A stretch of DNA of 64,000 nucleotides from positions 1-64,000 of the forward strand of contig NZ_JALTON010000013.1 of NCBI RefSeq assembly GCF_027000115.1, written 5' to 3'. The DNA comes from Thiohalobacter sp. GTDB lineage: Bacteria > Pseudomonadota > Gammaproteobacteria > Thiohalobacterales > Thiohalobacteraceae. A program made the position numbers and the translations under genes. The notes below the pieces were generated by a model that did not search any database, was not told where the DNA came from, and saw nothing but the letters and a program-made list of their open reading frames with translations. Shown here one piece after another: positions 1 to 64,000 of this stretch; positions within the stretch are counted from its first letter, which is position 1, and the number at the start of each line of letters is the position of its first letter.

Positions 1-136
1 AGTCCAGCGTGCCCTTGGTCGCAATGATCGACATCGCCGGAATCTGCGACTCCTCGATCGCCTCCAGCTTCGAAGGCAGCAGTTCGTCCAGCTTCTGGTT
101 CAGCCACTGGTCCATCTGTTCGTTCGGTTCGCTCAT
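1..136 (-). CDS. dsrE2: DsrE2-like sulfur-trafficking protein, 5' part only
   Basis: Only the first 45 codons are inside the window; the gene runs off the left edge. The start reads MSEPNEQMDQWLNQKLDELL and continues to a MSIIATKGTLD segment, which resembles the entry into the first beta strand of the DsrE/DsrF/DsrH-like DsrE2 family. In sulfur oxidisers DsrE2 usually lies with TusA and rhodanese genes and passes persulfide sulfur in the cytoplasm. It is the second gene of a leftward unit, 48 bp after the unknown gene ending at 185, with GGAG-type purines before the ATG. Family assignment rests on a short stretch, so it is likely rather than certain. Confidence 0.65.
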   Translation of the reverse strand, partial: MSEPNEQMDQWLNQKLDELLPSKLEAIEESQIPAMSIIATKGTLD

Positions 137-184
137 GGCAGGCTCCTCATGTGTCAGGTTCAGCGGGAGATCGGATCGGGGGGC

Positions 185-625
185 TCAGTAGCCGAACTCG
201 CCCACCCAGGCTCCGGAACGGAAATCGAGTTTCAGCCAGCGCGGCACCAGCGCCGCGCCGCGCACCGCCGGCAGGTCGGTCAGCGGCGGGGCGTCGCCGG
301 CATCCGCTACGCTGCAGTGCTCGGTGACCACTGGCCGGAAGGAGAGTGACAGGTGCTCGCTCAGCAACAGGGGCTCGAACTGGCGTCCGGCCGCTACAGG
401 CCGCCCGCCCGGATGAAAGCGCACCTGCTTTCGCACCAGACAACTGAAGTAGAGTTCCATTTCCACCTCCAGTGGCGTCTCCAGCCGCTCCATGGCGCGC
501 CAGGCGGCGCGCGTGACGTGCAGGCGCAGCGGGCGCCCCAGGTATCGCACCCAGGACTCGCCGGGGCCGGAAAGCCAGCCGGATTCTGGGTGGGCGGGCG
601 CGTGTTCCGTGGCAGTGGCGGTCAT
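185..625 (-). CDS. Hypothetical protein upstream of dsrE2
   Basis: I do not recognise this 146-residue protein. It has no signal peptide or membrane segment and is rich in Arg, Leu, Val and aromatic residues, suggesting a compact beta-rich fold. I chose the ATG at 625 (MTATATEH) over an in-frame ATG at 697 because a GGAG lies about 11 bases before it, and because the predicted promoter and operator lie between the two codons. It is first in the leftward unit with dsrE2, so a role in sulfur handling or its control is inferred from context only. Confidence 0.7.
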   Translation of the reverse strand: MTATATEHAPAHPESGWLSGPGESWVRYLGRPLRLHVTRAAWRAMERLETPLEVEMELYFSCLVRKQVRFHPGGRPVAAGRQFEPLLLSEHLSLSFRPVVTEHCSVADAGDAPPLTDLPAVRGAALVPRWLKLDFRSGAWVGEFGY

Positions 626-665
626 GACATCCAGGGCTCCGGGCAAGTGGCAGCAGGGGATGAAA

Positions 666-683
666 ACATACTGGTTGGTATGT
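666..683. promoter_or_regulatory. Perfect inverted repeat, probable TetR-family operator
   Basis: ACATAC and GTATGT form perfect 6-bp arms around a 6-bp centre (TGGTTG). The size and symmetry suit a TetR dimer. The repeat covers the expected transcription start of the leftward promoter at 685-714 and lies in the gap shared with the divergent TetR gene at 873. The operator role is inferred. Confidence 0.6.
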
Positions 684-684
684 A

Positions 685-714
685 AACTTAGCGGCAATCC
701 CCCTGCAAAGTCAA
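685..714 (-). promoter_or_regulatory. Predicted sigma-70 promoter of the dsrE2 unit
   Basis: On the minus strand TTGACT (714-709) is followed after 18 bases by TAAGTT (690-685). Transcription would start near 678, inside the inverted repeat at 666-683, about 50 bases before the ATG at 625. The flanking DNA (710-750) is unusually AT-rich for this genome. Confidence 0.5.
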
Positions 715-872
715 GTATATTAGTAAATATTCATATGTTACTGTTTTAGTGCTGATTTCCGGCGGAAGCCATTCGCGGCTGCCCGAATGGTCCCCTGAAC
801 GGCCTCGGGTTTCCGGCGTATCATGGTCGGCAAATCCCCGCAGTTGCAGTCGCACAAGGAACCCAGTCAGCC

Positions 873-1523
873 ATGAATGAGCCGCTGTTCGCACCCTTGC
901 ATCCACCGGGCCGCCCGCGCGGTGAACGCAAGCCCGATCTGACCCGGCGCGCCATCCTGGAGGCGGCGTTCAACGAAATCTATCGCAACGGATTCCAGGG
1001 CACCCGTCTCGACAACATCCTGCGTGCCACCGATCTCACCAAGGGCGCCCTCTATCACCACTTCCCCAACAAGCGGGCGCTGGGATACGCCGTGGTCGAG
1101 GAGGTCATCCATGGGTTCATCGAGTCGCTGTGGCTGGCGCCCCTGCGCAGCGCCGAGGATCCGCTGGCGAAACTCGTCGATACCATCCAGCACGTCTGCG
1201 ACCTGGTCGGGGAACAGCTCATCACCCTCGGCTGCCCGCTGAACAATCTGGCACAGGAAATGTCGCCGCTGGACGAGGGTTTCCGCGAACGCATCGACCG
1301 GGTCTATCGGGCCTGGCACGATGGTATCGTCGCGGCTCTGGAAGCGGCGCGGCGTCAGGGTCGCCTGCGTGAGGATGTGGATACCGACCAGGCGGCCACC
1401 TTCATTCTCGCATCGCTGTCAGGCTGTGTCGGCATGGCCAAGAACGCCCAGAGCGGCCTGCAGCTCAAGCGCTGCAATCAGGGATTGATCGATTATATCC
1501 AGACGCTGCGCAAACAGGACTGA
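873..1523 (+). CDS. TetR/AcrR-family transcriptional regulator
   Basis: A 216-residue protein with the usual TetR layout. The N-terminal helix-turn-helix spans about residues 25-70, with TRRAILEAAF and the LTKGALYHHFPNKRAL recognition-helix region typical of the family. The C-terminal ligand/dimer domain contains a QLITLGCPLNNLAQE segment, as in several TetR subgroups. It lies 13 bp before the MMPL transporter gene on the same strand, so the two are probably co-transcribed, and is divergent from the dsrE2 unit, whose promoter carries a matching palindrome. Probably a repressor of one or both units; the ligand is unknown. Confidence 0.93.
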   Translation: MNEPLFAPLHPPGRPRGERKPDLTRRAILEAAFNEIYRNGFQGTRLDNILRATDLTKGALYHHFPNKRALGYAVVEEVIHGFIESLWLAPLRSAEDPLAKLVDTIQHVCDLVGEQLITLGCPLNNLAQEMSPLDEGFRERIDRVYRAWHDGIVAALEAARRQGRLREDVDTDQAATFILASLSGCVGMAKNAQSGLQLKRCNQGLIDYIQTLRKQD

Positions 1524-1536
1524 CAAGGAACCTTAG

Positions 1537-3828
1537 ATGAATCTTCGTTTCGCGGAAGGGATCGTCCGCTGGCGCATCATGGTGCTGCTGCTGTTCACCG
1601 GCCTGGCGCTGGCCATCGCCACCGGTGCCGTCCGGCTCCACTTCACCACCGACTACCGGGTGTTCTTCAGCGAGGACAACCCCCAGCTCCAGGCCTTCGA
1701 GGCCATTCAGAACACCTACACCAAGAACGACAACGTGCTGTTCGTGATAGCGCCGCATGGTGGCGAGGTGTTCACGCGCGACACGCTGGCGGCCGTCGAG
1801 TGGCTTACCGAGCAGTCCTGGCAGATCCCTTATTCGATCCGGGTGGATTCGGTCACCAACTTCCAGAACACCTACGCCGAGGGCGAGGATGAACTGGTGG
1901 TGGAAGACCTGGTTGATGGCGCAGAGCACCTCACGGATGAGGATCTGGCGCGGGTACGCGCGATCGCGCTCTCGGAACCGCTGCTGGTCAATCGCCTGAT
2001 TTCGCCGAGCGCCCATGCCACCGGCGTCAATGTCACCATCCAGCTGCCGGGTGTCGACCAGGAGGCCGAAGTACCCGAGGTGGTGGCCCATGCGCGCATG
2101 TTGCGGGAGCGGCTTCTGGAGCGGTACCCGGACCTGCGGGTCGAGCTGACCGGCATGATCCTGATGAACAATGCCTTCTCGGAAGAGACGCGCAACGACA
2201 TGCAGACCCTGGTGCCGATCATGTTCGGGGTCATCTTCGTCACCCTGATGCTGCTGTTGCGCTCGCTTACCGCCACCCTTGCCACCTTCGTGGTCATCGT
2301 GCTGTCCATCATTACGGCCATGGGCCTTACCGGCTGGCTGGGCATTGCATTGACGCCGCCCTCGGCCACTGCGCCCACCATCATCACCACCCTGGCGGTG
2401 GCCAATGGTGTGCATGTGCTGGTGAATTTCCTGCACCAGATGCGCAAGGGTGTTGACAAGCGGGCCGCCATGGTCGAGAGCCTGCGCATCAACCTTCAGC
2501 CGATCTTCCTCACCACCCTGACCACTGCGATCGGCTTTCTCAGCATGAACTTTTCTGACGCTCCCCCCTTCCGGGACCTGGGCAACATCGTCGCCATGGG
2601 GGTACTTGCGGCCTTCGTGTATTCGGTCACGGTGCTGCCGGCGCTGATGCTGCTGTTGCCGGTGCGGGTGCGCATTCATCCCGAGGGCCATGTGCATTTC
2701 ATGGATCGTTTTGCGGAGTTCGTGGTGCGGCAACAGAAGCCCCTGCTGTGGGGCATGGGTATCGCCACCCTGATAATCATCTCCTTCATCCCGCGCAACG
2801 AGCTGAACGATGAATTCGTGAAATATTTTGACGAGACCATCGATTTCCGGCGCGCATCGGACTTTGCCACCGCCAACCTGACCGGAATCTACACCATCCA
2901 CTATTCACTGCCGGCCGGGGAAACGGGGGGTATCAGTCGCCCCGACTATCTGCGGAAACTGGATCGCTTCGCGCAATGGCTGCGCGGCCAGCCGGAGGTG
3001 ATCCACGTCAATACCTTTTCCGACATCATGAAGCGGCTGAATCGCAACTTGCATGGGGACGATCCGGCCTGGTACCGGTTGCCGGACGACCGGGAACTCG
3101 CCGCGCAATACCTGTTGCTGTACGAGATGTCGCTGCCCTACGGGCTGGACCTGAACAATCAGGTGAACATCGACAAGTCGGCGACCCAGCTCACGGTGAC
3201 CCTGCAGAATCTGTCCACCAACCAGCTTCTGGGACTGGAACAGCGGGTGCAGGATTGGTTTGCGCGCGAGGCCCCCGATCTGCGCACTGACGGCGCCAGT
3301 CCCGCGATCATGTTTGCGCACATCGGCCGCCGCAACATTCACAGCATGCTGCTGGGCACAACCTTTGCGCTGGTGCTCATATCAGGCATCCTGATTCTGG
3401 CCCTGCGTTCGCTCAAGATCGGCCTGGTCAGCCTGATTCCCAACCTGGTTCCGGCAGCGCTGGCGTTTGGTCTGTGGGGGCTGTTCGTGGGCAGGGTAGG
3501 GCTGGCGCTGTCGGTGGTCACCGGCATGACGCTGGGCATCGTGGTCGACGATACGGTGCACTTCCTGAGCAAGTATCTTCGCGCGCGTCGGGAGCAGGGC
3601 ATCGACGCCGTCGACGCCGTGCGCTATGCCTTCCATACGGTCGGCATGGCCCTGTGGGTGACTTCCTTCGTTCTGGCGGCCGGCTTCTTCGTGCTTTCGC
3701 GGTCGTCCTTCGAGCTCAACTCGGGCATGGGCCTGCTGACCTCGCTGACCATCCTGCTCGCACTGGCAGCCGACTTCCTGCTGCTGCCGACGCTGCTGAT
3801 GCGGGTTGACCGCGCGCGCCATAGCTGA
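1537..3828 (+). CDS. MMPL/RND-family exporter
   Basis: A 763-residue inner-membrane protein with the duplicated RND layout: one N-terminal membrane segment (about 13-33), a large periplasmic loop, a membrane bundle (about 225-375), a second loop and a second bundle (about 610-755). The second half carries GIVVDDTVHF, with the paired acidic residues typical of MMPL proton-coupled transporters. No membrane-fusion or outer-membrane partner is adjacent. AAGGAA precedes the ATG, and tetR ends 13 bp upstream. Family members export lipids, hydrophobic compounds or drugs; the substrate here cannot be read from sequence. Confidence 0.92.
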   Translation: MNLRFAEGIVRWRIMVLLLFTGLALAIATGAVRLHFTTDYRVFFSEDNPQLQAFEAIQNTYTKNDNVLFVIAPHGGEVFTRDTLAAVEWLTEQSWQIPYSIRVDSVTNFQNTYAEGEDELVVEDLVDGAEHLTDEDLARVRAIALSEPLLVNRLISPSAHATGVNVTIQLPGVDQEAEVPEVVAHARMLRERLLERYPDLRVELTGMILMNNAFSEETRNDMQTLVPIMFGVIFVTLMLLLRSLTATLATFVVIVLSIITAMGLTGWLGIALTPPSATAPTIITTLAVANGVHVLVNFLHQMRKGVDKRAAMVESLRINLQPIFLTTLTTAIGFLSMNFSDAPPFRDLGNIVAMGVLAAFVYSVTVLPALMLLLPVRVRIHPEGHVHFMDRFAEFVVRQQKPLLWGMGIATLIIISFIPRNELNDEFVKYFDETIDFRRASDFATANLTGIYTIHYSLPAGETGGISRPDYLRKLDRFAQWLRGQPEVIHVNTFSDIMKRLNRNLHGDDPAWYRLPDDRELAAQYLLLYEMSLPYGLDLNNQVNIDKSATQLTVTLQNLSTNQLLGLEQRVQDWFAREAPDLRTDGASPAIMFAHIGRRNIHSMLLGTTFALVLISGILILALRSLKIGLVSLIPNLVPAALAFGLWGLFVGRVGLALSVVTGMTLGIVVDDTVHFLSKYLRARREQGIDAVDAVRYAFHTVGMALWVTSFVLAAGFFVLSRSSFELNSGMGLLTSLTILLALAADFLLLPTLLMRVDRARHS

Positions 3829-3837
3829 ACCTTCGTA

Positions 3838-4359
3838 TCAGCGGATCTCCTCGATGGATTTGTGACGCGTCATCACCTGCGGCGTAATCAGGGCAAAACC
3901 CTGCAACTGCCAGTGTGCCAGCTCGGTGATGGCCGAGGGCACCATGATGACGAAGTCCTGGAAGTCGTCACGGCTATAGCCGTAGTCCTCGGCCGCAAGG
4001 CCGCACACCCGGAACTCGACCCCCAGCTGGGCGTAGTAGCGCATGCGCTCCACCGCGTCCTTGTAGCGGGCCTCGTTTTTCCTGGCCACGGTGACGATCT
4101 CGGTGCCATGGATCACCACCTTCAGGTCCAGAAACTCGGGCGCCTGGTCATAGGGCGACTCTGTGAGCGGATTCATCAGGGAACGGATCCAGAACAGCGC
4201 GGCATTGATCTTCTCGGGGTCGTCGAGATAGAAGTCGAATACCACCTTCTGGGCGCCATAGGGTGTCTGCTCGAAACGGGCCTCGGCCTGCGCCGTGCCG
4301 GGCATGCCGAGGACTGCCAGTAATGCAGACAATGTCAGTCCTGTCATCCAGTGTGTCAT
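3838..4359 (-). CDS. Secreted DsrE-family protein
   Basis: A 173-residue protein with a Sec signal peptide (MTHWMTGLTLSALLAVLG, cleavage likely after AQA near residue 25), followed by a DsrE-like alpha/beta domain: VVFDFYLDDPEKINAALFWI, then LKVVIHGTEI, a YAQLGVEFRVCGLAAEDYG segment holding the single mature-domain Cys, and FVIMVPSAITELAHWQLQGF. Periplasmic DsrE proteins of this type are common near sulfur-oxidation genes and are thought to bind or relay sulfur; the exact role is unproved. I chose the ATG at 4359 over one at 4398 because it gives a clean signal peptide. Convergent with the MMPL gene (9-bp gap) and divergent from sqr. Confidence 0.85.
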   Translation of the reverse strand: MTHWMTGLTLSALLAVLGMPGTAQAEARFEQTPYGAQKVVFDFYLDDPEKINAALFWIRSLMNPLTESPYDQAPEFLDLKVVIHGTEIVTVARKNEARYKDAVERMRYYAQLGVEFRVCGLAAEDYGYSRDDFQDFVIMVPSAITELAHWQLQGFALITPQVMTRHKSIEEIR

Positions 4360-4526
4360 GTCTCTGCCCTTCTCCCCGTGTCTCCGAAACAACTCCACAC
4401 CCCAAGTCTAGACCTCTTGCCACTTTCTTGCCTCCCAGAAATTGTCTTTTCCATTCCGTTGGTTACCGGACCGGATATGGCCGGAGAGCGCGCTCGGCCG
4501 CATTTCCACACTCTTTGAGCGGGTCA

Positions 4527-4542
4527 TGGCATGCATCCTGCT
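4527..4542 (+). promoter_or_regulatory. Predicted sigma-54 promoter of sqr
   Basis: TGGCATGCATCCTGCT matches the -24/-12 consensus TGGCACG-N4-TTGCW at 10 of 12 defined positions, including the invariant GG and GC at correct spacing. It ends 49 bases before the sqr ATG. The gene after sqr encodes a sigma-54 activator. A 10-bp palindrome, GAGCGCGCTC at 4486-4495, lies upstream and could be part of an activator site. Confidence 0.6.
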
Positions 4543-4591
4543 CTGACAGGTGCGGACTGCCGCCGGCAGCAACGACAGGAGGAGCAAGACC

Positions 4592-5866
4592 ATGGCACAT
4601 GTCGTCATCATCGGGGCCAGTACCGGCGGCATGCCGGCGGCGTACGAAATTCACGAGGCCCTGGGCCCCGAGCACCGCATCACCGTTCTCAATCGCAGCG
4701 ACACCTTCAGCTTCGTACCCTCCAACCCCTGGGTAGCAGTGGGCTGGCGCACGCGCGAGGAAACCTGTTTTCCGATCGAGCCCTACCTGAAGAAGAAGGG
4801 CATCGACTTCATTCCGACGGCCGTCAAGGCCATCGAGCCGGACGACAATCGGGTGGTGCTCGACGATGGCCGGATCATCGACTACGACTATCTGGTCATT
4901 GCCACCGGCCCGCAGCTCGCCTTCGACGAGGTCGAGGGCCTGGGACCTGTCAACGGTCACACCCAGTCGGTCTGCACCATCGACCATGCCGAGCAGGCCT
5001 ATGGTGCCTGGCGGGGGTTTGTCGAGAATCCCGGCCCGATCGTGGTCGGCGCCGTACAGGGCGCGTCCTGCTTCGGACCGGCCTATGAATTCGCCTTCAT
5101 CATGGACACCGACCTGCGTCGGCGGAAGATCCGCAGTCAGGCCCCCATGACCTTCGTGACCTCGGAGCCCTACATCGGTCACCTTGGCCTGGGCGGGGTC
5201 GGCGACTCGAAGGGCATGCTGGAGTCGGAACTGCGCCAGCACGACATCAAGTGGATCACCAATGCCAGGGTCAGCCGGGTGGAAGCCGGCAGGATGTTCG
5301 TCACCGAACACAATGCCGAAGGCGAACCGGTCAAGGAACATGAACTGCCCTTTGCCTATTCGATGATGCTGCCTGCCTTCAAGGGAGTGGATGCGGTGGC
5401 TGCGGTCGGCGAGAACCTGGTCAATCCCCGCGGCTTCGTCAAGGTTGACGAATTCCAGCGCAATCCGCACTGGCACAACATCTACGGCGTCGGCGTCTGT
5501 ATCGCCATCCCGCCGGTGGAGGCGACCCCCGTACCCACCGGCACACCCAAAACGGGTTACATGATCGAATCCATGGTTACGGCCGTCGCTCGCAACATCC
5601 AGAATGCCATTCGGGGCTACGAGCCCGAACATCGGGCCACCTGGAATGCCATCTGCCTTGCCGACATGGGCGACACCGGCGTCGCCTTTGTGGCCATGCC
5701 GCAGATCCCGCCGCGCAACACGGCCTGGATGAAAAAGGGCAAGTGGGTACACCTGGCCAAGGTTGCTTTCGAAAAGTATTTCATTTCCAAAATGAAAAAG
5801 GGTTCCAGCGACCCCATCTACGAAAAATACCTGCTGAAGGCCATGGGTATCATGAAGCTCAAGTGA
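4592..5866 (+). CDS. sqr: Sulfide:quinone oxidoreductase
   Basis: A 424-residue FAD flavoprotein that oxidises sulfide to sulfane sulfur or polysulfide and passes electrons to the quinone pool at the inner membrane. The FAD-binding start is VVIIGASTGGMPAAYEI. Three cysteines fall at 128, 160 (VQGASCFGPAYEF) and 355 (TWNAICLADMG), the spacing I recall for the structurally characterised Acidithiobacillus ferrooxidans enzyme, which this protein resembles along its length (TPVPTGTPKTGYMIES). C160 and C355 would form the catalytic pair. The C-terminal VHLAKVAFEKYFISKMKK helix is amphipathic and suits membrane attachment. The ATG at 4592 has an AGGAGGAG site; a sigma-54 promoter match lies upstream. 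Confidence 0.96.
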   Translation: MAHVVIIGASTGGMPAAYEIHEALGPEHRITVLNRSDTFSFVPSNPWVAVGWRTREETCFPIEPYLKKKGIDFIPTAVKAIEPDDNRVVLDDGRIIDYDYLVIATGPQLAFDEVEGLGPVNGHTQSVCTIDHAEQAYGAWRGFVENPGPIVVGAVQGASCFGPAYEFAFIMDTDLRRRKIRSQAPMTFVTSEPYIGHLGLGGVGDSKGMLESELRQHDIKWITNARVSRVEAGRMFVTEHNAEGEPVKEHELPFAYSMMLPAFKGVDAVAAVGENLVNPRGFVKVDEFQRNPHWHNIYGVGVCIAIPPVEATPVPTGTPKTGYMIESMVTAVARNIQNAIRGYEPEHRATWNAICLADMGDTGVAFVAMPQIPPRNTAWMKKGKWVHLAKVAFEKYFISKMKKGSSDPIYEKYLLKAMGIMKLK

Positions 5867-5932
5867 AGAAAGCCGGTCGCCCTTCCTCTATACTGGTTCC
5901 AGATTGGGCAGGCAGGCATCGCGGAGGTTGAC

Positions 5933-7279
5933 GTGACGGACGATACCAAGCCGAGTTGCGAGCAGATCATCGACATCCTGCCCGATCCCTTCGTGGTAAT
6001 CGGCCGGGACTACCGCATCGTGGCCTGCAACAAGGCCTACCGCGAGCAGTACGGCGTTGCGGATGACGGGATCGTCGGTCGGCGTTGTCACGAGGTATCG
6101 CATCACTCGGATGTGCCCTGCAGTCAGAACGGCGAACACTGCCCGCTCGATGAAATCATTCACCACAAGCGGCCGACCCAGGTCATGCATGTCCACTTCG
6201 ATGCCGAGGGCCACGAGGAATATGTCCAGCTTCACGCCACCCCCCTGCTGGGGCCGGATGGCGAGGTACGCTACATCGGTGAAACCATTTTTCGCATCGC
6301 GTCTCCGGACGAGGACAGCGAGGCCCTGCTGATCGGCCGTTCACGGCCCCTGCTGCGCATGACCAGTCTCCTGCAGCGGGTGGCGCCGACCCAGACCACT
6401 GTCCTGCTGCTGGGCGAGAGCGGCGTCGGCAAGGAGCAGGTTGCCAATTACATCCATCATTACTCGACTCGAAGCCGGCATCCCTTTGTTGTCGTTGATT
6501 GCGGCGCACTGGGCGACAACCTGATCGAATCCGAGCTGTTCGGCTACGAGAAGGGTGCCTTCACCGGCGCTGCCCAGCGCAAGAAGGGGCTGTTCGAGGC
6601 TGCCAACGGCGGCACCCTGTTCATCGACGAAATTGGCGAATTGCCGCTGCCCCTTCAGACCAAGCTGTTGCGTGCGCTGGAGACGGGGCAGGTCCGGCGG
6701 CTCGGCGGCACCGACTATATCGATGTCGACGTGCGTATAGTCGCCGCCACCAACCGCGATCTCGCAGCCATGGTCGCTGAAGGGCGGTTCCGCCAGGATC
6801 TCTACTACCGGCTTTCGGCCTTCCCGGTGCGGGTGCCCTCGCTGCGCGAGCGCAAGGACGACATCCCGCGACTGGCCGAACATTTTCTTGCCCGGCTGGA
6901 AAACGCGGATCGGCATGTTCCGCTCTCTGCAGAAGTCATCGAGCGCCTGCTGGACTACGACTATCCCGGCAATGTTCGGGAACTGCGCAACATCGTGGAA
7001 CGGGCGGCCATTCTGGCCGCGGACGATATCATCCGGCCGGACCACCTCGTATTCGAGGAACGGCGCGCGCCACAGGCCGATGCCCACACGCTCAGCGAAG
7101 CCGGCAGCCCGGTGCGCCTGTTGTCCCGGCGCACCGGACGGCTGACCGATGAAGCCGTCATGCAGGCCCTGCGCGAAGCAGGCGGCCATCGCGCCCGGGC
7201 TGCGGAACGCCTGGGGGTCAGCGAGCGGACCCTGTACCGCTATATCAGGCGTCTGAAGGAAGTGCAGACCGAGTCCTGA
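5933..7279 (+). CDS. PAS-domain sigma-54-dependent activator
   Basis: A 448-residue enhancer-binding protein. The N-terminal PAS domain (about 10-125) holds Cys at 9, 32, 52, 63 and 70 and His at 53, 57, 58 and 69, arranged as C-H-x3-H-H-x4-C-x6-C-P, an unusual concentration that could bind metal or react with sulfide. The AAA+ domain (about 133-365) has Walker A GESGVGKE (161-168), the sigma-54 contact loop GAFTGA (208-213) and [14 protein letters not shown] as Walker B. A Fis-type helix-turn-helix closes the protein ([18 protein letters not shown]). It lacks a receiver domain, so sensing is likely direct. The GTG start at 5933 has GGAGG close upstream. Gene position 66 bp after sqr suggests it controls sulfide oxidation (inference). 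Confidence 0.94.
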
Positions 7280-7282
7280 CCA

Positions 7283-7301
7283 GGTGCCAGTTCCTCTGGC
7301 A
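7283..7301 (+). other. Hairpin after the sigma-54 activator gene
   Basis: GTGCCAG and CTGGCAC pair around TTCCT just after the stop codon. There is no T-run; it sits directly before the stronger terminator at 7306-7338. Confidence 0.4.
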
Positions 7302-7305
7302 CAAC

Positions 7306-7338
7306 AAGGGTGCCATATACGGGTTAGGCACCCTTTTT
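7306..7338 (+). terminator. Rho-independent terminator of the sqr/activator unit
   Basis: AAGGGTGCC and GGCACCCTT form a 9-bp stem with a 12-base loop, followed by TTTTT. It lies 27 bases after the activator stop codon. Confidence 0.8.
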
Positions 7339-7396
7339 CATGGGCTGGCGCTGACACAGACTGTCATTGACTGATGTCATGTCATGACATCAGGAC

Positions 7397-7420
7397 AAAA
7401 AAGGGCGGCCGAAGCCGCCC
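7397..7420 (-). terminator. Rho-independent terminator of the rhodanese unit
   Basis: On the minus strand GGGCGGC and GCCGCCC close a short TTCG-type loop and are followed by TTTTTT. It lies 24 bases after the rhodanese stop codon and faces the terminator at 7306-7338. Confidence 0.85.
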
Positions 7421-7443
7421 AAGAGGGTCGAGGGGGAGGAGGA

Positions 7444-8109
7444 TTACTTGGCGGCCTTGACCGTGGTCAGACCCAGGATTTCCCAGTCCTGCATGCCGCC
7501 CCGGTACCACTTGATCTTGTGGGCGGGATAGCCGTACTTGAGCAGGGCCTTGATGTTGTTCGGCGACTGTCCGCACCACATGCCGTTGCAGAACATCACC
7601 AGCGTTTTCGCGTTGCTGTAGTCCCACAGACCCTCCTGGGTGCGGGCACCGAAACGCTTTTCCAGAATATCCGCGATGGTGAAGGGGTCCGACCTGGCCG
7701 GGTTGAGCTGCGTCCAGGGGATATTCACCGAGCCCGGGATGGTCCCGCGCTCCACCCAGTCGGGTGTCCGCGAATCGATGACCAGGATGGAATCGTCTCC
7801 GGCTTCCTTCCGTGCAAGGTAATCGAGCATTTCCACCTCACCGATGGTCTCCACCCCCGGCGCCAGCCTGATGGGCTGAATGCAGAAGGGCGGGCACTTG
7901 CGGGAAGTCTTGGCAAATGCCGGATTTACCGTGTTTTTCTGATTCTGGTTACGCATGATGTCGATCTTTTTCCCATCATGGGTAACGGTAACCTTGGCCA
8001 GGTCCGGCGTGATCTTCACCTTGATGCCATCACCGGCCAGCAGGTTGCCGCTTGCTGCCAGGGCGATGGAAAGCACCAGGGTCCGGGTCGTCTTCATGAA
8101 CATGTTCAT
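7444..8109 (-). CDS. Periplasmic rhodanese-like protein
   Basis: A 221-residue secreted protein. The signal peptide is MFMKTTRTLVLSIALAASGN with cleavage near LLAG. A linker with a CPPFC pair follows (about residues 72-76). The rhodanese domain (about 88-215) shows the ILVIDSRTPDWVERGTIPGS segment and an active-site loop FCNGMWCGQSPNN in which the second Cys is the expected persulfide-carrying residue. It probably moves or detoxifies sulfane sulfur in the periplasm, fitting the nearby sqr and secreted DsrE genes. GAGGAG lies 9 bases before the ATG, and the tiny gene at 8154 ends 44 bp upstream. Confidence 0.92.
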   Translation of the reverse strand: MNMFMKTTRTLVLSIALAASGNLLAGDGIKVKITPDLAKVTVTHDGKKIDIMRNQNQKNTVNPAFAKTSRKCPPFCIQPIRLAPGVETIGEVEMLDYLARKEAGDDSILVIDSRTPDWVERGTIPGSVNIPWTQLNPARSDPFTIADILEKRFGARTQEGLWDYSNAKTLVMFCNGMWCGQSPNNIKALLKYGYPAHKIKWYRGGMQDWEILGLTTVKAAK

Positions 8110-8153
8110 GTCTCGTTGCTCCTCTCTGTCAGTGGATTACGAGGGGGCCGGGC

Positions 8154-8345
8154 TCAATCGCACTCGGGCTCCTCGTCGTCGGTCTGCTCGCCCTTGTCGG
8201 GCTTGTTGTCGGGTTCGGTTTCCGACTCGTCCGCTGCTTCGGCGGACTCGTCGGAGGTGTCTGCAGCAGGTGCTGCGTCGGGGGGATCCTGGGCTGCAGC
8301 CGCAGGGGCGCAGAGCAGGATCAGCCAGATGGCCATCCAGCGCAT
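8154..8345 (-). CDS. Small secreted acidic protein, function unknown
   Basis: A 63-residue reading frame with a convincing signal peptide (MRWMAIWLILLCAPAAAAQ) and a short, very acidic, disordered tail rich in Asp, Glu, Pro and Ala, ending in PECD with one Cys. GGAGGAGG lies 9 bases before the ATG, which marks this start over any upstream codon in the same frame inside the DAHP synthase gene. It lies 40 bp after the DAHP synthase gene and 44 bp before the rhodanese gene, so all three may share a transcript. I know no named family for it. Confidence 0.7.
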   Translation of the reverse strand: MRWMAIWLILLCAPAAAAQDPPDAAPAADTSDESAEAADESETEPDNKPDKGEQTDDEEPECD

Positions 8346-8385
8346 GTCGATTTGCCTCCTCCGTCGTTGCGGATTCGGCGCGGGC

Positions 8386-9489
8386 TCAGCCCCAGAGCTC
8401 GAGTCGCTTGAGATAGGTCTCCCGCGCCAGGGAGACGTCTTGCAGGAAAGGTGCCAGCTCGTCGAGGAGCAGCGCCTGGGGGCCGTCAACCAGGGCGGTC
8501 TCGGGGTGGGGATGGAAATCGACCAGTACCATGTTGGCGCCGGCAACGACGCCCTGAATGGTCGCATGGGCGACATCGAGGATGCCGTCGGAGCTGCGGA
8601 AGCGGCCGCCGACCGAGTGCGAGGGGTCGACGCAAACGGGAACGCGCGTCAACCGTCGCACCACCGGCACATGGGCAAAATCCACCAGGTTGCGGTGCGG
8701 GTCGCCCATGTGGGTCTTGACCCCCCGCAGGCCGAAGATCACCTGATGATTGCCCTCGCTGGCCAGATACTCGGCGGCGTTAAGCGATTCCTCCAGGGTG
8801 ATGCCGAAGCCCCGCTTGAGCAGCACCGGCATATCGCGCTGGCGGCCCACGGCCTTCAGCAGCTCGAAATTCTGGGTGTTGCGGGTGCCGATCTGCAGCA
8901 TCACCGCGGTGGGATGCCCGGTACGTTCGAGTGCCTCGCGGATCTCGTCGACATGGGCCTCGTGGGTGACCTCCATGGCAATCACGCGGATGCCGTACTT
9001 GCCGGCCAGCTCGAATACCCAGGGCAGGCAGTCCCGGCCGTGGCCCTGGAAGGCATAGGGACTGGTACGGGGCTTGTAGGCACCCATGCGGGTGCAGACC
9101 TGGCCCTCGGCCTGCAATGCCCGCATCATTTGCTCGACGTGTTCCGGCGTGTCGACCGCGCACAACCCCGCGAACACGTGCAGATGATCCTGGCTGAAGG
9201 TCACGCCGTTGCAGGTGAAACTCAGAGAAGGCTGGTCGGTATCGTGCCGGCCGATGACGCGGTACTCCTCCGACACCCGGACCACACGCTCCACCGTGGG
9301 CAACGCGGCCATGTCTTCGACCGAGAGCGACTTGGTATCGCCGATCAGGTAAACCTCCGTAAGTACCTGCTCGGCACCCTTCACCTGGTGCACCCGGGTC
9401 TGCACGTTGGGCAGCGATTCCAGATATTGCATGAGCCGGCGATGGCCTTCGCCTTCGAGATCGGTATTGGGTTCCAGGATCAGAATCAT
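8386..9489 (-). CDS. aroF: 3-deoxy-7-phosphoheptulonate synthase
   Basis: A 367-residue cytoplasmic enzyme joining phosphoenolpyruvate and erythrose 4-phosphate in the first step of the shikimate pathway. It is of the compact KDO8P-synthase-like type with an N-terminal regulatory-size region (about 1-95) and a TIM barrel. Visible signatures are GAYKPRTSPYAFQGHG, LQIGTRNTQNFELLKAVG, PVLLKRGFGITLEESLNAAEY, VCVDPSHSVGGR and the closing HPHPETALVDGPQ. The ATG at 9489 begins MILILEPNT; upstream in-frame codons add an unlikely extension into the divergent bioA region. It is divergent from bioA. Symbol usage for this subtype varies between genomes. Confidence 0.92.
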   Translation of the reverse strand: MILILEPNTDLEGEGHRRLMQYLESLPNVQTRVHQVKGAEQVLTEVYLIGDTKSLSVEDMAALPTVERVVRVSEEYRVIGRHDTDQPSLSFTCNGVTFSQDHLHVFAGLCAVDTPEHVEQMMRALQAEGQVCTRMGAYKPRTSPYAFQGHGRDCLPWVFELAGKYGIRVIAMEVTHEAHVDEIREALERTGHPTAVMLQIGTRNTQNFELLKAVGRQRDMPVLLKRGFGITLEESLNAAEYLASEGNHQVIFGLRGVKTHMGDPHRNLVDFAHVPVVRRLTRVPVCVDPSHSVGGRFRSSDGILDVAHATIQGVVAGANMVLVDFHPHPETALVDGPQALLLDELAPFLQDVSLARETYLKRLELWG

Positions 9490-9516
9490 GTCCGTTTCCT
9501 TGTGTCCATCATGGCC

Positions 9517-9571
9517 CCATCCCGGGGCCGCTTGGTTATACTGGGCACCCCTTGTTGTCCATCCCGGGGCC
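9517..9571. promoter_or_regulatory. Direct-repeat pair flanking a -10-like site, aroF/bioA gap
   Basis: CCATCCCGGGGCC occurs at 9517-9529 and 9559-9571, 42 bp apart start to start, which is four helical turns. Between them TATACT (9537-9542) could be the -10 of bioA; no good -35 is visible. An operator pair is possible but unproved. Confidence 0.35.
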
Positions 9572-9577
9572 TTCAGC

Positions 9578-10906
9578 ATGACTATAGCCTATCCGGGTGC
9601 CGCGACGCGCGCTCTGGAGCACGACTGGCTGGCCTTCGAGCGCGCCCACATATGGCATCCCTACAGCTCGATGACCCGGCCGGTCACGACGTATCCCGTA
9701 CGCCGTACCGAGGGCATCCACATCGAACTGGAGGATGGCAGGCGGCTGATCGACGGCATGGCCAGCTGGTGGTCGGTCATCCACGGCTACAGCCATCCCG
9801 TACTGAACGCCGCGGCACGCCGCCAGCTCGAGGACATGGCCCATGTCATGTTCGGTGGCCTGACCCATCGTCCCGCCGCCAGGCTGGCAGCCACCCTGAT
9901 CGACATCACACCGGAGCCGCTGCAACACGTGTTCTTCGCCGATTCCGGCTCGGTAGCGGTCGAGGTGGCTATCAAGATGGCCATCCAGTACTGGTTCGCC
10001 CAGGGCCGGCCGGAGCGCAGCCGGCTGCTGACCATTCGCAGCGGCTACCATGGTGACACCTTTGCGGCCATGTCGGTCTGCGATCCGCAGGGCGGCATGC
10101 ACCAGCTGTTCACCGGCATCCTGCCGAAACAGCACTTCACCCGTGCGCCGACCTGCCGCGTGGACGACGACTGGTCCGACGCCGACATCGCCGAGATCCG
10201 TGAACTGCTCGCGCATCGCGGTCACGAGGTCGCCGCCGTCATCCTCGAACCCATCGTCCAGGGCGCCGGTGGGATGCGTTTCTACTGTCCCCGCTTTCTG
10301 CGCGAGCTGGCCACCCTGTGCGAGCAGCATGAGGTGCTGCTGATCTTCGACGAGGTCGCCACCGGATTCGGCCGCACCGGCGAGCTGTTCGCGATGGAGC
10401 ATGCCGGCGTGGTGCCCGACATTCTGTGCCTTGGGAAGGCCCTGACCGGCGGCTACATGACCCTCGCCGCCACCCTGACCAACGCGCGGGTCGCCCACGG
10501 CATCAGCGACGCTGATCCCGGCGTGTTCATGCACGGCCCCACCTTCATGGCCAACCCGCTGGCGGTGAGCGTGGCCCAGGCCAGCGTCGAGTTGCTGCTG
10601 GAGAGCCCCTGGCAGGCACGGGTCGCGGAGATCGAGGCCGGACTGCGCCACGGCCTGGCGCCCTGTGCGGAGCTGCCCCATGTGCGCGACGTACGCGTGC
10701 TGGGTGCCATCGGCGTGGTGGAACTGGATCGGCCCGTGGACATGCAGCGCGCGCCGGCAGCCTTCGTCGAACGGGGCGTCTGGGTGCGGCCCTTCCGCAA
10801 CCTCATCTATGTCATGCCACCCTACATCATGCCCTCCGATGCCCTCGCGCAGCTGACCCGGGCCATGGTGGAGGTCGCTGCCCTGGCGGGGGAGTGGGAA
10901 GGCTGA
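9578..10906 (+). CDS. bioA: Adenosylmethionine-8-amino-7-oxononanoate aminotransferase
   Basis: A 442-residue PLP-dependent class III aminotransferase that converts KAPA to DAPA in biotin synthesis, with S-adenosylmethionine as amino donor. BioA-typical features include HIWHPYSSM near the start, DGMASWWSVIHGY, SGSVAVEVAIKMA, FDEVATGFGRTGELFA and the PLP lysine in LCLGKALTGGYMTLAA. MHGPTFMANPLA near residue 315 is also diagnostic. No clear ribosome binding site precedes the ATG at 9578; it was chosen because the conserved N-terminus begins just after it. The gene is alone, not in a bio operon, and convergent with aguB. Confidence 0.95.
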   Translation: MTIAYPGAATRALEHDWLAFERAHIWHPYSSMTRPVTTYPVRRTEGIHIELEDGRRLIDGMASWWSVIHGYSHPVLNAAARRQLEDMAHVMFGGLTHRPAARLAATLIDITPEPLQHVFFADSGSVAVEVAIKMAIQYWFAQGRPERSRLLTIRSGYHGDTFAAMSVCDPQGGMHQLFTGILPKQHFTRAPTCRVDDDWSDADIAEIRELLAHRGHEVAAVILEPIVQGAGGMRFYCPRFLRELATLCEQHEVLLIFDEVATGFGRTGELFAMEHAGVVPDILCLGKALTGGYMTLAATLTNARVAHGISDADPGVFMHGPTFMANPLAVSVAQASVELLLESPWQARVAEIEAGLRHGLAPCAELPHVRDVRVLGAIGVVELDRPVDMQRAPAAFVERGVWVRPFRNLIYVMPPYIMPSDALAQLTRAMVEVAALAGEWEG

Positions 10907-10982
10907 CTGAAATCCATCGATGGGCTCTTTCCGTGGATGCAGTGGATTCCGTGGCGCTCTTGAACGGCAGTCACCCGCCTGC

Positions 10983-11873
10983 TCACTGGTCACGAAAGCG
11001 CTTGAGCAGATCCCCGTAGGCATCGATGCGCCGATCGCGCAGAAAGGGCCATATGCGCCGCACCTGCTCGCTGCGATCGAGGTCGATCTCGGCCAGCAGC
11101 AGCTCCGGTGCCTCACTGCCGGCCTCGGCCAGCAGTTCCCCCTGCGGACCGGCAATGAAACTGGAACCCCAGAACCGTGCTCCGGCGGTCTGGCCCGAGG
11201 GATCGGGCTCGAAGCCGACCCGGTTGCAAGCCAGCAGCGGCAGCCCGTTGGCCACGGCATGCCCGCGCTGTACCAGCTGCCAGGCCTGACGCTGGCGCGC
11301 CTGTTCCTCGGTATCGTCGTCGGGATCCCAGCCGATGGCGGTGGGGTAGAGCAGCAGCTCGGCGCCGGCGAGCGCCATCAGCCGCGCTGCTTCCGGATAC
11401 CACTGGTCCCAGCACACCAGCACGCCGAGCCGGCCGACGCGGGTGTCGATGGGCTCGAAGCCCGTGTCTCCGGGCGTGAAGTAGAACTTCTCGTAGTAGC
11501 CGGGATCGTCCGGAATGTGCATCTTGCGATAGCGGCCGGCGATCCGGCCGTCGCTGTCCAGCACCACCGCCGTGTTGTGATAGAGCCCCGCTGCGCGCCG
11601 CTCGAACAGCGAGGCCACCACGACGCAGCCGTGGGTCTTCGCAGCCTCGGCGAGGCGTTCGCTGCTCGGACCGGGAACGGGTTCGGCCAGATCGCAATGG
11701 GCAGTGTCCTCGGTCTGGCAGAAGTAGCGCGTATTGTGCAACTCCTGAAGCAATACCAGCTCGGCGCCGGCCGCCGCGGCCTCGGCGACGCGCGCGAGCA
11801 TGCGGTCCAGATTGACCAGCGGATCGGCATCCGCCCGTTCCTGGACCAGGGCGACCTTGAGCTTGCGGGACAT
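10983..11873 (-). CDS. aguB: N-carbamoylputrescine amidase
   Basis: A 296-residue nitrilase-superfamily hydrolase that splits N-carbamoylputrescine to putrescine, CO2 and ammonia. The catalytic triad is visible: Glu in LVLLQELHNTRYF, Lys in RYRKMHIPDDPGYYEKFYF and Cys in LGVLVCWDQWYPEAAR. The HNTRYFCQ and DPGYYEKFYFTPGD segments are typical of AguB. GGGAGGA stands before the ATG at 11873, which starts MSRKLKVALVQE. It works with AguA (12303-13340) in the agmatine route to putrescine; the two genes point the same way but are separated by about 430 bp of repeats. Confidence 0.95.
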   Translation of the reverse strand: MSRKLKVALVQERADADPLVNLDRMLARVAEAAAAGAELVLLQELHNTRYFCQTEDTAHCDLAEPVPGPSSERLAEAAKTHGCVVVASLFERRAAGLYHNTAVVLDSDGRIAGRYRKMHIPDDPGYYEKFYFTPGDTGFEPIDTRVGRLGVLVCWDQWYPEAARLMALAGAELLLYPTAIGWDPDDDTEEQARQRQAWQLVQRGHAVANGLPLLACNRVGFEPDPSGQTAGARFWGSSFIAGPQGELLAEAGSEAPELLLAEIDLDRSEQVRRIWPFLRDRRIDAYGDLLKRFRDQ

Positions 11874-11946
11874 GGGAATCCTCCCGGGATATGCGGGGCA
11901 TTCTACCTGCGGCATGACCGCGGCGGGAAGAGCGGGCAGGGGAACT

Positions 11947-11982
11947 GATGGGCGCGGCGCTGCGCGCCCTTGCCCGTCCTAC
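11947..11982. repeat. Dispersed palindromic repeat A, copy 1
   Basis: A diverged copy of the GATGGGC...GCCCATCCTAC family, written GATGGGCGCGG...CCCGTCCTAC here. It is inverted relative to copy 2, forming a REP-like pair in the aguB/aguA gap. Confidence 0.7.
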
Positions 11983-12005
11983 CAAACTGCATGATGCACA
12001 GCGGA

Positions 12006-12035
12006 GTAGGATGGGCAAAGCGAAGCGTGCCCATC
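12006..12035. repeat. Dispersed palindromic repeat A, copy 2
   Basis: GTAGGATGGGCAAAGC followed by GAAGCGTGCCCATC; a canonical copy whose ends GATGGGC and GCCCATC pair. Confidence 0.8.
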
Positions 12036-12053
12036 ACCCGGTCCGCAAGAATG

Positions 12054-12095
12054 ACGCAGAGGCCGCAGATACACAGAGGCACCGAGCGTGTCATG
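12054..12095. repeat. Dispersed repeat B, partial copy 1
   Basis: Contains GACGCAGAGGCCGCAGA and ACACAGAGGCACCGAG, the motifs shared with 36711-36790 and 39781-39875. The second half of the palindrome is not clear here. The remaining DNA between aguB and aguA shows no gene. Confidence 0.45.
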
Positions 12096-12164
12096 CATCC
12101 GGGCCCGCCTCGGGCCACCCAGTTCCGGGGCGTGGCTCGCGTCTCTGGCCGCTGATTCGCGACT

Positions 12165-12200
12165 GATGGGCACGGCGCTGTCCGCCTTTACCCATCCTAC
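12165..12200. repeat. Dispersed palindromic repeat A, copy 3
   Basis: GATGGGCACGGCG...TTACCCATCCTAC, inverted relative to copy 4. Confidence 0.7.
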
Positions 12201-12245
12201 CGGAACTGTCGGCCAAACAGGATATCGAGAGAGACAGCAGATACA

Positions 12246-12273
12246 AGGATGGGCAAAGCGAAGCGTGCCCATC
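12246..12273. repeat. Dispersed palindromic repeat A, copy 4
   Basis: AGGATGGGCAAAGCG followed by AAGCGTGCCCATC; canonical sequence 30 bp after the end of aguA. Confidence 0.8.
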
Positions 12274-12302
12274 AGATAGTCCACGAAGACCGACGAACGG
12301 AA

Positions 12303-13340
12303 TCAGGCCGGCACGCCAACCGGAAGCTGCATGGTGGCGCAGTGCAGGCTGCCGTTCTGGGCGATCAATGGCCGGCAGGGAACGGCGACCAGCTTGCGGT
12401 CGGGGAAGCAGTCGGCGAGCCGCTCCAGTGCCACCCGATCTGTCGGGTCGTCATAGACCGGTACCAGCACCGCACCGTTGATGATCAAAAAGTTGGCGTA
12501 TGTCGCCGGCAGGCGTCGGCCATCGGCATCGCGGATGGGCGCAGGGAGGGGAAGCGGCACCAGGCGATAGGGCTGCCCGTCTGCCGTGCGCAATTCGGCA
12601 AGTTCGGCCCGCATCCGTGCAAGCGGCTCAAAGTGGGGATCGTCGGCATCCTCGCAGACGACATGGGCTATGGTCTGCGCATCACAGAAGCGCGCCAGGG
12701 TGTCGATGTGACCGTCGGTATCGTCGCCCGCGAGCCGGCCATGCGCCAGCCATAATACACGCTCGGCACCCAGCCACTCGCGCAGGCGCTGTTCCAGCCC
12801 TCCGGCATCGAGTCCGGGATTGCGTCCGGGGTGCAACAGGCAACTCCGTGTGGTCAGCAGGGTGCCGGCCCCGTCGCTCTCGATGCTGCCGCCCTCCAGC
12901 ACCAGCGGCACGCGCACCATCTCCACCTCGCCGAAGGCACCCTGTTGGTAGAGACGGGCGGGCACGGCGTCGTCCAGCTCGGCCGGGTACTTGCCACCCC
13001 AGCCATTGAAAACGAAGTCGAGCAAGCGGGGGTGACCATCGCGCAAGACGGTGATGGGGCCGTGATCGCGCACCCACACGTCGTTGGAGGGCACGTTGAA
13101 CAGGGATACCCTTTCCAGATCGACGGCGGCCGCCAGCAGCAGGTCGGCGACATGGGCACGATGACCGGCATCGAAGCAGCTGATCAACACCCGCTCGCGC
13201 TCGGCGACGCGCCGGGCGATGTCGACGAAGACGGGTTCGACTTCGGGCAGGGCATCTGCGAAATCCCCCCGGCCATGGGGCCAGGTGAGCAGCACGCCAC
13301 CCTGGGGTTCCCACTCCGCGGGCAGGCGGACGTGGCGCAC
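12303..13340 (-). CDS. aguA: Agmatine deiminase
   Basis: A 345-residue guanidino-group-modifying enzyme converting agmatine to N-carbamoylputrescine and ammonia. Motifs in order are PAEWEPQGGVLLTWPH, NDVWVRDHGPITV, the GGSIESDG turn, HGRLAGDDTDGHIDTLARF with the catalytic acid/His pair, and the nucleophilic Cys in NGSLHCATMQLPVG near the C-terminus. Length agrees with bacterial AguA. The start is GTG at 13340, 16 bp after the small periplasmic gene, so the two probably form an operon. It supplies the substrate for AguB. Confidence 0.95.
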   Translation of the reverse strand: MRHVRLPAEWEPQGGVLLTWPHGRGDFADALPEVEPVFVDIARRVAERERVLISCFDAGHRAHVADLLLAAAVDLERVSLFNVPSNDVWVRDHGPITVLRDGHPRLLDFVFNGWGGKYPAELDDAVPARLYQQGAFGEVEMVRVPLVLEGGSIESDGAGTLLTTRSCLLHPGRNPGLDAGGLEQRLREWLGAERVLWLAHGRLAGDDTDGHIDTLARFCDAQTIAHVVCEDADDPHFEPLARMRAELAELRTADGQPYRLVPLPLPAPIRDADGRRLPATYANFLIINGAVLVPVYDDPTDRVALERLADCFPDRKLVAVPCRPLIAQNGSLHCATMQLPVGVPA

Positions 13341-13356
13341 GGGCAGGGTTCCGACG

Positions 13357-13641
13357 TCAGCGAGCGGGACGGTTCACCACCGCGTGGATCACCTTGTCGT
13401 ACTCGAAATAGACCGTGAACCCGGGATAGACCCAGCGAGTGATGGGCGGGTCGCCCACCGCCGGCATGACCGTCTGCGGCTCGCCGAAGCGGGCCCGAAC
13501 CTGATCCATGGACATGCCGGCCCGGGGCCGTTCGACACCGGCCGCCTGCTGGACGGCATCGATCACCAGCACCTCGGCCTGGATGCCGGCCAACGGCAGC
13601 AGGCACAGCAGGGCGAGAACGGGTTTGGTCGGCAGTCGCAT
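13357..13641 (-). CDS. Small periplasmic protein, SmpA/OmlA-like motif
   Basis: A 94-residue protein with a signal peptide (MRLPTKPVLALLCLLPLAG) and a mature part of about 70 residues. The GMSMDQVRARFGEPQTVMPA segment followed by a W-x-YPGFTVYFEYDKV strand resembles the short BamE/SmpA-type fold, in which a G-M-x-x-x-x-V-x-x-x-F-G-E-P helix precedes beta strands. It has no lipobox cysteine. It precedes aguA by 16 bp. The function is not known. Confidence 0.75.
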   Translation of the reverse strand: MRLPTKPVLALLCLLPLAGIQAEVLVIDAVQQAAGVERPRAGMSMDQVRARFGEPQTVMPAVGDPPITRWVYPGFTVYFEYDKVIHAVVNRPAR

Positions 13642-13766
13642 CGATGATCCTCCCTGGTCTGGCGGGCTTTTCCGGCACTATAACACCCCTTCAGGACAGG
13701 GGAAACGCGCCCGGCGGCTTCCGTGACAGGGGTCAAGTTCCCGGACCGGCCGCCGACATATCGGCC

Positions 13767-14633
13767 ATGGAAAGGCGTTGTTCCACACTGCTGGTCCTGC
13801 TGTCCCTGCTGGCCACCGTGCCCGCTGCCGCCATGACCCAGCGCTATGCCGCCACCCTGGAGGAGGCCCGCTGGCAGGTCGAGCGCGGCACGGGCGAATG
13901 CGGGCTGGTGCACGATATCCCGCGCCTGGGCCGGGTGCGCTTCCACCAGCGCTCGGGGCGCCCTCTGGAATTCACCCTCGGGGTGGCGCTGTCGCCGGAC
14001 CGCCATGACGTGGCCAGGGTGGCGGCCGTGCCGCCGCCCTGGAAACACGACGCCATGCCTCGGGAACTGGGTACCTTGCGCATCGACCGCAGCGTGCAGC
14101 CCATCCATGCCGGCCGCACCCTGGCACGCCGCCTGCTCATGGAACTGGAACAGGGCATGTTCACCGAGTTCCACTACCGCGACTGGGCAGATGCCCGTGA
14201 CGAGGTTACCGTGGTCGTATCCCCGGTTCGCTTCCGCGAGGTGCTGCCTGCCTTCCAGGACTGCGTGGCGGGCCTGATCCAGCTCGACTTCGACCCGCTT
14301 GCCGAATATTTCATTCCCTTCCGCACCGACAGCTACCGGCTGCACCGCCTGACCCGGCGTCAGCTCGACCGCATCGTCGCCCAGTACCGCAAGCGCGGCG
14401 ATGTCGGCCGGATCGTCGTCGGCGGCCATGCCGACGAACGCGGCACCGAACCCTACAACGAGGTGCTGGCGCGCAAGCGGGCCGAGGAGATCCGCCGTTA
14501 TCTGGTGTCTCGCGGCATCCCCTATTCCAGGATCGAGGTGCGTTCCTACGGCGAACGCTGGCCGGCCAATCCCGGCAAGGACCCTCAGGCACTGGCCGAG
14601 AACCGCCGCGCAACCATCTGGTTCACCGAGTAG
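13767..14633 (+). CDS. motY: MotY-like OmpA-family protein
   Basis: A 288-residue secreted protein. The signal peptide is MERRCSTLLVLLSLLATVPA with cleavage near AAA. The N-terminal domain (about 25-165) has the MotY-type GTLRIDRSVQPIHAG and TEFHYRDWAD stretches. The C-terminal OmpA domain binds peptidoglycan and shows IVVGGHADERGTEPYNEVLARKRAEEIRRYLV and NRRATI. MotY is part of the T-ring around the sodium-type polar flagellar motor, so the organism is probably motile, although no other flagellar gene is in the window. I chose the ATG at 13767 because it starts the signal peptide. Length matches Vibrio MotY. Confidence 0.85.
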   Translation: MERRCSTLLVLLSLLATVPAAAMTQRYAATLEEARWQVERGTGECGLVHDIPRLGRVRFHQRSGRPLEFTLGVALSPDRHDVARVAAVPPPWKHDAMPRELGTLRIDRSVQPIHAGRTLARRLLMELEQGMFTEFHYRDWADARDEVTVVVSPVRFREVLPAFQDCVAGLIQLDFDPLAEYFIPFRTDSYRLHRLTRRQLDRIVAQYRKRGDVGRIVVGGHADERGTEPYNEVLARKRAEEIRRYLVSRGIPYSRIEVRSYGERWPANPGKDPQALAENRRATIWFTE

Positions 14634-14639
14634 GCGAAT

Positions 14640-15884
14640 TCAGGCATCGAGCCACAGCACCAGTCCGCCGACACCCACCACCAGCACCACGAAGGGCAGG
14701 AAACGCACGGCGATGCGGCTGTCGCCCGCGACCAGCACCAGTACCGCCTTCACCAGCGTATTGACCATGGCAGCCAGGGCGATGCCCTGGGCGGCCACCA
14801 CGGTCGACACTTCGCTGCCTTGCGCCAGCCGGGCAATGGACAGGGTAATGGCATCCACGTCCGCGAGACCGCTCACGGCCGCCGCTACCAGCACTCCGCG
14901 CTCGCCCAGCGCCTTCTGCAGGCCCGCGGTCAACAGCATGACTGCGGCGAGAAAAAGTCCGAACTTGATCGCCGGCAGTAACTGGAAAGGGTTGGTCAGC
15001 GGGGCCTCGTCCACTGTGCCGGCGCCACGCCGTGACCAGGCCAGCGCGGCGGCGGCCAGTGCCGTCAAGGTCATGGCCGCGAAGGGCGCAAGCAGCGATC
15101 GCAACAATTCCGCGTTCACCACCGCAACCAGCAGCAGCATGCGCGGAAACATGGTGGCAATCGCGACCAGGATGCCCGCGGCGAGCAGCATGGCCGGCAG
15201 CCGCTCACGGCTCAGACGCGCCAGGTGCAGGGTGGTGGCGGTGGAGGAGGTCAGCCCGCCCAGCAGTCCGGTGAGCAGGATGCCGCGCCCGGTACCGAAC
15301 AGCTTGATGCCCACATAGCCGGCAAAGGAGATGCCGGCAATCAGCACCACCAGCCACCAGAGTTCGTAGGGGTTGAGCACCTGCCAGGGACCGAAACCCC
15401 GGTTCGGCAGCACCGGCAACATCACCACCGATATGAGCAGCAGCTTGAGCGCCGCCTGCAGCTCGGCCGCCTCCAGGCGCTGCAGCCAGGCATGCAGTAC
15501 CGGCTTTAGACTGAGCACGAAGGTGGTCAGCACGGCTGCGGCGGCGGCCAGAACGGCCTGATCCCGCATTACCAGCGCGCCCAGGGCAAAGGTGATGAGC
15601 GCGGCGATCACCGTGGTAATGCCCTGGTCCTGGCTCCGCTCCAGCCGTCGCAGATGAGCCACGATCAGCAACGCCGCAAAGGCCGCGAAGGCCAGCCCCA
15701 GCAGAAGATCCCCCAGCACTTCGGCCAGTTCGGCCCACAGCGCGCCAAGCAAGGCGATCAGGCCGAAGGTTCGGATGCCCGCCAGTCGCGTTCCTTCACC
15801 CGCGCCACGCGACTGCCAGCCTCGCTCGACACCGACCAGCAGGCCCAGAGCCAGCGCAACCATCAGATCGATCAGCGTATGCAT
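14640..15884 (-). CDS. MgtC/SapB-DUF4010 membrane protein
   Basis: A 414-residue, very hydrophobic inner-membrane protein with about 11-12 predicted membrane segments. The N-terminal LMVALALGLLVGVERGWQ and GTRLAGIRTFGLIALLGALW match the MgtC/SapB half. The remainder is the DUF4010 half, with GLLGGLTSSTATTLHLARLS and a conserved SGLADVDAITLS segment. Function is unknown; MgtC relatives act in magnesium stress. It converges on motY with a 6-bp gap. The ATG at 15884 starts MHTLIDLM. Confidence 0.88.
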   Translation of the reverse strand: MHTLIDLMVALALGLLVGVERGWQSRGAGEGTRLAGIRTFGLIALLGALWAELAEVLGDLLLGLAFAAFAALLIVAHLRRLERSQDQGITTVIAALITFALGALVMRDQAVLAAAAAVLTTFVLSLKPVLHAWLQRLEAAELQAALKLLLISVVMLPVLPNRGFGPWQVLNPYELWWLVVLIAGISFAGYVGIKLFGTGRGILLTGLLGGLTSSTATTLHLARLSRERLPAMLLAAGILVAIATMFPRMLLLVAVVNAELLRSLLAPFAAMTLTALAAAALAWSRRGAGTVDEAPLTNPFQLLPAIKFGLFLAAVMLLTAGLQKALGERGVLVAAAVSGLADVDAITLSIARLAQGSEVSTVVAAQGIALAAMVNTLVKAVLVLVAGDSRIAVRFLPFVVLVVGVGGLVLWLDA

Positions 15885-15969
15885 GGTTTCACTGTATCAC
15901 CTCCAGGCCCTGTCATCCCTCATCACGGCCATTTGCCAGCCAGCAGGCACTGTGGCATAAAGGCGCGCC

Positions 15970-16827
15970 ATGTCTTCCCGAAAGAAAAAGTCTCGCAAAC
16001 CGCACACAAAGAAGCGCGGCAGTCGGCCCAAGGGTCCACCCCTGGCCGAGCAGGCCGACCGCCATGAACTCTACGAGCGCTCGGTCCAGGACGTCGCCTT
16101 CGAGTTCGAGTTCGTCGACGAAACCTACCAGCGCCTGCGGGGGCGCAAGGCCCGCCTGCTGCGCGAAGACTTCTGCGGTACGGCCGCCATGAGCTGTGAG
16201 TGGGTCCGCCAGCGGCCGGACAACCGCGCCATCGGCGTCGATCTGGATGCCGAAGTTCTGGAGTGGGGCCGGCAGCACAATGTCGCGAAGCTCGACGAGG
16301 CACAGCAGCAGCGCCTCGAACTGGTCCAGGCCAATGTCATGGAGGTACAGACCGAAGCACCGGACCTGATCATTGCAATGAATTTCAGTTACCAGATCTT
16401 CATGGACCGGGATACCCTGCGCAGCTACTTTGCCAAGGTACGCGAGGATCTGGCCGAAGAGGGAGTGTTCATCATCGATGTCTTCGGCGGCTACGAGGCC
16501 TACCAGGAGCTGGAAGAGGTCACCAAGCACAAGGGCTTCACCTACGTCTGGGATCAGCACAGCTACGACCCCATCACCGGCGAGATGACCTGCTATATAC
16601 ACTTTCGCTTCCCCGACGGCTCGCGCATGGAGCGGGCCTTCGAATACCACTGGCGGCTGTGGACCCTGCCCGAACTGCAGGAGATACTCAAGGAGGCCGG
16701 CTTCGCCCGCACCACCGTGTACTGGCAGGGCGAGGACGAGGACGGCGAGCCCGACGGCAACTTCCAGCCCGCCACCCGCGGCGACGCCGATCCCGGCTGG
16801 ATCGCCTTCATCTCTGCCGAGAAATAG
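15970..16827 (+). CDS. Class I SAM-dependent methyltransferase
   Basis: A 285-residue protein with a strongly basic N-terminus (SSRKKKSRKPHTKKRG), then a Rossmann-fold methyltransferase. Motif I is LREDFCGTAAMSCEW (about 56-70), the acidic end of strand 2 is AIGVDLDAEVLEWG, and a PDLIIAMNFSYQIF strand follows. The C-terminus repeats aromatic and acidic residues (TVYWQGEDEDGEPDG). The basic tail could contact RNA or ribosomes, but the substrate is unknown. It is a single gene. Confidence 0.85.
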   Translation: MSSRKKKSRKPHTKKRGSRPKGPPLAEQADRHELYERSVQDVAFEFEFVDETYQRLRGRKARLLREDFCGTAAMSCEWVRQRPDNRAIGVDLDAEVLEWGRQHNVAKLDEAQQQRLELVQANVMEVQTEAPDLIIAMNFSYQIFMDRDTLRSYFAKVREDLAEEGVFIIDVFGGYEAYQELEEVTKHKGFTYVWDQHSYDPITGEMTCYIHFRFPDGSRMERAFEYHWRLWTLPELQEILKEAGFARTTVYWQGEDEDGEPDGNFQPATRGDADPGWIAFISAEK

Positions 16828-17043
16828 CCCGCCAGGCGCCGGTGTCCCGCCGGCACGGAAACGGCCTTTCCCTGAATTTGTCGTGGGGCAATAGCGTCCC
16901 CTTCTGTTCGCTGCCACCAGAACAGCCTGACATTAAGTCCTTTGTTCAACTGGATATGAACATTTTCTCGAGATGAACTCATTGACTGGTTCGGCCCGCC
17001 CCTGCGAGGGGGCGCTGTCAACTGCTGGACGCCCGCCTGATCG

Positions 17044-17380
17044 GTGACACCCCGCGTGCTCGCCGGCTTCCTCGCTCAGCTCGGCCTGTTCCGGCAGGAG
17101 CTGCAACGCGCACTGACCCGGGACGATCGCGAAATGCTGCGCAGCCTGCTGCACAAGCACAAGTCCTCGGCTCGCTCGGTGGGCACCATGACGCTCGGCA
17201 ATGCCTGCGCCGAGGGCGAGCGGCTCTGCCGGGAAGGCGACGCCAGCGCGCTCGAGCGGATGCTGGCAAACCTGTTCACCGAAATCGACCGCGCCGAGCA
17301 GGCCCTGCAGCGGCTCGCGCACGATGCCCGGGGGCCTGACAGCGGGCAGGCGCTGCACTATCTTTTTTTGGACAGGCTGA
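17044..17380 (+). pseudogene. HPt-domain remnant, frame disturbed at both ends
   Basis: From a GTG at 17044 the frame encodes an HPt-like helical bundle. LLHKHKSSARSVG matches the H-x-x-K-S/G-S/A phosphotransfer motif (His at residue 37), followed by NACAEGERLCREGD and a last helix ending AEQALQRLA. The frame opens right after a stop codon, while another frame just upstream reads QLLDARLIGD, as if the start had shifted. At 17363-17369 a run of seven T follows the domain; with six T the frame would stop at 17378-17380, before the next gene. As it stands it runs on in a meaningless frame. Decay or a sequencing error cannot be separated by eye. Confidence 0.6.
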
Positions 17381-17410
17381 CATCTTCACGTTGCAGAAAA
17401 GGGGGAAGTA

Positions 17411-17622
17411 ATGGAGACAACAGTCGTTCTGGTCACCGACGGCTCGCACGAAGCCGATGCGGTCGAGGCCGCGCTGAAGGAGGACGTTTCGGACCTGCGC
17501 CGCACCGCCGACGAGGCCGAGGCCGCGCGCATCCTCGACAGCGAGGATGTGGCGGTGGTGGTGTACGGGCTTGCCTCGCTGCAGGATGCCGTGGCCATGC
17601 AGGTCAACCTCTATGGTGCTGG
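17411..17622 (+). pseudogene. N-terminal fragment of a disrupted response regulator
   Basis: An ATG at 17411 with AGGGGGAA upstream begins METTVVLVTDGSHEADAVEAAL, and the frame stays sensible to about AVAMQVNLY. In related proteins a stretch ending in a PHRTLVLC-like strand would follow; here the matching continuation (VAEDDIKNAFDYCIRD) is in the +1 frame and the linker is missing. This suggests a deletion that also shifted the frame. The downstream part is listed at 17613-18551. Confidence 0.6.
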
Positions 17623-18551
17623 TTGCCGAGGACGACATAAAGAACGCCTTCGACTACTGCATCCGCGACATCTTCGACGACTACGCCGCGGCCACGCCGC
17701 TGCAGGACATCCATCACATCCGCCTGTCCGTCCATCTTGCCGTGCAACGCCGGGCAACGGAACAGGAGGCCAGGGCCGAAGCCGCCCGCGCCGCGGATGC
17801 CCTGGACGAGGCCCGCAACCGCACCGAGGGCACCAAGAAGGTGGTGGAGCGTTCGCAGACCGAGCTGGGCGACACCCTCGCCGACGAGATCGCCGGCCTG
17901 GCCGCCGAGATGAAGAGGCCCGAAATGGCGGACACCGTGAAGGTGGTCGACGAGAGAAAACTCGACACCCGCCTGCGTAACTTCACCGAAACCCGCGTCA
18001 AGCCCGCCGTGGAGCGTAGCCGTGCCAGCATACACGCCGCTCTCAACGAAATGGCCGAGGTGTTCGCCCGCAAGTACGAGGAGCACGTGGGCGGCCGGTC
18101 ACGCCGCGCCAGTGCCGCACCTGCGGCCCCGGCAAAGCCTGCAGCGGAACCGGCCAAGCGCCAGGCACCCGCTGCCGACAAGGGCAAGGGTGCACACATC
18201 CTCGTCGTCGTCGACGACCCCACCTATGGCGAGATCGTCAAGGACTTCCTGGAGGAAGCCGGGTTCCGGGTCACGCTGTCGCCCAACGGCCAGCAGGCGC
18301 TGACGCTGATGGCGCGCGAGCGACCCGCTCTGGTACTGATGGACTTCGAGATGCCAGTGATGAACGGTGCCGAGACCACACGACGCATGAAGGCCCACCC
18401 CATGCTGCGCAACATCCCGGTCATCATGCTCACCGGCCACAGCGGGAAGGCGGTCATCCAGGCCAGCCTCAAGGCCGGGGCCGCGGACTTCATCCTCAAG
18501 CCCGGAGAGCGCGCCTCCATGACCAACAAGATCCTCGCTCACCTGCCCTGA
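17613..18551 (+). CDS. Response-regulator protein, probably the C-terminal part of a broken gene
   Basis: A 312-residue frame from the ATG at 17613. The first part (VAEDDIKNAFDYCIRDIFDDYAAATPLQDIHHIRLSVHLA) resembles the middle of two-component proteins that begin as the fragment at 17411 does. Then come a long charged helical region, an Ala/Pro-rich linker (about 165-190) and a C-terminal receiver domain with ILVVVDDPTYGEIVKDFLEEAGF, phospho-acceptor Asp in LVLMDFEMPVMNGAE, Thr in IMLTGHSG and Lys in FILKPGE. The first acidic-pocket residues are partly replaced (VVVDDP). It may still be translated, but no good ribosome site precedes it. Confidence 0.6.
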   Translation: MVLVAEDDIKNAFDYCIRDIFDDYAAATPLQDIHHIRLSVHLAVQRRATEQEARAEAARAADALDEARNRTEGTKKVVERSQTELGDTLADEIAGLAAEMKRPEMADTVKVVDERKLDTRLRNFTETRVKPAVERSRASIHAALNEMAEVFARKYEEHVGGRSRRASAAPAAPAKPAAEPAKRQAPAADKGKGAHILVVVDDPTYGEIVKDFLEEAGFRVTLSPNGQQALTLMARERPALVLMDFEMPVMNGAETTRRMKAHPMLRNIPVIMLTGHSGKAVIQASLKAGAADFILKPGERASMTNKILAHLP

Positions 18552-18672
18552 ACCGGCCCACAGCCCCAAAAATACTTGATATCCCGATAAGGCGTGACTG
18601 CACCTCTCTGTAATTCAAGGGGTTTTGCCGGGTACGCCTTGATTCGGGGCATGATCGCGAAAAAATCTTCCA

Positions 18673-18681
18673 TGGTATGAT
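18673..18681 (+). promoter_or_regulatory. Extended -10 promoter candidate for sat
   Basis: TGGTATGAT matches the extended -10 form TGnTATAAT at all but one position, about 115 bases before the sat ATG. No clear -35 is present. The rest of the 18552-18795 gap shows no other gene. Confidence 0.4.
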
Positions 18682-18795
18682 GCCGGGAATTTCCGGTAGC
18701 CCCGCGCGGCGCCACCAGCCACGCCCGGAAGTCCTGCCGGAGGCGCATGGCGCGCCGACGAATTCCGACAACAGGCACCACAGGAGAGAAGCCCC

Positions 18796-19995
18796 ATGAT
18801 CAATCCCGTCGGCTCCGACGAACTCAAGCCGCTGTTCGTCTATGACCCGGAAGAACACGATGCCCTGATGCACGAGGCAGAATCCCTGCCCTCGGTGGTG
18901 GTCAGCTCCGCGACCGCCGGCAACGCCGTCATGCTCGGCGGCGGCTACTTCTCGCCGCTGCCCGGCTACATGAACGTCGCCGATGCCGTCAGTGTCGCCG
19001 AGACCATGAAGACAACCGATGGCCTGTTTTTCCCGGTGCCCGTGCTCAACCTGCTGCCGGACGTCTCCGCCATCGAGGGCGCGAAGCGCATTGCGCTGCG
19101 CGACCCCAACGTCGAGGGTAACCCGATCATCGCCGTACAGGACGTGGAGGCCATCGAGGAAGTCAGCGACGCACAGATGCAGCTGATGACCGAAAAGGTC
19201 TATCGCACCACCGATCCCGAGCACCCCGGCGTCGCGGCCTTCAACAGCCAGGGCCGCTTTGCCGTCTCCGGCCCGATCAGGGTGCTGAACTTCAGCTACT
19301 TCATCACCGACTTCCCGGACACCTTCCGCACCGCAGTCGAAATCCGCAACGAGATCAAGGAGCGTGGCTGGAACAAGGTCGTCGCCTTCCAGACCCGCAA
19401 CCCCATGCACCGCGCGCACGAGGAACTCTGCCGCATGGCCATGGACGCGGTCGGCGCCGACGGCCTGGTGATCCACATGCTGCTGGGCAAGCTCAAGCCC
19501 GGCGACATCCCCGCCCCGGTGCGCGACGCCGCCATCCGCAAGATGGTGGAACTCTACTTCCCGCCCAACACCGTGATGATCACCGGCTACGGCTTCGACA
19601 TGCTCTATGCCGGCCCGCGCGAGGCCGTGCTGCATGCCTACTTCCGCCAGAACATGGGTGCGACCCACTTCATCATCGGTCGCGACCATGCCGGCGTGGG
19701 CGACTACTACGGCGCCTTCGACGCCCAGACCATCTTCGACACCGACGTGCCGAAGGGCGCCTTGCAGATCGAGATCTTCCGCGCCGACCATACCGCTTAT
19801 TCGAAGAAGCTGAATAAGGTGGTGATGATGCGCGACGCGCCGGATCACACCAAGGAAGACTTCGTGCTGTTGTCCGGCACCAAGGTCCGTGAGATGCTGG
19901 GGCAGGGCATCGCGCCGCCGCCGGAGTTCTCGCGTCCGGAAGTGGCCAAGATCCTCATGGACTACTACCAGAGCCTGAACAAGGAAGCCGGCTGA
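18796..19995 (+). CDS. sat: Sulfate adenylyltransferase (ATP sulfurylase)
   Basis: A 399-residue single-subunit ATP sulfurylase, unrelated to the CysDN type. In sulfur oxidisers it usually runs in reverse, turning APS and pyrophosphate into sulfate and ATP after APS reductase oxidises sulfite. Motifs are FQTRNPMHRAHEELCRMA with the HxxH-like nucleotide site, IGRDHAGVGDYYGAFDAQ and LSGTKVREMLGQG. It lacks the APS-kinase domain of fungal forms. AGGAGAG stands before the ATG. It is monocistronic here, with a terminator close behind; no apr genes are in the window. Confidence 0.96.
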   Translation: MINPVGSDELKPLFVYDPEEHDALMHEAESLPSVVVSSATAGNAVMLGGGYFSPLPGYMNVADAVSVAETMKTTDGLFFPVPVLNLLPDVSAIEGAKRIALRDPNVEGNPIIAVQDVEAIEEVSDAQMQLMTEKVYRTTDPEHPGVAAFNSQGRFAVSGPIRVLNFSYFITDFPDTFRTAVEIRNEIKERGWNKVVAFQTRNPMHRAHEELCRMAMDAVGADGLVIHMLLGKLKPGDIPAPVRDAAIRKMVELYFPPNTVMITGYGFDMLYAGPREAVLHAYFRQNMGATHFIIGRDHAGVGDYYGAFDAQTIFDTDVPKGALQIEIFRADHTAYSKKLNKVVMMRDAPDHTKEDFVLLSGTKVREMLGQGIAPPPEFSRPEVAKILMDYYQSLNKEAG

Positions 19996-20022
19996 TCCCG
20001 GCCGCTTTCTCTGCTCTACCGA

Positions 20023-20049
20023 CGCCGGGCGCAACGCCCGGCGTTTTTT
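20023..20049 (+). terminator. Rho-independent terminator after sat
   Basis: CGCCGGGCG and CGCCCGGCG form a stem around a CAA loop, followed by TTTTTT. It starts 27 bases after the sat stop codon. Confidence 0.9.
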
Positions 20050-20066
20050 CCGGCCCGCGAAAACCT

Positions 20067-20092
20067 GATGGGCGCGCTTTGCTTTGCCCATC
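20067..20092. repeat. Dispersed palindromic repeat A, copy 5
   Basis: GATGGGCGCGCTTTGC then TTTGCCCATC, between the sat terminator and the convergent VIT1-type gene. The CTAC end is lost. Confidence 0.7.
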
Positions 20093-20122
20093 GCCTCAAC
20101 GAGACGCCCGCTCCCACACAGA

Positions 20123-21214
20123 TCAGATCTCGACCCCGAACCAGACCTGCATCAGCCGCCCGAACAGATAGGCCAGCCCCGCCGCGGCAAAACCCGACAG
20201 CGTCATCTCCAGGATCTTGGTCCGCGGCGGGATGCCCGACAGGGCCGACACCAGCCCGCCCACCGTCGCCAGCGCCGTGCCGGCCAGCAGCACAGAACCC
20301 GCCAGCGCCACCAGCGACTGCTCGGCCAGGAAGTAGGGCAGCACCGGAAAGATCACCCCGAGCAGATAGGCCAGCCCGGTGAAGAAGGCCGAGCGCCATT
20401 CGTTCTCCGTCACCGGCTCGATCAGCAGGCGGCCGATGGTTTCCGTATCCGCGCCCAGACGACCGGCCAGTTCCTCGCCGACCTCGGCGGGCAGTCCCGT
20501 CTCCGCCAGCCGCTCCCGGAAGCGATCGCGGGCCCGCTCCGGCGCCACCGCAAACAGGATCTCCATCTGCCGCCGGTTGGCCTCGTTCACCTGCCGCTGC
20601 GACCGCACCGAAATGAAGGCGCCGATGCCCATGGACAGCGCCCCCGCGATGCCCACGATCAGGCCGCTGACGCCCACCAGCAGCGGATTGCCCGGATAGG
20701 CCGCCGACAGGCCCGTGACCGCGCCCAGGATTTCCACCAGCCCGTCGTTCATGCCCAGGATGAAGTCGCGCACGTTGGCCAGCCCCGCACCCTCGGCCTC
20801 GCGGCGGAAACTGGCCTCGTGCTCCAGTTCGTCGAGGATGATGTCGTGCAGGCGCTGGCGCACGGCCTCGTGCAGATCCGGTTCCTGCCATACCGCAAAG
20901 TAATCCTGCGCCGCACCCGTCTCGCCCAGTTCCAGCGTGCCGATCACCAGCCGCGGGGGCAGAAACCACAACAGCACCGCCACCACCGCCAGCCGCAAGC
21001 GCGGTGGCCGAACCGCGGGTAGGGCGCCGCCCAGGGCCTGGATGCGCTCCGCCCAGAAGTCCGCATGACGCCGCTCGGTGGCGGCGGTGCGCTCCAGCAG
21101 CGCGCGCAGTGCCGGGTCACGCACCCGCGCGGCGAGGCCGCTGTAGGTGAGATGGTCGCCCATCTCGCTCTGGTAGAAGCGCTGCAGTCGCATCAGTTCC
21201 TGTTCCCGGTTCAT
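20123..21214 (-). CDS. Ferritin-like domain fused to VIT1/CCC1 transporter
   Basis: A 363-residue membrane protein with two parts. The first 150 residues form a rubrerythrin/ferritin-like four-helix region with acidic metal-ligand helices (REQELMRLQRFYQSEMGDHL, RTAATERRHADFW, IILDELEHEASFRRE). The rest is a VIT1/CCC1 transporter with NDGLVEILGAVTGLSAAY, GALSMGIGAFISVRSQ and five predicted membrane segments. Such fusions (Mbfa-like) export iron or manganese from the cytoplasm to the periplasm. The ATG at 21214 is preferred over one at 21235 because AGGGGAAG lies just before it. Confidence 0.9.
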   Translation of the reverse strand: MNREQELMRLQRFYQSEMGDHLTYSGLAARVRDPALRALLERTAATERRHADFWAERIQALGGALPAVRPPRLRLAVVAVLLWFLPPRLVIGTLELGETGAAQDYFAVWQEPDLHEAVRQRLHDIILDELEHEASFRREAEGAGLANVRDFILGMNDGLVEILGAVTGLSAAYPGNPLLVGVSGLIVGIAGALSMGIGAFISVRSQRQVNEANRRQMEILFAVAPERARDRFRERLAETGLPAEVGEELAGRLGADTETIGRLLIEPVTENEWRSAFFTGLAYLLGVIFPVLPYFLAEQSLVALAGSVLLAGTALATVGGLVSALSGIPPRTKILEMTLSGFAAAGLAYLFGRLMQVWFGVEI

Positions 21215-21311
21215 TTTTCTTCCCCTGTTTGCCATGCACCTGCCTGCGCTGGGGTATGATGGCAGTAGCCCGCGATTCAAGCGCACGGCCCGCCCGGCAA
21301 AGGATGCCTCC

Positions 21312-22217
21312 ATGACCACGGATTCAGAGCCCTTCCGTTTCGAACAAATCCACATCGACGCGGCCCGCAACGCCACCGACGACTTCAACCTGTTTCATGA
21401 TCCGCTGCGTTGGCAACGCCTCGCCGGCAATCCCTTCTGTGGTCCCATCGTACTGGGATTCCAGCTCGTGTGTCTGGCCGAGGGCTGGCTGCGGGGGCAG
21501 GGCATCATCACCGACGACGGCCCGGCCTTCGTCAACGGCCAGTACCAGTTCGCCAGTGCACTGCGCCCGGGAGAAAGCGCCCGCATCGAAGCCGGCCGTC
21601 CGCGCATCGAGGCCGACCGGCGAAGCTGCAGGCTGCTGGTGCGTGGTCCCTCCGGCCTGATACTGCGGGGCCAGATTCAGCAGGAACCCGAGGCCCGCCA
21701 TGTGCCGGAGGGCGCGCCGGCCATCGCGCCCGATGCGCTCGCGCGCCAGCCCGACCGCTCCTGGTTCGGAAACAGCGGCTGGTTTCTGAAGCACAAGTAC
21801 ATGAACACCGGCAACGCCAAGAACTTCCTCTGCGGGTCACGGGTGGAACAGACCCGCTTCATCGACGAACTCGAGGATCGCGTGCGCTTCCCCGACAGCT
21901 TTCCCGCCGCGCTCATCTCCTGCGCCCTGCTGGAACGCGCCCGCAGCGAAGGGCACGACTTCGAGCGTGAGCCCATGGTCTACACCCAGCACCGCATCAG
22001 CATCGACCAGCGTGGCATGGCGCGGCTCAAGAGCAACGACCGCGTCAGCCTGCTGGTCGGTCCGCCCCGGCAACAGGCCGCCGGCCGCGGCCTCGGCGCC
22101 CAGGCCGTGCGCCAGCAGACCCATGGCTGCCTCGTCCTCGACCAGCAGGGCCAACCCCTGGTGCGGGCACTCATCAGCCTGTCGCCGCTGAGCGCGCTGC
22201 GGGAGGGCAACGCTTGA
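21312..22217 (+). CDS. MaoC-like double-hotdog protein
   Basis: A 301-residue protein that looks like two hotdog folds in tandem. The first contains the hydratase-like segment FNLFHDPLRWQRLAGNPFCGPIVLGFQLVCLAEGWL, close to the MaoC N-x-H-x-D...P-I-V-x-G pattern; the Asp/His dyad is only partly kept. The second begins after about residue 150 and ends QTHGCLVLDQQGQPLVRALISLS. It probably binds acyl-CoA or an acyl-ACP thioester; whether it hydrates is uncertain. The ATG at 21312 has AAGGA 10 bases upstream. It is divergent from the VIT1-type gene. Confidence 0.65.
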   Translation: MTTDSEPFRFEQIHIDAARNATDDFNLFHDPLRWQRLAGNPFCGPIVLGFQLVCLAEGWLRGQGIITDDGPAFVNGQYQFASALRPGESARIEAGRPRIEADRRSCRLLVRGPSGLILRGQIQQEPEARHVPEGAPAIAPDALARQPDRSWFGNSGWFLKHKYMNTGNAKNFLCGSRVEQTRFIDELEDRVRFPDSFPAALISCALLERARSEGHDFEREPMVYTQHRISIDQRGMARLKSNDRVSLLVGPPRQQAAGRGLGAQAVRQQTHGCLVLDQQGQPLVRALISLSPLSALREGNA

Positions 22218-22309
22218 GCCGTCAGGGGAAATTGCCGAGGATATCGGCGTAAAGGAGATTGCTTCCTTGAACCGTCATGGATAATGGCACGAAAGGAGGA
22301 GCGCATAGG

Positions 22310-22750
22310 GTGCGCGAATTGAGGCAGGGCGGCCGCCCGAAGGCTGCCAGTGGCAGGGATCCCTGGGCCTGGGCCAGCCGCTGGCTTATGATGCTTCGCC
22401 GGTCCGGCGACAAGCGGGCCGATTCAACGGCCCGTCACAAGGCGACCACAGATGACGAACATGCAGAGCAGCGAAAAGTGACCTCCAGACTCCCCGACAA
22501 CTCCCGGCTGCAGTCCATCACGACCGAAGACGTCGATTCGGCGCTGCAGATGCTGAAACAGCACGTGCAGGGTGCGGAGATCGGGCCGCTGGTGGCCGCG
22601 CTGGAAGCCTTGAAGGAGAATCCCCAGGACAGGGGCCGCCAGGAGGCAGTGGCAGAGGCCTTCGATGCGCTGGGCATCGTGCAGGGGGCGGTGTTGACCT
22701 ATGCGCCCTTGCTGCAGTTGTTCGTGTCGGTTGATCCGTTCGACGATTGA
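22310..22750 (+). CDS. Hypothetical protein
   Basis: I do not recognise this 146-residue protein. The N-terminal 60 residues are basic and low in structure; the C-terminal 85 residues look all-helical (VDSALQMLKQHVQGAEIG, LVAALEALKENPQDRGRQEA, VLTYAPLLQLFVSVDP). I chose the GTG at 22310 because AAAGGAGGAG lies 8-10 bases upstream; an in-frame ATG at 22277 has no ribosome site and another GTG lies at 22478. The gene follows the hotdog gene by 92 bp. Confidence 0.6.
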   Translation: MRELRQGGRPKAASGRDPWAWASRWLMMLRRSGDKRADSTARHKATTDDEHAEQRKVTSRLPDNSRLQSITTEDVDSALQMLKQHVQGAEIGPLVAALEALKENPQDRGRQEAVAEAFDALGIVQGAVLTYAPLLQLFVSVDPFDD

Positions 22751-22763
22751 GTGGTGGTTGTGT

Positions 22764-22799
22764 GATGGGCGCGGCCTTTCGGGCCTTTGTCCATCCTGC
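22764..22799. repeat. Dispersed palindromic repeat A, copy 6
   Basis: GATGGGCGCGGCC...TTGTCCATCCTGC, a diverged copy just after the hypothetical gene. Confidence 0.65.
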
Positions 22800-22830
22800 G
22801 GCAACTGCAGTTGGAATGACTGATGCTTTT

Positions 22831-22860
22831 GATGGGCACGCTTCGCTTTACCCATCCTAC
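22831..22860. repeat. Dispersed palindromic repeat A, copy 7
   Basis: GATGGGCACGCTTCGC then TTTACCCATCCTAC, near-canonical, inverted relative to copy 8. Confidence 0.8.
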
Positions 22861-22883
22861 GAGAGGCTGCGAGAGGCGTTCCG

Positions 22884-22919
22884 GTAGGATGGGCAAAGTC
22901 GCGTAGCGACGTGCCCATC
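22884..22919. repeat. Dispersed palindromic repeat A, copy 8
   Basis: GTAGGATGGGCAAAGTC, a six-base insertion in the loop, then GACGTGCCCATC. With copies 6 and 7 it fills the gap up to the PP2C gene. An AT-rich tract (22998-23030) follows and no gene is seen in it. Confidence 0.75.
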
Positions 22920-23028
22920 AACTGCGGTGGTCAATAACGCCCCCGGATCCGCGGAAAGGCGAGGCAGTCAGGCCTCGATCACCCGGGGCTCCCCTGCCTC
23001 ATATTTAACATAATATACATTATACGCA

Positions 23029-23799
23029 CTATCCGAGGCAGGTCGGGCGGTACAGGATGACCGTCAGATCATCCGGATGCCCGCTGTCGCCCGCCATCAC
23101 GGCGGCGGTTTCTTCCATCAGTCCGCACAGGGCGCGCTCGATCGGGCCCTTGCGCACCCGCTCGACGACCTGTTCGATGGGCAGATTGTCGGTGAGCCCG
23201 TCGCTGGCGATCAGCACCGTGTCGCGTGCTTGCAGGCGAATGCGTGGCCCGATCTCCATGTGCATGTCCCGGCTGCCGACGATGTTCGATACCAGGTGCC
23301 GGTTCTCGGCATACCATGCGGGATCATCCTCCTCGATCACGACCCCGGATGCCGCCGCGTAGCCGGTCGGCGAATGGGCCATCACGTACTGGCGGATGCG
23401 TCCCCGTTGTCCGGTGACCAGGATGGGCGAATCGCCCACATGGAAGCTCTGTGCCACGCCATCGGCGATCTGCACCACGGCGAGCGTGGTCGCGGCCCCG
23501 CTGCCCAGCCCCAGCACCACCTCGTTGGCCGCCTCGATGCCGCCCAGCACCGCGGCCCGCACCTGCTCGGGCGCCTGGGAATCCAACCCGGCAACGGCTT
23601 GCGCGATCGTGGTGACGGCCAGGCGCGAGGCGTCCCGGCCGGCCGGACAGCCGCCGACGCCATCGGCCAGTATCAGCACACCGTCCCGTGACCCCAGCGG
23701 CACCGCGGCCAGCGCGTCCTCGTTCGGGCCTTCCCTGGCGGGCGACTTGCGGGTAGCCAGCGCGACACAGCCGCCGGCGAACCGCAACGGCCCCTCCAT
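23029..23799 (-). CDS. PP2C-type Ser/Thr protein phosphatase
   Basis: A 256-residue PPM/PP2C phosphatase. Metal-binding motifs are visible: GPNEDALAAV (motif 1), LILADGVGGCPAGRDAS (motif 2), SGAATTLAVVQI, SFHVGDSPILV, LIASDGLTDNL and GHPDDLTVILYR at the end. I chose the ATG at 23799 because AGGAGG lies 5 bases before it; an ATG at 23847 in the same frame has no ribosome site. It follows the kinase gene by about 80 bp on the same strand and is probably its antagonist. Confidence 0.9.
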   Translation of the reverse strand: MEGPLRFAGGCVALATRKSPAREGPNEDALAAVPLGSRDGVLILADGVGGCPAGRDASRLAVTTIAQAVAGLDSQAPEQVRAAVLGGIEAANEVVLGLGSGAATTLAVVQIADGVAQSFHVGDSPILVTGQRGRIRQYVMAHSPTGYAAASGVVIEEDDPAWYAENRHLVSNIVGSRDMHMEIGPRIRLQARDTVLIASDGLTDNLPIEQVVERVRKGPIERALCGLMEETAAVMAGDSGHPDDLTVILYRPTCLG

Positions 23800-23877
23800 C
23801 AGAGCCTCCTGATCGGCAAATACTATCGTTTTTTCAATTGACTCCATTTGATTTCTGAACTGATTTGTCTTCTTGGA

Positions 23878-24612
23878 TCAGGACCAGCGCAGGTTTTCCA
23901 GGTACAGCCGCAGCTGCCCGGCAGTGCGGTACTTGCGAAGGATCAGGCTGCGCTTGAGGCCGCAGCAGATGGCCTTGATCTCGGGCGGCTGGCGCGCATA
24001 GTGGCGTTGTCCGCCCAGGGCATCGTAGAAGATGCGGATCAGGTCCAGTACATCATTGCGTATGCCCTCGGCGTTGGAACGGCTCCAGGCGAACATGTCG
24101 ATGAGCTTGAGTTCGAAGCCCAGCCCGTGGCGTTCGACGATGATGTTGTCGGCGTGCAGATCACCGTGGTATTCGCCGGCGGCGTGCACGCACTCGAGGC
24201 CAAGCGCAAGATGGTACAGCAGGTGCAGGGCCTGGAAGGGTTGCAAGCGCTGGCCGGGCTGGCGGGCAACGAAGGCATCCAGCAACTCCCCTTCCACATA
24301 TTCCGAGACCAGGGCCGAGATCATGCGACCATCGAGTTCCAGTCGCTCGCGCGTGTAGTACTGGATGACGATCGGGCAGTGCCTCAGCTTGTGCAGCTTG
24401 CGGGCATAGCGCCTGAGAGCACTGTCGCGCGGATTGCGTTGGGGAAAGAAAAGCTTCAGCGTGCGCTCGATGCGGGTGCCAAGCTCGAGCACCAGGTAGA
24501 CCTCGCCCTCCCAGCCAGCCCCCAGCCGTTCCAGCACCCGGTACTTGCCGAGCAGCGTGCTGCCGGGCTCCAGATCGAATGCCGTGATACGCTTGCCACG
24601 TGCCCCCGCCAT
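23878..24612 (-). CDS. Small Ser/Thr protein kinase-like protein
   Basis: A 244-residue single-domain kinase-like protein with no membrane segment. LLGKYRVLERLGAGWEGEVYLV is the glycine-rich loop, RTLKLFF holds the likely ATP-binding Lys, and HGDLHADNIIV replaces the usual HRDLKxxN catalytic loop with the form seen in bacterial and RIO/aminoglycoside-kinase-like proteins. LKLIDMFAW stands where DFG is expected, so the metal Asp is kept but the Gly is lost. It may be an active atypical kinase. Cotranscription with the PP2C gene suggests a reversible phosphorylation pair; targets are unknown. Confidence 0.85.
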   Translation of the reverse strand: MAGARGKRITAFDLEPGSTLLGKYRVLERLGAGWEGEVYLVLELGTRIERTLKLFFPQRNPRDSALRRYARKLHKLRHCPIVIQYYTRERLELDGRMISALVSEYVEGELLDAFVARQPGQRLQPFQALHLLYHLALGLECVHAAGEYHGDLHADNIIVERHGLGFELKLIDMFAWSRSNAEGIRNDVLDLIRIFYDALGGQRHYARQPPEIKAICCGLKRSLILRKYRTAGQLRLYLENLRWS

Positions 24613-24654
24613 CGATTTTCACCCTCGACCGTGACGATCAAAACGCTTGCGTTA

Positions 24655-24925
24655 TTAACCCGCATATTGCACCAGGGCGGAAGCGGGCGGCAGGCAACCT
24701 GTTGTCCTGGCGGGCAATGAACCGGATTTCGTGGCCATGGCCCGGAGCGCGATTTGCGCCTGCCCGCTTCCTGCTGCGGCCCTGGCGGATTTTCGCTCGG
24801 CCTCGCATCTCGGTAGCCCCCGTGGATCGAAGAGCCGGGCTCGGAAGCGGGCCGGGTTCTCTGCGACCTCAGATTCCGGAGCGCAGGATATTTTTTGCAG
24901 GAAATCGCGCCAGGACCGGCGCTTC
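24655..24925. repeat. Dispersed element C, long copy
   Basis: It begins TTAACCCGCATATTGC after a TA. About 140 bp are shared with 35465-35600, including GCGGAAGCGGGCGGCAGGCA and CCCGCTTCCTGCTGCGGCC. The copies then diverge but share CCAGGACCGGC near the right end, so the copy at 35465 looks like an internally deleted form. No transposase was found; a nonautonomous mobile element or old remnant is likely. Confidence 0.6.
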
Positions 24926-25031
24926 AGAGCATACCGCAACGGATGAAGTTTGCGAGGCATGACGGAAAATCAGTGCATATCACCCAGAGCATGGCTTCGC
25001 GTCATCGAATTTCGGCAAGGGCAGAGACAGC

Positions 25032-25212
25032 TCAGCCGCGCTCGCCAGACCCCCCGCCCAGACGCGCCAGCACGTCATCTGGCCGGAGGGTGCCGCGCAG
25101 CTTCGCGGTAAGCTGCTTGAGCAGTTCGTCACCCGCGTTGCGACCGCAGGTGTCATTGACCACCTTGAACTGGTCGAGGCCGAGATGGCGCACTGCATGT
25201 TCCACCGACTCG
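25032..25212 (-). pseudogene. Diguanylate cyclase (GGDEF) fragment
   Basis: The minus strand encodes an unmistakable piece of a GGDEF domain: ESVEHAVRHLGLDQFKVVND, TCGRNAGDELLKQLTAKL and DDVLARLGGGSGERG then stop. The chain is cut exactly at the active-site loop, where RLGGDEF has become RLGGGSGERG. No start codon with a ribosome site and no upstream PAS or N-terminal part is present. It is the 60-residue relic of a lost diguanylate cyclase, next to element C. The rest of the 24926-25288 gap shows no gene. Confidence 0.75.
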
Positions 25213-25288
25213 CGGCGGCAAAATCGGCGAAACTTGAGGCGAAATCGCCGGGTTTGTGGCAGGCTCGGGAAAAAATCGGGGGAAGCCC

Positions 25289-26434
25289 ATGAAAAACGAC
25301 GCGTTGCAGGATCTTTTTGCAGTGGAACCGGAGATCATCTATCTCAACCACGCCGCCGTCGCGCCCTGGCCTGTCCCGGTGCAGGAGGCCGTGTGCCGCT
25401 TCGCGCGGGAGAATGCGCACGCGGGGTCGCGGCACTATCCGCGTTGGCTGGCCACCGAGCAGCGGCTGCGCGAACGCGCCGCGCGCCTGCTGGGCGTCGA
25501 GGGCACGGACGGCATCGCCCTGGTCAAGAACACCTCCGAGGGCCTGTCCTTCGTCGCCCACGGGCTGGACTGGCAGCCGGGCGACGAGGTCGTGATCCCG
25601 GCCGGCGAGTTCCCCTCCAACCGCATCGTCTGGGAATCGCTGGCCCCGCAGGGCGTGGTGGTCCGCGAGGTGGCGCTCGACTTCGCACAGCCCGAGGCCG
25701 CGCTGATGGCCGCCTGCGGACCGGCCACCCGGTTGATGTCGGTGAGCGCGGTGCAGTACGCCAGCGGCCTGCGCCTCGATCTCGACCGGCTGGGCGCCTA
25801 CTGCCGCGAGCACGACATCCTGTTCTGTATCGATGCCATCCAGTGGCTGGGCGCCCTGCCCTTCGATGCGGTGGCCGCGCGGGCGGATTTCGTTGTCGCC
25901 GACGGTCACAAGTGGCTGCTCGCCCCGGAGGGGCTGGGGCTGTTCTTCTGCCGCGAGGCCCTGCTGGACCGGCTGAAGCTGCACGAGTACGGCTGGCACA
26001 TGGTGGCCCATCCGGGCGAGTTCGACCGGCGCGACTGGGCGCCCGCCGCCAGTGCCCGGCGCTTCGAGTGTGGCAGCCCCAACATGCTCGGCGTGCACGC
26101 CCTCGACGCCGCCCTGGGACTGCTGCTGGAGATTGGCCTGGACCGGGTCGCGGCGCGGATCGCGGAACGGACGGACCGGCTGGTGGCCGCCCTCGCCGAC
26201 GACGACCGCTTCCGCCTGCTCAGTCCGGCCTCGCGGGAACGCCGCGCCGGCATCGTCACCTTCGCACCGCTGCGGGAGACGCCGGAGGCCCTGTTCGAGC
26301 GTCTGCAGGCCGCCGGGGTCCAGTGCGCGCTGCGTGGCGGCGGGGTGCGGCTGTCGCCCCATTTCCATACCCCCATGGCACAGATCGAACGGGTGCTGGC
26401 ACTGCTGGAAGAAGGGCCGGCTTCACAAAATTGA
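25289..26434 (+). CDS. Class V aminotransferase, cysteine-desulfurase-like
   Basis: A 381-residue fold-type I PLP enzyme. It starts YLNHAAVAPWPVPV, typical of the isopenicillin-N-epimerase/selenocysteine-lyase-like branch. GIALVKNTSEGLSFVAHGL binds the phosphate, DAIQWLGALPFD precedes the PLP lysine in FVVADGHKWLLAPEGLG, and RRFECGSPNMLGVHAL follows. No conserved desulfurase Cys loop of the IscS or SufS type is evident, so sulfur transfer should not be assumed. GGGGGAAG precedes the ATG at 25289. It is a single gene after a repeat-rich gap. Confidence 0.85.
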   Translation: MKNDALQDLFAVEPEIIYLNHAAVAPWPVPVQEAVCRFARENAHAGSRHYPRWLATEQRLRERAARLLGVEGTDGIALVKNTSEGLSFVAHGLDWQPGDEVVIPAGEFPSNRIVWESLAPQGVVVREVALDFAQPEAALMAACGPATRLMSVSAVQYASGLRLDLDRLGAYCREHDILFCIDAIQWLGALPFDAVAARADFVVADGHKWLLAPEGLGLFFCREALLDRLKLHEYGWHMVAHPGEFDRRDWAPAASARRFECGSPNMLGVHALDAALGLLLEIGLDRVAARIAERTDRLVAALADDDRFRLLSPASRERRAGIVTFAPLRETPEALFERLQAAGVQCALRGGGVRLSPHFHTPMAQIERVLALLEEGPASQN

Positions 26435-26557
26435 CGTTTTTTCAGATAGCTTTGGTCCCGAAGCTAAGTCCGGGGCCCGCGCGGCCGATAAAGCTGTCAG
26501 GAAACCCGTGGCCGGTGACGGGGTCTCAATTGATGGGACGACACCCACGGAGGCACG

Positions 26558-27457
26558 ATGCGGTTCGGATTCAAGGCGTGGCTGGGACAGGCACTGAGTC
26601 GGTGGCTGACGGCCGAGCAGCCGCACGACCGCACGCCGCTGTGCGATTTCGAGCGCCTGCGCTACGAGATCCGTCCCGCCGACGTGCTGCTGGTCGAGGG
26701 CCGTTCCCGGGTCAGCGAGGTGATCAAGAACATCACCCAGAGCCCCTGGACCCATTCCGCGCTCTACATCGGCCGGCTGGCCGACATCGATGATCCGACC
26801 GTGCGCGAGCACGTCTCCTATCTCTACGACGGCGATCCCAACGATCAACTGGTGATCGAGGCCCTGCTCGGAGAGGGCACCATCGTCAACCCGCTGGACA
26901 AGTACGAAAAGGATCACCTGCGCATCTGCCGGCCGGCGGGGCTTTCGCGTTCCGATGCCCAGGCGGTGATTGCGCATGCGGTCAATCATCTCGGCTGCGA
27001 CTATGACATCCGTCAACTGCTGGACCTCGCGCGCTTCCTGTTCCCCTATGGCCTGCTGCCCAGGCGCTGGCGATCCAGTCTGTTTGAGCACAATGCCGGC
27101 ATTCCCACCCGCACCGTCTGCTCATCGATGATCGCGGCCGCCTTCGACCATGTGCACTTTCCCGTGCTGCCCGTGGTCCAGCGCGCCGAGGACGGCCGGT
27201 TGCGCCTGTACAAGCGCAATGCCCGGCTTTACACCCCTCGCGACTTCGACTACTCCCCCTACTTCGAGATCATCAAATATCCCTATGTGGGCCTGGAGGA
27301 TCGTGCCCTCTATCGATCACTGCCCTGGGACGAGGAAGGCCAAGTATGCAACGACCAGGGTGACTGTTTCGTGCCGGTATCACGGGAAAACAGGGCCGCG
27401 GCCCTCGACGACGCCCGCGATCCGGTCGACCTGCAACCGAAGGACGCCGCGCAGTAG
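26558..27457 (+). CDS. YiiX-like NlpC/P60-superfamily hydrolase
   Basis: A 299-residue protein of the circularly permuted papain-like group (YiiX/YebB, DUF830). IRPADVLLVEGRSRVSEVIK leads to the catalytic His in SPWTHSALYIG; the catalytic Cys is in TRTVCSSMIAAAFDHVHFP, later in the chain, as expected for the permuted fold. No signal peptide is visible. Relatives act on amide or ester bonds, possibly of lipids or peptides; the substrate is unknown. GGAGG stands before the ATG. Confidence 0.85.
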   Translation: MRFGFKAWLGQALSRWLTAEQPHDRTPLCDFERLRYEIRPADVLLVEGRSRVSEVIKNITQSPWTHSALYIGRLADIDDPTVREHVSYLYDGDPNDQLVIEALLGEGTIVNPLDKYEKDHLRICRPAGLSRSDAQAVIAHAVNHLGCDYDIRQLLDLARFLFPYGLLPRRWRSSLFEHNAGIPTRTVCSSMIAAAFDHVHFPVLPVVQRAEDGRLRLYKRNARLYTPRDFDYSPYFEIIKYPYVGLEDRALYRSLPWDEEGQVCNDQGDCFVPVSRENRAAALDDARDPVDLQPKDAAQ

Positions 27458-27481
27458 CGCAGTCGAAACGCGGCGCCCACC

Positions 27482-27766
27482 TATTAACCCGGCAACCAAA
27501 TATATCGTGTTCAGGATGCAGAGAAAGGCGGTGAACAAGGCGTGGCTCACAGGCAATGGCCCTGCCCTTGGCAAGAGCCACAACGCAGTGCAGGGGCTTT
27601 CTCTGCATCCCTGACAGGTTCAAGATCAAGGGAAAGGCCGGGCTGTACCGGCCCACAGTCTGCGTTGTCGTCGCTTGCTGTAGGGGTGCTACAGCGGCGC
27701 GCCGACGCCTTGTTGTGGACCGGCACAGCCCGGCTGAACACGACATATTTGGTTGCCGGGTTAATA
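27482..27766. mobile_element. MITE-like element with 33-bp terminal inverted repeats
   Basis: A 285-bp element bounded by 33-bp inverted repeats (27482-27514 and 27734-27766) that differ at a single base. They begin TA-TTAACCCGGCAACCAAAT, so a TA target duplication fits. Inside, GGATGCAGAGAAAG (from 27514) and CTTTCTCTGCATCC (about 27598-27611) form a nested palindrome, with GTGGCTC/GAGCCAC within it. It encodes no protein. The right end is 1 base from the AAGGAGG of fadE. It fills the 322-bp gap between the YiiX-like gene and fadE. Confidence 0.85.
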
Positions 27767-27779
27767 AAAGGAGGCGCGC

Positions 27780-30209
27780 ATGACCCTCTTCGAGATCGGC
27801 ATCCTGCTCCTGACCCTGGGGTTGCTGGCCGCGTTGCGTGCCTCCGGCCGGCTGTGGGTGGGCACGCTGACAGTGCTCTGGCTGCTGTGGCTCCCCACCG
27901 GTCCCGGTGCGCCGGCTGCCATCGCCGCCCTGCTGCCGGTCGCCGTGCTGGCGGTGCTGGTCCTTCGCCCCGACCTGCGCCGGCAGTGGCTGAGCCGCCC
28001 GCTGCTGACCGCCTTCCGCAATACCCTGCCGCCCATGTCCGACACCGAGCGCGAGGCGCTGGAGGCTGGCACCGTGGGCTGGGAGCGGGAGCTGTTCAGC
28101 GGCCGACCCGACTGGCAACAGCTGTTCGATCGTCCGCTCAGCCGGCTCACGCCAGAGGAGCGGGCCTTCCTCGAAGGACCTGTCAATGAACTCTGCGCCA
28201 TGGTCGACGACTGGCGGGTGACCCATGAGGACTTTGACCTGCCCCCCGAGGTCTGGGACTTCATCAAGCGCAACGGTTTCTTCGGCATGATCATCCCCCG
28301 CGAGTACGGCGGGCTGGCGTTCAGCGCCGAGGCGCACAGCCGGGTGGTGGCGCGCATCGCCGGCCGCAGCATCACCGCCGCGGTTACGGTCATGGTGCCG
28401 AACTCGCTGGGACCGGCCAAGCTGCTGCTGCACTACGGCACCGATGCGCAGAAGGCACATTATCTGCCCCGGCTGGCGCGCGGCGAGGAAATCCCCTGCT
28501 TCGCCCTCACCGGGCCCGAAGCCGGCTCCGATGCCGCCTCGCTGCCGGACCGCGGCGAGGTCTGCCGTGGCCAGTGGCAGGGCGAGGAAGTGGTCGGCAT
28601 CCGCCTCAACTGGGAGAAGCGCTACATCACCCTGGGGCCGGTCGCCACCGTGCTCGGGCTGGCCTTCCACCTCTACGACCCCGAGCACCTGCTCGGGGAA
28701 CAGGAAGACCTGGGCATCACCCTGGCGCTGATTCCCACCGACACCCCCGGCATCGACATCGGCAACCGCCACTTCCCGCTCAACATTGCCTTCCACAACG
28801 GCCCCAATCGCGGCCACGACGTGTTCATTCCGCTGGACTGGATCATTGGCGGCCCCGAGCGCGCGGGCCAGGGCTGGCGCATGCTCATGGAATGCCTCGC
28901 CGACGGCCGCGCCATCTCGCTGCCGGCGCTGAGCACGGGCGCCGGCATGCTGGCCTCGCGCGCCACCGGCGCCTACGCCGCGGTACGCAAGCAGTTCAAG
29001 CTGCCCATCGGCCGCTTCGACGGCGTCGGCGCGGCGCTGGCCGCCATCGCCGGGAACACCTACCTGATGCAAGGTGCCCGCGCGCTCACCTGCAGCATGC
29101 TCGATCAGGGCGAGAAGCCCTCGGTGGCCTCGGCGATCGTCAAGTACCACATGACCGAACGCATGCGGGTGTTGATCAACCACGCCATGGACATCCAGGG
29201 TGGCAGCGGCATCTGCCTGGGACCGCGCAACTTCATCGGCCGCGTCTACCAGGCCCTGCCCATCAGCATCACGGTGGAGGGCGCCAACATCCTCACCCGC
29301 AACCTGATCATCTTCGGCCAGGGCGCGGTGCGCTGCCATCCCTATGTCCATGCCGAGATGGAGGCCGCCGCCGACCCCGACGCCACACGAGCACTGGAAC
29401 GCTTCGATGCAGCCTTCTTCGGCCACGTGTCGCTGGCCCTGTCCAATGCCGTGCGCTCGCTGTTCCATGGCCTGACCGATGGCTGGCTGGCCCGGGTGCC
29501 CAACCCCTGCGGCTGTCGCCGCCAGCTCCAGCGCCTGACCCGGCTGAGCGCCGCGCTGGCCTGGGCCTCCGAGGTCGCCATGCTGACCCTCGGCGGGAGC
29601 CTCAAGCGCCGCGAGCGGCTGTCGGCGCGCCTCGGCGATGTACTGAGCTATCTTTATCTGGCCGGCGCCGCGATACGCTGGCATGCCGAACACGGCTGTC
29701 CCGAGGAGGACCGTCCGCTGATGCGCTGGGTCATGGACGATTGCGTCGCCCGCTCCCAGCAGGCGCTGCACGAGTTCTGCCGCAACCTGCCGTTGCGCCC
29801 CGCCGGCTGGCTGCTGCGCCTGTGGCTGCTGCCCTGGGGCACGCATCCCGGTCCCGACGACCGGCTCGAGCGCCAGGTCGCCGACCTGCTGCTGGCGCCC
29901 GGCCCCGCGCGCGACCGCCTCACCGAAGGGCTCTACGTGCCCGACGGTCTCGACCAACCGCTGGGCCGGCTCGAGGACGCCCTGCGCAAGGCCCGCGACG
30001 CGGCACCCGTACTGGCGCGGATGCGCCGCGCCATGCGCAAGGGCGAGCTGCCGAAAGGCGATCCCGAGCAGCTGCTGGACGCAGCGCTCGAGGCCGGCGT
30101 CATCGACGCCGACGAGCGCGCCGCGGTGGAAGCCGCGGTGGCCGCACGCCGCGAGGTCATCCAGGTCGACGAATTTCCCCCCGAGGCCCTGAAAAGGAGA
30201 CAGGCATGA
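27780..30209 (+). CDS. fadE: Acyl-CoA dehydrogenase, FadE type
   Basis: An 809-residue membrane-anchored flavoprotein for the first step of beta-oxidation. Two hydrophobic segments occupy about residues 1-65, as in E. coli FadE, and overall length is nearly the same. The dehydrogenase core shows FGMIIPREYGGLAFS, CFALTGPEAGSDAASLPD for FAD binding, WEKRYITLGPVA, and the C-terminal region AMDIQGGSGICLGPRNF with VEGANILTRNL. The C-terminal 250 residues form the extra FadE helical domain. It is first in an operon of four fad genes; its stop overlaps the next start by 4 bp. Confidence 0.96.
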   Translation: MTLFEIGILLLTLGLLAALRASGRLWVGTLTVLWLLWLPTGPGAPAAIAALLPVAVLAVLVLRPDLRRQWLSRPLLTAFRNTLPPMSDTEREALEAGTVGWERELFSGRPDWQQLFDRPLSRLTPEERAFLEGPVNELCAMVDDWRVTHEDFDLPPEVWDFIKRNGFFGMIIPREYGGLAFSAEAHSRVVARIAGRSITAAVTVMVPNSLGPAKLLLHYGTDAQKAHYLPRLARGEEIPCFALTGPEAGSDAASLPDRGEVCRGQWQGEEVVGIRLNWEKRYITLGPVATVLGLAFHLYDPEHLLGEQEDLGITLALIPTDTPGIDIGNRHFPLNIAFHNGPNRGHDVFIPLDWIIGGPERAGQGWRMLMECLADGRAISLPALSTGAGMLASRATGAYAAVRKQFKLPIGRFDGVGAALAAIAGNTYLMQGARALTCSMLDQGEKPSVASAIVKYHMTERMRVLINHAMDIQGGSGICLGPRNFIGRVYQALPISITVEGANILTRNLIIFGQGAVRCHPYVHAEMEAAADPDATRALERFDAAFFGHVSLALSNAVRSLFHGLTDGWLARVPNPCGCRRQLQRLTRLSAALAWASEVAMLTLGGSLKRRERLSARLGDVLSYLYLAGAAIRWHAEHGCPEEDRPLMRWVMDDCVARSQQALHEFCRNLPLRPAGWLLRLWLLPWGTHPGPDDRLERQVADLLLAPGPARDRLTEGLYVPDGLDQPLGRLEDALRKARDAAPVLARMRRAMRKGELPKGDPEQLLDAALEAGVIDADERAAVEAAVAARREVIQVDEFPPEALKRRQA

Positions 30210-31525
30210 GCACCGTTGCCGATCCCGGCCTGAACGGCCGGCCGGTTCATGTGGTGGATGGCGCGCGTTCGCCCTTTCTCAAGGCGCGCGGCGAACCCGG
30301 CCCCTTCACCGCGGCCGACCTGGCGGTGCAGGCCGCGCGCGGCCTGTGCCTGCGCCAGCCCTTCCCCCCCGAGGCCTTCGACGAGGTGGTCGCCGGCTGC
30401 GTGATGCCCGGCCCCGACGAGGCCAACATCGCGCGCGTGGTGGCGCTGCGGCTGGGCTGCGGCGAACGCGTCCCCGCCTTCACCGTGCAGCGCAACTGTG
30501 CCTCGGGCATGCAGGCACTGGATACGGCGGCGCGCAACATCGCCTCGGGGCGCTCGGACCTGGTCCTGGCCGGCGGCATCGAGGCCATGAGCCACGCACC
30601 GGTATTGCTGGGCACCGCCATGGTCGCCTGGCTGGCGGGCTGGAACAACGCACGCAACTGGCAGGCGCGGCTGCGCCAGCTCGCTCGCCTGCGGCCGAAG
30701 CATCTGGCCCCGGTCATCGGCCTGCTGCGCGGCCTGACCGACCCCGTGGTCGGCCTGTCCATGGGTCAGACCGCGGAGATCCTCGCCCATCGCTTCGGCA
30801 TCGACCGCGAGGCCATGGACCGCTTCGCGCTCGAAAGCCATCGCCGCCTGGCCGCGGCACAGGACGCCGGTCATCTGGTCGAGATCGAACCCGTCTATGA
30901 TCGCCATGGCAAGGTCCATCTCGCCGACGACGGCCTGCGCCGCGACACCTCCATGGAGTCGCTGGCGAAACTGCGCCCGGTGTTCGACCGGCCCTTCGGC
31001 CTGGTCACCGCCGGCAACAGCGCCCAGATCACCGATGGCGCGGCCTGGCTGATCCTGGCCTCGGAAGCGGCGGTGGCGCAATACGACCTGCCGGTGCTGG
31101 GGCGGCTGGTGGATTCGAGCTGGGCCGGTTTGGATCCAGCGCAGATGGGTCTGGGCCCGGTGCATGCCATGGCCCCGTTGATGCAGCGCCACGGGCTGGA
31201 CAGCGGCGACATCGACTACTGGGAGATCAACGAGGCCTTCGCCGCGCAGGTGCTCGCCTGCCTCGCGGCCTGGACCGATGACGACTATTGCCGCGCGGAA
31301 CTGGGACGTGATACTGCCTTCGGGCCGATCGATCGCGAACGCCTGAACGTCGACGGCGGTGGCATCAGTCTCGGCCATCCGGTCGGTGCCAGCGGCGCAC
31401 GCATCGTGCTGCACCTGCTCCATGTGCTCAGGCGCAACGGTGCCCGCCGCGGCATCGCCAGCCTGTGCATCGGCGGCGGCCAGGGCGGCGCCATACTGGT
31501 CGAGAACGAGGGCGCGACGGCATGA
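30206..31525 (+). CDS. fadI: Acetyl-CoA C-acyltransferase (FadI/FadA-type thiolase)
   Basis: A 439-residue thiolase, the last step of the beta-oxidation cycle. The acyl-carrying Cys is residue 98 in QRNCASGMQALD; NVDGGGISLGHPVGASGARI provides the His, and CIGGGQGGA contains the second active-site Cys. The length and the long insertion (about 125-165) are closer to FadI than to FadA. ATGA overlaps join it to fadE before and to the FadJ-like gene after, so translation is probably coupled. The FadI symbol follows length and partner; a FadA-like role is possible. Confidence 0.93.
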   Translation: MSTVADPGLNGRPVHVVDGARSPFLKARGEPGPFTAADLAVQAARGLCLRQPFPPEAFDEVVAGCVMPGPDEANIARVVALRLGCGERVPAFTVQRNCASGMQALDTAARNIASGRSDLVLAGGIEAMSHAPVLLGTAMVAWLAGWNNARNWQARLRQLARLRPKHLAPVIGLLRGLTDPVVGLSMGQTAEILAHRFGIDREAMDRFALESHRRLAAAQDAGHLVEIEPVYDRHGKVHLADDGLRRDTSMESLAKLRPVFDRPFGLVTAGNSAQITDGAAWLILASEAAVAQYDLPVLGRLVDSSWAGLDPAQMGLGPVHAMAPLMQRHGLDSGDIDYWEINEAFAAQVLACLAAWTDDDYCRAELGRDTAFGPIDRERLNVDGGGISLGHPVGASGARIVLHLLHVLRRNGARRGIASLCIGGGQGGAILVENEGATA

Positions 31526-33564
31526 GCGACTGGCAGCACTGGAAACTGGAACGCGACGACGACGGCATCGCCTGGCTGGCCGCCGACCGCGCCGGCAGCA
31601 GCACCAACGTGCTGGACGAGGCCGTGCTCACCGAGCTGATCGCGGTGCTGGATCATCTAGCCGCAGATGCCCCGCGCGGGCTGGTGCTGTATTCGGCCAA
31701 GCCCGGCGGCTTCATCGCCGGGGCCGACATCCGCGGCTTCCGCGGCATCCGCGACCGCGATCTGGCGCTGGACTTCATCCGCCTGGGCCAGCGCGCGGCC
31801 GATCGCCTCGAGGCCGTGCCCTGGCGCACGGTCGCCATGATCCACGGCTTCTGCCTGGGCGGGGGCATGGAGCTGGCGCTGGCTTGCGACCACCGCGTGG
31901 CCCGTGACGACGATGCCACCCGGCTGGGACTGCCCGAGGTCCGGCTGGGCATCCACCCCGGCTTCGGCGGCACCCTGCGCTCGGTGCGTCTGCTCGGCGG
32001 CCTGCCGGCGCTGGAGCTGATGCTCACCGGCCGTGCCCTGCGCGCGCGCCAGGCCCGCAAGCTGGGGCTGGTGGACCACGCGGTACCGGAACGCCACCTC
32101 CGGCGCGCCGCCCGCCGACTCGCGCTCGAGGGCGGCCGGTCGCATCGCCCGGACTGGAAGGCGCGCCTGTCCAACCAGCCGCTGGTGCGACCGCTGCTGG
32201 CGAAGGTGCTGCATGCGAGGACGGCCCGCAAGGCGCGTCCCGAACACTACCCGGCACCGCATGCGCTGATCGATCTCTGGCGCGACCATGCCGACGACCC
32301 GGCGCGCATGCTGGAGGCCGAGGCCGAGTCGGTGGCGCGGCTGATCGTCGGCGACACCGCGCAGAACCTGGTCCGGGTGTTCTTCCTGCAGGAACACCTC
32401 AAGGGCCTGGCGAAGCAGGTCGACTTTTCGCCGGCCCATGTACACGTGGTGGGCGCCGGCGTCATGGGCGGCGACATCGCCGCCTGGTGCGCCCTGCGCG
32501 GGCTGCGGGTCACCCTGCAGGACCAGACGCCCGAACGCATCGCCCCGGCCGTCGGTCGCGCGCACAGGCTGTTCTGCGAGCGCCTGCGCGACCCGCGTGC
32601 CGTGACTGCGGCCTTCGACCGCCTGATTCCCGATCCCACCGGCCGCCATGCCGGCCATGCCGATCTGGTGATCGAGGCCATCTTCGAGGACGCCGATGCC
32701 AAACGGGCGCTGTACCGGGACCTGGAGCCGCGGCTGAAGCCCAAGGCCTTCATCGCCACCAATACCTCGAGCATTCCGCTGGAGGCGCTGGCCCCCGCAC
32801 TGGAACGACCGGAACGACTGGTCGGCCTGCACTTCTTCAATCCGGTGGCGAAGATGCAGCTGGTCGAGATCGTGCGCGGCCAGGACAGCGCCGACGAGGT
32901 GATCGACCGCGCCATGGCCTTTACCCGCCGCATCGACCGCCTGCCGCTGCCGGTGGCGAGCCGGCCCGGCTTTCTGGTCAACCGCATCCTCATGCCCTAC
33001 CTGCTGGAAGCGGTCGAGCTGGTCGAGGAAGGCGTGCCCGGCAGCCTCGTCGATCGTGCCGCGCTGGACTTTGGCATGCCCATGGGACCCATCGAACTGG
33101 CCGACACCGTGGGCCTGGACATCTGCCTACACGTCGCCGAGATCCTCGGCAAGGCCTTCGACCAGGCGCTGCCGGCACGATTGCAGGAGCTGGTCGATGC
33201 CGGCCGGCTGGGCCGCAAGAGCGGCCAGGGCTTCTACCGCTGGCGCAAGGGCAGGCCCATCAAGCCCAAGGCACCCTCGGGCTACCAGCCGCCGGCCGAC
33301 CTCACCGACCGCCTCATCCTGCGCATGCTCAACGAGACCGTGGCCTGTCTGCGTGAACAGGTGGTGGCAGACGAGGAACTGGCCGATGCCGGCATGATCT
33401 TCGGCACCGGTTTTGCACCCTTCCGCGGCGGGCCGGTGCATTATATCCGCAGCGAGGGCGTCAAGGACCTGAAGATCCGGCTGCACGATTTGACCGCCCG
33501 CCACGGCTCGCGCTTTACTGCCGATCCGGGCTGGGACCAACTGGCGCAAGCCGGCAAGGACTGA
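31522..33564 (+). CDS. fadJ: Multifunctional enoyl-CoA hydratase/3-hydroxyacyl-CoA dehydrogenase
   Basis: A 680-residue bifunctional beta-oxidation enzyme. The N-terminal crotonase domain (about 1-190) shows PGGFIAGADIRGF, GFCLGGGMELALACDHRVA and GLPEVRLGIHPGFGGT with both catalytic Glu positions. The NAD-binding domain starts near residue 308 (VHVVGAGVMGGDIAAW) and continues with NTSSIPLEALA and LVGLHFFNPVAKMQLVEIV. The C-terminal half carries the paired dehydrogenase helical domains (RPGFLVNRILMPYLLEA). Its stop is 34 bp before the ligase gene. FadJ or FadB cannot be decided firmly from sequence by eye. Confidence 0.94.
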   Translation: MSDWQHWKLERDDDGIAWLAADRAGSSTNVLDEAVLTELIAVLDHLAADAPRGLVLYSAKPGGFIAGADIRGFRGIRDRDLALDFIRLGQRAADRLEAVPWRTVAMIHGFCLGGGMELALACDHRVARDDDATRLGLPEVRLGIHPGFGGTLRSVRLLGGLPALELMLTGRALRARQARKLGLVDHAVPERHLRRAARRLALEGGRSHRPDWKARLSNQPLVRPLLAKVLHARTARKARPEHYPAPHALIDLWRDHADDPARMLEAEAESVARLIVGDTAQNLVRVFFLQEHLKGLAKQVDFSPAHVHVVGAGVMGGDIAAWCALRGLRVTLQDQTPERIAPAVGRAHRLFCERLRDPRAVTAAFDRLIPDPTGRHAGHADLVIEAIFEDADAKRALYRDLEPRLKPKAFIATNTSSIPLEALAPALERPERLVGLHFFNPVAKMQLVEIVRGQDSADEVIDRAMAFTRRIDRLPLPVASRPGFLVNRILMPYLLEAVELVEEGVPGSLVDRAALDFGMPMGPIELADTVGLDICLHVAEILGKAFDQALPARLQELVDAGRLGRKSGQGFYRWRKGRPIKPKAPSGYQPPADLTDRLILRMLNETVACLREQVVADEELADAGMIFGTGFAPFRGGPVHYIRSEGVKDLKIRLHDLTARHGSRFTADPGWDQLAQAGKD

Positions 33565-33598
33565 CCCGCACCATTCCACAACAAGAGCGAGAAACGGA

Positions 33599-35404
33599 AT
33601 GCCCCGAGTCACCGAACATGTGATTGCGCCCCACACCGCCGGCACCCTCGCCGGCCTGCTGAGCGAGCGCATCCGCCGCACCCCGGACGCCGAGGCCTAC
33701 CGGCGCTTCGATCCGGCCTCCGACAAATGGGTCTCCCGCAACTGGCGCGAGACCGGCGAACAGGCGGCGCGCTGGCAGGCAGCGCTCAAGGCCAGCGGCC
33801 TCAATCGCGGCGACCGCGTCGCGGTGATGCTGCGCAATTGCCCGGAATGGGTGCTGTTCGACGAGGCCGCCCATGGCCTGGGACTGGTGGTGGTGCCGCT
33901 GTACACCGACGACCGGCCGGACAATGTCGCCTACATCCTCGCCAACTGTGGCGCCCGGCTGCTGCTGATCGCCGGCGATGAACACTGGCGTGCCCTGTCC
34001 GAAGTCCGCGACCAGCTCGGCTTCCTGGCGCGCATCGTGACCCTTGAGCGCATCGCTGCGCCGAATGACGACCGGGTGACATGCGTGGACGACTGGCTGC
34101 CGGAAGCTGCCGAAGGCTTCCGTGTCGAGGACATCGACCCGAACACGCTGGCCACCATCGTCTATACCTCGGGCACCACCGGCCGCCCCAAGGGCGTGAT
34201 GCTCAGCCATCACAACATCCTCTGGAACGCCCACGCCGCCCAGAAGGCCGTGGCCGTGTATCCCGACGACCTGTTCCTGTCCTTCCTGCCCCTGTCGCAC
34301 ACCTTCGAGCGCACCGTCGGTTACTACCTGCCCATGATGTGCGGCGCGGCCGTGGCCTACAACCGCTCCATTCCGGAACTGGCCGAGGACCTGCTTGCGG
34401 TACGACCGACAGTGCTCATTTCGGTGCCCCGCATCTTCGAGCGCGTCTACAACAAGATCCAGGCCGGTCTGGAGGAGAAGTCGCCCTTCGCCCGCCGCCT
34501 GTTCGAGCGCGCCGTGGAACTGGGCTGGAACCGCTTCGAGGTGGCGCAGGGCCGCGGCACGCCCATCGCCGGGCAGTGGCAGTGGCCGCTGCTGGAACGG
34601 CTGGTGGCGCGCAAGGTCATGCAGAAACTCGGCGGGCGCATGCGCGTGGCCGTGGCCGGCGGCGCCGCCCTGCCGCCCACCGTGGCCCGGCTGTTCATCG
34701 GTCTCGGGCTGCCGCTGATCCAGGGCTACGGACTGACCGAGACCAGCCCGGTCATCGCGGCCAACCGCCTCGAAGACAATGTGCCCGAGAGCGTGGGCCG
34801 CGCGCTGGACGGGGTCGAGGTACACATCGGCGAGGGTCAGGAACTGCTCACTCGCAGCCCCAGCGTGATGCTGGGCTACTGGGACAACCCCGAGGCCACT
34901 GCGCAGATGATCGACGACGAGGGCTGGCTGCATACCGGCGACCAGGCACGCATCGACGACAAGGGACACATCTTCATCACCGGCCGGCTGAAGGAAATCA
35001 TCGTCCTGGCCAATGGCGAGAAGGTGCCGCCTGCGGACATGGAGATGGCCATCAGCCTCGATCCCCTCTTCGAGCAGGCCATGGTCATCGGCGACGGCCG
35101 TCCCTATCTGGCCGCGCTGGTGGTGCTCAACCCCGAGCAGTGGCGGCGCGAGGCCGCCCGTCTCGGCCTCGACCCCGACCAGCCGGAAAGCCTGCACCAC
35201 CCCGACTGGTGCGAGTTCGTGCTCGGCCGCATCGCCGAGCGCCTGCGCGAGTTCCCGGGCTACGCCCAGGTGCGGGCGGTGAGCTGCCAGCTCGATCCCT
35301 GGACCATCGAGGACGGCCTGATCACCCCTACCCTCAAGCTGCGCCGCAATCGCATGACGGAGCGCTTCGCCGACGAGATCGAACGGCTCTACGAGGGCCA
35401 CTGA
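33599..35404 (+). CDS. fadD: Long-chain fatty-acid CoA ligase (AMP-forming)
   Basis: A 601-residue acyl-adenylate-forming enzyme activating fatty acids for the preceding beta-oxidation genes. The P-loop is IVYTSGTTGRPKGVMLSHHN, the second motif QGYGLTETSPV, and the hinge/ADP motif GWLHTGDQARIDDKGHIFITGRLKEI with the catalytic Lys expected near the C-terminus (LKLRRNRM). Length and organisation fit the eukaryote-like long-chain ligases (FAA1/FadD15 type) rather than E. coli FadD. It is last in the operon, after the FadJ-like gene. Confidence 0.92.
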   Translation: MPRVTEHVIAPHTAGTLAGLLSERIRRTPDAEAYRRFDPASDKWVSRNWRETGEQAARWQAALKASGLNRGDRVAVMLRNCPEWVLFDEAAHGLGLVVVPLYTDDRPDNVAYILANCGARLLLIAGDEHWRALSEVRDQLGFLARIVTLERIAAPNDDRVTCVDDWLPEAAEGFRVEDIDPNTLATIVYTSGTTGRPKGVMLSHHNILWNAHAAQKAVAVYPDDLFLSFLPLSHTFERTVGYYLPMMCGAAVAYNRSIPELAEDLLAVRPTVLISVPRIFERVYNKIQAGLEEKSPFARRLFERAVELGWNRFEVAQGRGTPIAGQWQWPLLERLVARKVMQKLGGRMRVAVAGGAALPPTVARLFIGLGLPLIQGYGLTETSPVIAANRLEDNVPESVGRALDGVEVHIGEGQELLTRSPSVMLGYWDNPEATAQMIDDEGWLHTGDQARIDDKGHIFITGRLKEIIVLANGEKVPPADMEMAISLDPLFEQAMVIGDGRPYLAALVVLNPEQWRREAARLGLDPDQPESLHHPDWCEFVLGRIAERLREFPGYAQVRAVSCQLDPWTIEDGLITPTLKLRRNRMTERFADEIERLYEGH

Positions 35405-35464
35405 TGGCAGGCGGTGACGAATGCCAGTAAGGTCACCGAGGCCACCGTCACCCACGTCGCCATC

Positions 35465-35640
35465 TAACCCGCATATTGCATCGGGGCGGAAGCGGGCGGC
35501 AGGCAACCTGTTGTGTCGACGAGCAATGAACCGGGTTTCTTCCATGGCCCGGAGTATGATTTGTGTCCGCCCGCTTCCTGCTGCGGCCTTGGCGGATTTG
35601 CAGCTCCTGGCGCAATATGTGGGCCAGGACCGGCAACGGC
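35465..35640. repeat. Dispersed element C, short copy
   Basis: It begins TAACCCGCATATTGC and matches 24655-24795 over about 140 bp. GCAATATGTGGGCCA (35612-35626) near the right end is an imperfect reverse complement of the left end (12 of 15), which would make a 162-bp inverted-repeat element. No coding sequence is inside. The rest of the 35405-35766 gap shows nothing else. Confidence 0.6.
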
Positions 35641-35766
35641 CAAGGCTGCTGCCGGAGGTGGTGGACGTCTCACCGTTACCCGTCCGCCCCCGCTTCGCCG
35701 CTGGCGTCAACCGAACCCGGTCTCCCGCGTTGTCTTCAGTAAATGCACAAGCACGAGGAGGCCGCC

Positions 35767-36093
35767 ATGCGGATCTTGTTTCCTATCCTTTTCCTGCTCA
35801 TCCTTGCCGGCCCGGCCGCGGGCGGCGAACTGCGCGATGAGGTCCGCGCCCTGTTCGAGGCGCGGCGCGCCATCGAGATGGAAAGTCACCGTGCCCGCGT
35901 CGCCATTCTGGAGGCAGCCGATCGCTGTATCCGTGGTGCAGAGGACTTCCGCGCCTACCGGGCCTGCGAGCGCGAGGAGGCCGCGGCCCGCGAGGCGCAC
36001 CGGGAGGACCTGAAACCGAAACTGGAGGCATTGCGGACCCGCTGGGAGGCGCTGCGCGAGCGCCTGCAGGCAGGCCGCACGCCCGGGGACTAA
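35767..36093 (+). CDS. Small secreted helical protein
   Basis: A 108-residue protein with a signal peptide (MRILFPILFLLILAGPAAGG). The mature part is all charged helix, rich in Arg, Glu and Ala, with two cysteines (ADRCIRGAEDF and YRACEREEAAA) that could form a disulfide. A coiled-coil-like hairpin is likely. GAGGAGG lies 5 bases before the ATG at 35767. It converges with the PilZ gene, leaving a single base between the stop codons. No function is known to me. Confidence 0.7.
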   Translation: MRILFPILFLLILAGPAAGGELRDEVRALFEARRAIEMESHRARVAILEAADRCIRGAEDFRAYRACEREEAAAREAHREDLKPKLEALRTRWEALRERLQAGRTPGD

Positions 36094-36094
36094 A

Positions 36095-36439
36095 TCAGGC
36101 GGCGTCGACCGCCCGCTGTTGCTGCAGCGCGCGATAGTGCAGCAGTTCGGAAACGGCCGCCTGCAGGAGCGGATCGCCGGAATCGAAGGCATAGGCCACG
36201 CCCCCGCTGCCCTCCCGCACCAGACGCGCCTCGACCTGGCGGGTCAGCAGCTGCTGCCCGGTCCAGATCTCGAAATGGAGCCGCACCGACTCGGGCACGG
36301 CAGGCGAACGCAACAGCGGGCTGGCCAGGAACACGCCTTCGCGGCTGATGTCCAGGATCAGTGCCGGGCCGCGGTGCGCGCCGGTCTCGATGTCGACCTC
36401 GAGCGTCACCTCGGCGCGGGGATATCTGCGTCGCTCCAT
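36095..36439 (-). CDS. PilZ-domain protein
   Basis: A 114-residue protein that is essentially one PilZ domain. RRRYPRAEV at the start matches the R-x-x-x-R c-di-GMP-binding motif, followed by LILDISREGVFLAS, the D/N-x-S-x-x-G motif. It probably binds cyclic di-GMP and acts as a small cytoplasmic adaptor. I chose the ATG at 36439 with GGTGGAG upstream. In-frame upstream codons to 36604 add only unstructured residues. About 390 bp upstream hold repeats B and A but no gene. Confidence 0.85.
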   Translation of the reverse strand: MERRRYPRAEVTLEVDIETGAHRGPALILDISREGVFLASPLLRSPAVPESVRLHFEIWTGQQLLTRQVEARLVREGSGGVAYAFDSGDPLLQAAVSELLHYRALQQQRAVDAA

Positions 36440-36710
36440 GGGCTCCACCTTGATGTCGTCGCTGTCCGCCCGCAGATGCGGCCGGGGCCAACGGGGCCCG
36501 CAGGGGCTCCGCTCTGGACCGTCCCGGGTCGATGTTCCTGGATGAAGATCTTTCGAAGGCGGGGCCGGAAGGGTTCCATTTTCCGGACGGGGCGCCCGCC
36601 GCAACCGGTTTCCGTGAACCGGTTCACGGATTCCAGCGGCCGGCTGGCGTGGTTCTTGAGGCCTGGCGGGGCGTGGCCGTCAGGGTCTGGCCGCGGAGCC
36701 GGAACACCGA

Positions 36711-36790
36711 CGACACAGAGACACCGAGTTCATGGGGTGCAAGGCAACAAGTGCTTGGGCATTCTCCGTGCCTCTGTGGCCTCCGCGTTC
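36711..36790. repeat. Dispersed repeat B, copy 2
   Basis: ACACAGAGACACCGAG is answered by CTCCGTGCCTCTGTGGC and CCTCCGCG, an imperfect palindrome with a 40-bp centre. It shares GGGCATTC and the CTGTGCCTC core with 39781-39875. Confidence 0.65.
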
Positions 36791-36805
36791 GCACGCACCC
36801 GGTTC

Positions 36806-36835
36806 GATGGGCACGCTTCGCTTTGCCCATCCTAC
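36806..36835. repeat. Dispersed palindromic repeat A, copy 9, overlapping the tatD stop
   Basis: GATGGGCACGCTTCGC then TTTGCCCATCCTAC, canonical. Its last CTA (36832-36834) is the TAG stop codon of tatD read on the minus strand, so the repeat supplies the end of the gene. Confidence 0.85.
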
Positions 36836-37602
36836 CGCTGGAAAAGTGCCCGGTAGTTTGCGCTGGTCTGCTCCGCCAGGGCCTCGAAGGGCACGCCCCT
36901 CACCTCCGCGACACAGCGGGCCACGTCGGCGACCCAGGCGGGCTCGTTGGGCTTGCCGCGATGCGGGACCGGTGCCAGATAGGGGGCGTCGGTCTCCACC
37001 AGGATGAGATCCTCCGGCACCCGGCGGGCGACGTCTCTCAGGCTGTCGGCATTGCGGAAGGTGACTATGCCCGAGAAGGAGATGTAAAAGCCGAGGTCCA
37101 GCGCCTGGCGCGCCATGTCCCAGCTCTCGGTAAAGCAGTGCAACACGCCGCCCACCGCATCGGCCCCGGTCTTGCGCAACAGGCCGATGGTGTCCTCGCG
37201 GGCATCGCGGGTATGCACGATCAGCGGCTTGCCAGTGGTGCGCGCCGCCGCGACATGCAGGGCAAAGCGCTCGCGCTGACGCGCGCGTTCCGTCTCGCTC
37301 TTGCCATAGTAGTAGTCCAGGCCGGTTTCGCCGATGGCCACCACGCGCGGATCGGCCGCGCGTTCGATCAGCGCCGCCTCGCTGCACTCGGCGGTCTCGT
37401 CCTCGCAGGGGTGCACGCCCACCGAGCAGGACACCCGGGGATGCGGCTCGATCAGTGCCCGCATGTCCGGCCAGGCTTCCAGGTTGATGGACACGCACAG
37501 CAGATGGTCCACCCCTGCATCCGCGGCACGGCTCAGGTAATCCGGCAAGGCGTCTGGCACGCCTTCCAGCCGGTCCAGATGACAGTGGGAATCGATGAGC
37601 AT
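36832..37602 (-). CDS. tatD: TatD-family 3'-5' deoxyribonuclease
   Basis: A 256-residue TIM-barrel metal-dependent hydrolase, YcfH branch. The first metal ligands are in MLIDSHCHLDRL; further ligands occur in AIGETGLDYYYGKS, PLIVHTRDAREDT and GVLHCFTESWDMA, with LVETDAPYLAPVPHRGKPNEP near the C-terminus. Family members remove nucleotides from DNA ends. The position at the end of tmk-holB-pilZ agrees with E. coli ycfH. GGAAGAG precedes the ATG. The stop codon lies in repeat A copy 9, so the C-terminus (FQR) may have been set by repeat insertion. Confidence 0.94.
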   Translation of the reverse strand: MLIDSHCHLDRLEGVPDALPDYLSRAADAGVDHLLCVSINLEAWPDMRALIEPHPRVSCSVGVHPCEDETAECSEAALIERAADPRVVAIGETGLDYYYGKSETERARQRERFALHVAAARTTGKPLIVHTRDAREDTIGLLRKTGADAVGGVLHCFTESWDMARQALDLGFYISFSGIVTFRNADSLRDVARRVPEDLILVETDAPYLAPVPHRGKPNEPAWVADVARCVAEVRGVPFEALAEQTSANYRALFQR

Positions 37603-37696
37603 GGCGATCTCTTCCGACAGGGGCGGCCCAGCCTACGCAAGGGGATGCGCGGAGGCAAGGCAGCCGTGCGGGAGATGGCTGCACGAATGCGAAAGC

Positions 37697-38041
37697 TTAC
37701 ATGGTATGCGTCGGGCGCTCCGCCTGCAGGGCGCCGGCGAGATAGGTCTCGATCCTATTGCGGGCGGTGCCGTCGTCCTGATCGCCGAACTGGACGCCGA
37801 TGCCCGCGGCACGTGAGCCCTGGGCGCCCTTGGGGGTGATCCAGACGATGCGGCCGGCGACGGGAATCTTCTCGCCCTCGTCCATGAGCGTGAGCAGCAT
37901 GAACACCTCGTCACCGAGCTGGTAGTTCTTGTTCGTCGGCACGAACAGGCCACCGTTCTTCACGAAGGGCATGTAGGCCGCGTAGAGCGCGCCCTTGTCC
38001 TTGATGGTCAGCGAAAGTATGCCTTGCCTGCCTGCCTTCAT
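37697..38041 (-). CDS. pilZ: PilZ-domain type IV pilus protein
   Basis: A 114-residue protein of the original PilZ type. It starts GILSLTIKDKGALYAAYMPF and has GGLFVPTNKNYQLGDEVFMLL, with PVAGRIVWITPKGAQGS. As in Pseudomonas PilZ, the R-x-x-x-R motif is absent, so it probably acts in type IV pilus assembly without binding c-di-GMP. The gene lies between holB and tatD, the common gammaproteobacterial order, with GGAGAAGGGG before the ATG. Confidence 0.93.
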   Translation of the reverse strand: MKAGRQGILSLTIKDKGALYAAYMPFVKNGGLFVPTNKNYQLGDEVFMLLTLMDEGEKIPVAGRIVWITPKGAQGSRAAGIGVQFGDQDDGTARNRIETYLAGALQAERPTHTM

Positions 38042-38069
38042 GGCCCCTTCTCCGTTGCCTTGCCTTGGG

Positions 38070-39047
38070 TCAGCGGCCGCGCGCGGTGCGCGACCATTCG
38101 TGAAGCAGTTCCTCCAGCAGCAGCTGGGTATTCACCGAGGTTTCCCGCAGCCGCCGCGCCCGCTGGGTGAGATCCAGCAGTGCGAACAGCCGGCCGCCTT
38201 CAATGCCCTGCGCCAGCGCGGCGAGGCGGTCGGCCAGATCGGCGTTGCGCAGGCCGTCGGCCGCGCCCGTTGCCAGGCGGATCATATCGCCGGTCCAGCT
38301 TGCCAGCCAGTCCAGCGGCGCCAGGCCCTCGACCTGGTGCCAGTTTCCGGCCAGTTCCACCGGGCTGGCCCGGCCCCGCATCAGCGACTCGAACTCGCCG
38401 GCCCAGGCCGCGCGCTGCGCCAGCTCTCCGGACTCGACCAGGGCGAGTGCCCGCAGCGGCGCGCCGCCGGCGAGTGCCAGCGCGAGCCCCGGCTCGGCGA
38501 CACCCTGCGCGGCCAGCCAGTCGCGGGCCAGCGCGGGGTCGGGCGGCGGCAGCCGCAACTGCTGACAGCGGCTGCGGATGGTCGCCATCAGCCGCCCCGG
38601 GCGGTGGCTGACCAGGATCAATACCGTGTTATCGGTCGGTTCCTCCAGGGTCTTGAGCAGGCTGTTGGCCGCGGCCGGGTTCATGGCCTCGGCCGGGGCA
38701 ATGACGGCGACCTTGCGACCCTCGCCATGGGCCTTGAGCGCCAGCCCCGCGGACAGTTCACGGATCTGGTCGACCAGGATCTGCTGCTTGCCCTCCGGCG
38801 GGGCCACCTGCCGGAAATCCGGGTGACTGCCCGCCGCCCGCCATTGGCAGGCGGCGCACTGGCCGCAGGCGCCCGCCCCGCCCGGCCGTTCGCACAGCAG
38901 CCAGGCCGCCAGCCGGTCGGCCAGCGCCTGCTTGCCGATGCCCGCGGACCCGCCGAGCAGCAGCGCGTGGGGGAAGCGCCCCTGGCCCGCGCTTTGGCAC
39001 AGCTGAGACCAGACGGATTCATGCCATGGAAGTATATTATTTTCCAT
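38070..39047 (-). CDS. holB: DNA polymerase III subunit delta'
   Basis: A 325-residue clamp-loader subunit. PHALLLGGSAGIGKQALADRL is the Walker-A-like region. The zinc site is a Cys cluster (CERPGGAGACGQCAAC). NSLLKTLEEPTDNTVLILVS and TIRSRCQQL form the conserved SRC region. It works with DnaX and HolA to load the beta clamp. The ATG has no ribosome binding site and follows a TATAAT by 8 bases (see 39056-39083). It lies 18 bp after tmk. Confidence 0.94.
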   Translation of the reverse strand: MENNILPWHESVWSQLCQSAGQGRFPHALLLGGSAGIGKQALADRLAAWLLCERPGGAGACGQCAACQWRAAGSHPDFRQVAPPEGKQQILVDQIRELSAGLALKAHGEGRKVAVIAPAEAMNPAAANSLLKTLEEPTDNTVLILVSHRPGRLMATIRSRCQQLRLPPPDPALARDWLAAQGVAEPGLALALAGGAPLRALALVESGELAQRAAWAGEFESLMRGRASPVELAGNWHQVEGLAPLDWLASWTGDMIRLATGAADGLRNADLADRLAALAQGIEGGRLFALLDLTQRARRLRETSVNTQLLLEELLHEWSRTARGR

Positions 39048-39055
39048 TAGGTTAT

Positions 39056-39713
<658 letters not shown>

Positions 39714-39780
39714 TCAGGGGGGCCATTCTAGCCCGGATACAAAAGCGGTGCGCGTCGATGGACATTTTTTGGCAGATGCG

Positions 39781-39875
39781 CCGGGGACACGGAAGGCGCC
39801 GAGGCGCAGAGGACACCGGGCTCCTTGCGGGCATTCATGTCTCGGTAAACTCTGTGCCTCCGCGATCTCTGCGTT
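39781..39875. repeat. Dispersed repeat B, copy 3
   Basis: GCGCAGAGGACACCGG is answered by CTCTGTGCCTCCGCG and ATCTCTGCG. It fills most of the gap between the TonB receptor and tmk. Confidence 0.65.
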
Positions 39876-39896
39876 ACCTGCCAGGGATCATGTCAC

Positions 39897-41999
39897 CTAC
39901 CAGCGCCAGGACAGCTTCAGCTGCAGGTTGCGACCGGCACCGGGCAGGCGCGAGCCGAGCGGCACCGCGCTGCCCGTCACCCGGTTGTAGCCGCCGAGAT
40001 GATCGTAGTAGAGCCGATCGGTGAGGTTCTCCAGCGCCAGGTCGAGTTCGCCACCCTGCCCCAGCCGGTAGCGCACCCCGGCGCCCAGGGTGACATGACC
40101 GGGCGTGGGCAGCTCGCCGAGGGTGCGCGACACCCGGTCCTGGCGGGCATGGGCGCGGGCACCGATACGGAATTGCCAGGCACCCCGACGGTGCAGCAGA
40201 CGCAGGCCTAGGCGCAGCGGGCTGACGCGGTAGAGGGCATCGTCGATGTCGCGGCGATCGCCGCGCACCCAGGTAAAGTCGCCCTCCAGCCGCCAGGCGG
40301 GCGCCAACTGCCAGCCACCCAGGGCATCCAGGCCGTAGAGCCGTGCCTCGACATTGGCAAAGGCCAGCGGTGTGCTGTCCCCGCCCAGGCTGCTGACGGC
40401 GATCACGACGGGATCGGTGACAGGCACGGCCTGGATGTAGTCGTCGATCCGGCGGTAGAAGAGCCGCGGCGAGAAGTGCCAGCCCCGCCCTTCCAGCTCG
40501 ATGCCCAGTTCCAGCTGCCAGGACCGCTCCGGGTCCAGCGCCGGATCCCCCACATAGTTGTTGCCGTCGGCCAGCCCGCCGGTGGATTGCAGCGGCAGCC
40601 ACAGGTAGCGCTCCTGATAGGACGGCGTGCGCATCTTGTGCCCCAGCGCCACGATCAGGGTCGCGCCCGGCCGCAAGGGCCGGTCCACGCCCAGCACCAG
40701 ATCGAACAGAAGGTCCGACCGGCTGCGATCGGCACTGTTGAAGCGGGTCTGCAGGGTCATGATGTTCGCGTTCATCATGGCCATGGAATGGCGCACCTCG
40801 CCGGCGTCGGTACGGCTGCGCGTCAGGCGCACGCCGAGATTCCAGTGCGCCCCGGCGGCCTGCGCGTCGCGCTCGGCGTACAGGCCGAGGCGCGTCAGGC
40901 GGACATCATGAAAATTGTCGACACGGAAGGAAGGATTGGCAGGATCCCTGATCACCGCGTCATGGATCTCGCGGTCGGCATCCAGCCCGAACCGCCATCG
41001 GCTGCCATGCGGTTGCCAGGCCAGCGAACCGCCGTGGCCACTGGACTCGGCATCCGCAACCCGCAGCGTGGCCGGGTTCAGCGGCGGGCGGAGGCTGTAG
41101 TTGTTCATGCGATGCCAGACCCGGTTGCCGTGCACTTCCGCGCGCACCCGACCGCTGGCCGTGTCGAGTTTGATCTCGCCACGACCACTGTTGGTATCCG
41201 CGTACACAATGTCCATCGGCAGGGCCGGCGTGCCGGTGGGACCGGTCTCGTTGCGGCGTCCATCGAGCGACAGTTCCATGCCTTCCCCTCGCCAGCCATA
41301 GCCGAGGCGCAACTGGTCGCGATCGTACTGCGTGCTGCGCAGCCGGCCGAGCGGAGTTACCAGATCCTTGCCGCGCTCGCGGGTCAGCCCCACATGCACC
41401 CGCTGGCTGCGATTGGCCAGCGCGGTGAACAGGTTGAGGGCACGACCGTTGGCTGCGCTGTCTGCATCTGCGCGGACCAGGCCGCTACTTGTCGCCGCCT
41501 CGGCATCGATGAAATGGCTGTCGATGGAGCGTGCGGCCAGCAGGCCGCCGAGCGATTCGGCCGCCATGCTCACCGGGGCGATGCCCCGGTACAGGGTGAT
41601 GGACTGCACTTGCCCCTGCGGCACCAGGCCCAGTGGCGGATCCATGGCATTGGGACCACCCGAGGCGATCGGCATGCCGTCGATACGCACCGCCACACGG
41701 TCACCGAACAGGCCGCGGTACTGGGCAATGCCGGTCAGAGGCCCGTTGCGGTTCACGTCCGCACCCGGCAACGACCTCAGCAGCGCGGCGGCGTCCGGCG
41801 CCGACTCGGGCAATGCCGGTTCGCTGCGTCGTATCCGATGGACCTCCACCGGTGCCGTCGGCAGGGGCTTCAGTATCTCGATGTAGAGGGTGTCGGGGGT
41901 CGCCGGTGAAGCGGCGGGTTCGGCCTGGGCGCAGAAGGCGCCCAGCAACAGGGACGCGCCGAGGCCGAGCCCCGGCACGCGAGGGGAACAAGCACGCAT
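39897..41999 (-). CDS. TonB-dependent outer-membrane receptor, copper-receptor-like
   Basis: A 700-residue beta-barrel receptor. The signal peptide (MRACSPRVPGLGLGASLLLG) ends near AQA. The plug domain (about 50-160) shows ALLRSLPGADVNRNG, QYRGLFGDRVAVRIDGMPI and GGPNAMDPPLG, which recall the OprC/NosA copper-receptor group. Barrel strands follow to a C-terminal NLQLKLSWRW ending in an aromatic residue. The substrate is not certain; copper is a guess from plug similarity. The ATG at 41999 has GGAG 9 bases upstream and fits the signal peptide. It seems to be part of an insertion between mltG and tmk. Confidence 0.85.
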   Translation of the reverse strand: MRACSPRVPGLGLGASLLLGAFCAQAEPAASPATPDTLYIEILKPLPTAPVEVHRIRRSEPALPESAPDAAALLRSLPGADVNRNGPLTGIAQYRGLFGDRVAVRIDGMPIASGGPNAMDPPLGLVPQGQVQSITLYRGIAPVSMAAESLGGLLAARSIDSHFIDAEAATSSGLVRADADSAANGRALNLFTALANRSQRVHVGLTRERGKDLVTPLGRLRSTQYDRDQLRLGYGWRGEGMELSLDGRRNETGPTGTPALPMDIVYADTNSGRGEIKLDTASGRVRAEVHGNRVWHRMNNYSLRPPLNPATLRVADAESSGHGGSLAWQPHGSRWRFGLDADREIHDAVIRDPANPSFRVDNFHDVRLTRLGLYAERDAQAAGAHWNLGVRLTRSRTDAGEVRHSMAMMNANIMTLQTRFNSADRSRSDLLFDLVLGVDRPLRPGATLIVALGHKMRTPSYQERYLWLPLQSTGGLADGNNYVGDPALDPERSWQLELGIELEGRGWHFSPRLFYRRIDDYIQAVPVTDPVVIAVSSLGGDSTPLAFANVEARLYGLDALGGWQLAPAWRLEGDFTWVRGDRRDIDDALYRVSPLRLGLRLLHRRGAWQFRIGARAHARQDRVSRTLGELPTPGHVTLGAGVRYRLGQGGELDLALENLTDRLYYDHLGGYNRVTGSAVPLGSRLPGAGRNLQLKLSWRW

Positions 42000-42143
42000 T
42001 GAACAGGATCTCCGTGAACAAGCCTGCCTGCGGAAGAGCAAGATGCATGCCGGAGTGTGCGTGCAAGCGGATCAGGAACTTGCGCGGCCCGCTGGGCGAA
42101 CGGCCGTGGCAGTCGCCACAGCCGCTGCGGCAAATGCCACAGT

Positions 42144-42695
42144 TCAGCGCCGCTTGCGTGCGGGCGTTTCGACGATGCGATACTCGCCCGGCGCCAGCCC
42201 ATCGAGGGTCCAGTCGCCCACGGCGTAACGGATCAGGCGCAGGGTGGGATGGCCGACCGCCGCGGTCATCCTGCGCACCTGACGGTTGCGCCCCTCGCGC
42301 AGGGCCAGCTCGATCCAGGCGGTGGGAATCGCCTTGCGCTCGCGAATGGGCGGATCGCGCGGCCATATATCCGGTGGAGCCATGAGCCGTGCCCGCGCCG
42401 GCCGGGTGCGACCGTCCCTGAGCTGGACACCACGGGCCAGTGCCGCCAGCGCGCTCTCGTCCGGAATGCCTTCCACCTGTGCCCAGTAGGTCTTCCACGC
42501 CTTGAAGCGGGGATGGGCGATGCGATGCTGCAGGGCGCCGTCATCGGTGAGCAGCAGCAGGCCCTCGCTGTCGTAGTCCAGCCGCCCCGCCGGATACACG
42601 CCGGGGATGTCGATGTAGTCCGCCAGCGTCTGCTTGTCACCGGAGGGACTGAACTGGGACAGCACCCGGTAGGGCTTGTTGAACAGCACCAGCAT
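42144..42695 (-). CDS. rluE: 23S rRNA pseudouridine synthase, RluE-like
   Basis: A 183-residue pseudouridine synthase of the RsuA/RluE group without an S4 domain. It opens MLVLFNKPYRVLSQFS, then has the catalytic Asp in YPAGRLDYDSEGLLLLTDDG, LREGRNRQVRRMTAAVGHPT and TLRLIRYAVGDWTL. RluE modifies U2457 of 23S rRNA in E. coli. The ATG is 1 base after the ggt stop codon (TGAGATG), so the genes are translationally close. Confidence 0.9.
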   Translation of the reverse strand: MLVLFNKPYRVLSQFSPSGDKQTLADYIDIPGVYPAGRLDYDSEGLLLLTDDGALQHRIAHPRFKAWKTYWAQVEGIPDESALAALARGVQLRDGRTRPARARLMAPPDIWPRDPPIRERKAIPTAWIELALREGRNRQVRRMTAAVGHPTLRLIRYAVGDWTLDGLAPGEYRIVETPARKRR

Positions 42696-42696
42696 C

Positions 42697-44235
42697 TCAG
42701 CCGACGATCCGGACCGCGCCCTCGCGGCGCGGATCGGCCGCGGCCTCGAAGCCCTGCCCGCGCTGTGCCACGGCGTGCACGCCCCCGAAAAACAGGCTGC
42801 TGCCCGGCCACAGCCGGTGGTCCGGCCAGTGCCGAAGCAGTCGCTCGACCTCCTCGGGCGCGAAGCCGCCCTCGATGTCCAGGTGCCCGCCCTCGGGATG
42901 CACCCGCGGATGCAGCACGGCGGCTTCCAGCGGCAGGCCCTGGTCAATCAGCCGGCTGATCACCTGCAGCAGCGCGGTGCGGATGCGATTGGAGCCACCG
43001 GAGCCGAGCACCACCCGCTCCCCCTCCGGCGCCACCAGCAGGCCCGGCGCCATCATGGAAGTGAGCCGGGTATCGGGCATCCACTGATGGAAACCGCGCG
43101 GATTGAGGTCGGCCTCGCCCAGCATGTTGTTGAGCATGATGCCGGTATCCGGAATCAGGTGGCCGCAGCCCTCGCCGTTGCTGGCCGTGAGTCCCGCACA
43201 GTTGCCATCGCCATCCATGACGCTGAGATGGGTGGTGCCACGACGTGCGGCCAGCCGGCCCTCGATGTCGCGGGCATGGCGCGCGATCAAGACATCGTCC
43301 AGCGCGGGCAGGCCCGAAGACGTCGCCAGGCCCTCGCGTCGGCAGGTTTCCGTTTCTGCCATGACCTCGACCAGGGTTTCCAGGTCGGGAGCGCCGTCCG
43401 TGGTCACCGCCTCCGCCAGCCGCAGTCCCAGCGCCACCAGCAGGCCACCGCTGGCCGGCGGCGGATTGGTGAGCAGGCGCCAGCCGCGATAGTCCACCGC
43501 CAGGGGTTCCCGCAGTATGACCCGGTAACTCGCCAGCGCCTCGCGATCCAGCAGCCCATGCTCCGCGCACAGCCGCGCGATCAGCTCGGCGATGTCACCC
43601 TCGTAGAAGGCGCGGTCGCCCTCGCTGGCCAGGAATTCCAATACCTCGGCCAGCAGGGGTTGCCGCAGCAGCGCGCCCTCGCCCGGCACCTCCCCGTCGG
43701 CATCGCAGAAGACGGCGCGCGCCTCGGGCGTGGCCCGGTAGATGGGCGCCACGATGCCGAAGGCATGGGCCTGCATGGCATTGATGCGTACGCCCTCGCG
43801 CGCCAGCGTGCAGGCCGGCTCGACCAGCCGCCGCATCGGCAACCGGCACTGGCTGCGCCGGATCTCGAACAGGCCGCGCACCACGCCGGGCACGGCTGCA
43901 GAGCCCAGGCCGATGTGGAACTCCTGGCGGGCGGTGCCGAAATCGGCCTCGATGGGGTGAAAATCCAGCGCGCCCCGCGCCCGCCGCCGGCGCGGGGTCT
44001 GGGCGAAGAAGTCGAACAGTCGGGCCGGGCCGGATGCCGGCTGCGCCAGCAGGAAGCCGCCGCCGCCCAGCGAGGTCAGCACGGGCTCGGCGGCGCAGGC
44101 CGCCAGCAGCCCGGCCACCACGGCGTCGAAGGCATTGCCCCCTTCGGCCAGGATCTCTGCGGCGGCCTCGGCCGTGGCCGGATGACCGGCCGCGACCGCG
44201 CCCGCCCTGCGCCCATTGACTCCGCTCACCGTCAC
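42697..44235 (-). CDS. ggt: Gamma-glutamyltransferase-family protein
   Basis: A 512-residue Ntn-hydrolase of the gamma-glutamyltranspeptidase family. The large-subunit part shows GHPATAEAAAEILAEGGNAFDAVV and LGGGGFLLA; self-cleavage would occur before the Thr in ARRGTTHLSVMDGDGN, and the small subunit contains MLNNMLGEADLNPRGF and LGSGGSNRIRTA. Unlike secreted GGT it has no signal peptide and probably stays in the cytoplasm, where substrates could be glutathione-like or unrelated acylases. The GTG at 44235 sits 1 base after the mltG stop; a second GTG at 44229 is possible. Confidence 0.88.
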   Translation of the reverse strand: MTVSGVNGRRAGAVAAGHPATAEAAAEILAEGGNAFDAVVAGLLAACAAEPVLTSLGGGGFLLAQPASGPARLFDFFAQTPRRRRARGALDFHPIEADFGTARQEFHIGLGSAAVPGVVRGLFEIRRSQCRLPMRRLVEPACTLAREGVRINAMQAHAFGIVAPIYRATPEARAVFCDADGEVPGEGALLRQPLLAEVLEFLASEGDRAFYEGDIAELIARLCAEHGLLDREALASYRVILREPLAVDYRGWRLLTNPPPASGGLLVALGLRLAEAVTTDGAPDLETLVEVMAETETCRREGLATSSGLPALDDVLIARHARDIEGRLAARRGTTHLSVMDGDGNCAGLTASNGEGCGHLIPDTGIMLNNMLGEADLNPRGFHQWMPDTRLTSMMAPGLLVAPEGERVVLGSGGSNRIRTALLQVISRLIDQGLPLEAAVLHPRVHPEGGHLDIEGGFAPEEVERLLRHWPDHRLWPGSSLFFGGVHAVAQRGQGFEAAADPRREGAVRIVG

Positions 44236-44236
44236 A

Positions 44237-45244
44237 TCAGCGACCAAGCTGGTACTTGCGCACCGCGCGGTTGTGCTCGGCCAGGGTCGCCGAGAACTGG
44301 TGGGAACCGTCGCCGCGGGCGACGAAATAGAGGGCATCGCCCGGCGCCGGATGCAGCACGGCTTCGATGGCCGCACGCCCCGGCAAGGCGATGGGCGTGG
44401 GCGGGAGCCCCTTGCGGGTGTAGGTGTTGTAGGGCGTGTCCCGGCGCAGGTCCCGGCGGCGGATGTTGCCGTCGAAGTCCGCGCCCATGCCGTAGATCAC
44501 CGTCGGGTCCGTCTGCAACCGCATGCCTCGCTGCAAGCGACGGATGAATACCCCGGCAATCTGCGGCCGTTCGCTGGCCAGTCCTGTTTCCTTTTCGACA
44601 ATGGAGGCAAGAATCAGGGCGTCGTAAGGCGTCTTCAATGGCAGATCCGGATCACGGCGCTCCCAGACTTTCGCCAGGTAGTCGGCCATGGCCTGATAGG
44701 CACGTCGCAGCACGGCGCGATCCGGCGTGCCGCGGGGGAAGTGGTAGGTATCGGGCAGGAAGCGGCCCTCGGGGTGGCCCGGCGGCAGATCCAGGGTCGC
44801 CAGCAGATCGGCATCGGGCACACCGTCCAGGGTATGCTGCAGAAACTCCAGGCCGCGCAGATAGGCCCGCAACTGGGGCACGGTCCAGCCCTCGACGATG
44901 GTCACCGGATACTGGATGACGGCCCCGCGGGTAAAGCGCTCGAGCAGTTGCGCTGGCCGGACGCCCGGTTCGATGCGGTACTCGCCGGGCTGGATGCGAC
45001 CCGCGAGGCCCGATTCGCGACCCAGCCAGACCAGATACCCTGGCCGTTCGAGCAGACCTTCCGCCGCCAGTCCTCGGGCAACACCCTGCAGGGAATCGCC
45101 GCGCGCGATCTCGAACACCAGGGGCGAATCGACCGCGAGCGGTGTCTCCAGGAAACGGTCATAGTCCAGCTTCAGCCACAGCGCGCCGGCGGCCACGGCC
45201 ACGAGCAGCAAGGCGAGTCCGATCAGGAGCGGGCGCCGGATCAC
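44237..45244 (-). CDS. mltG: Endolytic murein transglycosylase MltG
   Basis: A 335-residue inner-membrane enzyme that cuts nascent glycan strands. One membrane segment (about 5-24) is followed by a LysM-like domain (about 35-110) and the YceG catalytic domain with ILASIVEKETGLASERPQIAGVF, where the Glu is catalytic, and QTDPTVIYGMG plus PYNTYTRKGLPPTPI. The start is a GTG at 45244 overlapping the pabC stop as GTGA, with GGAGAAG 5 bases upstream; an ATG at 45271 would overlap pabC by 31 bp. Order pabC-mltG agrees with E. coli. Confidence 0.95.
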   Translation of the reverse strand: MIRRPLLIGLALLLVAVAAGALWLKLDYDRFLETPLAVDSPLVFEIARGDSLQGVARGLAAEGLLERPGYLVWLGRESGLAGRIQPGEYRIEPGVRPAQLLERFTRGAVIQYPVTIVEGWTVPQLRAYLRGLEFLQHTLDGVPDADLLATLDLPPGHPEGRFLPDTYHFPRGTPDRAVLRRAYQAMADYLAKVWERRDPDLPLKTPYDALILASIVEKETGLASERPQIAGVFIRRLQRGMRLQTDPTVIYGMGADFDGNIRRRDLRRDTPYNTYTRKGLPPTPIALPGRAAIEAVLHPAPGDALYFVARGDGSHQFSATLAEHNRAVRKYQLGR

Positions 45245-46089
45245 GGCCGCTTCTCCGTTCCGACCAGCCATGCATGCAGCCGTTCACGCAACCGATCGGC
45301 CAGCGGGGAAACGGGCAACGGCCGCCCATCCAGTTCCGCGACCGGGCGCAGCCCGATCAGGCTGTTGGTGAGCAGCAGGCCGGCAGCACCCTGAAGTGCC
45401 TCGATGGTCACCGGGCGCACTGTACAGGGAATGCCTGCCGCGGCACAGCATCCCATGAGCGCCCCGCGCATGACGCCCGCGACGCCGCACCGCGACAGCT
45501 CGGGCGTGACCAGCGTGCCGTCGTCCCCGATCAGGAACAGGTTACTGCGTGTGCCCTCGATGACATGACCCTCCGTATCCAGCAGCAGGCCCTCGTCGCA
45601 GCCCATTGCCTGAACCTCGCGCGCCGCCAGCACCTGTTCCAGCCGGTTGAGATGCTTGATGCCGGCCAGCAGCGGCTGATGACCCAGCCGCAGCGTACAG
45701 GTGCGCAGTCGTGCACCCTGACCATCGAACCGCAGCAGTCCCTCGGGCCAGGGGCTGAGGGTCAGCAGACGACGCACGCGAACGGCCTCAGGCGGCGCGT
45801 ACCCGCGGCCGCCGGTGCCCCGGGTCAACTGCAGCCTGAGCACCGCGGTCGCCCACCCGCTCGCCAGTGCGCGCATCTCGGCTGCCAGCAGGGCACGCTC
45901 GGGCATGGGCAGCCCCAGTCGCTCGCAGCCCCGAGCCAGTCGGTCCAGATGGGCCTCCAGCAGTTCCACCCGCCCGTCGACCACGGCACAGGTCTCGAAC
46001 AGGCCATCGCCATAGTCGAGGCCGCGATCCGGCAGCGGCAGGGAATCGGCGGGCCGGCCGTCTATCCATGTCTGCACCCGCTCGCTCAT
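45241..46089 (-). CDS. pabC: Aminodeoxychorismate lyase
   Basis: A 282-residue PLP enzyme of fold type IV that releases p-aminobenzoate and pyruvate from aminodeoxychorismate. DRGLDYGDGLFETCAV opens the fold; the PLP Lys is in LAGIKHLNRLEQVLA, and EGTRSNLFL with GVMRGALM completes the signature. It follows pabB with a 4-bp gap and overlaps mltG by 4 bp. Both supply folate synthesis next to the fatty-acid genes, a common gammaproteobacterial arrangement. Confidence 0.94.
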   Translation of the reverse strand: MSERVQTWIDGRPADSLPLPDRGLDYGDGLFETCAVVDGRVELLEAHLDRLARGCERLGLPMPERALLAAEMRALASGWATAVLRLQLTRGTGGRGYAPPEAVRVRRLLTLSPWPEGLLRFDGQGARLRTCTLRLGHQPLLAGIKHLNRLEQVLAAREVQAMGCDEGLLLDTEGHVIEGTRSNLFLIGDDGTLVTPELSRCGVAGVMRGALMGCCAAAGIPCTVRPVTIEALQGAAGLLLTNSLIGLRPVAELDGRPLPVSPLADRLRERLHAWLVGTEKRP

Positions 46090-46093
46090 ATTT

Positions 46094-47431
46094 TCATTGT
46101 GCCTCGTTCATACCCAGCGCGAGCAATAAACCCCGCGCCTTGGCACGGGTCTCTTCCAGTTCCCGCTCGGGCAGGGAGTCGGCAACGATGCCGGCACCGG
46201 CGCGCAGTGTCAGCCGTCCGTCGGCCAGCTCCAGGGTACGAATCAGGATGTTCAGGTCCAGGCTGCCGTCGCGGTTGAGATAACCCATTGAACCGGTATA
46301 GGCCCGGCGAGGCACGCCCTCCAGTTCGCCGATGATCTGCATGCAGCGCACCTTGGGACAGCCGGTAATGGTACCGCCGGGAAACAGGGCGCGGATCACC
46401 CCGCCCGGCGTGACCTCCGGTCGCAGTCGGCCGCGCACGTTGGAGACGATGTGATGCACATGGGCATAGTGCTCCAGCACCATCAACTCGTCGACCGCCA
46501 CGCTGCCGTACTCGCTCACCCGCCCCAAATCGTTGCGTTCCAGGTCGATGAGCATGACGTGCTCGGCGCGCTCCTTGGGATGCGCCAGCAGCTCGCGAGA
46601 CAGCCGGGCATCGCCAGCGGAATCCGCGCCGCGCGGGCGGGTGCCGGCAATCGGCCGGGTGCTGATCTCTCCCTGACGCACCCGCACCAGCCGCTCCGGC
46701 GAGGAACTGACGACGGCCCGCTCGGGATGCAGGCTGAGGCCGTTGAAGGGGCCGGGATTGTGCCGGCGCAGGGACCGGTACAGCGCAATCGCCGCCTCGC
46801 GCGGACAGGCTCCCTCCCACAGCCGCGACAGGTTGGCCTGGAAGATGTCACCGTCGCGGATGTAGTCGAGTGCGCGTGCCACGGCCTCGAGATAGCGCTC
46901 GGGCGGTTCTTCTGCCAGCCGCACCTCGGGCAGTTCGCACGGAGGTTCGAGCCCACGAGCCGCCTCGACGTCGGCACGCAGGGCCTCCAGGCAGTCGGAC
47001 CGACCGGGCTCGGCCACCAGCCAGCAGCGTCCTTGCGCGCGGTCCCGTATCAGCGCCGCGGGGCAGCGCTCGGCGAAGGCGACCAGCTCGCCGGCTGCCG
47101 GCATGGGGATGTCGAGCACCGGTTCGATCTCGGCCGCCAGCTCGTACCCCAGGAACAGGAACCAGCCGCCGAGGAAGGGCAGCCCACTGTCCGATCCCGG
47201 CAGACGCTCGCCCTGCCAGGCGGCATCGAGTCGGGCGAGAAAGTCGCTGCGGTCGCCGGCGCGCTGCTCGATGCGACCCTCGGGGCAAGCCATCAGGATA
47301 TCGAAACGCCCCTGGGGGCCGCCGGAGGCACTGTCGAGCAGATGCGGATAGCGGCCGGGAAAGGCCGCCTGGACCCGTGCGGGGTCCAGCTCGGCAATGG
47401 GTTCGATCAGTGGCTGTGGGGAATGCGCCAT
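46094..47431 (-). CDS. pabB: Aminodeoxychorismate synthase component I
   Basis: A 445-residue chorismate-using enzyme making aminodeoxychorismate with the glutaminase PabA. Conserved stretches are IFQANLSRLWEG, STRPIAGTRPRG, HVMLIDLERNDLGRVS and FPGGTITGCPKVRCMQIIGELEG. The PIAGT form is typical of PabB. Two starts are possible: GTG at 47458, overlapping the fabF stop as GTGA, or ATG at 47431 (MAHSPQPLIEP). I list the ATG since the GTG has its purine tract directly against it; coupling to fabF would favour the GTG. Confidence 0.92.
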   Translation of the reverse strand: MAHSPQPLIEPIAELDPARVQAAFPGRYPHLLDSASGGPQGRFDILMACPEGRIEQRAGDRSDFLARLDAAWQGERLPGSDSGLPFLGGWFLFLGYELAAEIEPVLDIPMPAAGELVAFAERCPAALIRDRAQGRCWLVAEPGRSDCLEALRADVEAARGLEPPCELPEVRLAEEPPERYLEAVARALDYIRDGDIFQANLSRLWEGACPREAAIALYRSLRRHNPGPFNGLSLHPERAVVSSSPERLVRVRQGEISTRPIAGTRPRGADSAGDARLSRELLAHPKERAEHVMLIDLERNDLGRVSEYGSVAVDELMVLEHYAHVHHIVSNVRGRLRPEVTPGGVIRALFPGGTITGCPKVRCMQIIGELEGVPRRAYTGSMGYLNRDGSLDLNILIRTLELADGRLTLRAGAGIVADSLPERELEETRAKARGLLLALGMNEAQ

Positions 47432-47454
47432 GCCGACAGCGGCGCCCCGCCGGA

Positions 47455-48696
47455 TCACTCCGGACGGCGCAGTACCAGGGTGCCGTTGGTGCCGCCGAAG
47501 CCGAAGGAGTTCGACAGGGCCACGTCGATCTTCATCGGCCGCGCCTCGTTGGGTACATAGTCGAGATCGCAGTCCGGGTCCGGCGTCCGGTAGTTGATGG
47601 TCGGCGGCGCCACCTGATCACGGATGGCCAGCGCGCTGAACACGGCCTCGATGCCGCCGGCCGCGCCGAGCAGATGGCCGGTCATGGACTTGGTGGAACT
47701 CATCGCCAGCCGATGGGCATGCTCGCCGAAGGCTGCCTTCACAGCCTCCGTCTCGGCCTTGTCCCCGGCCGGGGTGGAGGTGCCGTGGGCATTGATGTAG
47801 TCCACGTCCTCGGGATTCAGGCCGGCGTCGTGAAGCGCGTTCAGCATGCAGCGGTACGCGCCCTCCCCGCCCTCCGCGGGCTGGGTCATGTGATGGGCGT
47901 CACCGCTCATGCCGTAGCCGAGCACCTCGGCATAGATGTTGGCACCACGGGCCTTTGCGTGCTCGTATTCCTCCAGCACCACAACGCCGGCACCGTCTCC
48001 GAGCACGAAGCCGTCACGCTCCTTGTCGAAGGGACGGCTGGCGCCCTGCGGATCGTCGTTGCGGGTGGACAGTGCTCGCGCTGCCGCGAAGCCGCCCAGA
48101 CCCAGGGGCGTACTGGCCATTTCCGCGCCACCGGCCACCATGATGTCGGCATCGCCATAAGCGATGAAGCGCGCAGCCTGGCCAATGTTGTGGGTGCCCG
48201 TGGTGCAGGCAGTGACGATGGCGATGTTCGGGCCCTTGAACCCCTCCATGATGGAAAGGTTGCCCGAGATCATGTTGATGATCGACGAAGGCACGAAGAA
48301 GGGCGAGATCTTGCGCGGCCCCCTGGCCAACAGGTTGGCATGGTTCTCCTCGATGGTGTGCAGGCCACCGATCCCGGAGCCGATGGCCACGCCGATGCGC
48401 CCGGCATTGGCCTCGGTCACCTCGAAGCCGGAATCGGCGATGGCCTGCTTGCCGGCGGCGATGCCGTAATGGATGAAGGGATCCATCTTTCGGGCATCCT
48501 TGCTCGACATGTACTCGGTCACGTCGAAGCCTTCAATGGTGCCGCCAAAACGCACGCTGAACTCCGAGACATCGAAGCGGTCGATGGGCCGGATACCGCT
48601 GTGCCCCGCGAGAATGTTGTCCCAGGCTTCCTTGAGGTTCAGACCGACGGGCGAGACGATCCCCATGCCGGTGATGACGACGCGTCGTTTGGACAA
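47455..48696 (-). CDS. fabF: Beta-ketoacyl-ACP synthase II
   Basis: A 413-residue condensing enzyme that extends acyl-ACP with malonyl-ACP. The nucleophile lies in [16 protein letters not shown]; the two histidines are in [16 protein letters not shown] and [15 protein letters not shown], and [13 protein letters not shown] closes the fold. Length agrees with FabF. It follows acpP after an 89-bp gap that holds a terminator-like hairpin, which may set its level below that of acpP. Confidence 0.97.
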
Positions 48697-48721
48697 GCCG
48701 GTATCCCTTCTGCTGCTTCAG

Positions 48722-48758
48722 GCAAAGAAAATGCCGCGACCACTGACGTGGTTGCGGC
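48722..48758 (-). terminator. Terminator-like hairpin between acpP and fabF
   Basis: On the minus strand GCCGCAACCAC and GTGGTCGCGGC (one mismatch) form a stem around GTCA, followed by ATTTTCTTT. It starts 28 bases after the acpP stop and could act as partial terminator, giving more acpP than fabF message. Confidence 0.65.
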
Positions 48759-48785
48759 GTGGGTCTTTCCCGCTGCCCGGGCCTG

Positions 48786-49022
48786 TCAGCCCAGGTTTGC
48801 GTTGATGTAGTCGATCGCCTGCTGGACGGTGGTGATCTTTTCGGCCTCTTCGTCCGGAATCTCGCACTCGAATTCTTCCTCGAGGGCCATGACCAGTTCC
48901 ACGGTATCCAGGGAATCGGCGCCGAGATCGTCCACGAAAGAGGCCTGGTTGGTGACTTCGTCTTCCTTCACGCCGAGCTGTTCGACAACGATCTTCTTGA
49001 CGCGTTCTTCGACATTACTCAT
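48786..49022 (-). CDS. acpP: Acyl carrier protein
   Basis: A 78-residue acidic carrier protein. The phosphopantetheine Ser is in [20 protein letters not shown]; the start reads [20 protein letters not shown]. Length and sequence are canonical. GGAGGA lies 9 bases before the ATG at 49022. It carries acyl chains for FabD, FabH, FabG, FabF and PlsX, all encoded around it. A separate promoter candidate lies at 49068-49097. Confidence 0.98.
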
Positions 49023-49067
49023 GACAAAAAAATCCTCCAAGATTCCGGCCGCAGGAGCCGCGGCGGT

Positions 49068-49097
49068 ATTGTATTGAAAAGGCTGGCGCCGTGCCAG
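49068..49097 (-). promoter_or_regulatory. Promoter candidate for acpP
   Basis: On the minus strand CTGGCA, an 18-base spacer and TACAAT precede the acpP ATG by about 45 bases. The fabG-acpP gap (184 bp) is otherwise empty. acpP has its own promoter in E. coli. Confidence 0.45.
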
Positions 49098-49206
49098 TCG
49101 CGGGACGCATCCATTGCGGCTGCCTTCCCATAGCCGTCACGGCTGAATATCTTCCTTCATTTCAACCTGATAACCCGATAACCTCGAACCGTTCACATGC
49201 GGCCGT

Positions 49207-49950
49207 TCAGGCCATGTGCATGCCACCGTTGACGTGCAGCGTCTCGCCGGTGATGTAGGCCGCGTCCGGCGAAGCCAGGAAGGCCACGGCGCGCGCGATG
49301 TCCTCGGCCGCACCCAAGCGGCCGAGCGGAATGTTGTCCAGCAGCGCGGCACGCTGTTCCTCGGACAGCGCACGGGTCATGTCGGTGTCGATGAAACCGG
49401 GCGCGACCGTGTTGACCGTGATCCCGCGGGATCCGACCTCGCGGGCCAGCGACTTGGCGAAACCGATCATGCCCGCCTTTGCGGCCGCATAGTTGGTCTG
49501 GCCCGGATTGCCGGTGGCACCGACCACCGAGGCGATATTGATGATGCGTCCGTGGCGTGCCTTCATCATGGCGCGCAGGCAGGCCTTGCTCAGGCGGAAC
49601 ACCGAATTCAGGTTGGTGTCGATAACCGCGTCCCACTCCTCGTCCTTCATGCGCATGAGCAGGTTGTCGCGGGTGATGCCGGCGTTGTTGACGAGGATAC
49701 TCGGCGCACCGAATTCCCCGGCGATCGCCTTCGTGAGTGCGTCGATGCTGTCGGGGTCCGTTACGTTCAGAACCTTGCCCGCCCCCTTGACCCCGGCCTC
49801 GGCAAGGGCGGCATCGATGGCCTGGGCGCCGGCCTCGGTGGTGGCGGTGCCGATCACGGTCGCCCCGCGGGCGCCCAGCTCCAGCGCAATCGCGCGGCCG
49901 ATGCCGCGGCTGGCGCCGGTGACCAGTGCAATTTCGTTGTCCAGTGACAT
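49207..49950 (-). CDS. fabG: 3-oxoacyl-ACP reductase
   Basis: A 247-residue short-chain dehydrogenase using NADPH to reduce 3-oxoacyl-ACP. The cofactor motif is ALVTGASRGIGRAIALEL, followed by LVNNAGITRDNLLMRM with the catalytic Ser in NIASVVGATGNPGQTNYAAAKAG, which also holds Tyr and Lys. VAPGFIDTDMT completes the FabG signature. It follows fabD by 34 bp. Confidence 0.97.
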   Translation of the reverse strand: MSLDNEIALVTGASRGIGRAIALELGARGATVIGTATTEAGAQAIDAALAEAGVKGAGKVLNVTDPDSIDALTKAIAGEFGAPSILVNNAGITRDNLLMRMKDEEWDAVIDTNLNSVFRLSKACLRAMMKARHGRIINIASVVGATGNPGQTNYAAAKAGMIGFAKSLAREVGSRGITVNTVAPGFIDTDMTRALSEEQRAALLDNIPLGRLGAAEDIARAVAFLASPDAAYITGETLHVNGGMHMA

Positions 49951-49984
49951 GGCTTCGCTCTCCCGCTGGATCGATGCAGTGAGT

Positions 49985-50917
49985 TCAGTCGGCCTGCAGC
50001 GCAGCGGCCAGGGAATCGGGATCCTCCACCGCCAATGCCTGCAACTGCCGGTCGATGCGCTTGTTGAGGCCGGTGAGCACCTTGCCCGGCCCCAGTTCGA
50101 TCACCGTGCTCGCGCCGCCGGCGGCCAGCGCGCGGATGGTCTCCACCCAGCGCACCGGGCTGTGTAGCTGCAGCCTCAGCGCCTCGCGGATGCCGTCCGG
50201 GTCGTCGTGGGTGGCGACATCCACGTTGTGCAGCACCGGGATTCGGGGCTTGATGATCTTCACGCCCGCCAGCACCTCGGCCAGGCGTTCGGCCGCCGGC
50301 GCCATCAGCGTACAGTGCGAAGGTACGCTGACCGGCAATACCAGTGCGCGCCTTGCCCCGGCAGCCTTCGCCGCCGCGGTCGCGCGCGCCACTGCCTCGG
50401 CATGGCCCGCGATGACCACCTGGCCGGGCGAGTTGAAGTTCACCGGCTCCAGCACCTGTCCCTGCGCCTCGGCCTCGCACAGGGCGCGTACCTGATCGTC
50501 GTCCAGGCCCAGGATGGCGGCCATGGCGCCCGTGCCTTCGGGGACCGCTTCCTGCATGGCGCGAGCCCGCGCCTCGACGACCTTTACCGCATCGGCAAAC
50601 GGCAGGGTGTCGGCCGCGACCAGTGCGCTGTACTCGCCCAGGCTGTGACCGGCCATCGCCACCGGCATCGGACCGCCGGCCGCCTGCCACACCCGCCACA
50701 CAGCCACCCCCGCCGCCAGCATCGCCGGCTGCGTACGGTCGGTGCGGTTCAGCGCCTCGGCCGGACCCTGCTGCACCAGTGCCCACAGGTCCTCGCCGAG
50801 CACCTCGCTGGCCTCGGCGAAGGTCTCCTGCACCTGCGGCCAGGCCTCGGCCAAGGCCGCCAGCATGCCCACACTCTGTGAACCCTGTCCAGGGAAGACT
50901 GTTGCCATCTTGCTCAT
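49985..50917 (-). CDS. fabD: Malonyl-CoA:ACP transacylase
   Basis: A 310-residue acyltransferase loading malonate onto ACP. VFPGQGSQSVGML opens the protein; the nucleophile is in AMAGHSLGEYSALVAA and the partner His is in VSVPSHCTLM. The ELGPGKVLTGLNKRI segment is typical at the end. I chose the ATG at 50917 (MSKMATVFPG) with GAGAGAA upstream. The 183-bp gap to fabH contains repeat A copy 10 and a short CTCACGC tandem repeat (51080-51097). Confidence 0.96.
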   Translation of the reverse strand: MSKMATVFPGQGSQSVGMLAALAEAWPQVQETFAEASEVLGEDLWALVQQGPAEALNRTDRTQPAMLAAGVAVWRVWQAAGGPMPVAMAGHSLGEYSALVAADTLPFADAVKVVEARARAMQEAVPEGTGAMAAILGLDDDQVRALCEAEAQGQVLEPVNFNSPGQVVIAGHAEAVARATAAAKAAGARRALVLPVSVPSHCTLMAPAAERLAEVLAGVKIIKPRIPVLHNVDVATHDDPDGIREALRLQLHSPVRWVETIRALAAGGASTVIELGPGKVLTGLNKRIDRQLQALAVEDPDSLAAALQAD

Positions 50918-50954
50918 CGTTTTCTCTCGAATGCCGGTTGTCGCAAGCACGATT

Positions 50955-50984
50955 GTTGGGCACGCTTTGCTTTGCCCAACCTAC
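50955..50984. repeat. Dispersed palindromic repeat A, copy 10, inside the fab operon
   Basis: GTTGGGCACGCTTTGC then TTTGCCCAACCTAC. The compensating change GATGGGC to GTTGGGC with GCCCATC to GCCCAAC keeps the stem paired, evidence that the hairpin matters. It lies between fabH and fabD. Confidence 0.8.
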
Positions 50985-51100
50985 CCTTCCCGGGTGAGGC
51001 GCAGAACCACATTCATGGCACCAGGCGTGTTCCGGGTTCCTCTGCCGCTATCCAGCACCACCCTCTCTCCATCTCGCATCTCACGCCTCACGCCTCATGC

Positions 51101-52069
51101 TCAAAACTTCATCAACACCGAACCCCAGGTAAAGCCACCCCCGAAGGCCTCCATCAGCACCGTTTCCCCACGCTGGATACGGCCATCGCGCACTGCGGTA
51201 TCCAGCGCCAGCGGCACCGAGGCAGCCGAGGTATTGCCCTGCTGATCGACAGTGATGACCACCCGCTCGGTCGGCATCTTGAGCTTTTTGGCAGTTGCGT
51301 TGATGATGCGGATATTGGCCTGATGCGGCACCAGCCAGTCGATGTCTGACTGCTTCAGACGATTCGCCGCCAGCGTCTCGTCGACGATGCGACCGAGGGT
51401 GTTCACGGCCATCTTGAACACCTCGTTGCCCTTCATCTCGATGTAGGCCTCGCCACCACGCAGCCGGTCGTAGCCGGATGAAACCCCGGCCGGCACGGTG
51501 AGCAGATTCTCGTAGCTGCCATCGGCATGCAGGTGGGTGGACAGGATACCCGGTTCCTCGCTCGCCTCGAGGATCACCGCGCCGGCCCCGTCGCCGAACA
51601 ATACGCAAGTGCTGCGGTCGGTCCAGTCGACGATGCGTGACAGCGTTTCAGCGCCGATCACCAGTGCGCAACGCGTGGAACCCGAGCGAATGAACTTGTC
51701 GGCCACACCGAGCGCGTACACGAAACCGGTGCACACGGCCTGCACGTCGAAGGCCGCGCAGCCATGGATGTCCAGCCGCTGCTGCACCAGACAGGCGGTG
51801 CTGGGAAAGATACGGTCGGGCGTGGTGGTGGCGACGATGATGAGGTCGATGTCTGCCGGACCCTTGCCGGCGGCTTCCATTGCCCGTCGCGCTGCGATCT
51901 CGGCCAGATCGCAGGTGGTCTGGTCGTCGGCGGCAATGTGGCGCTTCTCGATGCCGGTGCGGCTCCGGATCCACTCGTCGCTGGTATCGACCATCTGTTC
52001 GAGGTCGTGATTGGTAAGGACCTTTTCGGGCAGATAGCCACCCGTTCCCGTGATACGCGAATAAGTCAC
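51101..52069 (-). CDS. fabH: Beta-ketoacyl-ACP synthase III
   Basis: A 322-residue condensing enzyme starting fatty-acid synthesis from acyl-CoA and malonyl-ACP. The nucleophile is in [14 protein letters not shown]; His is in [13 protein letters not shown] and Asn in [15 protein letters not shown]. The start is GTG at 52069, overlapping the plsX stop (GTGA), so translation is probably coupled. Confidence 0.97.
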
Positions 52070-53103
52070 ACGGCCTGCCTTTCAGTGAGCAGCGCTTCCA
52101 GCTGATGATCTATCCTTTGTGGAACCGCCAGGTGGACTTCATCAATGGCGACATCGATGGCATTGGCCAGGGCCAGGCCATCGGCGCCGCCATGACTCTT
52201 GATCACGATCCCCCGCAGCCCCAGCAGGCTGGCGCCATTGTAGCGCCGCGGATCGACCCGGCGCCGGAAGGCGCGCAACACCGGTAGCGCGATCAGCCCG
52301 GCCAGCCGGGTCAGGGGATTGCGGGTGAACTCTTCCTTCATGAAATGCGCGATCATCTTCGCCACTCCCTCCATGGTCTTGAGCGAGACATTGCCGACGA
52401 AACCGTCGCAGACCACCACGTCGACCTCGCCACTGAAGACATCGTCGCCCTCGACATAACCGATATAGTTGAGCGAGCTGGCGGCGAGCAGGCGATTGGC
52501 CTCCTTGACCTGATCGTTGCCCTTGATTTCTTCCTCGCCAATGTTGAGCAGGCCGACGCGCGGCGCTTGGAGGCCGTCGACCGCGGAGGCCAGTACCGAG
52601 CCCATGACCGCGAACTGGAACAGATGCTCGGCACTGCTGTCGACATTGGCACCGAGGTCCAGCACCCGGGTATGGCCCTTTATGGAGGGGATGGCGGTGA
52701 GAATGGCCGGGCGGTCGATGCCCGGCAGGGTCTTGAGCACATAGCGCGCAGTGGCCATGAGCGCGCCGGTATTGCCGGCACTCACGCAGGCCTGCGCCTC
52801 GCCCTGCTTGACCAGGTTGATGGCCACGCGCATCGAGGAATCCTTCTTCATGCGCAGCGCGCGCGAGGGCAGATCGTCCATTGCGACGACCTGGGATGCG
52901 TGCTGCACACGCAGTCGTCCCGCCTCCAGGTGTACCAGGCCGCCCGATCGTTCGATTGCCTCTCGGACCAACGTTTCATCGCCGACCAGTACCAGGTCCA
53001 GTTCCGGCCGGGCGTCGAGCGCGCGCAGGGCGCCGGGCACCGTGGCCTGGAGCCCCAGATCGCCACCCATGGCATCGACTGAGATGACTACGCGATCAGC
53101 CAT
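52066..53103 (-). CDS. plsX: Phosphate acyltransferase PlsX
   Basis: A 345-residue enzyme making acyl-phosphate from acyl-ACP for phospholipid synthesis. [12 protein letters not shown] opens the protein, with [45 protein letters not shown] and [14 protein letters not shown] as family signatures. It follows rpmF and a GC-rich hairpin, and overlaps fabH. Order rpmF-plsX-fabH is the classic gammaproteobacterial one. Confidence 0.97.
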
Positions 53104-53159
53104 TGTCGAGCGCCGTCTCCATCACGTCAGGTCAGCGCCGTCGTGGCGCCAAAACGGAC

Positions 53160-53195
53160 GCGGCGCGCGACCCCGCTGCGGGTGCCGCGCGCCGC
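53160..53195 (-). terminator. Terminator/attenuator-like hairpin between rpmF and plsX
   Basis: A perfect 10-bp stem (GCGGCGCGCG with CGCGCGCCGC) surrounds a 16-base loop and is followed on the minus strand, after a few bases, by TTTT. The T-run is short, so partial termination or mRNA processing is more likely than a full stop. Confidence 0.45.
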
Positions 53196-53213
53196 GTACC
53201 ACGGTTGTCGCCG

Positions 53214-53393
53214 TCAGTCCTCGTCGCGGCTGACGACCTTGCGACCGCGGTAATAGCCGTCAGGGCTGATGTGGTGACGCAGGTGCGTCTCGCCCGTGGT
53301 CGGCTCGATGGACAGCGCGCGCGACTTGAGGGCGTCGTGCGAGCGCCGCATGCCGCGCTTCGACGGGGTCTTCCGGTTCTGCTGAACTGCCAT
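53214..53393 (-). CDS. rpmF: 50S ribosomal protein L32
   Basis: A 59-residue basic ribosomal protein. The start [20 protein letters not shown] is canonical; [19 protein letters not shown] and [10 protein letters not shown] follow. It lacks the zinc-binding cysteines of some L32 forms. A 6-bp gap separates it from yceD, with which it is cotranscribed in E. coli as here. Confidence 0.97.
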
Positions 53394-53399
53394 GACAGA

Positions 53400-53930
53400 T
53401 CACTCCTGTTCCTGATTGCTCTTCAACTGCGCCAGCACCGCGAAGGGATTTTCGCGCTGCCGATCCTGTTCTTCCGCACCCGGTGCCTGCCGGCCCTCGC
53501 CCAGCGCCGAGCAGGGCTCGGCATGCATGGGAAACATGGGCAGCGACAGCAGGATCTCGTCCTCGACCAGATCCGCCGGCGCGATACGGTCGCCCTGCGC
53601 CACCACCAGCGGTTCCGACTCTGCCGGCACCTCGGCCACCCGGGCCTCGCTGTCCACCAGCCCGAGCCGGAGACGCAGATCCAGCGTCTGTTGCAGCTCA
53701 CCCAGACAACGCTCGCAGGTCAGCGTGACGGCACCGGTGACATGGCCGGTCACCAGCGCCCGACCACTGTCGTCCTGGCCAAAGTGGAGCTCGACGTCCA
53801 GTTCGCCCTCGCGCGCGGCCAGCAATGGCCGCAGGCGCTCCAGGGCCGCGACCGGCACGGCCCCGGCCAGCGTCCGTTCCCCGCGCGCCAGCGCGTGGGG
53901 ATCGACGCGATCCGGCAATCGGTGCTGCAT
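53400..53930 (-). CDS. yceD: YceD-family (DUF177) protein
   Basis: A 176-residue member of the YceD/DUF177 family linked to 23S rRNA accumulation. LTCERCLGELQQTLDL carries the CxxC pair typical of the family, PADLVEDEILLSLPMFPMHA is the most conserved stretch and NPFAVLAQLKS ends the protein. The start MQHRLPDRVDP aligns with the E. coli N-terminus. No ribosome binding site precedes the ATG; a strong promoter ends 9 bases before it, so the mRNA may be leaderless. It heads the long fab cluster. Confidence 0.93.
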   Translation of the reverse strand: MQHRLPDRVDPHALARGERTLAGAVPVAALERLRPLLAAREGELDVELHFGQDDSGRALVTGHVTGAVTLTCERCLGELQQTLDLRLRLGLVDSEARVAEVPAESEPLVVAQGDRIAPADLVEDEILLSLPMFPMHAEPCSALGEGRQAPGAEEQDRQRENPFAVLAQLKSNQEQE

Positions 53931-53939
53931 AAGCGGCGC

Positions 53940-53968
53940 ATCATATCCCGCCCAACCTTTTGTGTCAA
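53940..53968 (-). promoter_or_regulatory. Strong sigma-70 promoter of yceD-rpmF-plsX-fab
   Basis: On the minus strand TTGACA, a 17-base spacer and TATGAT, 11 of 12 consensus matches at ideal spacing. The -10 ends 9 bases before the yceD ATG, placing the start of transcription at about 53932-53934. Confidence 0.85.
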
Positions 53969-54015
53969 AACAGGAATTGGGATTTCGCGGGGGCTTGTGC
54001 AGGTGCCTGATCCGG

Positions 54016-54044
54016 TTGACAAGCCGGAAGCTATTCCGTAAACA
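54016..54044 (+). promoter_or_regulatory. Promoter candidate for the pyruvate carboxylase genes
   Basis: TTGACA at 54016-54021, a 17-base spacer and TAAACA, about 75 bases before the TTG start at 54121. The -35 is perfect, the -10 weak. Confidence 0.45.
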
Positions 54045-54120
54045 GTCAGGCGAGGCTCGGGGGCCGTCCCGCACCACCCGCCGGCAGCCTGCCCGCACCA
54101 CCGAGGCCGGGGATAATCCG

Positions 54121-55539
54121 TTGATAAGAAAGATCCTTATTGCCAACCGCGGCGAGATCGCGGTACGCATCGTGCGGGCCTGCCGCGAAATGGGCATCCG
54201 CTCCGTGGCTATTTTCACCGACGCCGACCGTCATGCCCTGCATGTCCGCAAGGCCGACGAAGCCTACGGTATCGGTCCGGACTCCGTGGCCGGCTACCTG
54301 AACGCCCACCGTATCGTCAACCTGGCGCTGGCCACCGGCTGCGATGCCCTGCATCCCGGCTACGGCTTCCTCTCCGAGAATCCCGAACTGGCCGAGATCT
54401 GCCAGCGGCGCGGCATCCGTTTCATCGGTCCCTCCCCGGAGGTCATCCGGCGCATGGGCGACAAGACCGAGGCCCGCCGCGCCATGCAGGCCGCCGGTGT
54501 GCCCGTCGTTCCCGGCAGCGAGGGCAATCTTCGCAATCTGGACGAGGCGCTGGCGCTGGCCGACGAGATCGGCTACCCGGTCATGCTCAAGGCCACCTCC
54601 GGCGGTGGCGGCCGCGGCATCCGCCGTTGCGGCACCCCCGAGGAACTGCGGCGCAACTACGATCGCGTCATTTCCGAGGCCACCAAGGCCTTCGGCAGCG
54701 CCGACGTCTTCATCGAAAAGTGCATCGACCGGCCGCGCCACATCGAGGTGCAGATCCTCGGTGACAGCCACGGCAATGTCATCCACCTGTTCGAGCGCGA
54801 CTGCTCCATCCAGCGCCGTCACCAGAAACTGGTCGAGATCGCGCCTTCCCCGCAGCTCGACGATGCCCAGCGTGCACTCATCGGCGACTACGCGGTCAAG
54901 GCCGCCCGCGCAGTCGGCTACGAGAATGCGGGCACGGTGGAATTCCTGATGACGCCCGACGACGAGTTCTACTTCATGGAAATGAACACCCGGCTGCAGG
55001 TGGAACACCCGGTCACCGAGGTCATCACCGGCGTGGACGTCGTGCAGGAACAGATCCGCATTGCCGCCGGCGAACCGCTGCGCTTCGCCCAGTCCGACAT
55101 CGAACGTCGCGGCTATGCCATGGAATTCCGCATCAACGCCGAGGATCCGAAGAACGATTTCCTGCCCAGCTTCGGACGCATCACCCGCTACTTCGCTCCC
55201 GGCGGCCCCGGGGTGCGTACCGACGCCGCCATCTATACCGGCTACGTCATTCCGCCCTACTACGACTCCATGTGCGCCAAGCTCACGGTCTGGGCCCTGA
55301 CCTGGGAGGAACTGATCCAGCGCGCCAACCGTGCGCTGATCGACATCGGCGTGTACGGGGTGAAGACCACGATTCCCTACTATCTGGAGATCCTCAAGAC
55401 CCCCGACTTCCGCGCCGGCCGTTTCGATACCGGCTTCGTCGAGGATCATCCCGAACTCACCGAATACACCACCAGCCGCCCCACCCGCGAACTGGCTGCC
55501 GTGATGGCCGCTGCGATCGCGGCCCATTGCGGCTTCTGA
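54121..55539 (+). CDS. pycA: Biotin carboxylase subunit, pyruvate carboxylase subunit A type
   Basis: A 472-residue ATP-grasp biotin carboxylase. ILIANRGEIAVRIVRACRE opens the N-domain, GYGFLSENPELAEIC follows, KATSGGGGRGIR is the glycine-rich ATP loop, and EMNTRLQVEHPVTEVITG contains catalytic residues. It resembles AccC, but the next gene encodes a carboxyltransferase with biotin domain, so it most likely forms a two-subunit pyruvate carboxylase. The start is TTG at 54121 with GGGGAT upstream; no other start fits the conserved N-terminus. Confidence 0.88.
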   Translation: MIRKILIANRGEIAVRIVRACREMGIRSVAIFTDADRHALHVRKADEAYGIGPDSVAGYLNAHRIVNLALATGCDALHPGYGFLSENPELAEICQRRGIRFIGPSPEVIRRMGDKTEARRAMQAAGVPVVPGSEGNLRNLDEALALADEIGYPVMLKATSGGGGRGIRRCGTPEELRRNYDRVISEATKAFGSADVFIEKCIDRPRHIEVQILGDSHGNVIHLFERDCSIQRRHQKLVEIAPSPQLDDAQRALIGDYAVKAARAVGYENAGTVEFLMTPDDEFYFMEMNTRLQVEHPVTEVITGVDVVQEQIRIAAGEPLRFAQSDIERRGYAMEFRINAEDPKNDFLPSFGRITRYFAPGGPGVRTDAAIYTGYVIPPYYDSMCAKLTVWALTWEELIQRANRALIDIGVYGVKTTIPYYLEILKTPDFRAGRFDTGFVEDHPELTEYTTSRPTRELAAVMAAAIAAHCGF

Positions 55540-55563
55540 CACCATGCCTCACCGGAGACCGAC

Positions 55564-57387
55564 ATGAGCCAGGTCCATATCACCGATGTCGTGCTGCGCG
55601 ATGGCCACCAGTCGCTGATCGCCACCCGCATGCGCACCGAGGACATGCTGCCGATCTGCGACAAGCTGGACCGGGTCGGCTACTGGTCGCTGGAAGTCTG
55701 GGGCGGCGCGACCTTCGACGCCTGCATCCGGTTCCTGAAGGAAGATCCCTGGGAACGGCTGCGCGCCCTGCGCGAGGCCCTGCCCAACACCCGCCTGCAG
55801 ATGCTGCTGCGGGGGCAGAACCTGCTCGGCTACCGCCACTACTCCGATGACGTGGTCGAGGCCTTCGTCGAACGCGCAGCAGCGGACGGCATCGACGTGT
55901 TCCGCATCTTCGACGCCCTCAACGACACCCGCAACCTGGAGACCGCCATCCGCGCCGTCCGCCAGACCGGCAAGCATGCCCAGGGCACCCTCTGCTACAC
56001 CACCAGCCCGGTGCACGGCATCGAGCAGTTCGCAGCCATGGCCCGCGAGCTGGAGGATATGGGCTGCGACAGCATTGCAGTCAAGGACATGGCCGGCCTG
56101 CTGACGCCGATGGTCACCGGAGAACTGTTCGCGCGCCTGACCGGATCCGTCTCCATTCCCGTACATCTGCACATGCACGCCACCGCCGGCGTGGCCGAGA
56201 TGTGCCACCTGAAGGCCATCGAAAACGGCTGCCGGCACATCGACACCGCCATCTCGGCCTTTGCCGGCGGTGCCAGCCACCCGCCCACCGAAAGCATGGT
56301 CGCGGCCCTTGCCGGCACCGAATACGACACCGGCCTGGACCTCCACCGGCTGCAGGAGATCGGTTTCTATTTCCGCGAGGTGCGCCGCAAGTATCGCCCG
56401 TTCGAGAGCGAGTTCACCGGCCTCGACACCCGGGTGCAGATCTACCAGGTACCGGGCGGCATGATCTCCAACCTCTACAACCAGCTCCGCGAGCAGGGGG
56501 AGCTGGGGCGCATGAACGAGGTACTGGAGGAGATTCCGCGCGTGCGCGAGGACCTGGGCTACCCGCCGCTGGTCACGCCCACCTCGCAGATCGTCGGCAC
56601 CCAGGCGGTGATGAACGTGCTCACCGGCCAGCGCTACCAGACCATCACCAACGAGGTGAAGCTCTACCTCCAGGGCCGCTATGGCCGGGCGCCGGGCGAG
56701 GTCAATTCGCTGGTACGCCAGCAGGCCATCGGCAATGCCGATGTCATCGACGTGCGTCCGGCAGACCTGCTGCCTCCGGAAATGGAACAGCTGCGCGAGA
56801 ACGTCGGCGAGCTGGCGCGCAGCGAGGAGGACGTGCTGACGGTGGCCATGTTCCCGGAGGTCGGCCGCGAATTCCTGGCGCAGCGCAACGCCGGCACCCT
56901 GCGACCCGAGCCGCTGGAACCGCCACCCGGCGAGAGCGAGCCGCTGGGCCGGCCCACCGAGTTCAACGTCACCCTCCATGGCGACACCTATCACATCCGC
57001 GTCACCGGCGCCGGTCATCGGCACCAGGACAAGCGGCCCTTCTATCTCACCGTCGATGGCGTGCCCGAGGAGATCCTGGTCGAATCACTGGAGGAAGTCG
57101 AGGAGGAAGGCGAATCGGGCGGAACACCTCGTCCCAGGGGCAGCCGCCGCCCACGCGCCAGCGGACCCGGCGACGTGACCACCTCCATGCCCGGCACCGT
57201 GGTGGAAGTACTGGTCGTCGAGGGCGACAGCGTCAAGGCGGGTGATCCGGTGCTGGTCGCCGAGGCCATGAAGATGGAAACCGAGATCCAGGCACCGGTG
57301 TCCGGCAGGGTGAAGGCGGTCCATGTAGCCAAGGGCGACACCGTCAACCCCGACGAGACCCTGATCGAGATCGAGGTCGCCGAATGA
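55564..57387 (+). CDS. pycB: Pyruvate carboxylase subunit B / oxaloacetate decarboxylase alpha type
   Basis: A 607-residue protein with a TIM-barrel carboxyltransferase domain (about 1-280: VVLRDGHQSLIATRM, WGGATFDACIRFL, MLLRGQNLLGYRHY, VHLHMHATAGVA), a conserved middle domain, a charged linker (about 500-535) and a C-terminal biotinyl domain with the Lys in VAEAMKMETEI. OadA of sodium pumps looks alike, but no membrane subunits OadB or OadG lie nearby, and a biotin carboxylase gene precedes it. A replenishing pyruvate carboxylase is favoured. Its stop overlaps the yceF start by 4 bp. Confidence 0.9.
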   Translation: MSQVHITDVVLRDGHQSLIATRMRTEDMLPICDKLDRVGYWSLEVWGGATFDACIRFLKEDPWERLRALREALPNTRLQMLLRGQNLLGYRHYSDDVVEAFVERAAADGIDVFRIFDALNDTRNLETAIRAVRQTGKHAQGTLCYTTSPVHGIEQFAAMARELEDMGCDSIAVKDMAGLLTPMVTGELFARLTGSVSIPVHLHMHATAGVAEMCHLKAIENGCRHIDTAISAFAGGASHPPTESMVAALAGTEYDTGLDLHRLQEIGFYFREVRRKYRPFESEFTGLDTRVQIYQVPGGMISNLYNQLREQGELGRMNEVLEEIPRVREDLGYPPLVTPTSQIVGTQAVMNVLTGQRYQTITNEVKLYLQGRYGRAPGEVNSLVRQQAIGNADVIDVRPADLLPPEMEQLRENVGELARSEEDVLTVAMFPEVGREFLAQRNAGTLRPEPLEPPPGESEPLGRPTEFNVTLHGDTYHIRVTGAGHRHQDKRPFYLTVDGVPEEILVESLEEVEEEGESGGTPRPRGSRRPRASGPGDVTTSMPGTVVEVLVVEGDSVKAGDPVLVAEAMKMETEIQAPVSGRVKAVHVAKGDTVNPDETLIEIEVAE

Positions 57388-57971
57388 GCGCCACGCCGCC
57401 GCTGGTGCTGGCCTCCACCTCGCCCTACCGGCGCGAGTTGCTGGAACGCCTCGGCCTGGCCTTCGAGTGCGTCAGTCCCGAGGTTGACGAAACCGCCCGG
57501 CCGGACGAATCACCCGCGGCACTGGTGCGCCGGCTGTCCGAGGCCAAGGCCCGGGCCGGCGCCGGCGAACGCAGCGACGCATTGGTGATCGGCTCCGACC
57601 AGGTGGCGGTCATCGATCAAACCATCCTCGGCAAGCCCGGCAGCCATGCGCGCGCGCTGGAACAGTTGCGCCGCCTCTCCGGCCGCAGCGTCACCTTCCA
57701 CACCGGCCTGTGCCTGCTCGATACCCGCAATGGCGACTGCCGGCTGGACGTGGTCGATACCCGGGTGCGTTTCCGGATACTGGACGACGCCACGCTGGAA
57801 CGTTATCTGCAACGGGAACAGCCCTACAACTGCGCCGGCAGCTTCAAGTCCGAGGGGCTGGGCATCGCCCTGTTCGAGGCCATCCAGGGCGACGACCCCA
57901 ACGCCCTCATCGGTCTGCCGCTGATACGGCTGGTGAGTTTCCTGCGGGACGCGGGGGTGCAGGTCCCCTGA
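57384..57971 (+). CDS. yceF: Maf-family nucleotide pyrophosphatase YceF
   Basis: A 195-residue Maf protein hydrolysing noncanonical nucleoside triphosphates, probably m7GTP as for E. coli YceF. LVLASTSPYRRELLERLGL is the N-terminal signature; ALVIGSDQVAV and GKPGSHARALEQLRRLSG are also conserved, and YNCAGSFKSEGLGIALFE is typical of the YceF branch. In many relatives it lies next to yceD; here the two pyruvate carboxylase genes separate them. Confidence 0.92.
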   Translation: MSATPPLVLASTSPYRRELLERLGLAFECVSPEVDETARPDESPAALVRRLSEAKARAGAGERSDALVIGSDQVAVIDQTILGKPGSHARALEQLRRLSGRSVTFHTGLCLLDTRNGDCRLDVVDTRVRFRILDDATLERYLQREQPYNCAGSFKSEGLGIALFEAIQGDDPNALIGLPLIRLVSFLRDAGVQVP

Positions 57972-57973
57972 GT

Positions 57974-57995
57974 CCGGCGCCCGGGCTCGCGCCGG
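57974..57995. terminator. Hairpin between convergent yceF and sppA
   Basis: CCGGCGC and GCGCCGG pair around an 8-base loop in the 36-bp convergent gap. There is no T-run on either strand, so it is only a weak terminator candidate. Confidence 0.35.
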
Positions 57996-58007
57996 GAACG
58001 TCAGCGC

Positions 58008-59000
58008 TCAACGCAGCGCCGGCGCCTCGCTGGCCAGCCGGGCCAGGGCCTGACCGAGAGCCACACCGACGCCGCGACTGAAACGCTCGAAGAAATCGGG
58101 GCGCGGTGTGTAATCGACAATGTCCTCGGCGCCAACCACGTCCCGGGCCACGCTGCCCACGCTGCCGTAGTCGTCGGCCAGCCCCAGCGCGATGCTCTGC
58201 TCGCCGGTCCAGATGAGCCCCGAGAACAGCTTCGGATCATCCTTCAGCCGATCACCGCGACCGGTCTTCACCACCTCGATGAACTGGCGGTGAATGTCGT
58301 CCAGCAGGCCCTTGACGTGGGCGACCTCCTCTTCCTTCTGCGGCAGGAAGGGATCGAGCAGCCCCTTGTTCTCGCCGGCGGTGAGCAGGCGGCGTTCCAC
58401 GCCCAGCTTCTTCATCAGCTCGACGAAACCGAAGCCGTCCATGCGCACGCCGATGGAGCCGACCAGGCTCGCCTTGTTGACAAAGATGCGGTCGGCCGCG
58501 GCAGCGACGTAATAGCCGCCCGAGGCACAGACATCCGCCACCACCACGTACAGCGGCTTGTCCGGGTATTGCTTGCGCAGGCGGCGGATCTCGTCATTGA
58601 TGTAGCCGGCCTGCACCGGGCTGCCGCCGGGGCTGTTGATGCGCAGCACCACCGCCTTCGACTTGGCGGCCTCGAAGGCCGCGCGCAGCCCGGCCACCAC
58701 ATTGTCGGCGTTGGCATCGGCGTTGGGGGCGATGATGCCCTCGAGATCCACCAGCGCGGTATGCTCGCCATGCACGATGCCATCCGAGGCCGGAAGCCGG
58801 GCCAGGAACAGGATGGCGAACAGGTAGACGAACAGCAGGACCTTGAACAGGATGCCCCAGCGCCGCGCCCGACGCTGCTCGCGCAAGGATTCGAACGCCA
58901 GCCGTTTCAGCAGATCACGTTCCCAGCCGGGCTTGGCCGTGGGATCTCCGCCCCCGCTGTCCTCCACCGGCGGGTTGGACGTCCATTCGGATTCCTTCAT
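58008..59000 (-). CDS. sppA: Signal peptide peptidase SppA (S49)
   Basis: A 330-residue membrane serine peptidase. A cytoplasmic N-terminus of about 45 residues precedes one membrane segment (ILFKVLLFVYLFAILFLA). The S49 domain has VVLRINSPGGSPVQAGYI, the nucleophile in ADVCASGGYYVAAAADRIF and a Lys-containing SLVGSIGVRM stretch followed by TAGENKGLLDPF. It degrades cleaved signal peptides in the membrane. The ATG at 59000 overlaps the gph stop (ATGA). Length suits the short, SohB-like form. Confidence 0.92.
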   Translation of the reverse strand: MKESEWTSNPPVEDSGGGDPTAKPGWERDLLKRLAFESLREQRRARRWGILFKVLLFVYLFAILFLARLPASDGIVHGEHTALVDLEGIIAPNADANADNVVAGLRAAFEAAKSKAVVLRINSPGGSPVQAGYINDEIRRLRKQYPDKPLYVVVADVCASGGYYVAAAADRIFVNKASLVGSIGVRMDGFGFVELMKKLGVERRLLTAGENKGLLDPFLPQKEEEVAHVKGLLDDIHRQFIEVVKTGRGDRLKDDPKLFSGLIWTGEQSIALGLADDYGSVGSVARDVVGAEDIVDYTPRPDFFERFSRGVGVALGQALARLASEAPALR

Positions 59001-59695
59001 GCAAGGCCCCTCGTTGCAGCGGTTGCCACGGCATTCCCGCAGGCGCATTCCGCCAGCCAGTCGCCCAACTCGGTGATCCGGTCCAGGCAGGTCAGCGGCT
59101 CATGTGTCCGCAGCCGCTCCGGCGGGTGCACGCCATAGCTCACGGCCACCGGATGGGTCCCGGCCTGCCGCGCCATCAGCATGTCATATTCGGTGTCCCC
59201 GATCATCAGGGTGCGTTCGGGTGCCGCCGACAGCTCGTCCATGATCTCCAGCAGCATCTGCGGATGCGGCTTGGACCGGGTTTCGTCGGCGCAACGGGTG
59301 GCATCGAACAGCGGCTTCAGACCGGTCGCTTCCAGCGCCTTGTCCAGCCCGCTACGCCCCTTGCCCGTGGCCACGGCCAGCCGGAAGCCCTCGTCGCGAA
59401 GCAGACCGAGGGTCTCGACCACCCCCGGAAACAGCCGCGAGTGGTCCGCATTGGCCAGCCAGTGCTCGCGGTAACGCCCGGCCAGCGCCTGCACCAGCGC
59501 ATCACCCTCGCCGGGATAGAGCGCGGCAACGGCCTCGCGCAGCCCCAGCCCGATGATATTGCGGATGGCCTCGGCGTCACGCGGCGCCAGTTCGAGATCG
59601 GCGATCGCGGCCTGCATGGTGGTGACGATCTGCTCCACCGAGTCCATCAGCGTGCCATCCCAGTCGAAAACGATCAGTTCAACATCCAGTTCCAT
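58997..59695 (-). CDS. HAD-superfamily phosphatase, Gph/YjjG-like
   Basis: A 232-residue haloacid-dehalogenase-fold hydrolase. Motif I is LIVFDWDGTLMDS with the nucleophilic Asp, motif II is in AVATGKGRSG, and the late motifs are SKPHPQM and LMIGDTEYDMLMA. A cap domain spans about 20-85. Relatives include phosphoglycolate phosphatase; genes of this type regularly follow rluC. I chose the ATG at 59695 over one at 59761, which would add 22 unstructured residues, though the latter overlaps the rluC stop. Confidence 0.9.
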   Translation of the reverse strand: MELDVELIVFDWDGTLMDSVEQIVTTMQAAIADLELAPRDAEAIRNIIGLGLREAVAALYPGEGDALVQALAGRYREHWLANADHSRLFPGVVETLGLLRDEGFRLAVATGKGRSGLDKALEATGLKPLFDATRCADETRSKPHPQMLLEIMDELSAAPERTLMIGDTEYDMLMARQAGTHPVAVSYGVHPPERLRTHEPLTCLDRITELGDWLAECACGNAVATAATRGLA

Positions 59696-59757
59696 GTCCC
59701 TTTCAGGCTCCCATTGATTCGACCCCGGTGGCAGCTTGGCCGTGCCGGATGACAACT

Positions 59758-60711
59758 TCATGAACCGGCGCCGTCCCCGAGCCGGTCCAGCACCGCCGCC
59801 AGATCCTCCGGCAGCGGTGCGCTCACATCCACCGGCGGCCGGTCCTCGCCGGAACTGAAGGCCAGCCGGTGCGCATGCAGGAACAGGCGCCGCAGGCCCA
59901 GTGCCCGCATGCGCCGGTTGAAAGCCTCGTCGCCATAGCGCGGGTCGCCGGCCAGCGGGTGGCCGGCATGGGCGGCGTGCACCCGGATCTGGTGTGTACG
60001 GCCGGTGTCCAGTACCGCCTCCACCAGGGTCGCTTCCCCAAAGCGGGTCAGGGGCTCGAACCGGGTCCGTGCCGCCTTGCCCGCCTCGCTCACCCGCACC
60101 ACGCGCTCGCCGCCCCTGAGCGTGTTCTTCCGCAGCGGGGCATCGATCCAGCGCGGCTCGCGCCAGTCGCCGGCCACCAGCGCCAGGTACCGCTTCTCGA
60201 CCGCGCCCCGGCGCAGAAGTTCATGCAGCCGGCGCAGCGCACTGCGCCGCCCGGCAATCAGGAGACAGCCTGAAGTTTCCCTGTCAAGCCTATGAACAAG
60301 CTCCAGAAACCGGGCGTCTTTCCGGGTCGCCCGGAGGGCCTCTATAACCCCCTGGGAAACCCCGGAGCCACCGTGCACGGCCATGCCCGAGGGCTTGTCG
60401 AGCACCAGCAGATCCCGATCCTCGTACAGGATGCGCTCCTCCAGCCAGGCCGCCGGCCGCGCCGCCGCTCCCCCGGCGCGGACCCTTACCGGCGGAATCC
60501 GCAGCCGGTCCCCCGCGGCCAGCCGGTAGTCCGGCTTGATGCGGCGGCCGTTGACCCGCACCTCACCCTTGCGCAGCACCCGGTAGACCCAGGCGCGCGG
60601 CACGCTCTTGAGCTCGCGCATCAGGTAGTTGTCCACCCGCTGACCGGCGCGTTCGGGGTCGATCTCGACCGTGCGTACGCCGGGGGCGGGTCCGGGGGCG
60701 GTGGCCTTCAT
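59758..60711 (-). CDS. rluC: 23S rRNA pseudouridine synthase RluC
   Basis: A 317-residue pseudouridine synthase modifying positions 955, 2504 and 2580 of 23S rRNA in E. coli. An S4 RNA-binding domain (about 16-75, GQRVDNYLMRELKSVPRAWV) precedes the catalytic domain with Asp in FLELVHRLDRETSGCLL. TGRTHQIRVHAAHAGHPLAGD is conserved. The ATG at 60711 (MKATAPG) matches the start of E. coli RluC; ATGs at 60720 and 60723 also exist but overlap a -10-like element. It is divergent from rne, as in E. coli. Confidence 0.94.
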   Translation of the reverse strand: MKATAPGPAPGVRTVEIDPERAGQRVDNYLMRELKSVPRAWVYRVLRKGEVRVNGRRIKPDYRLAAGDRLRIPPVRVRAGGAAARPAAWLEERILYEDRDLLVLDKPSGMAVHGGSGVSQGVIEALRATRKDARFLELVHRLDRETSGCLLIAGRRSALRRLHELLRRGAVEKRYLALVAGDWREPRWIDAPLRKNTLRGGERVVRVSEAGKAARTRFEPLTRFGEATLVEAVLDTGRTHQIRVHAAHAGHPLAGDPRYGDEAFNRRMRALGLRRLFLHAHRLAFSSGEDRPPVDVSAPLPEDLAAVLDRLGDGAGS

Positions 60712-60718
60712 GGCGCGC

Positions 60719-60727
60719 ATCATACCA
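60719..60727 (-). promoter_or_regulatory. Extended -10 promoter candidate for rluC
   Basis: TGGTATGAT on the minus strand matches the extended -10 form. It ends 7 bases before the ATG at 60711, so the transcript would be leaderless. No -35 is evident. Confidence 0.4.
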
Positions 60728-60765
60728 GCAGGCCGCCCGACCGCCGGCGGGAACTCCCTAAGCAA

Positions 60766-60794
60766 TTGAACTGACGGCACTAGATTGTTATATT
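60766..60794 (+). promoter_or_regulatory. rne: Sigma-70 promoter of rne
   Basis: TTGAAC, a 17-base spacer and TATATT, 10 of 12 consensus matches. Transcription would start at about 60801, roughly 464 bases before the rne ATG. Confidence 0.75.
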
Positions 60795-60800
60795 GGCGAC

Positions 60801-61264
60801 CGGATTTCCCCGATTGGCCCGCGAGCATCGCGCAGCGAATCGGCGGTCCTGCCGGTGTCCTCGGCAGGGCCATTACGGTCAACCGGCATGCCACGCCAGC
60901 CCACGCTGTCAGCGGCCTGCCAGACCGGGCCAGGCGCTTTCGAACCATCGAGCCAGAGTGACCGACCGGCGGATCAGCGCAGCCTCGCGGCCTGCGGCAA
61001 CAACCTCCTCCGGCCCTTGCATCCCGCTCGATGCCGATATCCCGGCCGACCGGCTCACAGAGCCGTTAGACGCTTTTTCCCGAAAACTGATGGACGCTCC
61101 AATGACAGCATCCGCATACCAGGCAGTCGCAACCGGATTCAGCGGCCTGGCCCTTCTGTACCTGCTCGGCAGTCTGCTGGGCGCGGTGCGCACGGGACTG
61201 GCCGCACGACCGTTTGCCGGCGCTGCTGCGCGGATGCCCGACGAGCGCCGGCGAGATTCCACAC
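60801..61264 (+). other. Long 5' leader of rne
   Basis: About 464 bases between the promoter and the rne start hold no convincing gene. E. coli rne has a 361-base leader through which RNase E controls its own mRNA; a similar role is inferred here from length and position. A hydrophobic 60-residue stretch in one frame (61090-61270) is noted but has no ribosome site. Confidence 0.5.
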
Positions 61265-63646
61265 ATGAAAAGAATGCTGATCAACGCAACTCAGCCCGAG
61301 GAGTTGCGCGTGGCCATGGTCGATGGCCAGAAACTCTACGATCTCGACATCGAGGTTCCCGCCCGGGAGCAGAAAAAGTCCAACATCTATAAAGGCAAGA
61401 TCACCCGCGTCGAGCCCAGCCTCGAGGCTGCCTTTGTCGATTACGGCGCCGAACGCCACGGCTTTCTGCCGCTGAAGGAAATCGCCCGCAGCTATTTCTC
61501 CGAAGCCGCGCGCAAGCAGTCCGGCCGCGTCAACATCGCCGATGCCGTGCGCGAGGGCCAGGAGCTGGTGGTGCAGGTGGAGAAGGAGGAGCGCGGCCAG
61601 AAGGGCGCGGCGCTGACCACCTTCATCAGCCTCGCCGGCCGCTACCTGGTGCTTATGCCCAACAACCCCCGCGCCGGCGGCGTTTCTCGCCGCATCGAGG
61701 GCGAGGACCGCGACCTGGTGCGCGACGCGATAGCCAATCTCAACATCCCCGACGGCATGGGCTTGATCGTGCGCACCGCCGGCGTCGGCCGCGCCATCGA
61801 GGAACTGCAGTGGGACCTCGACTACCTGCTGCAACTCTGGAGTTCGATCGAGAAGGCCGCCGAGTCCCGCCCCGCGCCTTTCCTCATCTATCAGGAAAGC
61901 AACGTCATCATCCGGGCGCTGCGCGATTACCTGCGCTCCGACATCGGCGAGATCCTGATCGACGACGCGGCCACCTACCAGCGCGCGCGCGAGTTCATGG
62001 AGCAGGTCATGCCCCACAACCTGCACAAGCTCAAGCGCTACGACGACAAGGTGCCCCTGTTCTCGCGCTACCAGATCGAGAGCCAGATCGAATCCGCCTT
62101 CCAGCGCGAGGTCACCCTGCCCTCCGGCGGTTCCATCGTCATCGACCACACCGAGGCCATGCTGTCGATCGATATCAACTCGGCGCGCGCCACCAAGGGC
62201 GCGGACATCGAGGAAACGGCGCTCAACACCAACCTCGAGGCCGCCGACGAGATCGCCCGCCAGCTACGCATCCGCGACCTGGGCGGCCTGATCGTCATCG
62301 ACTTCATCGACATGACTCCCAGCCGCAACCAGCGCGAGGTCGAGAACCGGCTGCGCGAGGCGCTGAAGATGGACCGCGCCCGGGTCCAGGTCGGGCGCAT
62401 CTCGCGCTTCGGCCTGCTGGAGATGTCGCGCCAGCGCCTGCGCCCCTCGCTGGGCGAGTCCAGCCAGATCGTCTGCCCGCGCTGCAACGGCCAGGGCACG
62501 GTCCGTGGCGTGGAGTCGCTGGCATTGTCGGTGCTGCGCATCATCGAAGAGAACGCCATGAAGGACAAGACGGCGCGGGTGGTCGCGCGCGTGCCGGTCG
62601 ATGTCGCCACCTTCCTGCTCAACGAGAAGCGCAAGCCGCTCTACGAGCTCGAGACCCGGTACAGGGTCGGCGTGATGCTGATTCCCACGCCGTCCCTGGA
62701 AACCCCGGCCTACGACATCCGCCGCTTCCGCATCGACGAGGTCGGCGAGATCGCCGACACCTCCAGCTACGCGTTGTTCGAGGATGAGGAGACCGGGGAC
62801 GAGGCCGCCGAACTGGTCAAGCCGGCGCCCCGGCCGGAGCAGCCGGCAGTGAAGATGGTCGCGCCTGCGGCGCCGGCACCGGCGCCCGCCCAGAACCCCG
62901 CGCCGGCCGCCGCCAGCCAGGCCCAGCCCGGCCTCATCCGCCGCCTGTGGGCCAGCCTATTCGGCACCCCCGAGGTGGAGGAGGAAAAAACGGAGCCGAA
63001 GAAGCCCGCGCGCAGCCGGGGCACGCGCTCCGATCGCGGCGGCCGTTCCGAGCGCAGCGGCCAGCGTCGCAGCCGCGGCGGCCGCAAGCGCGGCGGCACT
63101 GAGAACCACCGCGGCTCGGACAAGGAGGCCGGTGAAGCCCGCAAGGAAACACCGCGCAAGGAGAAACAGGACCAGGCAACGCCGGCCGCCGAGACCGAGA
63201 GCCGGCCGGCACCGGAAGCGAAGCCCGCCGCCGAGGGCGAGGGTTCGTCGCGCAGCCGCTCCCGCCGCGGCCGCCGCGGTGGCCGGCGTCGCTCCAGTCG
63301 GGCCAGGTCCGCCGAGGCCGGCGGCAACGGCAATCGTCAGGAAAGCCGCACCGATTCCGAACCGAAGTCCGGCGCCGCAACCGGCGCTGACAGGCCCGCG
63401 CCTGCTGGGTCGTCGACCGGTTCCTCGGACATGCCGAAGACCGATACGCCAAAGGCGGACACTGCCAGGCCCGAGGCAGCGAAGCCTGACGCGAGGAAAC
63501 AGGCAGCCCCCGCTGCCGAGGCACCGAAGCCCGAACCGCACAAGACCGAGACGCCCGCCGCACCCAAGGCGATCGAATCGCCGGCCGCCGCACCGGCTGC
63601 CGCGGACAAGCCGGCGACGCCACGCTCGGCCAGCGGCGAGGACTGA
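61265..63646 (+). CDS. rne: Ribonuclease E
   Basis: A 793-residue endoribonuclease, the core of the degradosome. The start [20 protein letters not shown] is canonical. The S1 domain spans about 37-120; the DNase-I-like catalytic part includes [17 protein letters not shown], and the zinc link is [13 protein letters not shown]. After about residue 510 the chain is disordered: [12 protein letters not shown] is a probable membrane-targeting helix, then Arg-rich RNA-binding tracts ([20 protein letters not shown]) and a Pro/Ala/Lys-rich tail. The noncatalytic half is about 290 residues, shorter than in E. coli. In-frame upstream codons add unlikely residues. Confidence 0.97.
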
Positions 63647-63694
63647 ACGTGCCGAGGCACGACGAAACGGAAACATGACCATGAAGGGCGTGTC

Positions 63695-64000
63695 ATGAGC
63701 AACGAAAAGATCCGCGTACTCTTTGTCTGCATGGGCAACATCTGCCGTTCGCCCACGGCCCAGGGCGTGTTCGAGGCATTGTTGGAACGCGAAGGACTGG
63801 CGGACCGCATCGAGGTGGACTCCGCCGGCACCCATGCCTATCACGTCGGCGAGCCGCCGGACCCGCGCGCGCAGGAGGCCGCCCGCAACCGCGGCGTGGA
63901 GCTGGCTCACCAGCGCGCACGCCGGGTGGCGGAATCCGATTTTCTCGAGTTCCACTATGTCGTCGCCATGGACCAGAGCAACCTCGAGGACCTGCGCGCC
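63695..64000 (+). CDS. Low-molecular-weight protein-tyrosine phosphatase, 5' part only
   Basis: The first 102 codons are present; the gene continues past the right edge. IRVLFVCMGNICRSPTAQGV contains the C-x5-R-S/T phosphate loop at residues 12-19, followed by VDSAGTHAYHVGEPPDPRA and FHYVVAMDQSNLEDL, all typical of the family. It removes phosphate from Tyr or acts as arsenate reductase in some relatives; the DPYF-type end that would help decide lies outside. AAGGG precedes the ATG. Confidence 0.93.
   Translation, partial: MSNEKIRVLFVCMGNICRSPTAQGVFEALLEREGLADRIEVDSAGTHAYHVGEPPDPRAQEAARNRGVELAHQRARRVAESDFLEFHYVVAMDQSNLEDLRA

Follow-up and report, generated by a model that had tools for sequence, protein, structure and literature searches.

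Our analysis indicates that the yceD-rpmF-plsX-fab operon of Thiohalobacter sp. is headed by a sigma70 promoter of early gammaproteobacterial origin, placed so close to the yceD start codon that the mRNA would carry a leader of only 0-4 nt and would be translated as a leaderless message. We assign to this reading as a whole a probability of about 80%. The features identified in the window (the whole stretch of 64,000 nt that was analysed) are collected in Table 1.

Table 1. Features of the yceD-fab operon and of its promoter region in the window.
Feature	Positions	Strand	Basis and remarks
-35 element TTGACA (6/6)	53963..53968	-	window sequence; kept in class sample
Spacer, 17 nt	53946..53962	-	window sequence
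-10 element TATGAT (5/6)	53940..53945	-	window sequence and promoter scoring
G+C-rich discriminator and pyrimidine run, GCGCCG-CTT = GCGCCGCTT, from -10 to ATG	53931..53939	-	
yceD start codon ATG, without Shine-Dalgarno (SD)	53928..53930	-	protein alignment, SD energies, codon conservation
yceD, 23S rRNA accumulation protein (DUF177, 176 aa)	53400..53930	-	PF02620, E 2.2e-22
rpmF, ribosomal protein bL32	53214..53393	-	PF01783; next cistron, 6-nt gap after yceD
plsX	52066..53103	-	translation; E. coli gene order
fabH	51101..52069	-	translation; E. coli gene order
fabD	49985..50950	-	translation; 5' boundary as listed, but the gene may begin a few codons further inside
fabG	49207..49950	-	translation
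acpP	48786..49040	-	translation
fabF	47455..48696	-	translation

Promoter and start codon of yceD in the window

A preliminary description of this DNA had pointed out a TTGACA-N17-TATGAT promoter ending 9 bases before the yceD ATG, and our results confirm it. The site matches 11 of the 12 positions of the sigma70 consensus, is separated from the ATG by 9 nt counted from the end of its -10 element, and obtains the highest weighted sigma70 score of the 64-kb window (14.22, the runner-up scoring 10.89, among 127,920 positions on both strands). The pattern TTGACA-N16-18-TATRAT-N9-ATG has a single match in the 2.65-Mb genome and none for the reversed-pattern control; when the promoter pattern is relaxed and a distance of 6-11 nt to the ATG is allowed, two matches are obtained in the genome versus one in the control. 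It is important to consider that plain consensus scans yield promoter-like sites by chance, about one being expected per 10 kb at 9/12, and the yceD promoter might on that ground be taken for a chance match or for an artefact of the compact divergent intergenic region. A match of 11/12 that is single in the genome contradicts a chance origin, which the genome-wide and class-wide counts rule out, and the spacing is unchanged despite different divergent neighbors (biotin carboxylase here, yceF/maf in E. coli); we consider this explanation practically negligible. On this evidence, we regard the yceD site as a true housekeeping (sigma70) promoter that serves the yceD-rpmF-plsX-fab operon.

The gene order of the E. 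coli yceD-rpmF operon is identical to that of the window, and a promoter upstream of yceD has been reported for it (Tanaka et al. 1989, as cited in PMC5049393). On the divergent side, a biotin carboxylase gene and an oxaloacetate decarboxylase/pyruvate carboxylase B-type gene (54121-57387, plus strand) separate yceD from maf in the window, in contrast to E. coli, where yceF, of the maf family, is directly divergent from yceD. The divergent carboxylase gene has its own weaker candidate promoter upstream, TTGACA-N17-TAAACA (54016-54044, plus strand), with a score of 8.6.

The yceD start codon at 53930, which had been regarded as fixed by the conserved N-terminus of the protein, is secure because N-terminal alignment, codon periodicity and upstream in-frame stops agree on it. 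The alignment of YceD proteins begins at the Met encoded by this ATG, and the aligned start is an ATG in 218 distinct loci, with 5 further loci having none within range; the rule for picking starts considered ATG only. Sequence conservation over codons 2-6 amounts to 0.46, 0.40 and 0.04 bits at codon positions 1, 2 and 3, respectively (145 class-sample loci), and an in-frame upstream stop precludes an earlier start in 72 of the 125 loci whose promoter is adjacent to the ATG. The yceD frame of the window genome is open for 100 codons upstream of the ATG. Upstream starts, as well as GTG or TTG starts, were rejected, given that many relatives have in-frame stops just upstream. If the true start lay downstream, with an SD of its own, the conserved ATG would be incidental; in-frame GTG codons do occur further inside yceD, and nothing speaks positively for such a start, whereas the periodicity from codon 2 on, the aligned N-terminus and the fixed distance between ATG and promoter across loci all oppose it, making it very improbable.

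No SD-like site was found directly upstream of the yceD ATG of the window, in agreement with the earlier claim that a ribosome site is missing, and the class sample gives the same result. The mean energy of the anti-SD duplex is about -0.92 kcal/mol for yceD, compared with -6.95 kcal/mol for rpmF in the same class-sample loci, and the SD is stronger at rpmF than at yceD in 106 of 107 loci (p = 3e-19). Within the class sample, the energy at yceD is no better than that of shuffled sequence (mean -1.64 kcal/mol).

Conservation of the layout across the class

The yceD loci were taken from the same family, from genomes drawn across the class, from 80 named contigs found through rpmF, from E. coli and from a phylum-wide draw. 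When the 200 nt before the yceD ATG are scored, the best promoter leaves a gap of 6-11 nt to the ATG in 125 of the 145 non-redundant loci of the class sample, and a gap of exactly 9 nt in 91 of the 145. The count of 125 is if anything low because the start rule settles on an ATG too far downstream at a few loci (e.g. L018, L151 and L153). The spacing, whose conservation in related genera had been raised as a question, is thus kept far beyond them. A gap of 7-10 nt is present in 153 of the first 221 loci versus 2.5% in block-shuffled upstream sequence, and among the loci with a promoter at this distance the spacer is 17 nt in 112 and 18 nt in 37. E. coli (L032) carries TTGACT-N17-TAATAT-N9-ATG before yceD, as its best promoter and at exactly 9 nt, and the same gap is found in loci resembling Pasteurellaceae and Pseudomonas. 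Among 17 further loci of the phylum-wide draw, 15 have their best promoter at exactly 9 nt; of the remaining two, one has no ATG that could be scored and the other is without the layout. The layout is also carried by two more loci with E. coli-like YceD N-termini, although in one of these another site scores higher. Identity to the YceD protein of the window is only about 30-45% across the set, and therefore the shared layout does not stem from recent common ancestry. Among the sampled yceD genes from other classes of the phylum, the start-adjacent layout is absent, and many of these genes have strong SDs. These results point to the start-adjacent yceD promoter as a trait of nearly the whole of the Gammaproteobacteria that probably originated in an early ancestor of the class.

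Conservation is confined to the promoter. The 41-42 nt before the ATG hold 13.9 bits in ATG-aligned loci, and the mean from -200 to -61 is 0.017 bits per position. The conserved signal is made up of the -35 and -10 elements, a G+C-rich discriminator and, at the end, a run of pyrimidines that usually reads CTT or CCT. The first 6 nt of the discriminator are 84% G+C (GCGCCG in the window copy), compared with 56% in the spacer, and a T stands immediately before the AUG in 95% of the loci with a 9-nt gap. The UP element region (-60 to -40) holds little apart from a weak T tract next to the -35, on its upstream side; the search for a second conserved promoter or leader element upstream of yceD found nothing conserved past about -44. 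When 97 genomes of the class were scanned with a strict promoter-N9-ATG pattern, 89 matches were obtained versus 46 in the control; by hand count, 32 of the 89 lie at yceD, and no other recurrent gene was recognised. Two near-consensus promoter-N9-ATG sites with the same style of discriminator were seen elsewhere, one away from the yceD of its genome (G131:C21:107202-107242) and one at the edge of a contig from a genome in which no yceD was detected (G095:C7:40-80).

Not all lineages keep this arrangement. Within the betaproteobacterial part of the GTDB Gammaproteobacteria, Nitrosomonas-like loci retain it, and it is absent from Comamonadaceae/Burkholderiaceae; losses in this last group, in Oxalobacteraceae and in part of the Lysobacterales mean that the layout is not indispensable. 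The yceD promoter of Oxalobacteraceae has shifted to about 28 nt from the ATG; it lies about 25-29 nt before it, with a conserved leader, TATTATCGCAGGTTTTCCGGGGAAA, in L094, L103, L107, L110, L112, L113, L116, L119, L121, L123, L128, L129, L131, L134, L135 and L139, which looks like the insertion of a leader into an originally leaderless arrangement. Four loci from Comamonadaceae and similar organisms (L118, L130, L137 and L288) have a conserved ATTCTCTTACACTG located 6-7 nt before the yceD ATG with no recognisable -35, possibly another type of start-adjacent promoter. In L122, L170 and L196, a near-consensus promoter of the same type as that of the window precedes the chosen yceD ATG by 90 nt, which suggests either that a leader was gained secondarily or that the true start is a different one. 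Finally, L083 (Lysobacterales by title) and L092 have in common GGATGTGAGGCC before the yceD ATG, a possible SD start in place of the leaderless one.

Predicted transcription start and alternative explanations

It has been reported that the modal sigma70 transcription start site (TSS) is position 7 after the -10 element and that the discriminator sequence can shift it to position 9 (PMC5730371); rrnB P1, which has a G+C-rich discriminator, starts 9 nt past its -10, with position 6 serving as an alternative when the complex is unscrunched (PMC7822876). At the promoter-adjacent yceD loci, purines account for 13%, 4% and 9% of positions 7, 8 and 9, respectively, and for 77% of position 6; the A of the AUG occupies position 10. 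Because positions 7-9 are pyrimidines, and given the precedents of rrnB P1 and of TSS selection, yceD transcription would be expected to begin either at the G four bases before the AUG or at the A of the AUG itself. By this analogy, the likely candidates in the window are G 53934, with the 4-nt leader GCTT (53934-53931), and A 53930, with no leader. A gap of 6 nt would be needed for a modal TSS to fall exactly at the AUG; the 9-nt gap of yceD exceeds the modal distance, and therefore a leader of 2-4 nt is as possible as none. The ribosome would recognise the 5'-terminal AUG of yceD instead of an SD, and rpmF would be translated by normal SD initiation. In E. coli, AUG is the start codon preferred by leaderless messages.

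The preliminary description had allowed a leader of at most 2-4 bases, and this limit, an inference drawn from the DNA, is strongly supported by the fixed class-wide spacing, the lack of an SD and the lack of any other conserved upstream element. In a study of Salmonella, messages that lack an SD are classed as leaderless when their leader is 6 nt or shorter (PMC3293720), and the predicted yceD leader of 0-4 nt fits that definition because it lies within the limit. Against this reading, only five leaderless mRNAs have been listed in E. coli by dRNA-seq/gRNA-seq (dicA, pgpA, racR, rhlB and ymfK), yceD not being among them, in a study that called only 728 class-I starts (PMC4681348).

A start-adjacent promoter need not drive most of the translation of the adjoining codon, and most YceD could come from a leadered mRNA made by a second promoter further upstream, with the ultra-short transcript feeding mainly rpmF and the fab genes. 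The several promoters known within the yceD-fab cluster of E. coli (PMC3896788) are compatible with such an arrangement. Against it, the region from -200 to -61 is unconserved, yceD lacks an SD across the class sample, and the sigma70 scan found no second strong minus-strand promoter in 53969-54120; we regard a leadered source of YceD as improbable. A different objection accepts the short transcript and concerns only the mechanism: with transcription starting at G 53934, a message with a leader of 2-4 nt might be read by ordinary 30S initiation without an SD. The frequent purine at position 6 favours that start, and the same position is the alternative start of rrnB P1 in unscrunched complexes, but A(+1) is a good start as well, given the T before the AUG and the run of pyrimidines, and under the Salmonella usage such a leader would still be termed leaderless. 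We hold this to be possible, if rather unlikely, and retain leaderless translation of yceD as the preferred reading.

Comparison with known systems and biological meaning

Like the known leaderless mRNAs (lambda cI and Tn1721 tetR; rhlB and pgpA of E. coli), yceD has a promoter that abuts the AUG and no SD, and translation would in all of them depend on the 5'-terminal AUG. Most of the cases known from Gammaproteobacteria are repressors of phages or transposons, or else scattered genes, whereas yceD, whose leaderless status is predicted from sequence, heads a ribosomal-protein/lipid operon with a geometry conserved class-wide. The promoter itself resembles rrnB P1 in its near-consensus -10, in its G+C-rich discriminator (GCGCC here too) and in the purines at position 6 and at positions 9-10 after the -10; it differs in that it drives an mRNA, has a spacer of 17 nt and shows only a hint of an UP element in the T tract. 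The yceD sequence is compatible with a TSS 9 nt past the -10 through scrunching, and such a long-distance TSS would place the start at the AUG, unlike in rrnB P1. The G+C-rich discriminator would liken the yceD promoter to rRNA-type promoters, which are inhibited by ppGpp/DksA, and a stringent-type promoter of this kind would make YceD, L32 and the synthesis of fatty acids depend on growth rate.

Two claims on the wider context of the operon have to be qualified. Leaderless messages had been called rare in Gammaproteobacteria, which holds gene by gene, with 5 to 33 leaderless mRNAs in each mapped species of the studies consulted, but the yceD case is class-wide and no local oddity. The operon had also been called essential, and in E. 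coli its essential functions are those of the downstream fab genes. yceD itself is non-essential there, the mutant showing normal growth on rich medium and a reduced amount of 23S rRNA (PMC5049393). Leaderless mRNA is known as a kind; we did not find yceD described as a member of it, nor the depth of its conservation, and the two subjects were not found joined in the main texts that were searched.

In Gammaproteobacteria, leaderless mRNAs are commonly presented as scattered and rare exceptions. A promoter kept about 9 nt from the yceD start across the class suggests that a leaderless start has been selected for in a housekeeping gene of ribosome assembly. The gene would offer a native, conserved substrate for studies of leaderless initiation in model organisms, and it may connect ribosome assembly with the stringent response and with fatty-acid synthesis. 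Intact 70S ribosomes are favoured by leaderless mRNAs, which do not respond to factors that limit SD initiation, so YceD could be made according to the state of the ribosomes. That yceD uses leaderless initiation as a regulatory device selected across the class, in which YceD output follows ribosome state and the rRNA-type promoter sets operon transcription by growth rate, is a tentative proposal that we still consider doubtful. If true, it would represent a feedback of ancient origin, kept in E. coli too, that joins the assembly of ribosomes to a leaderless message.
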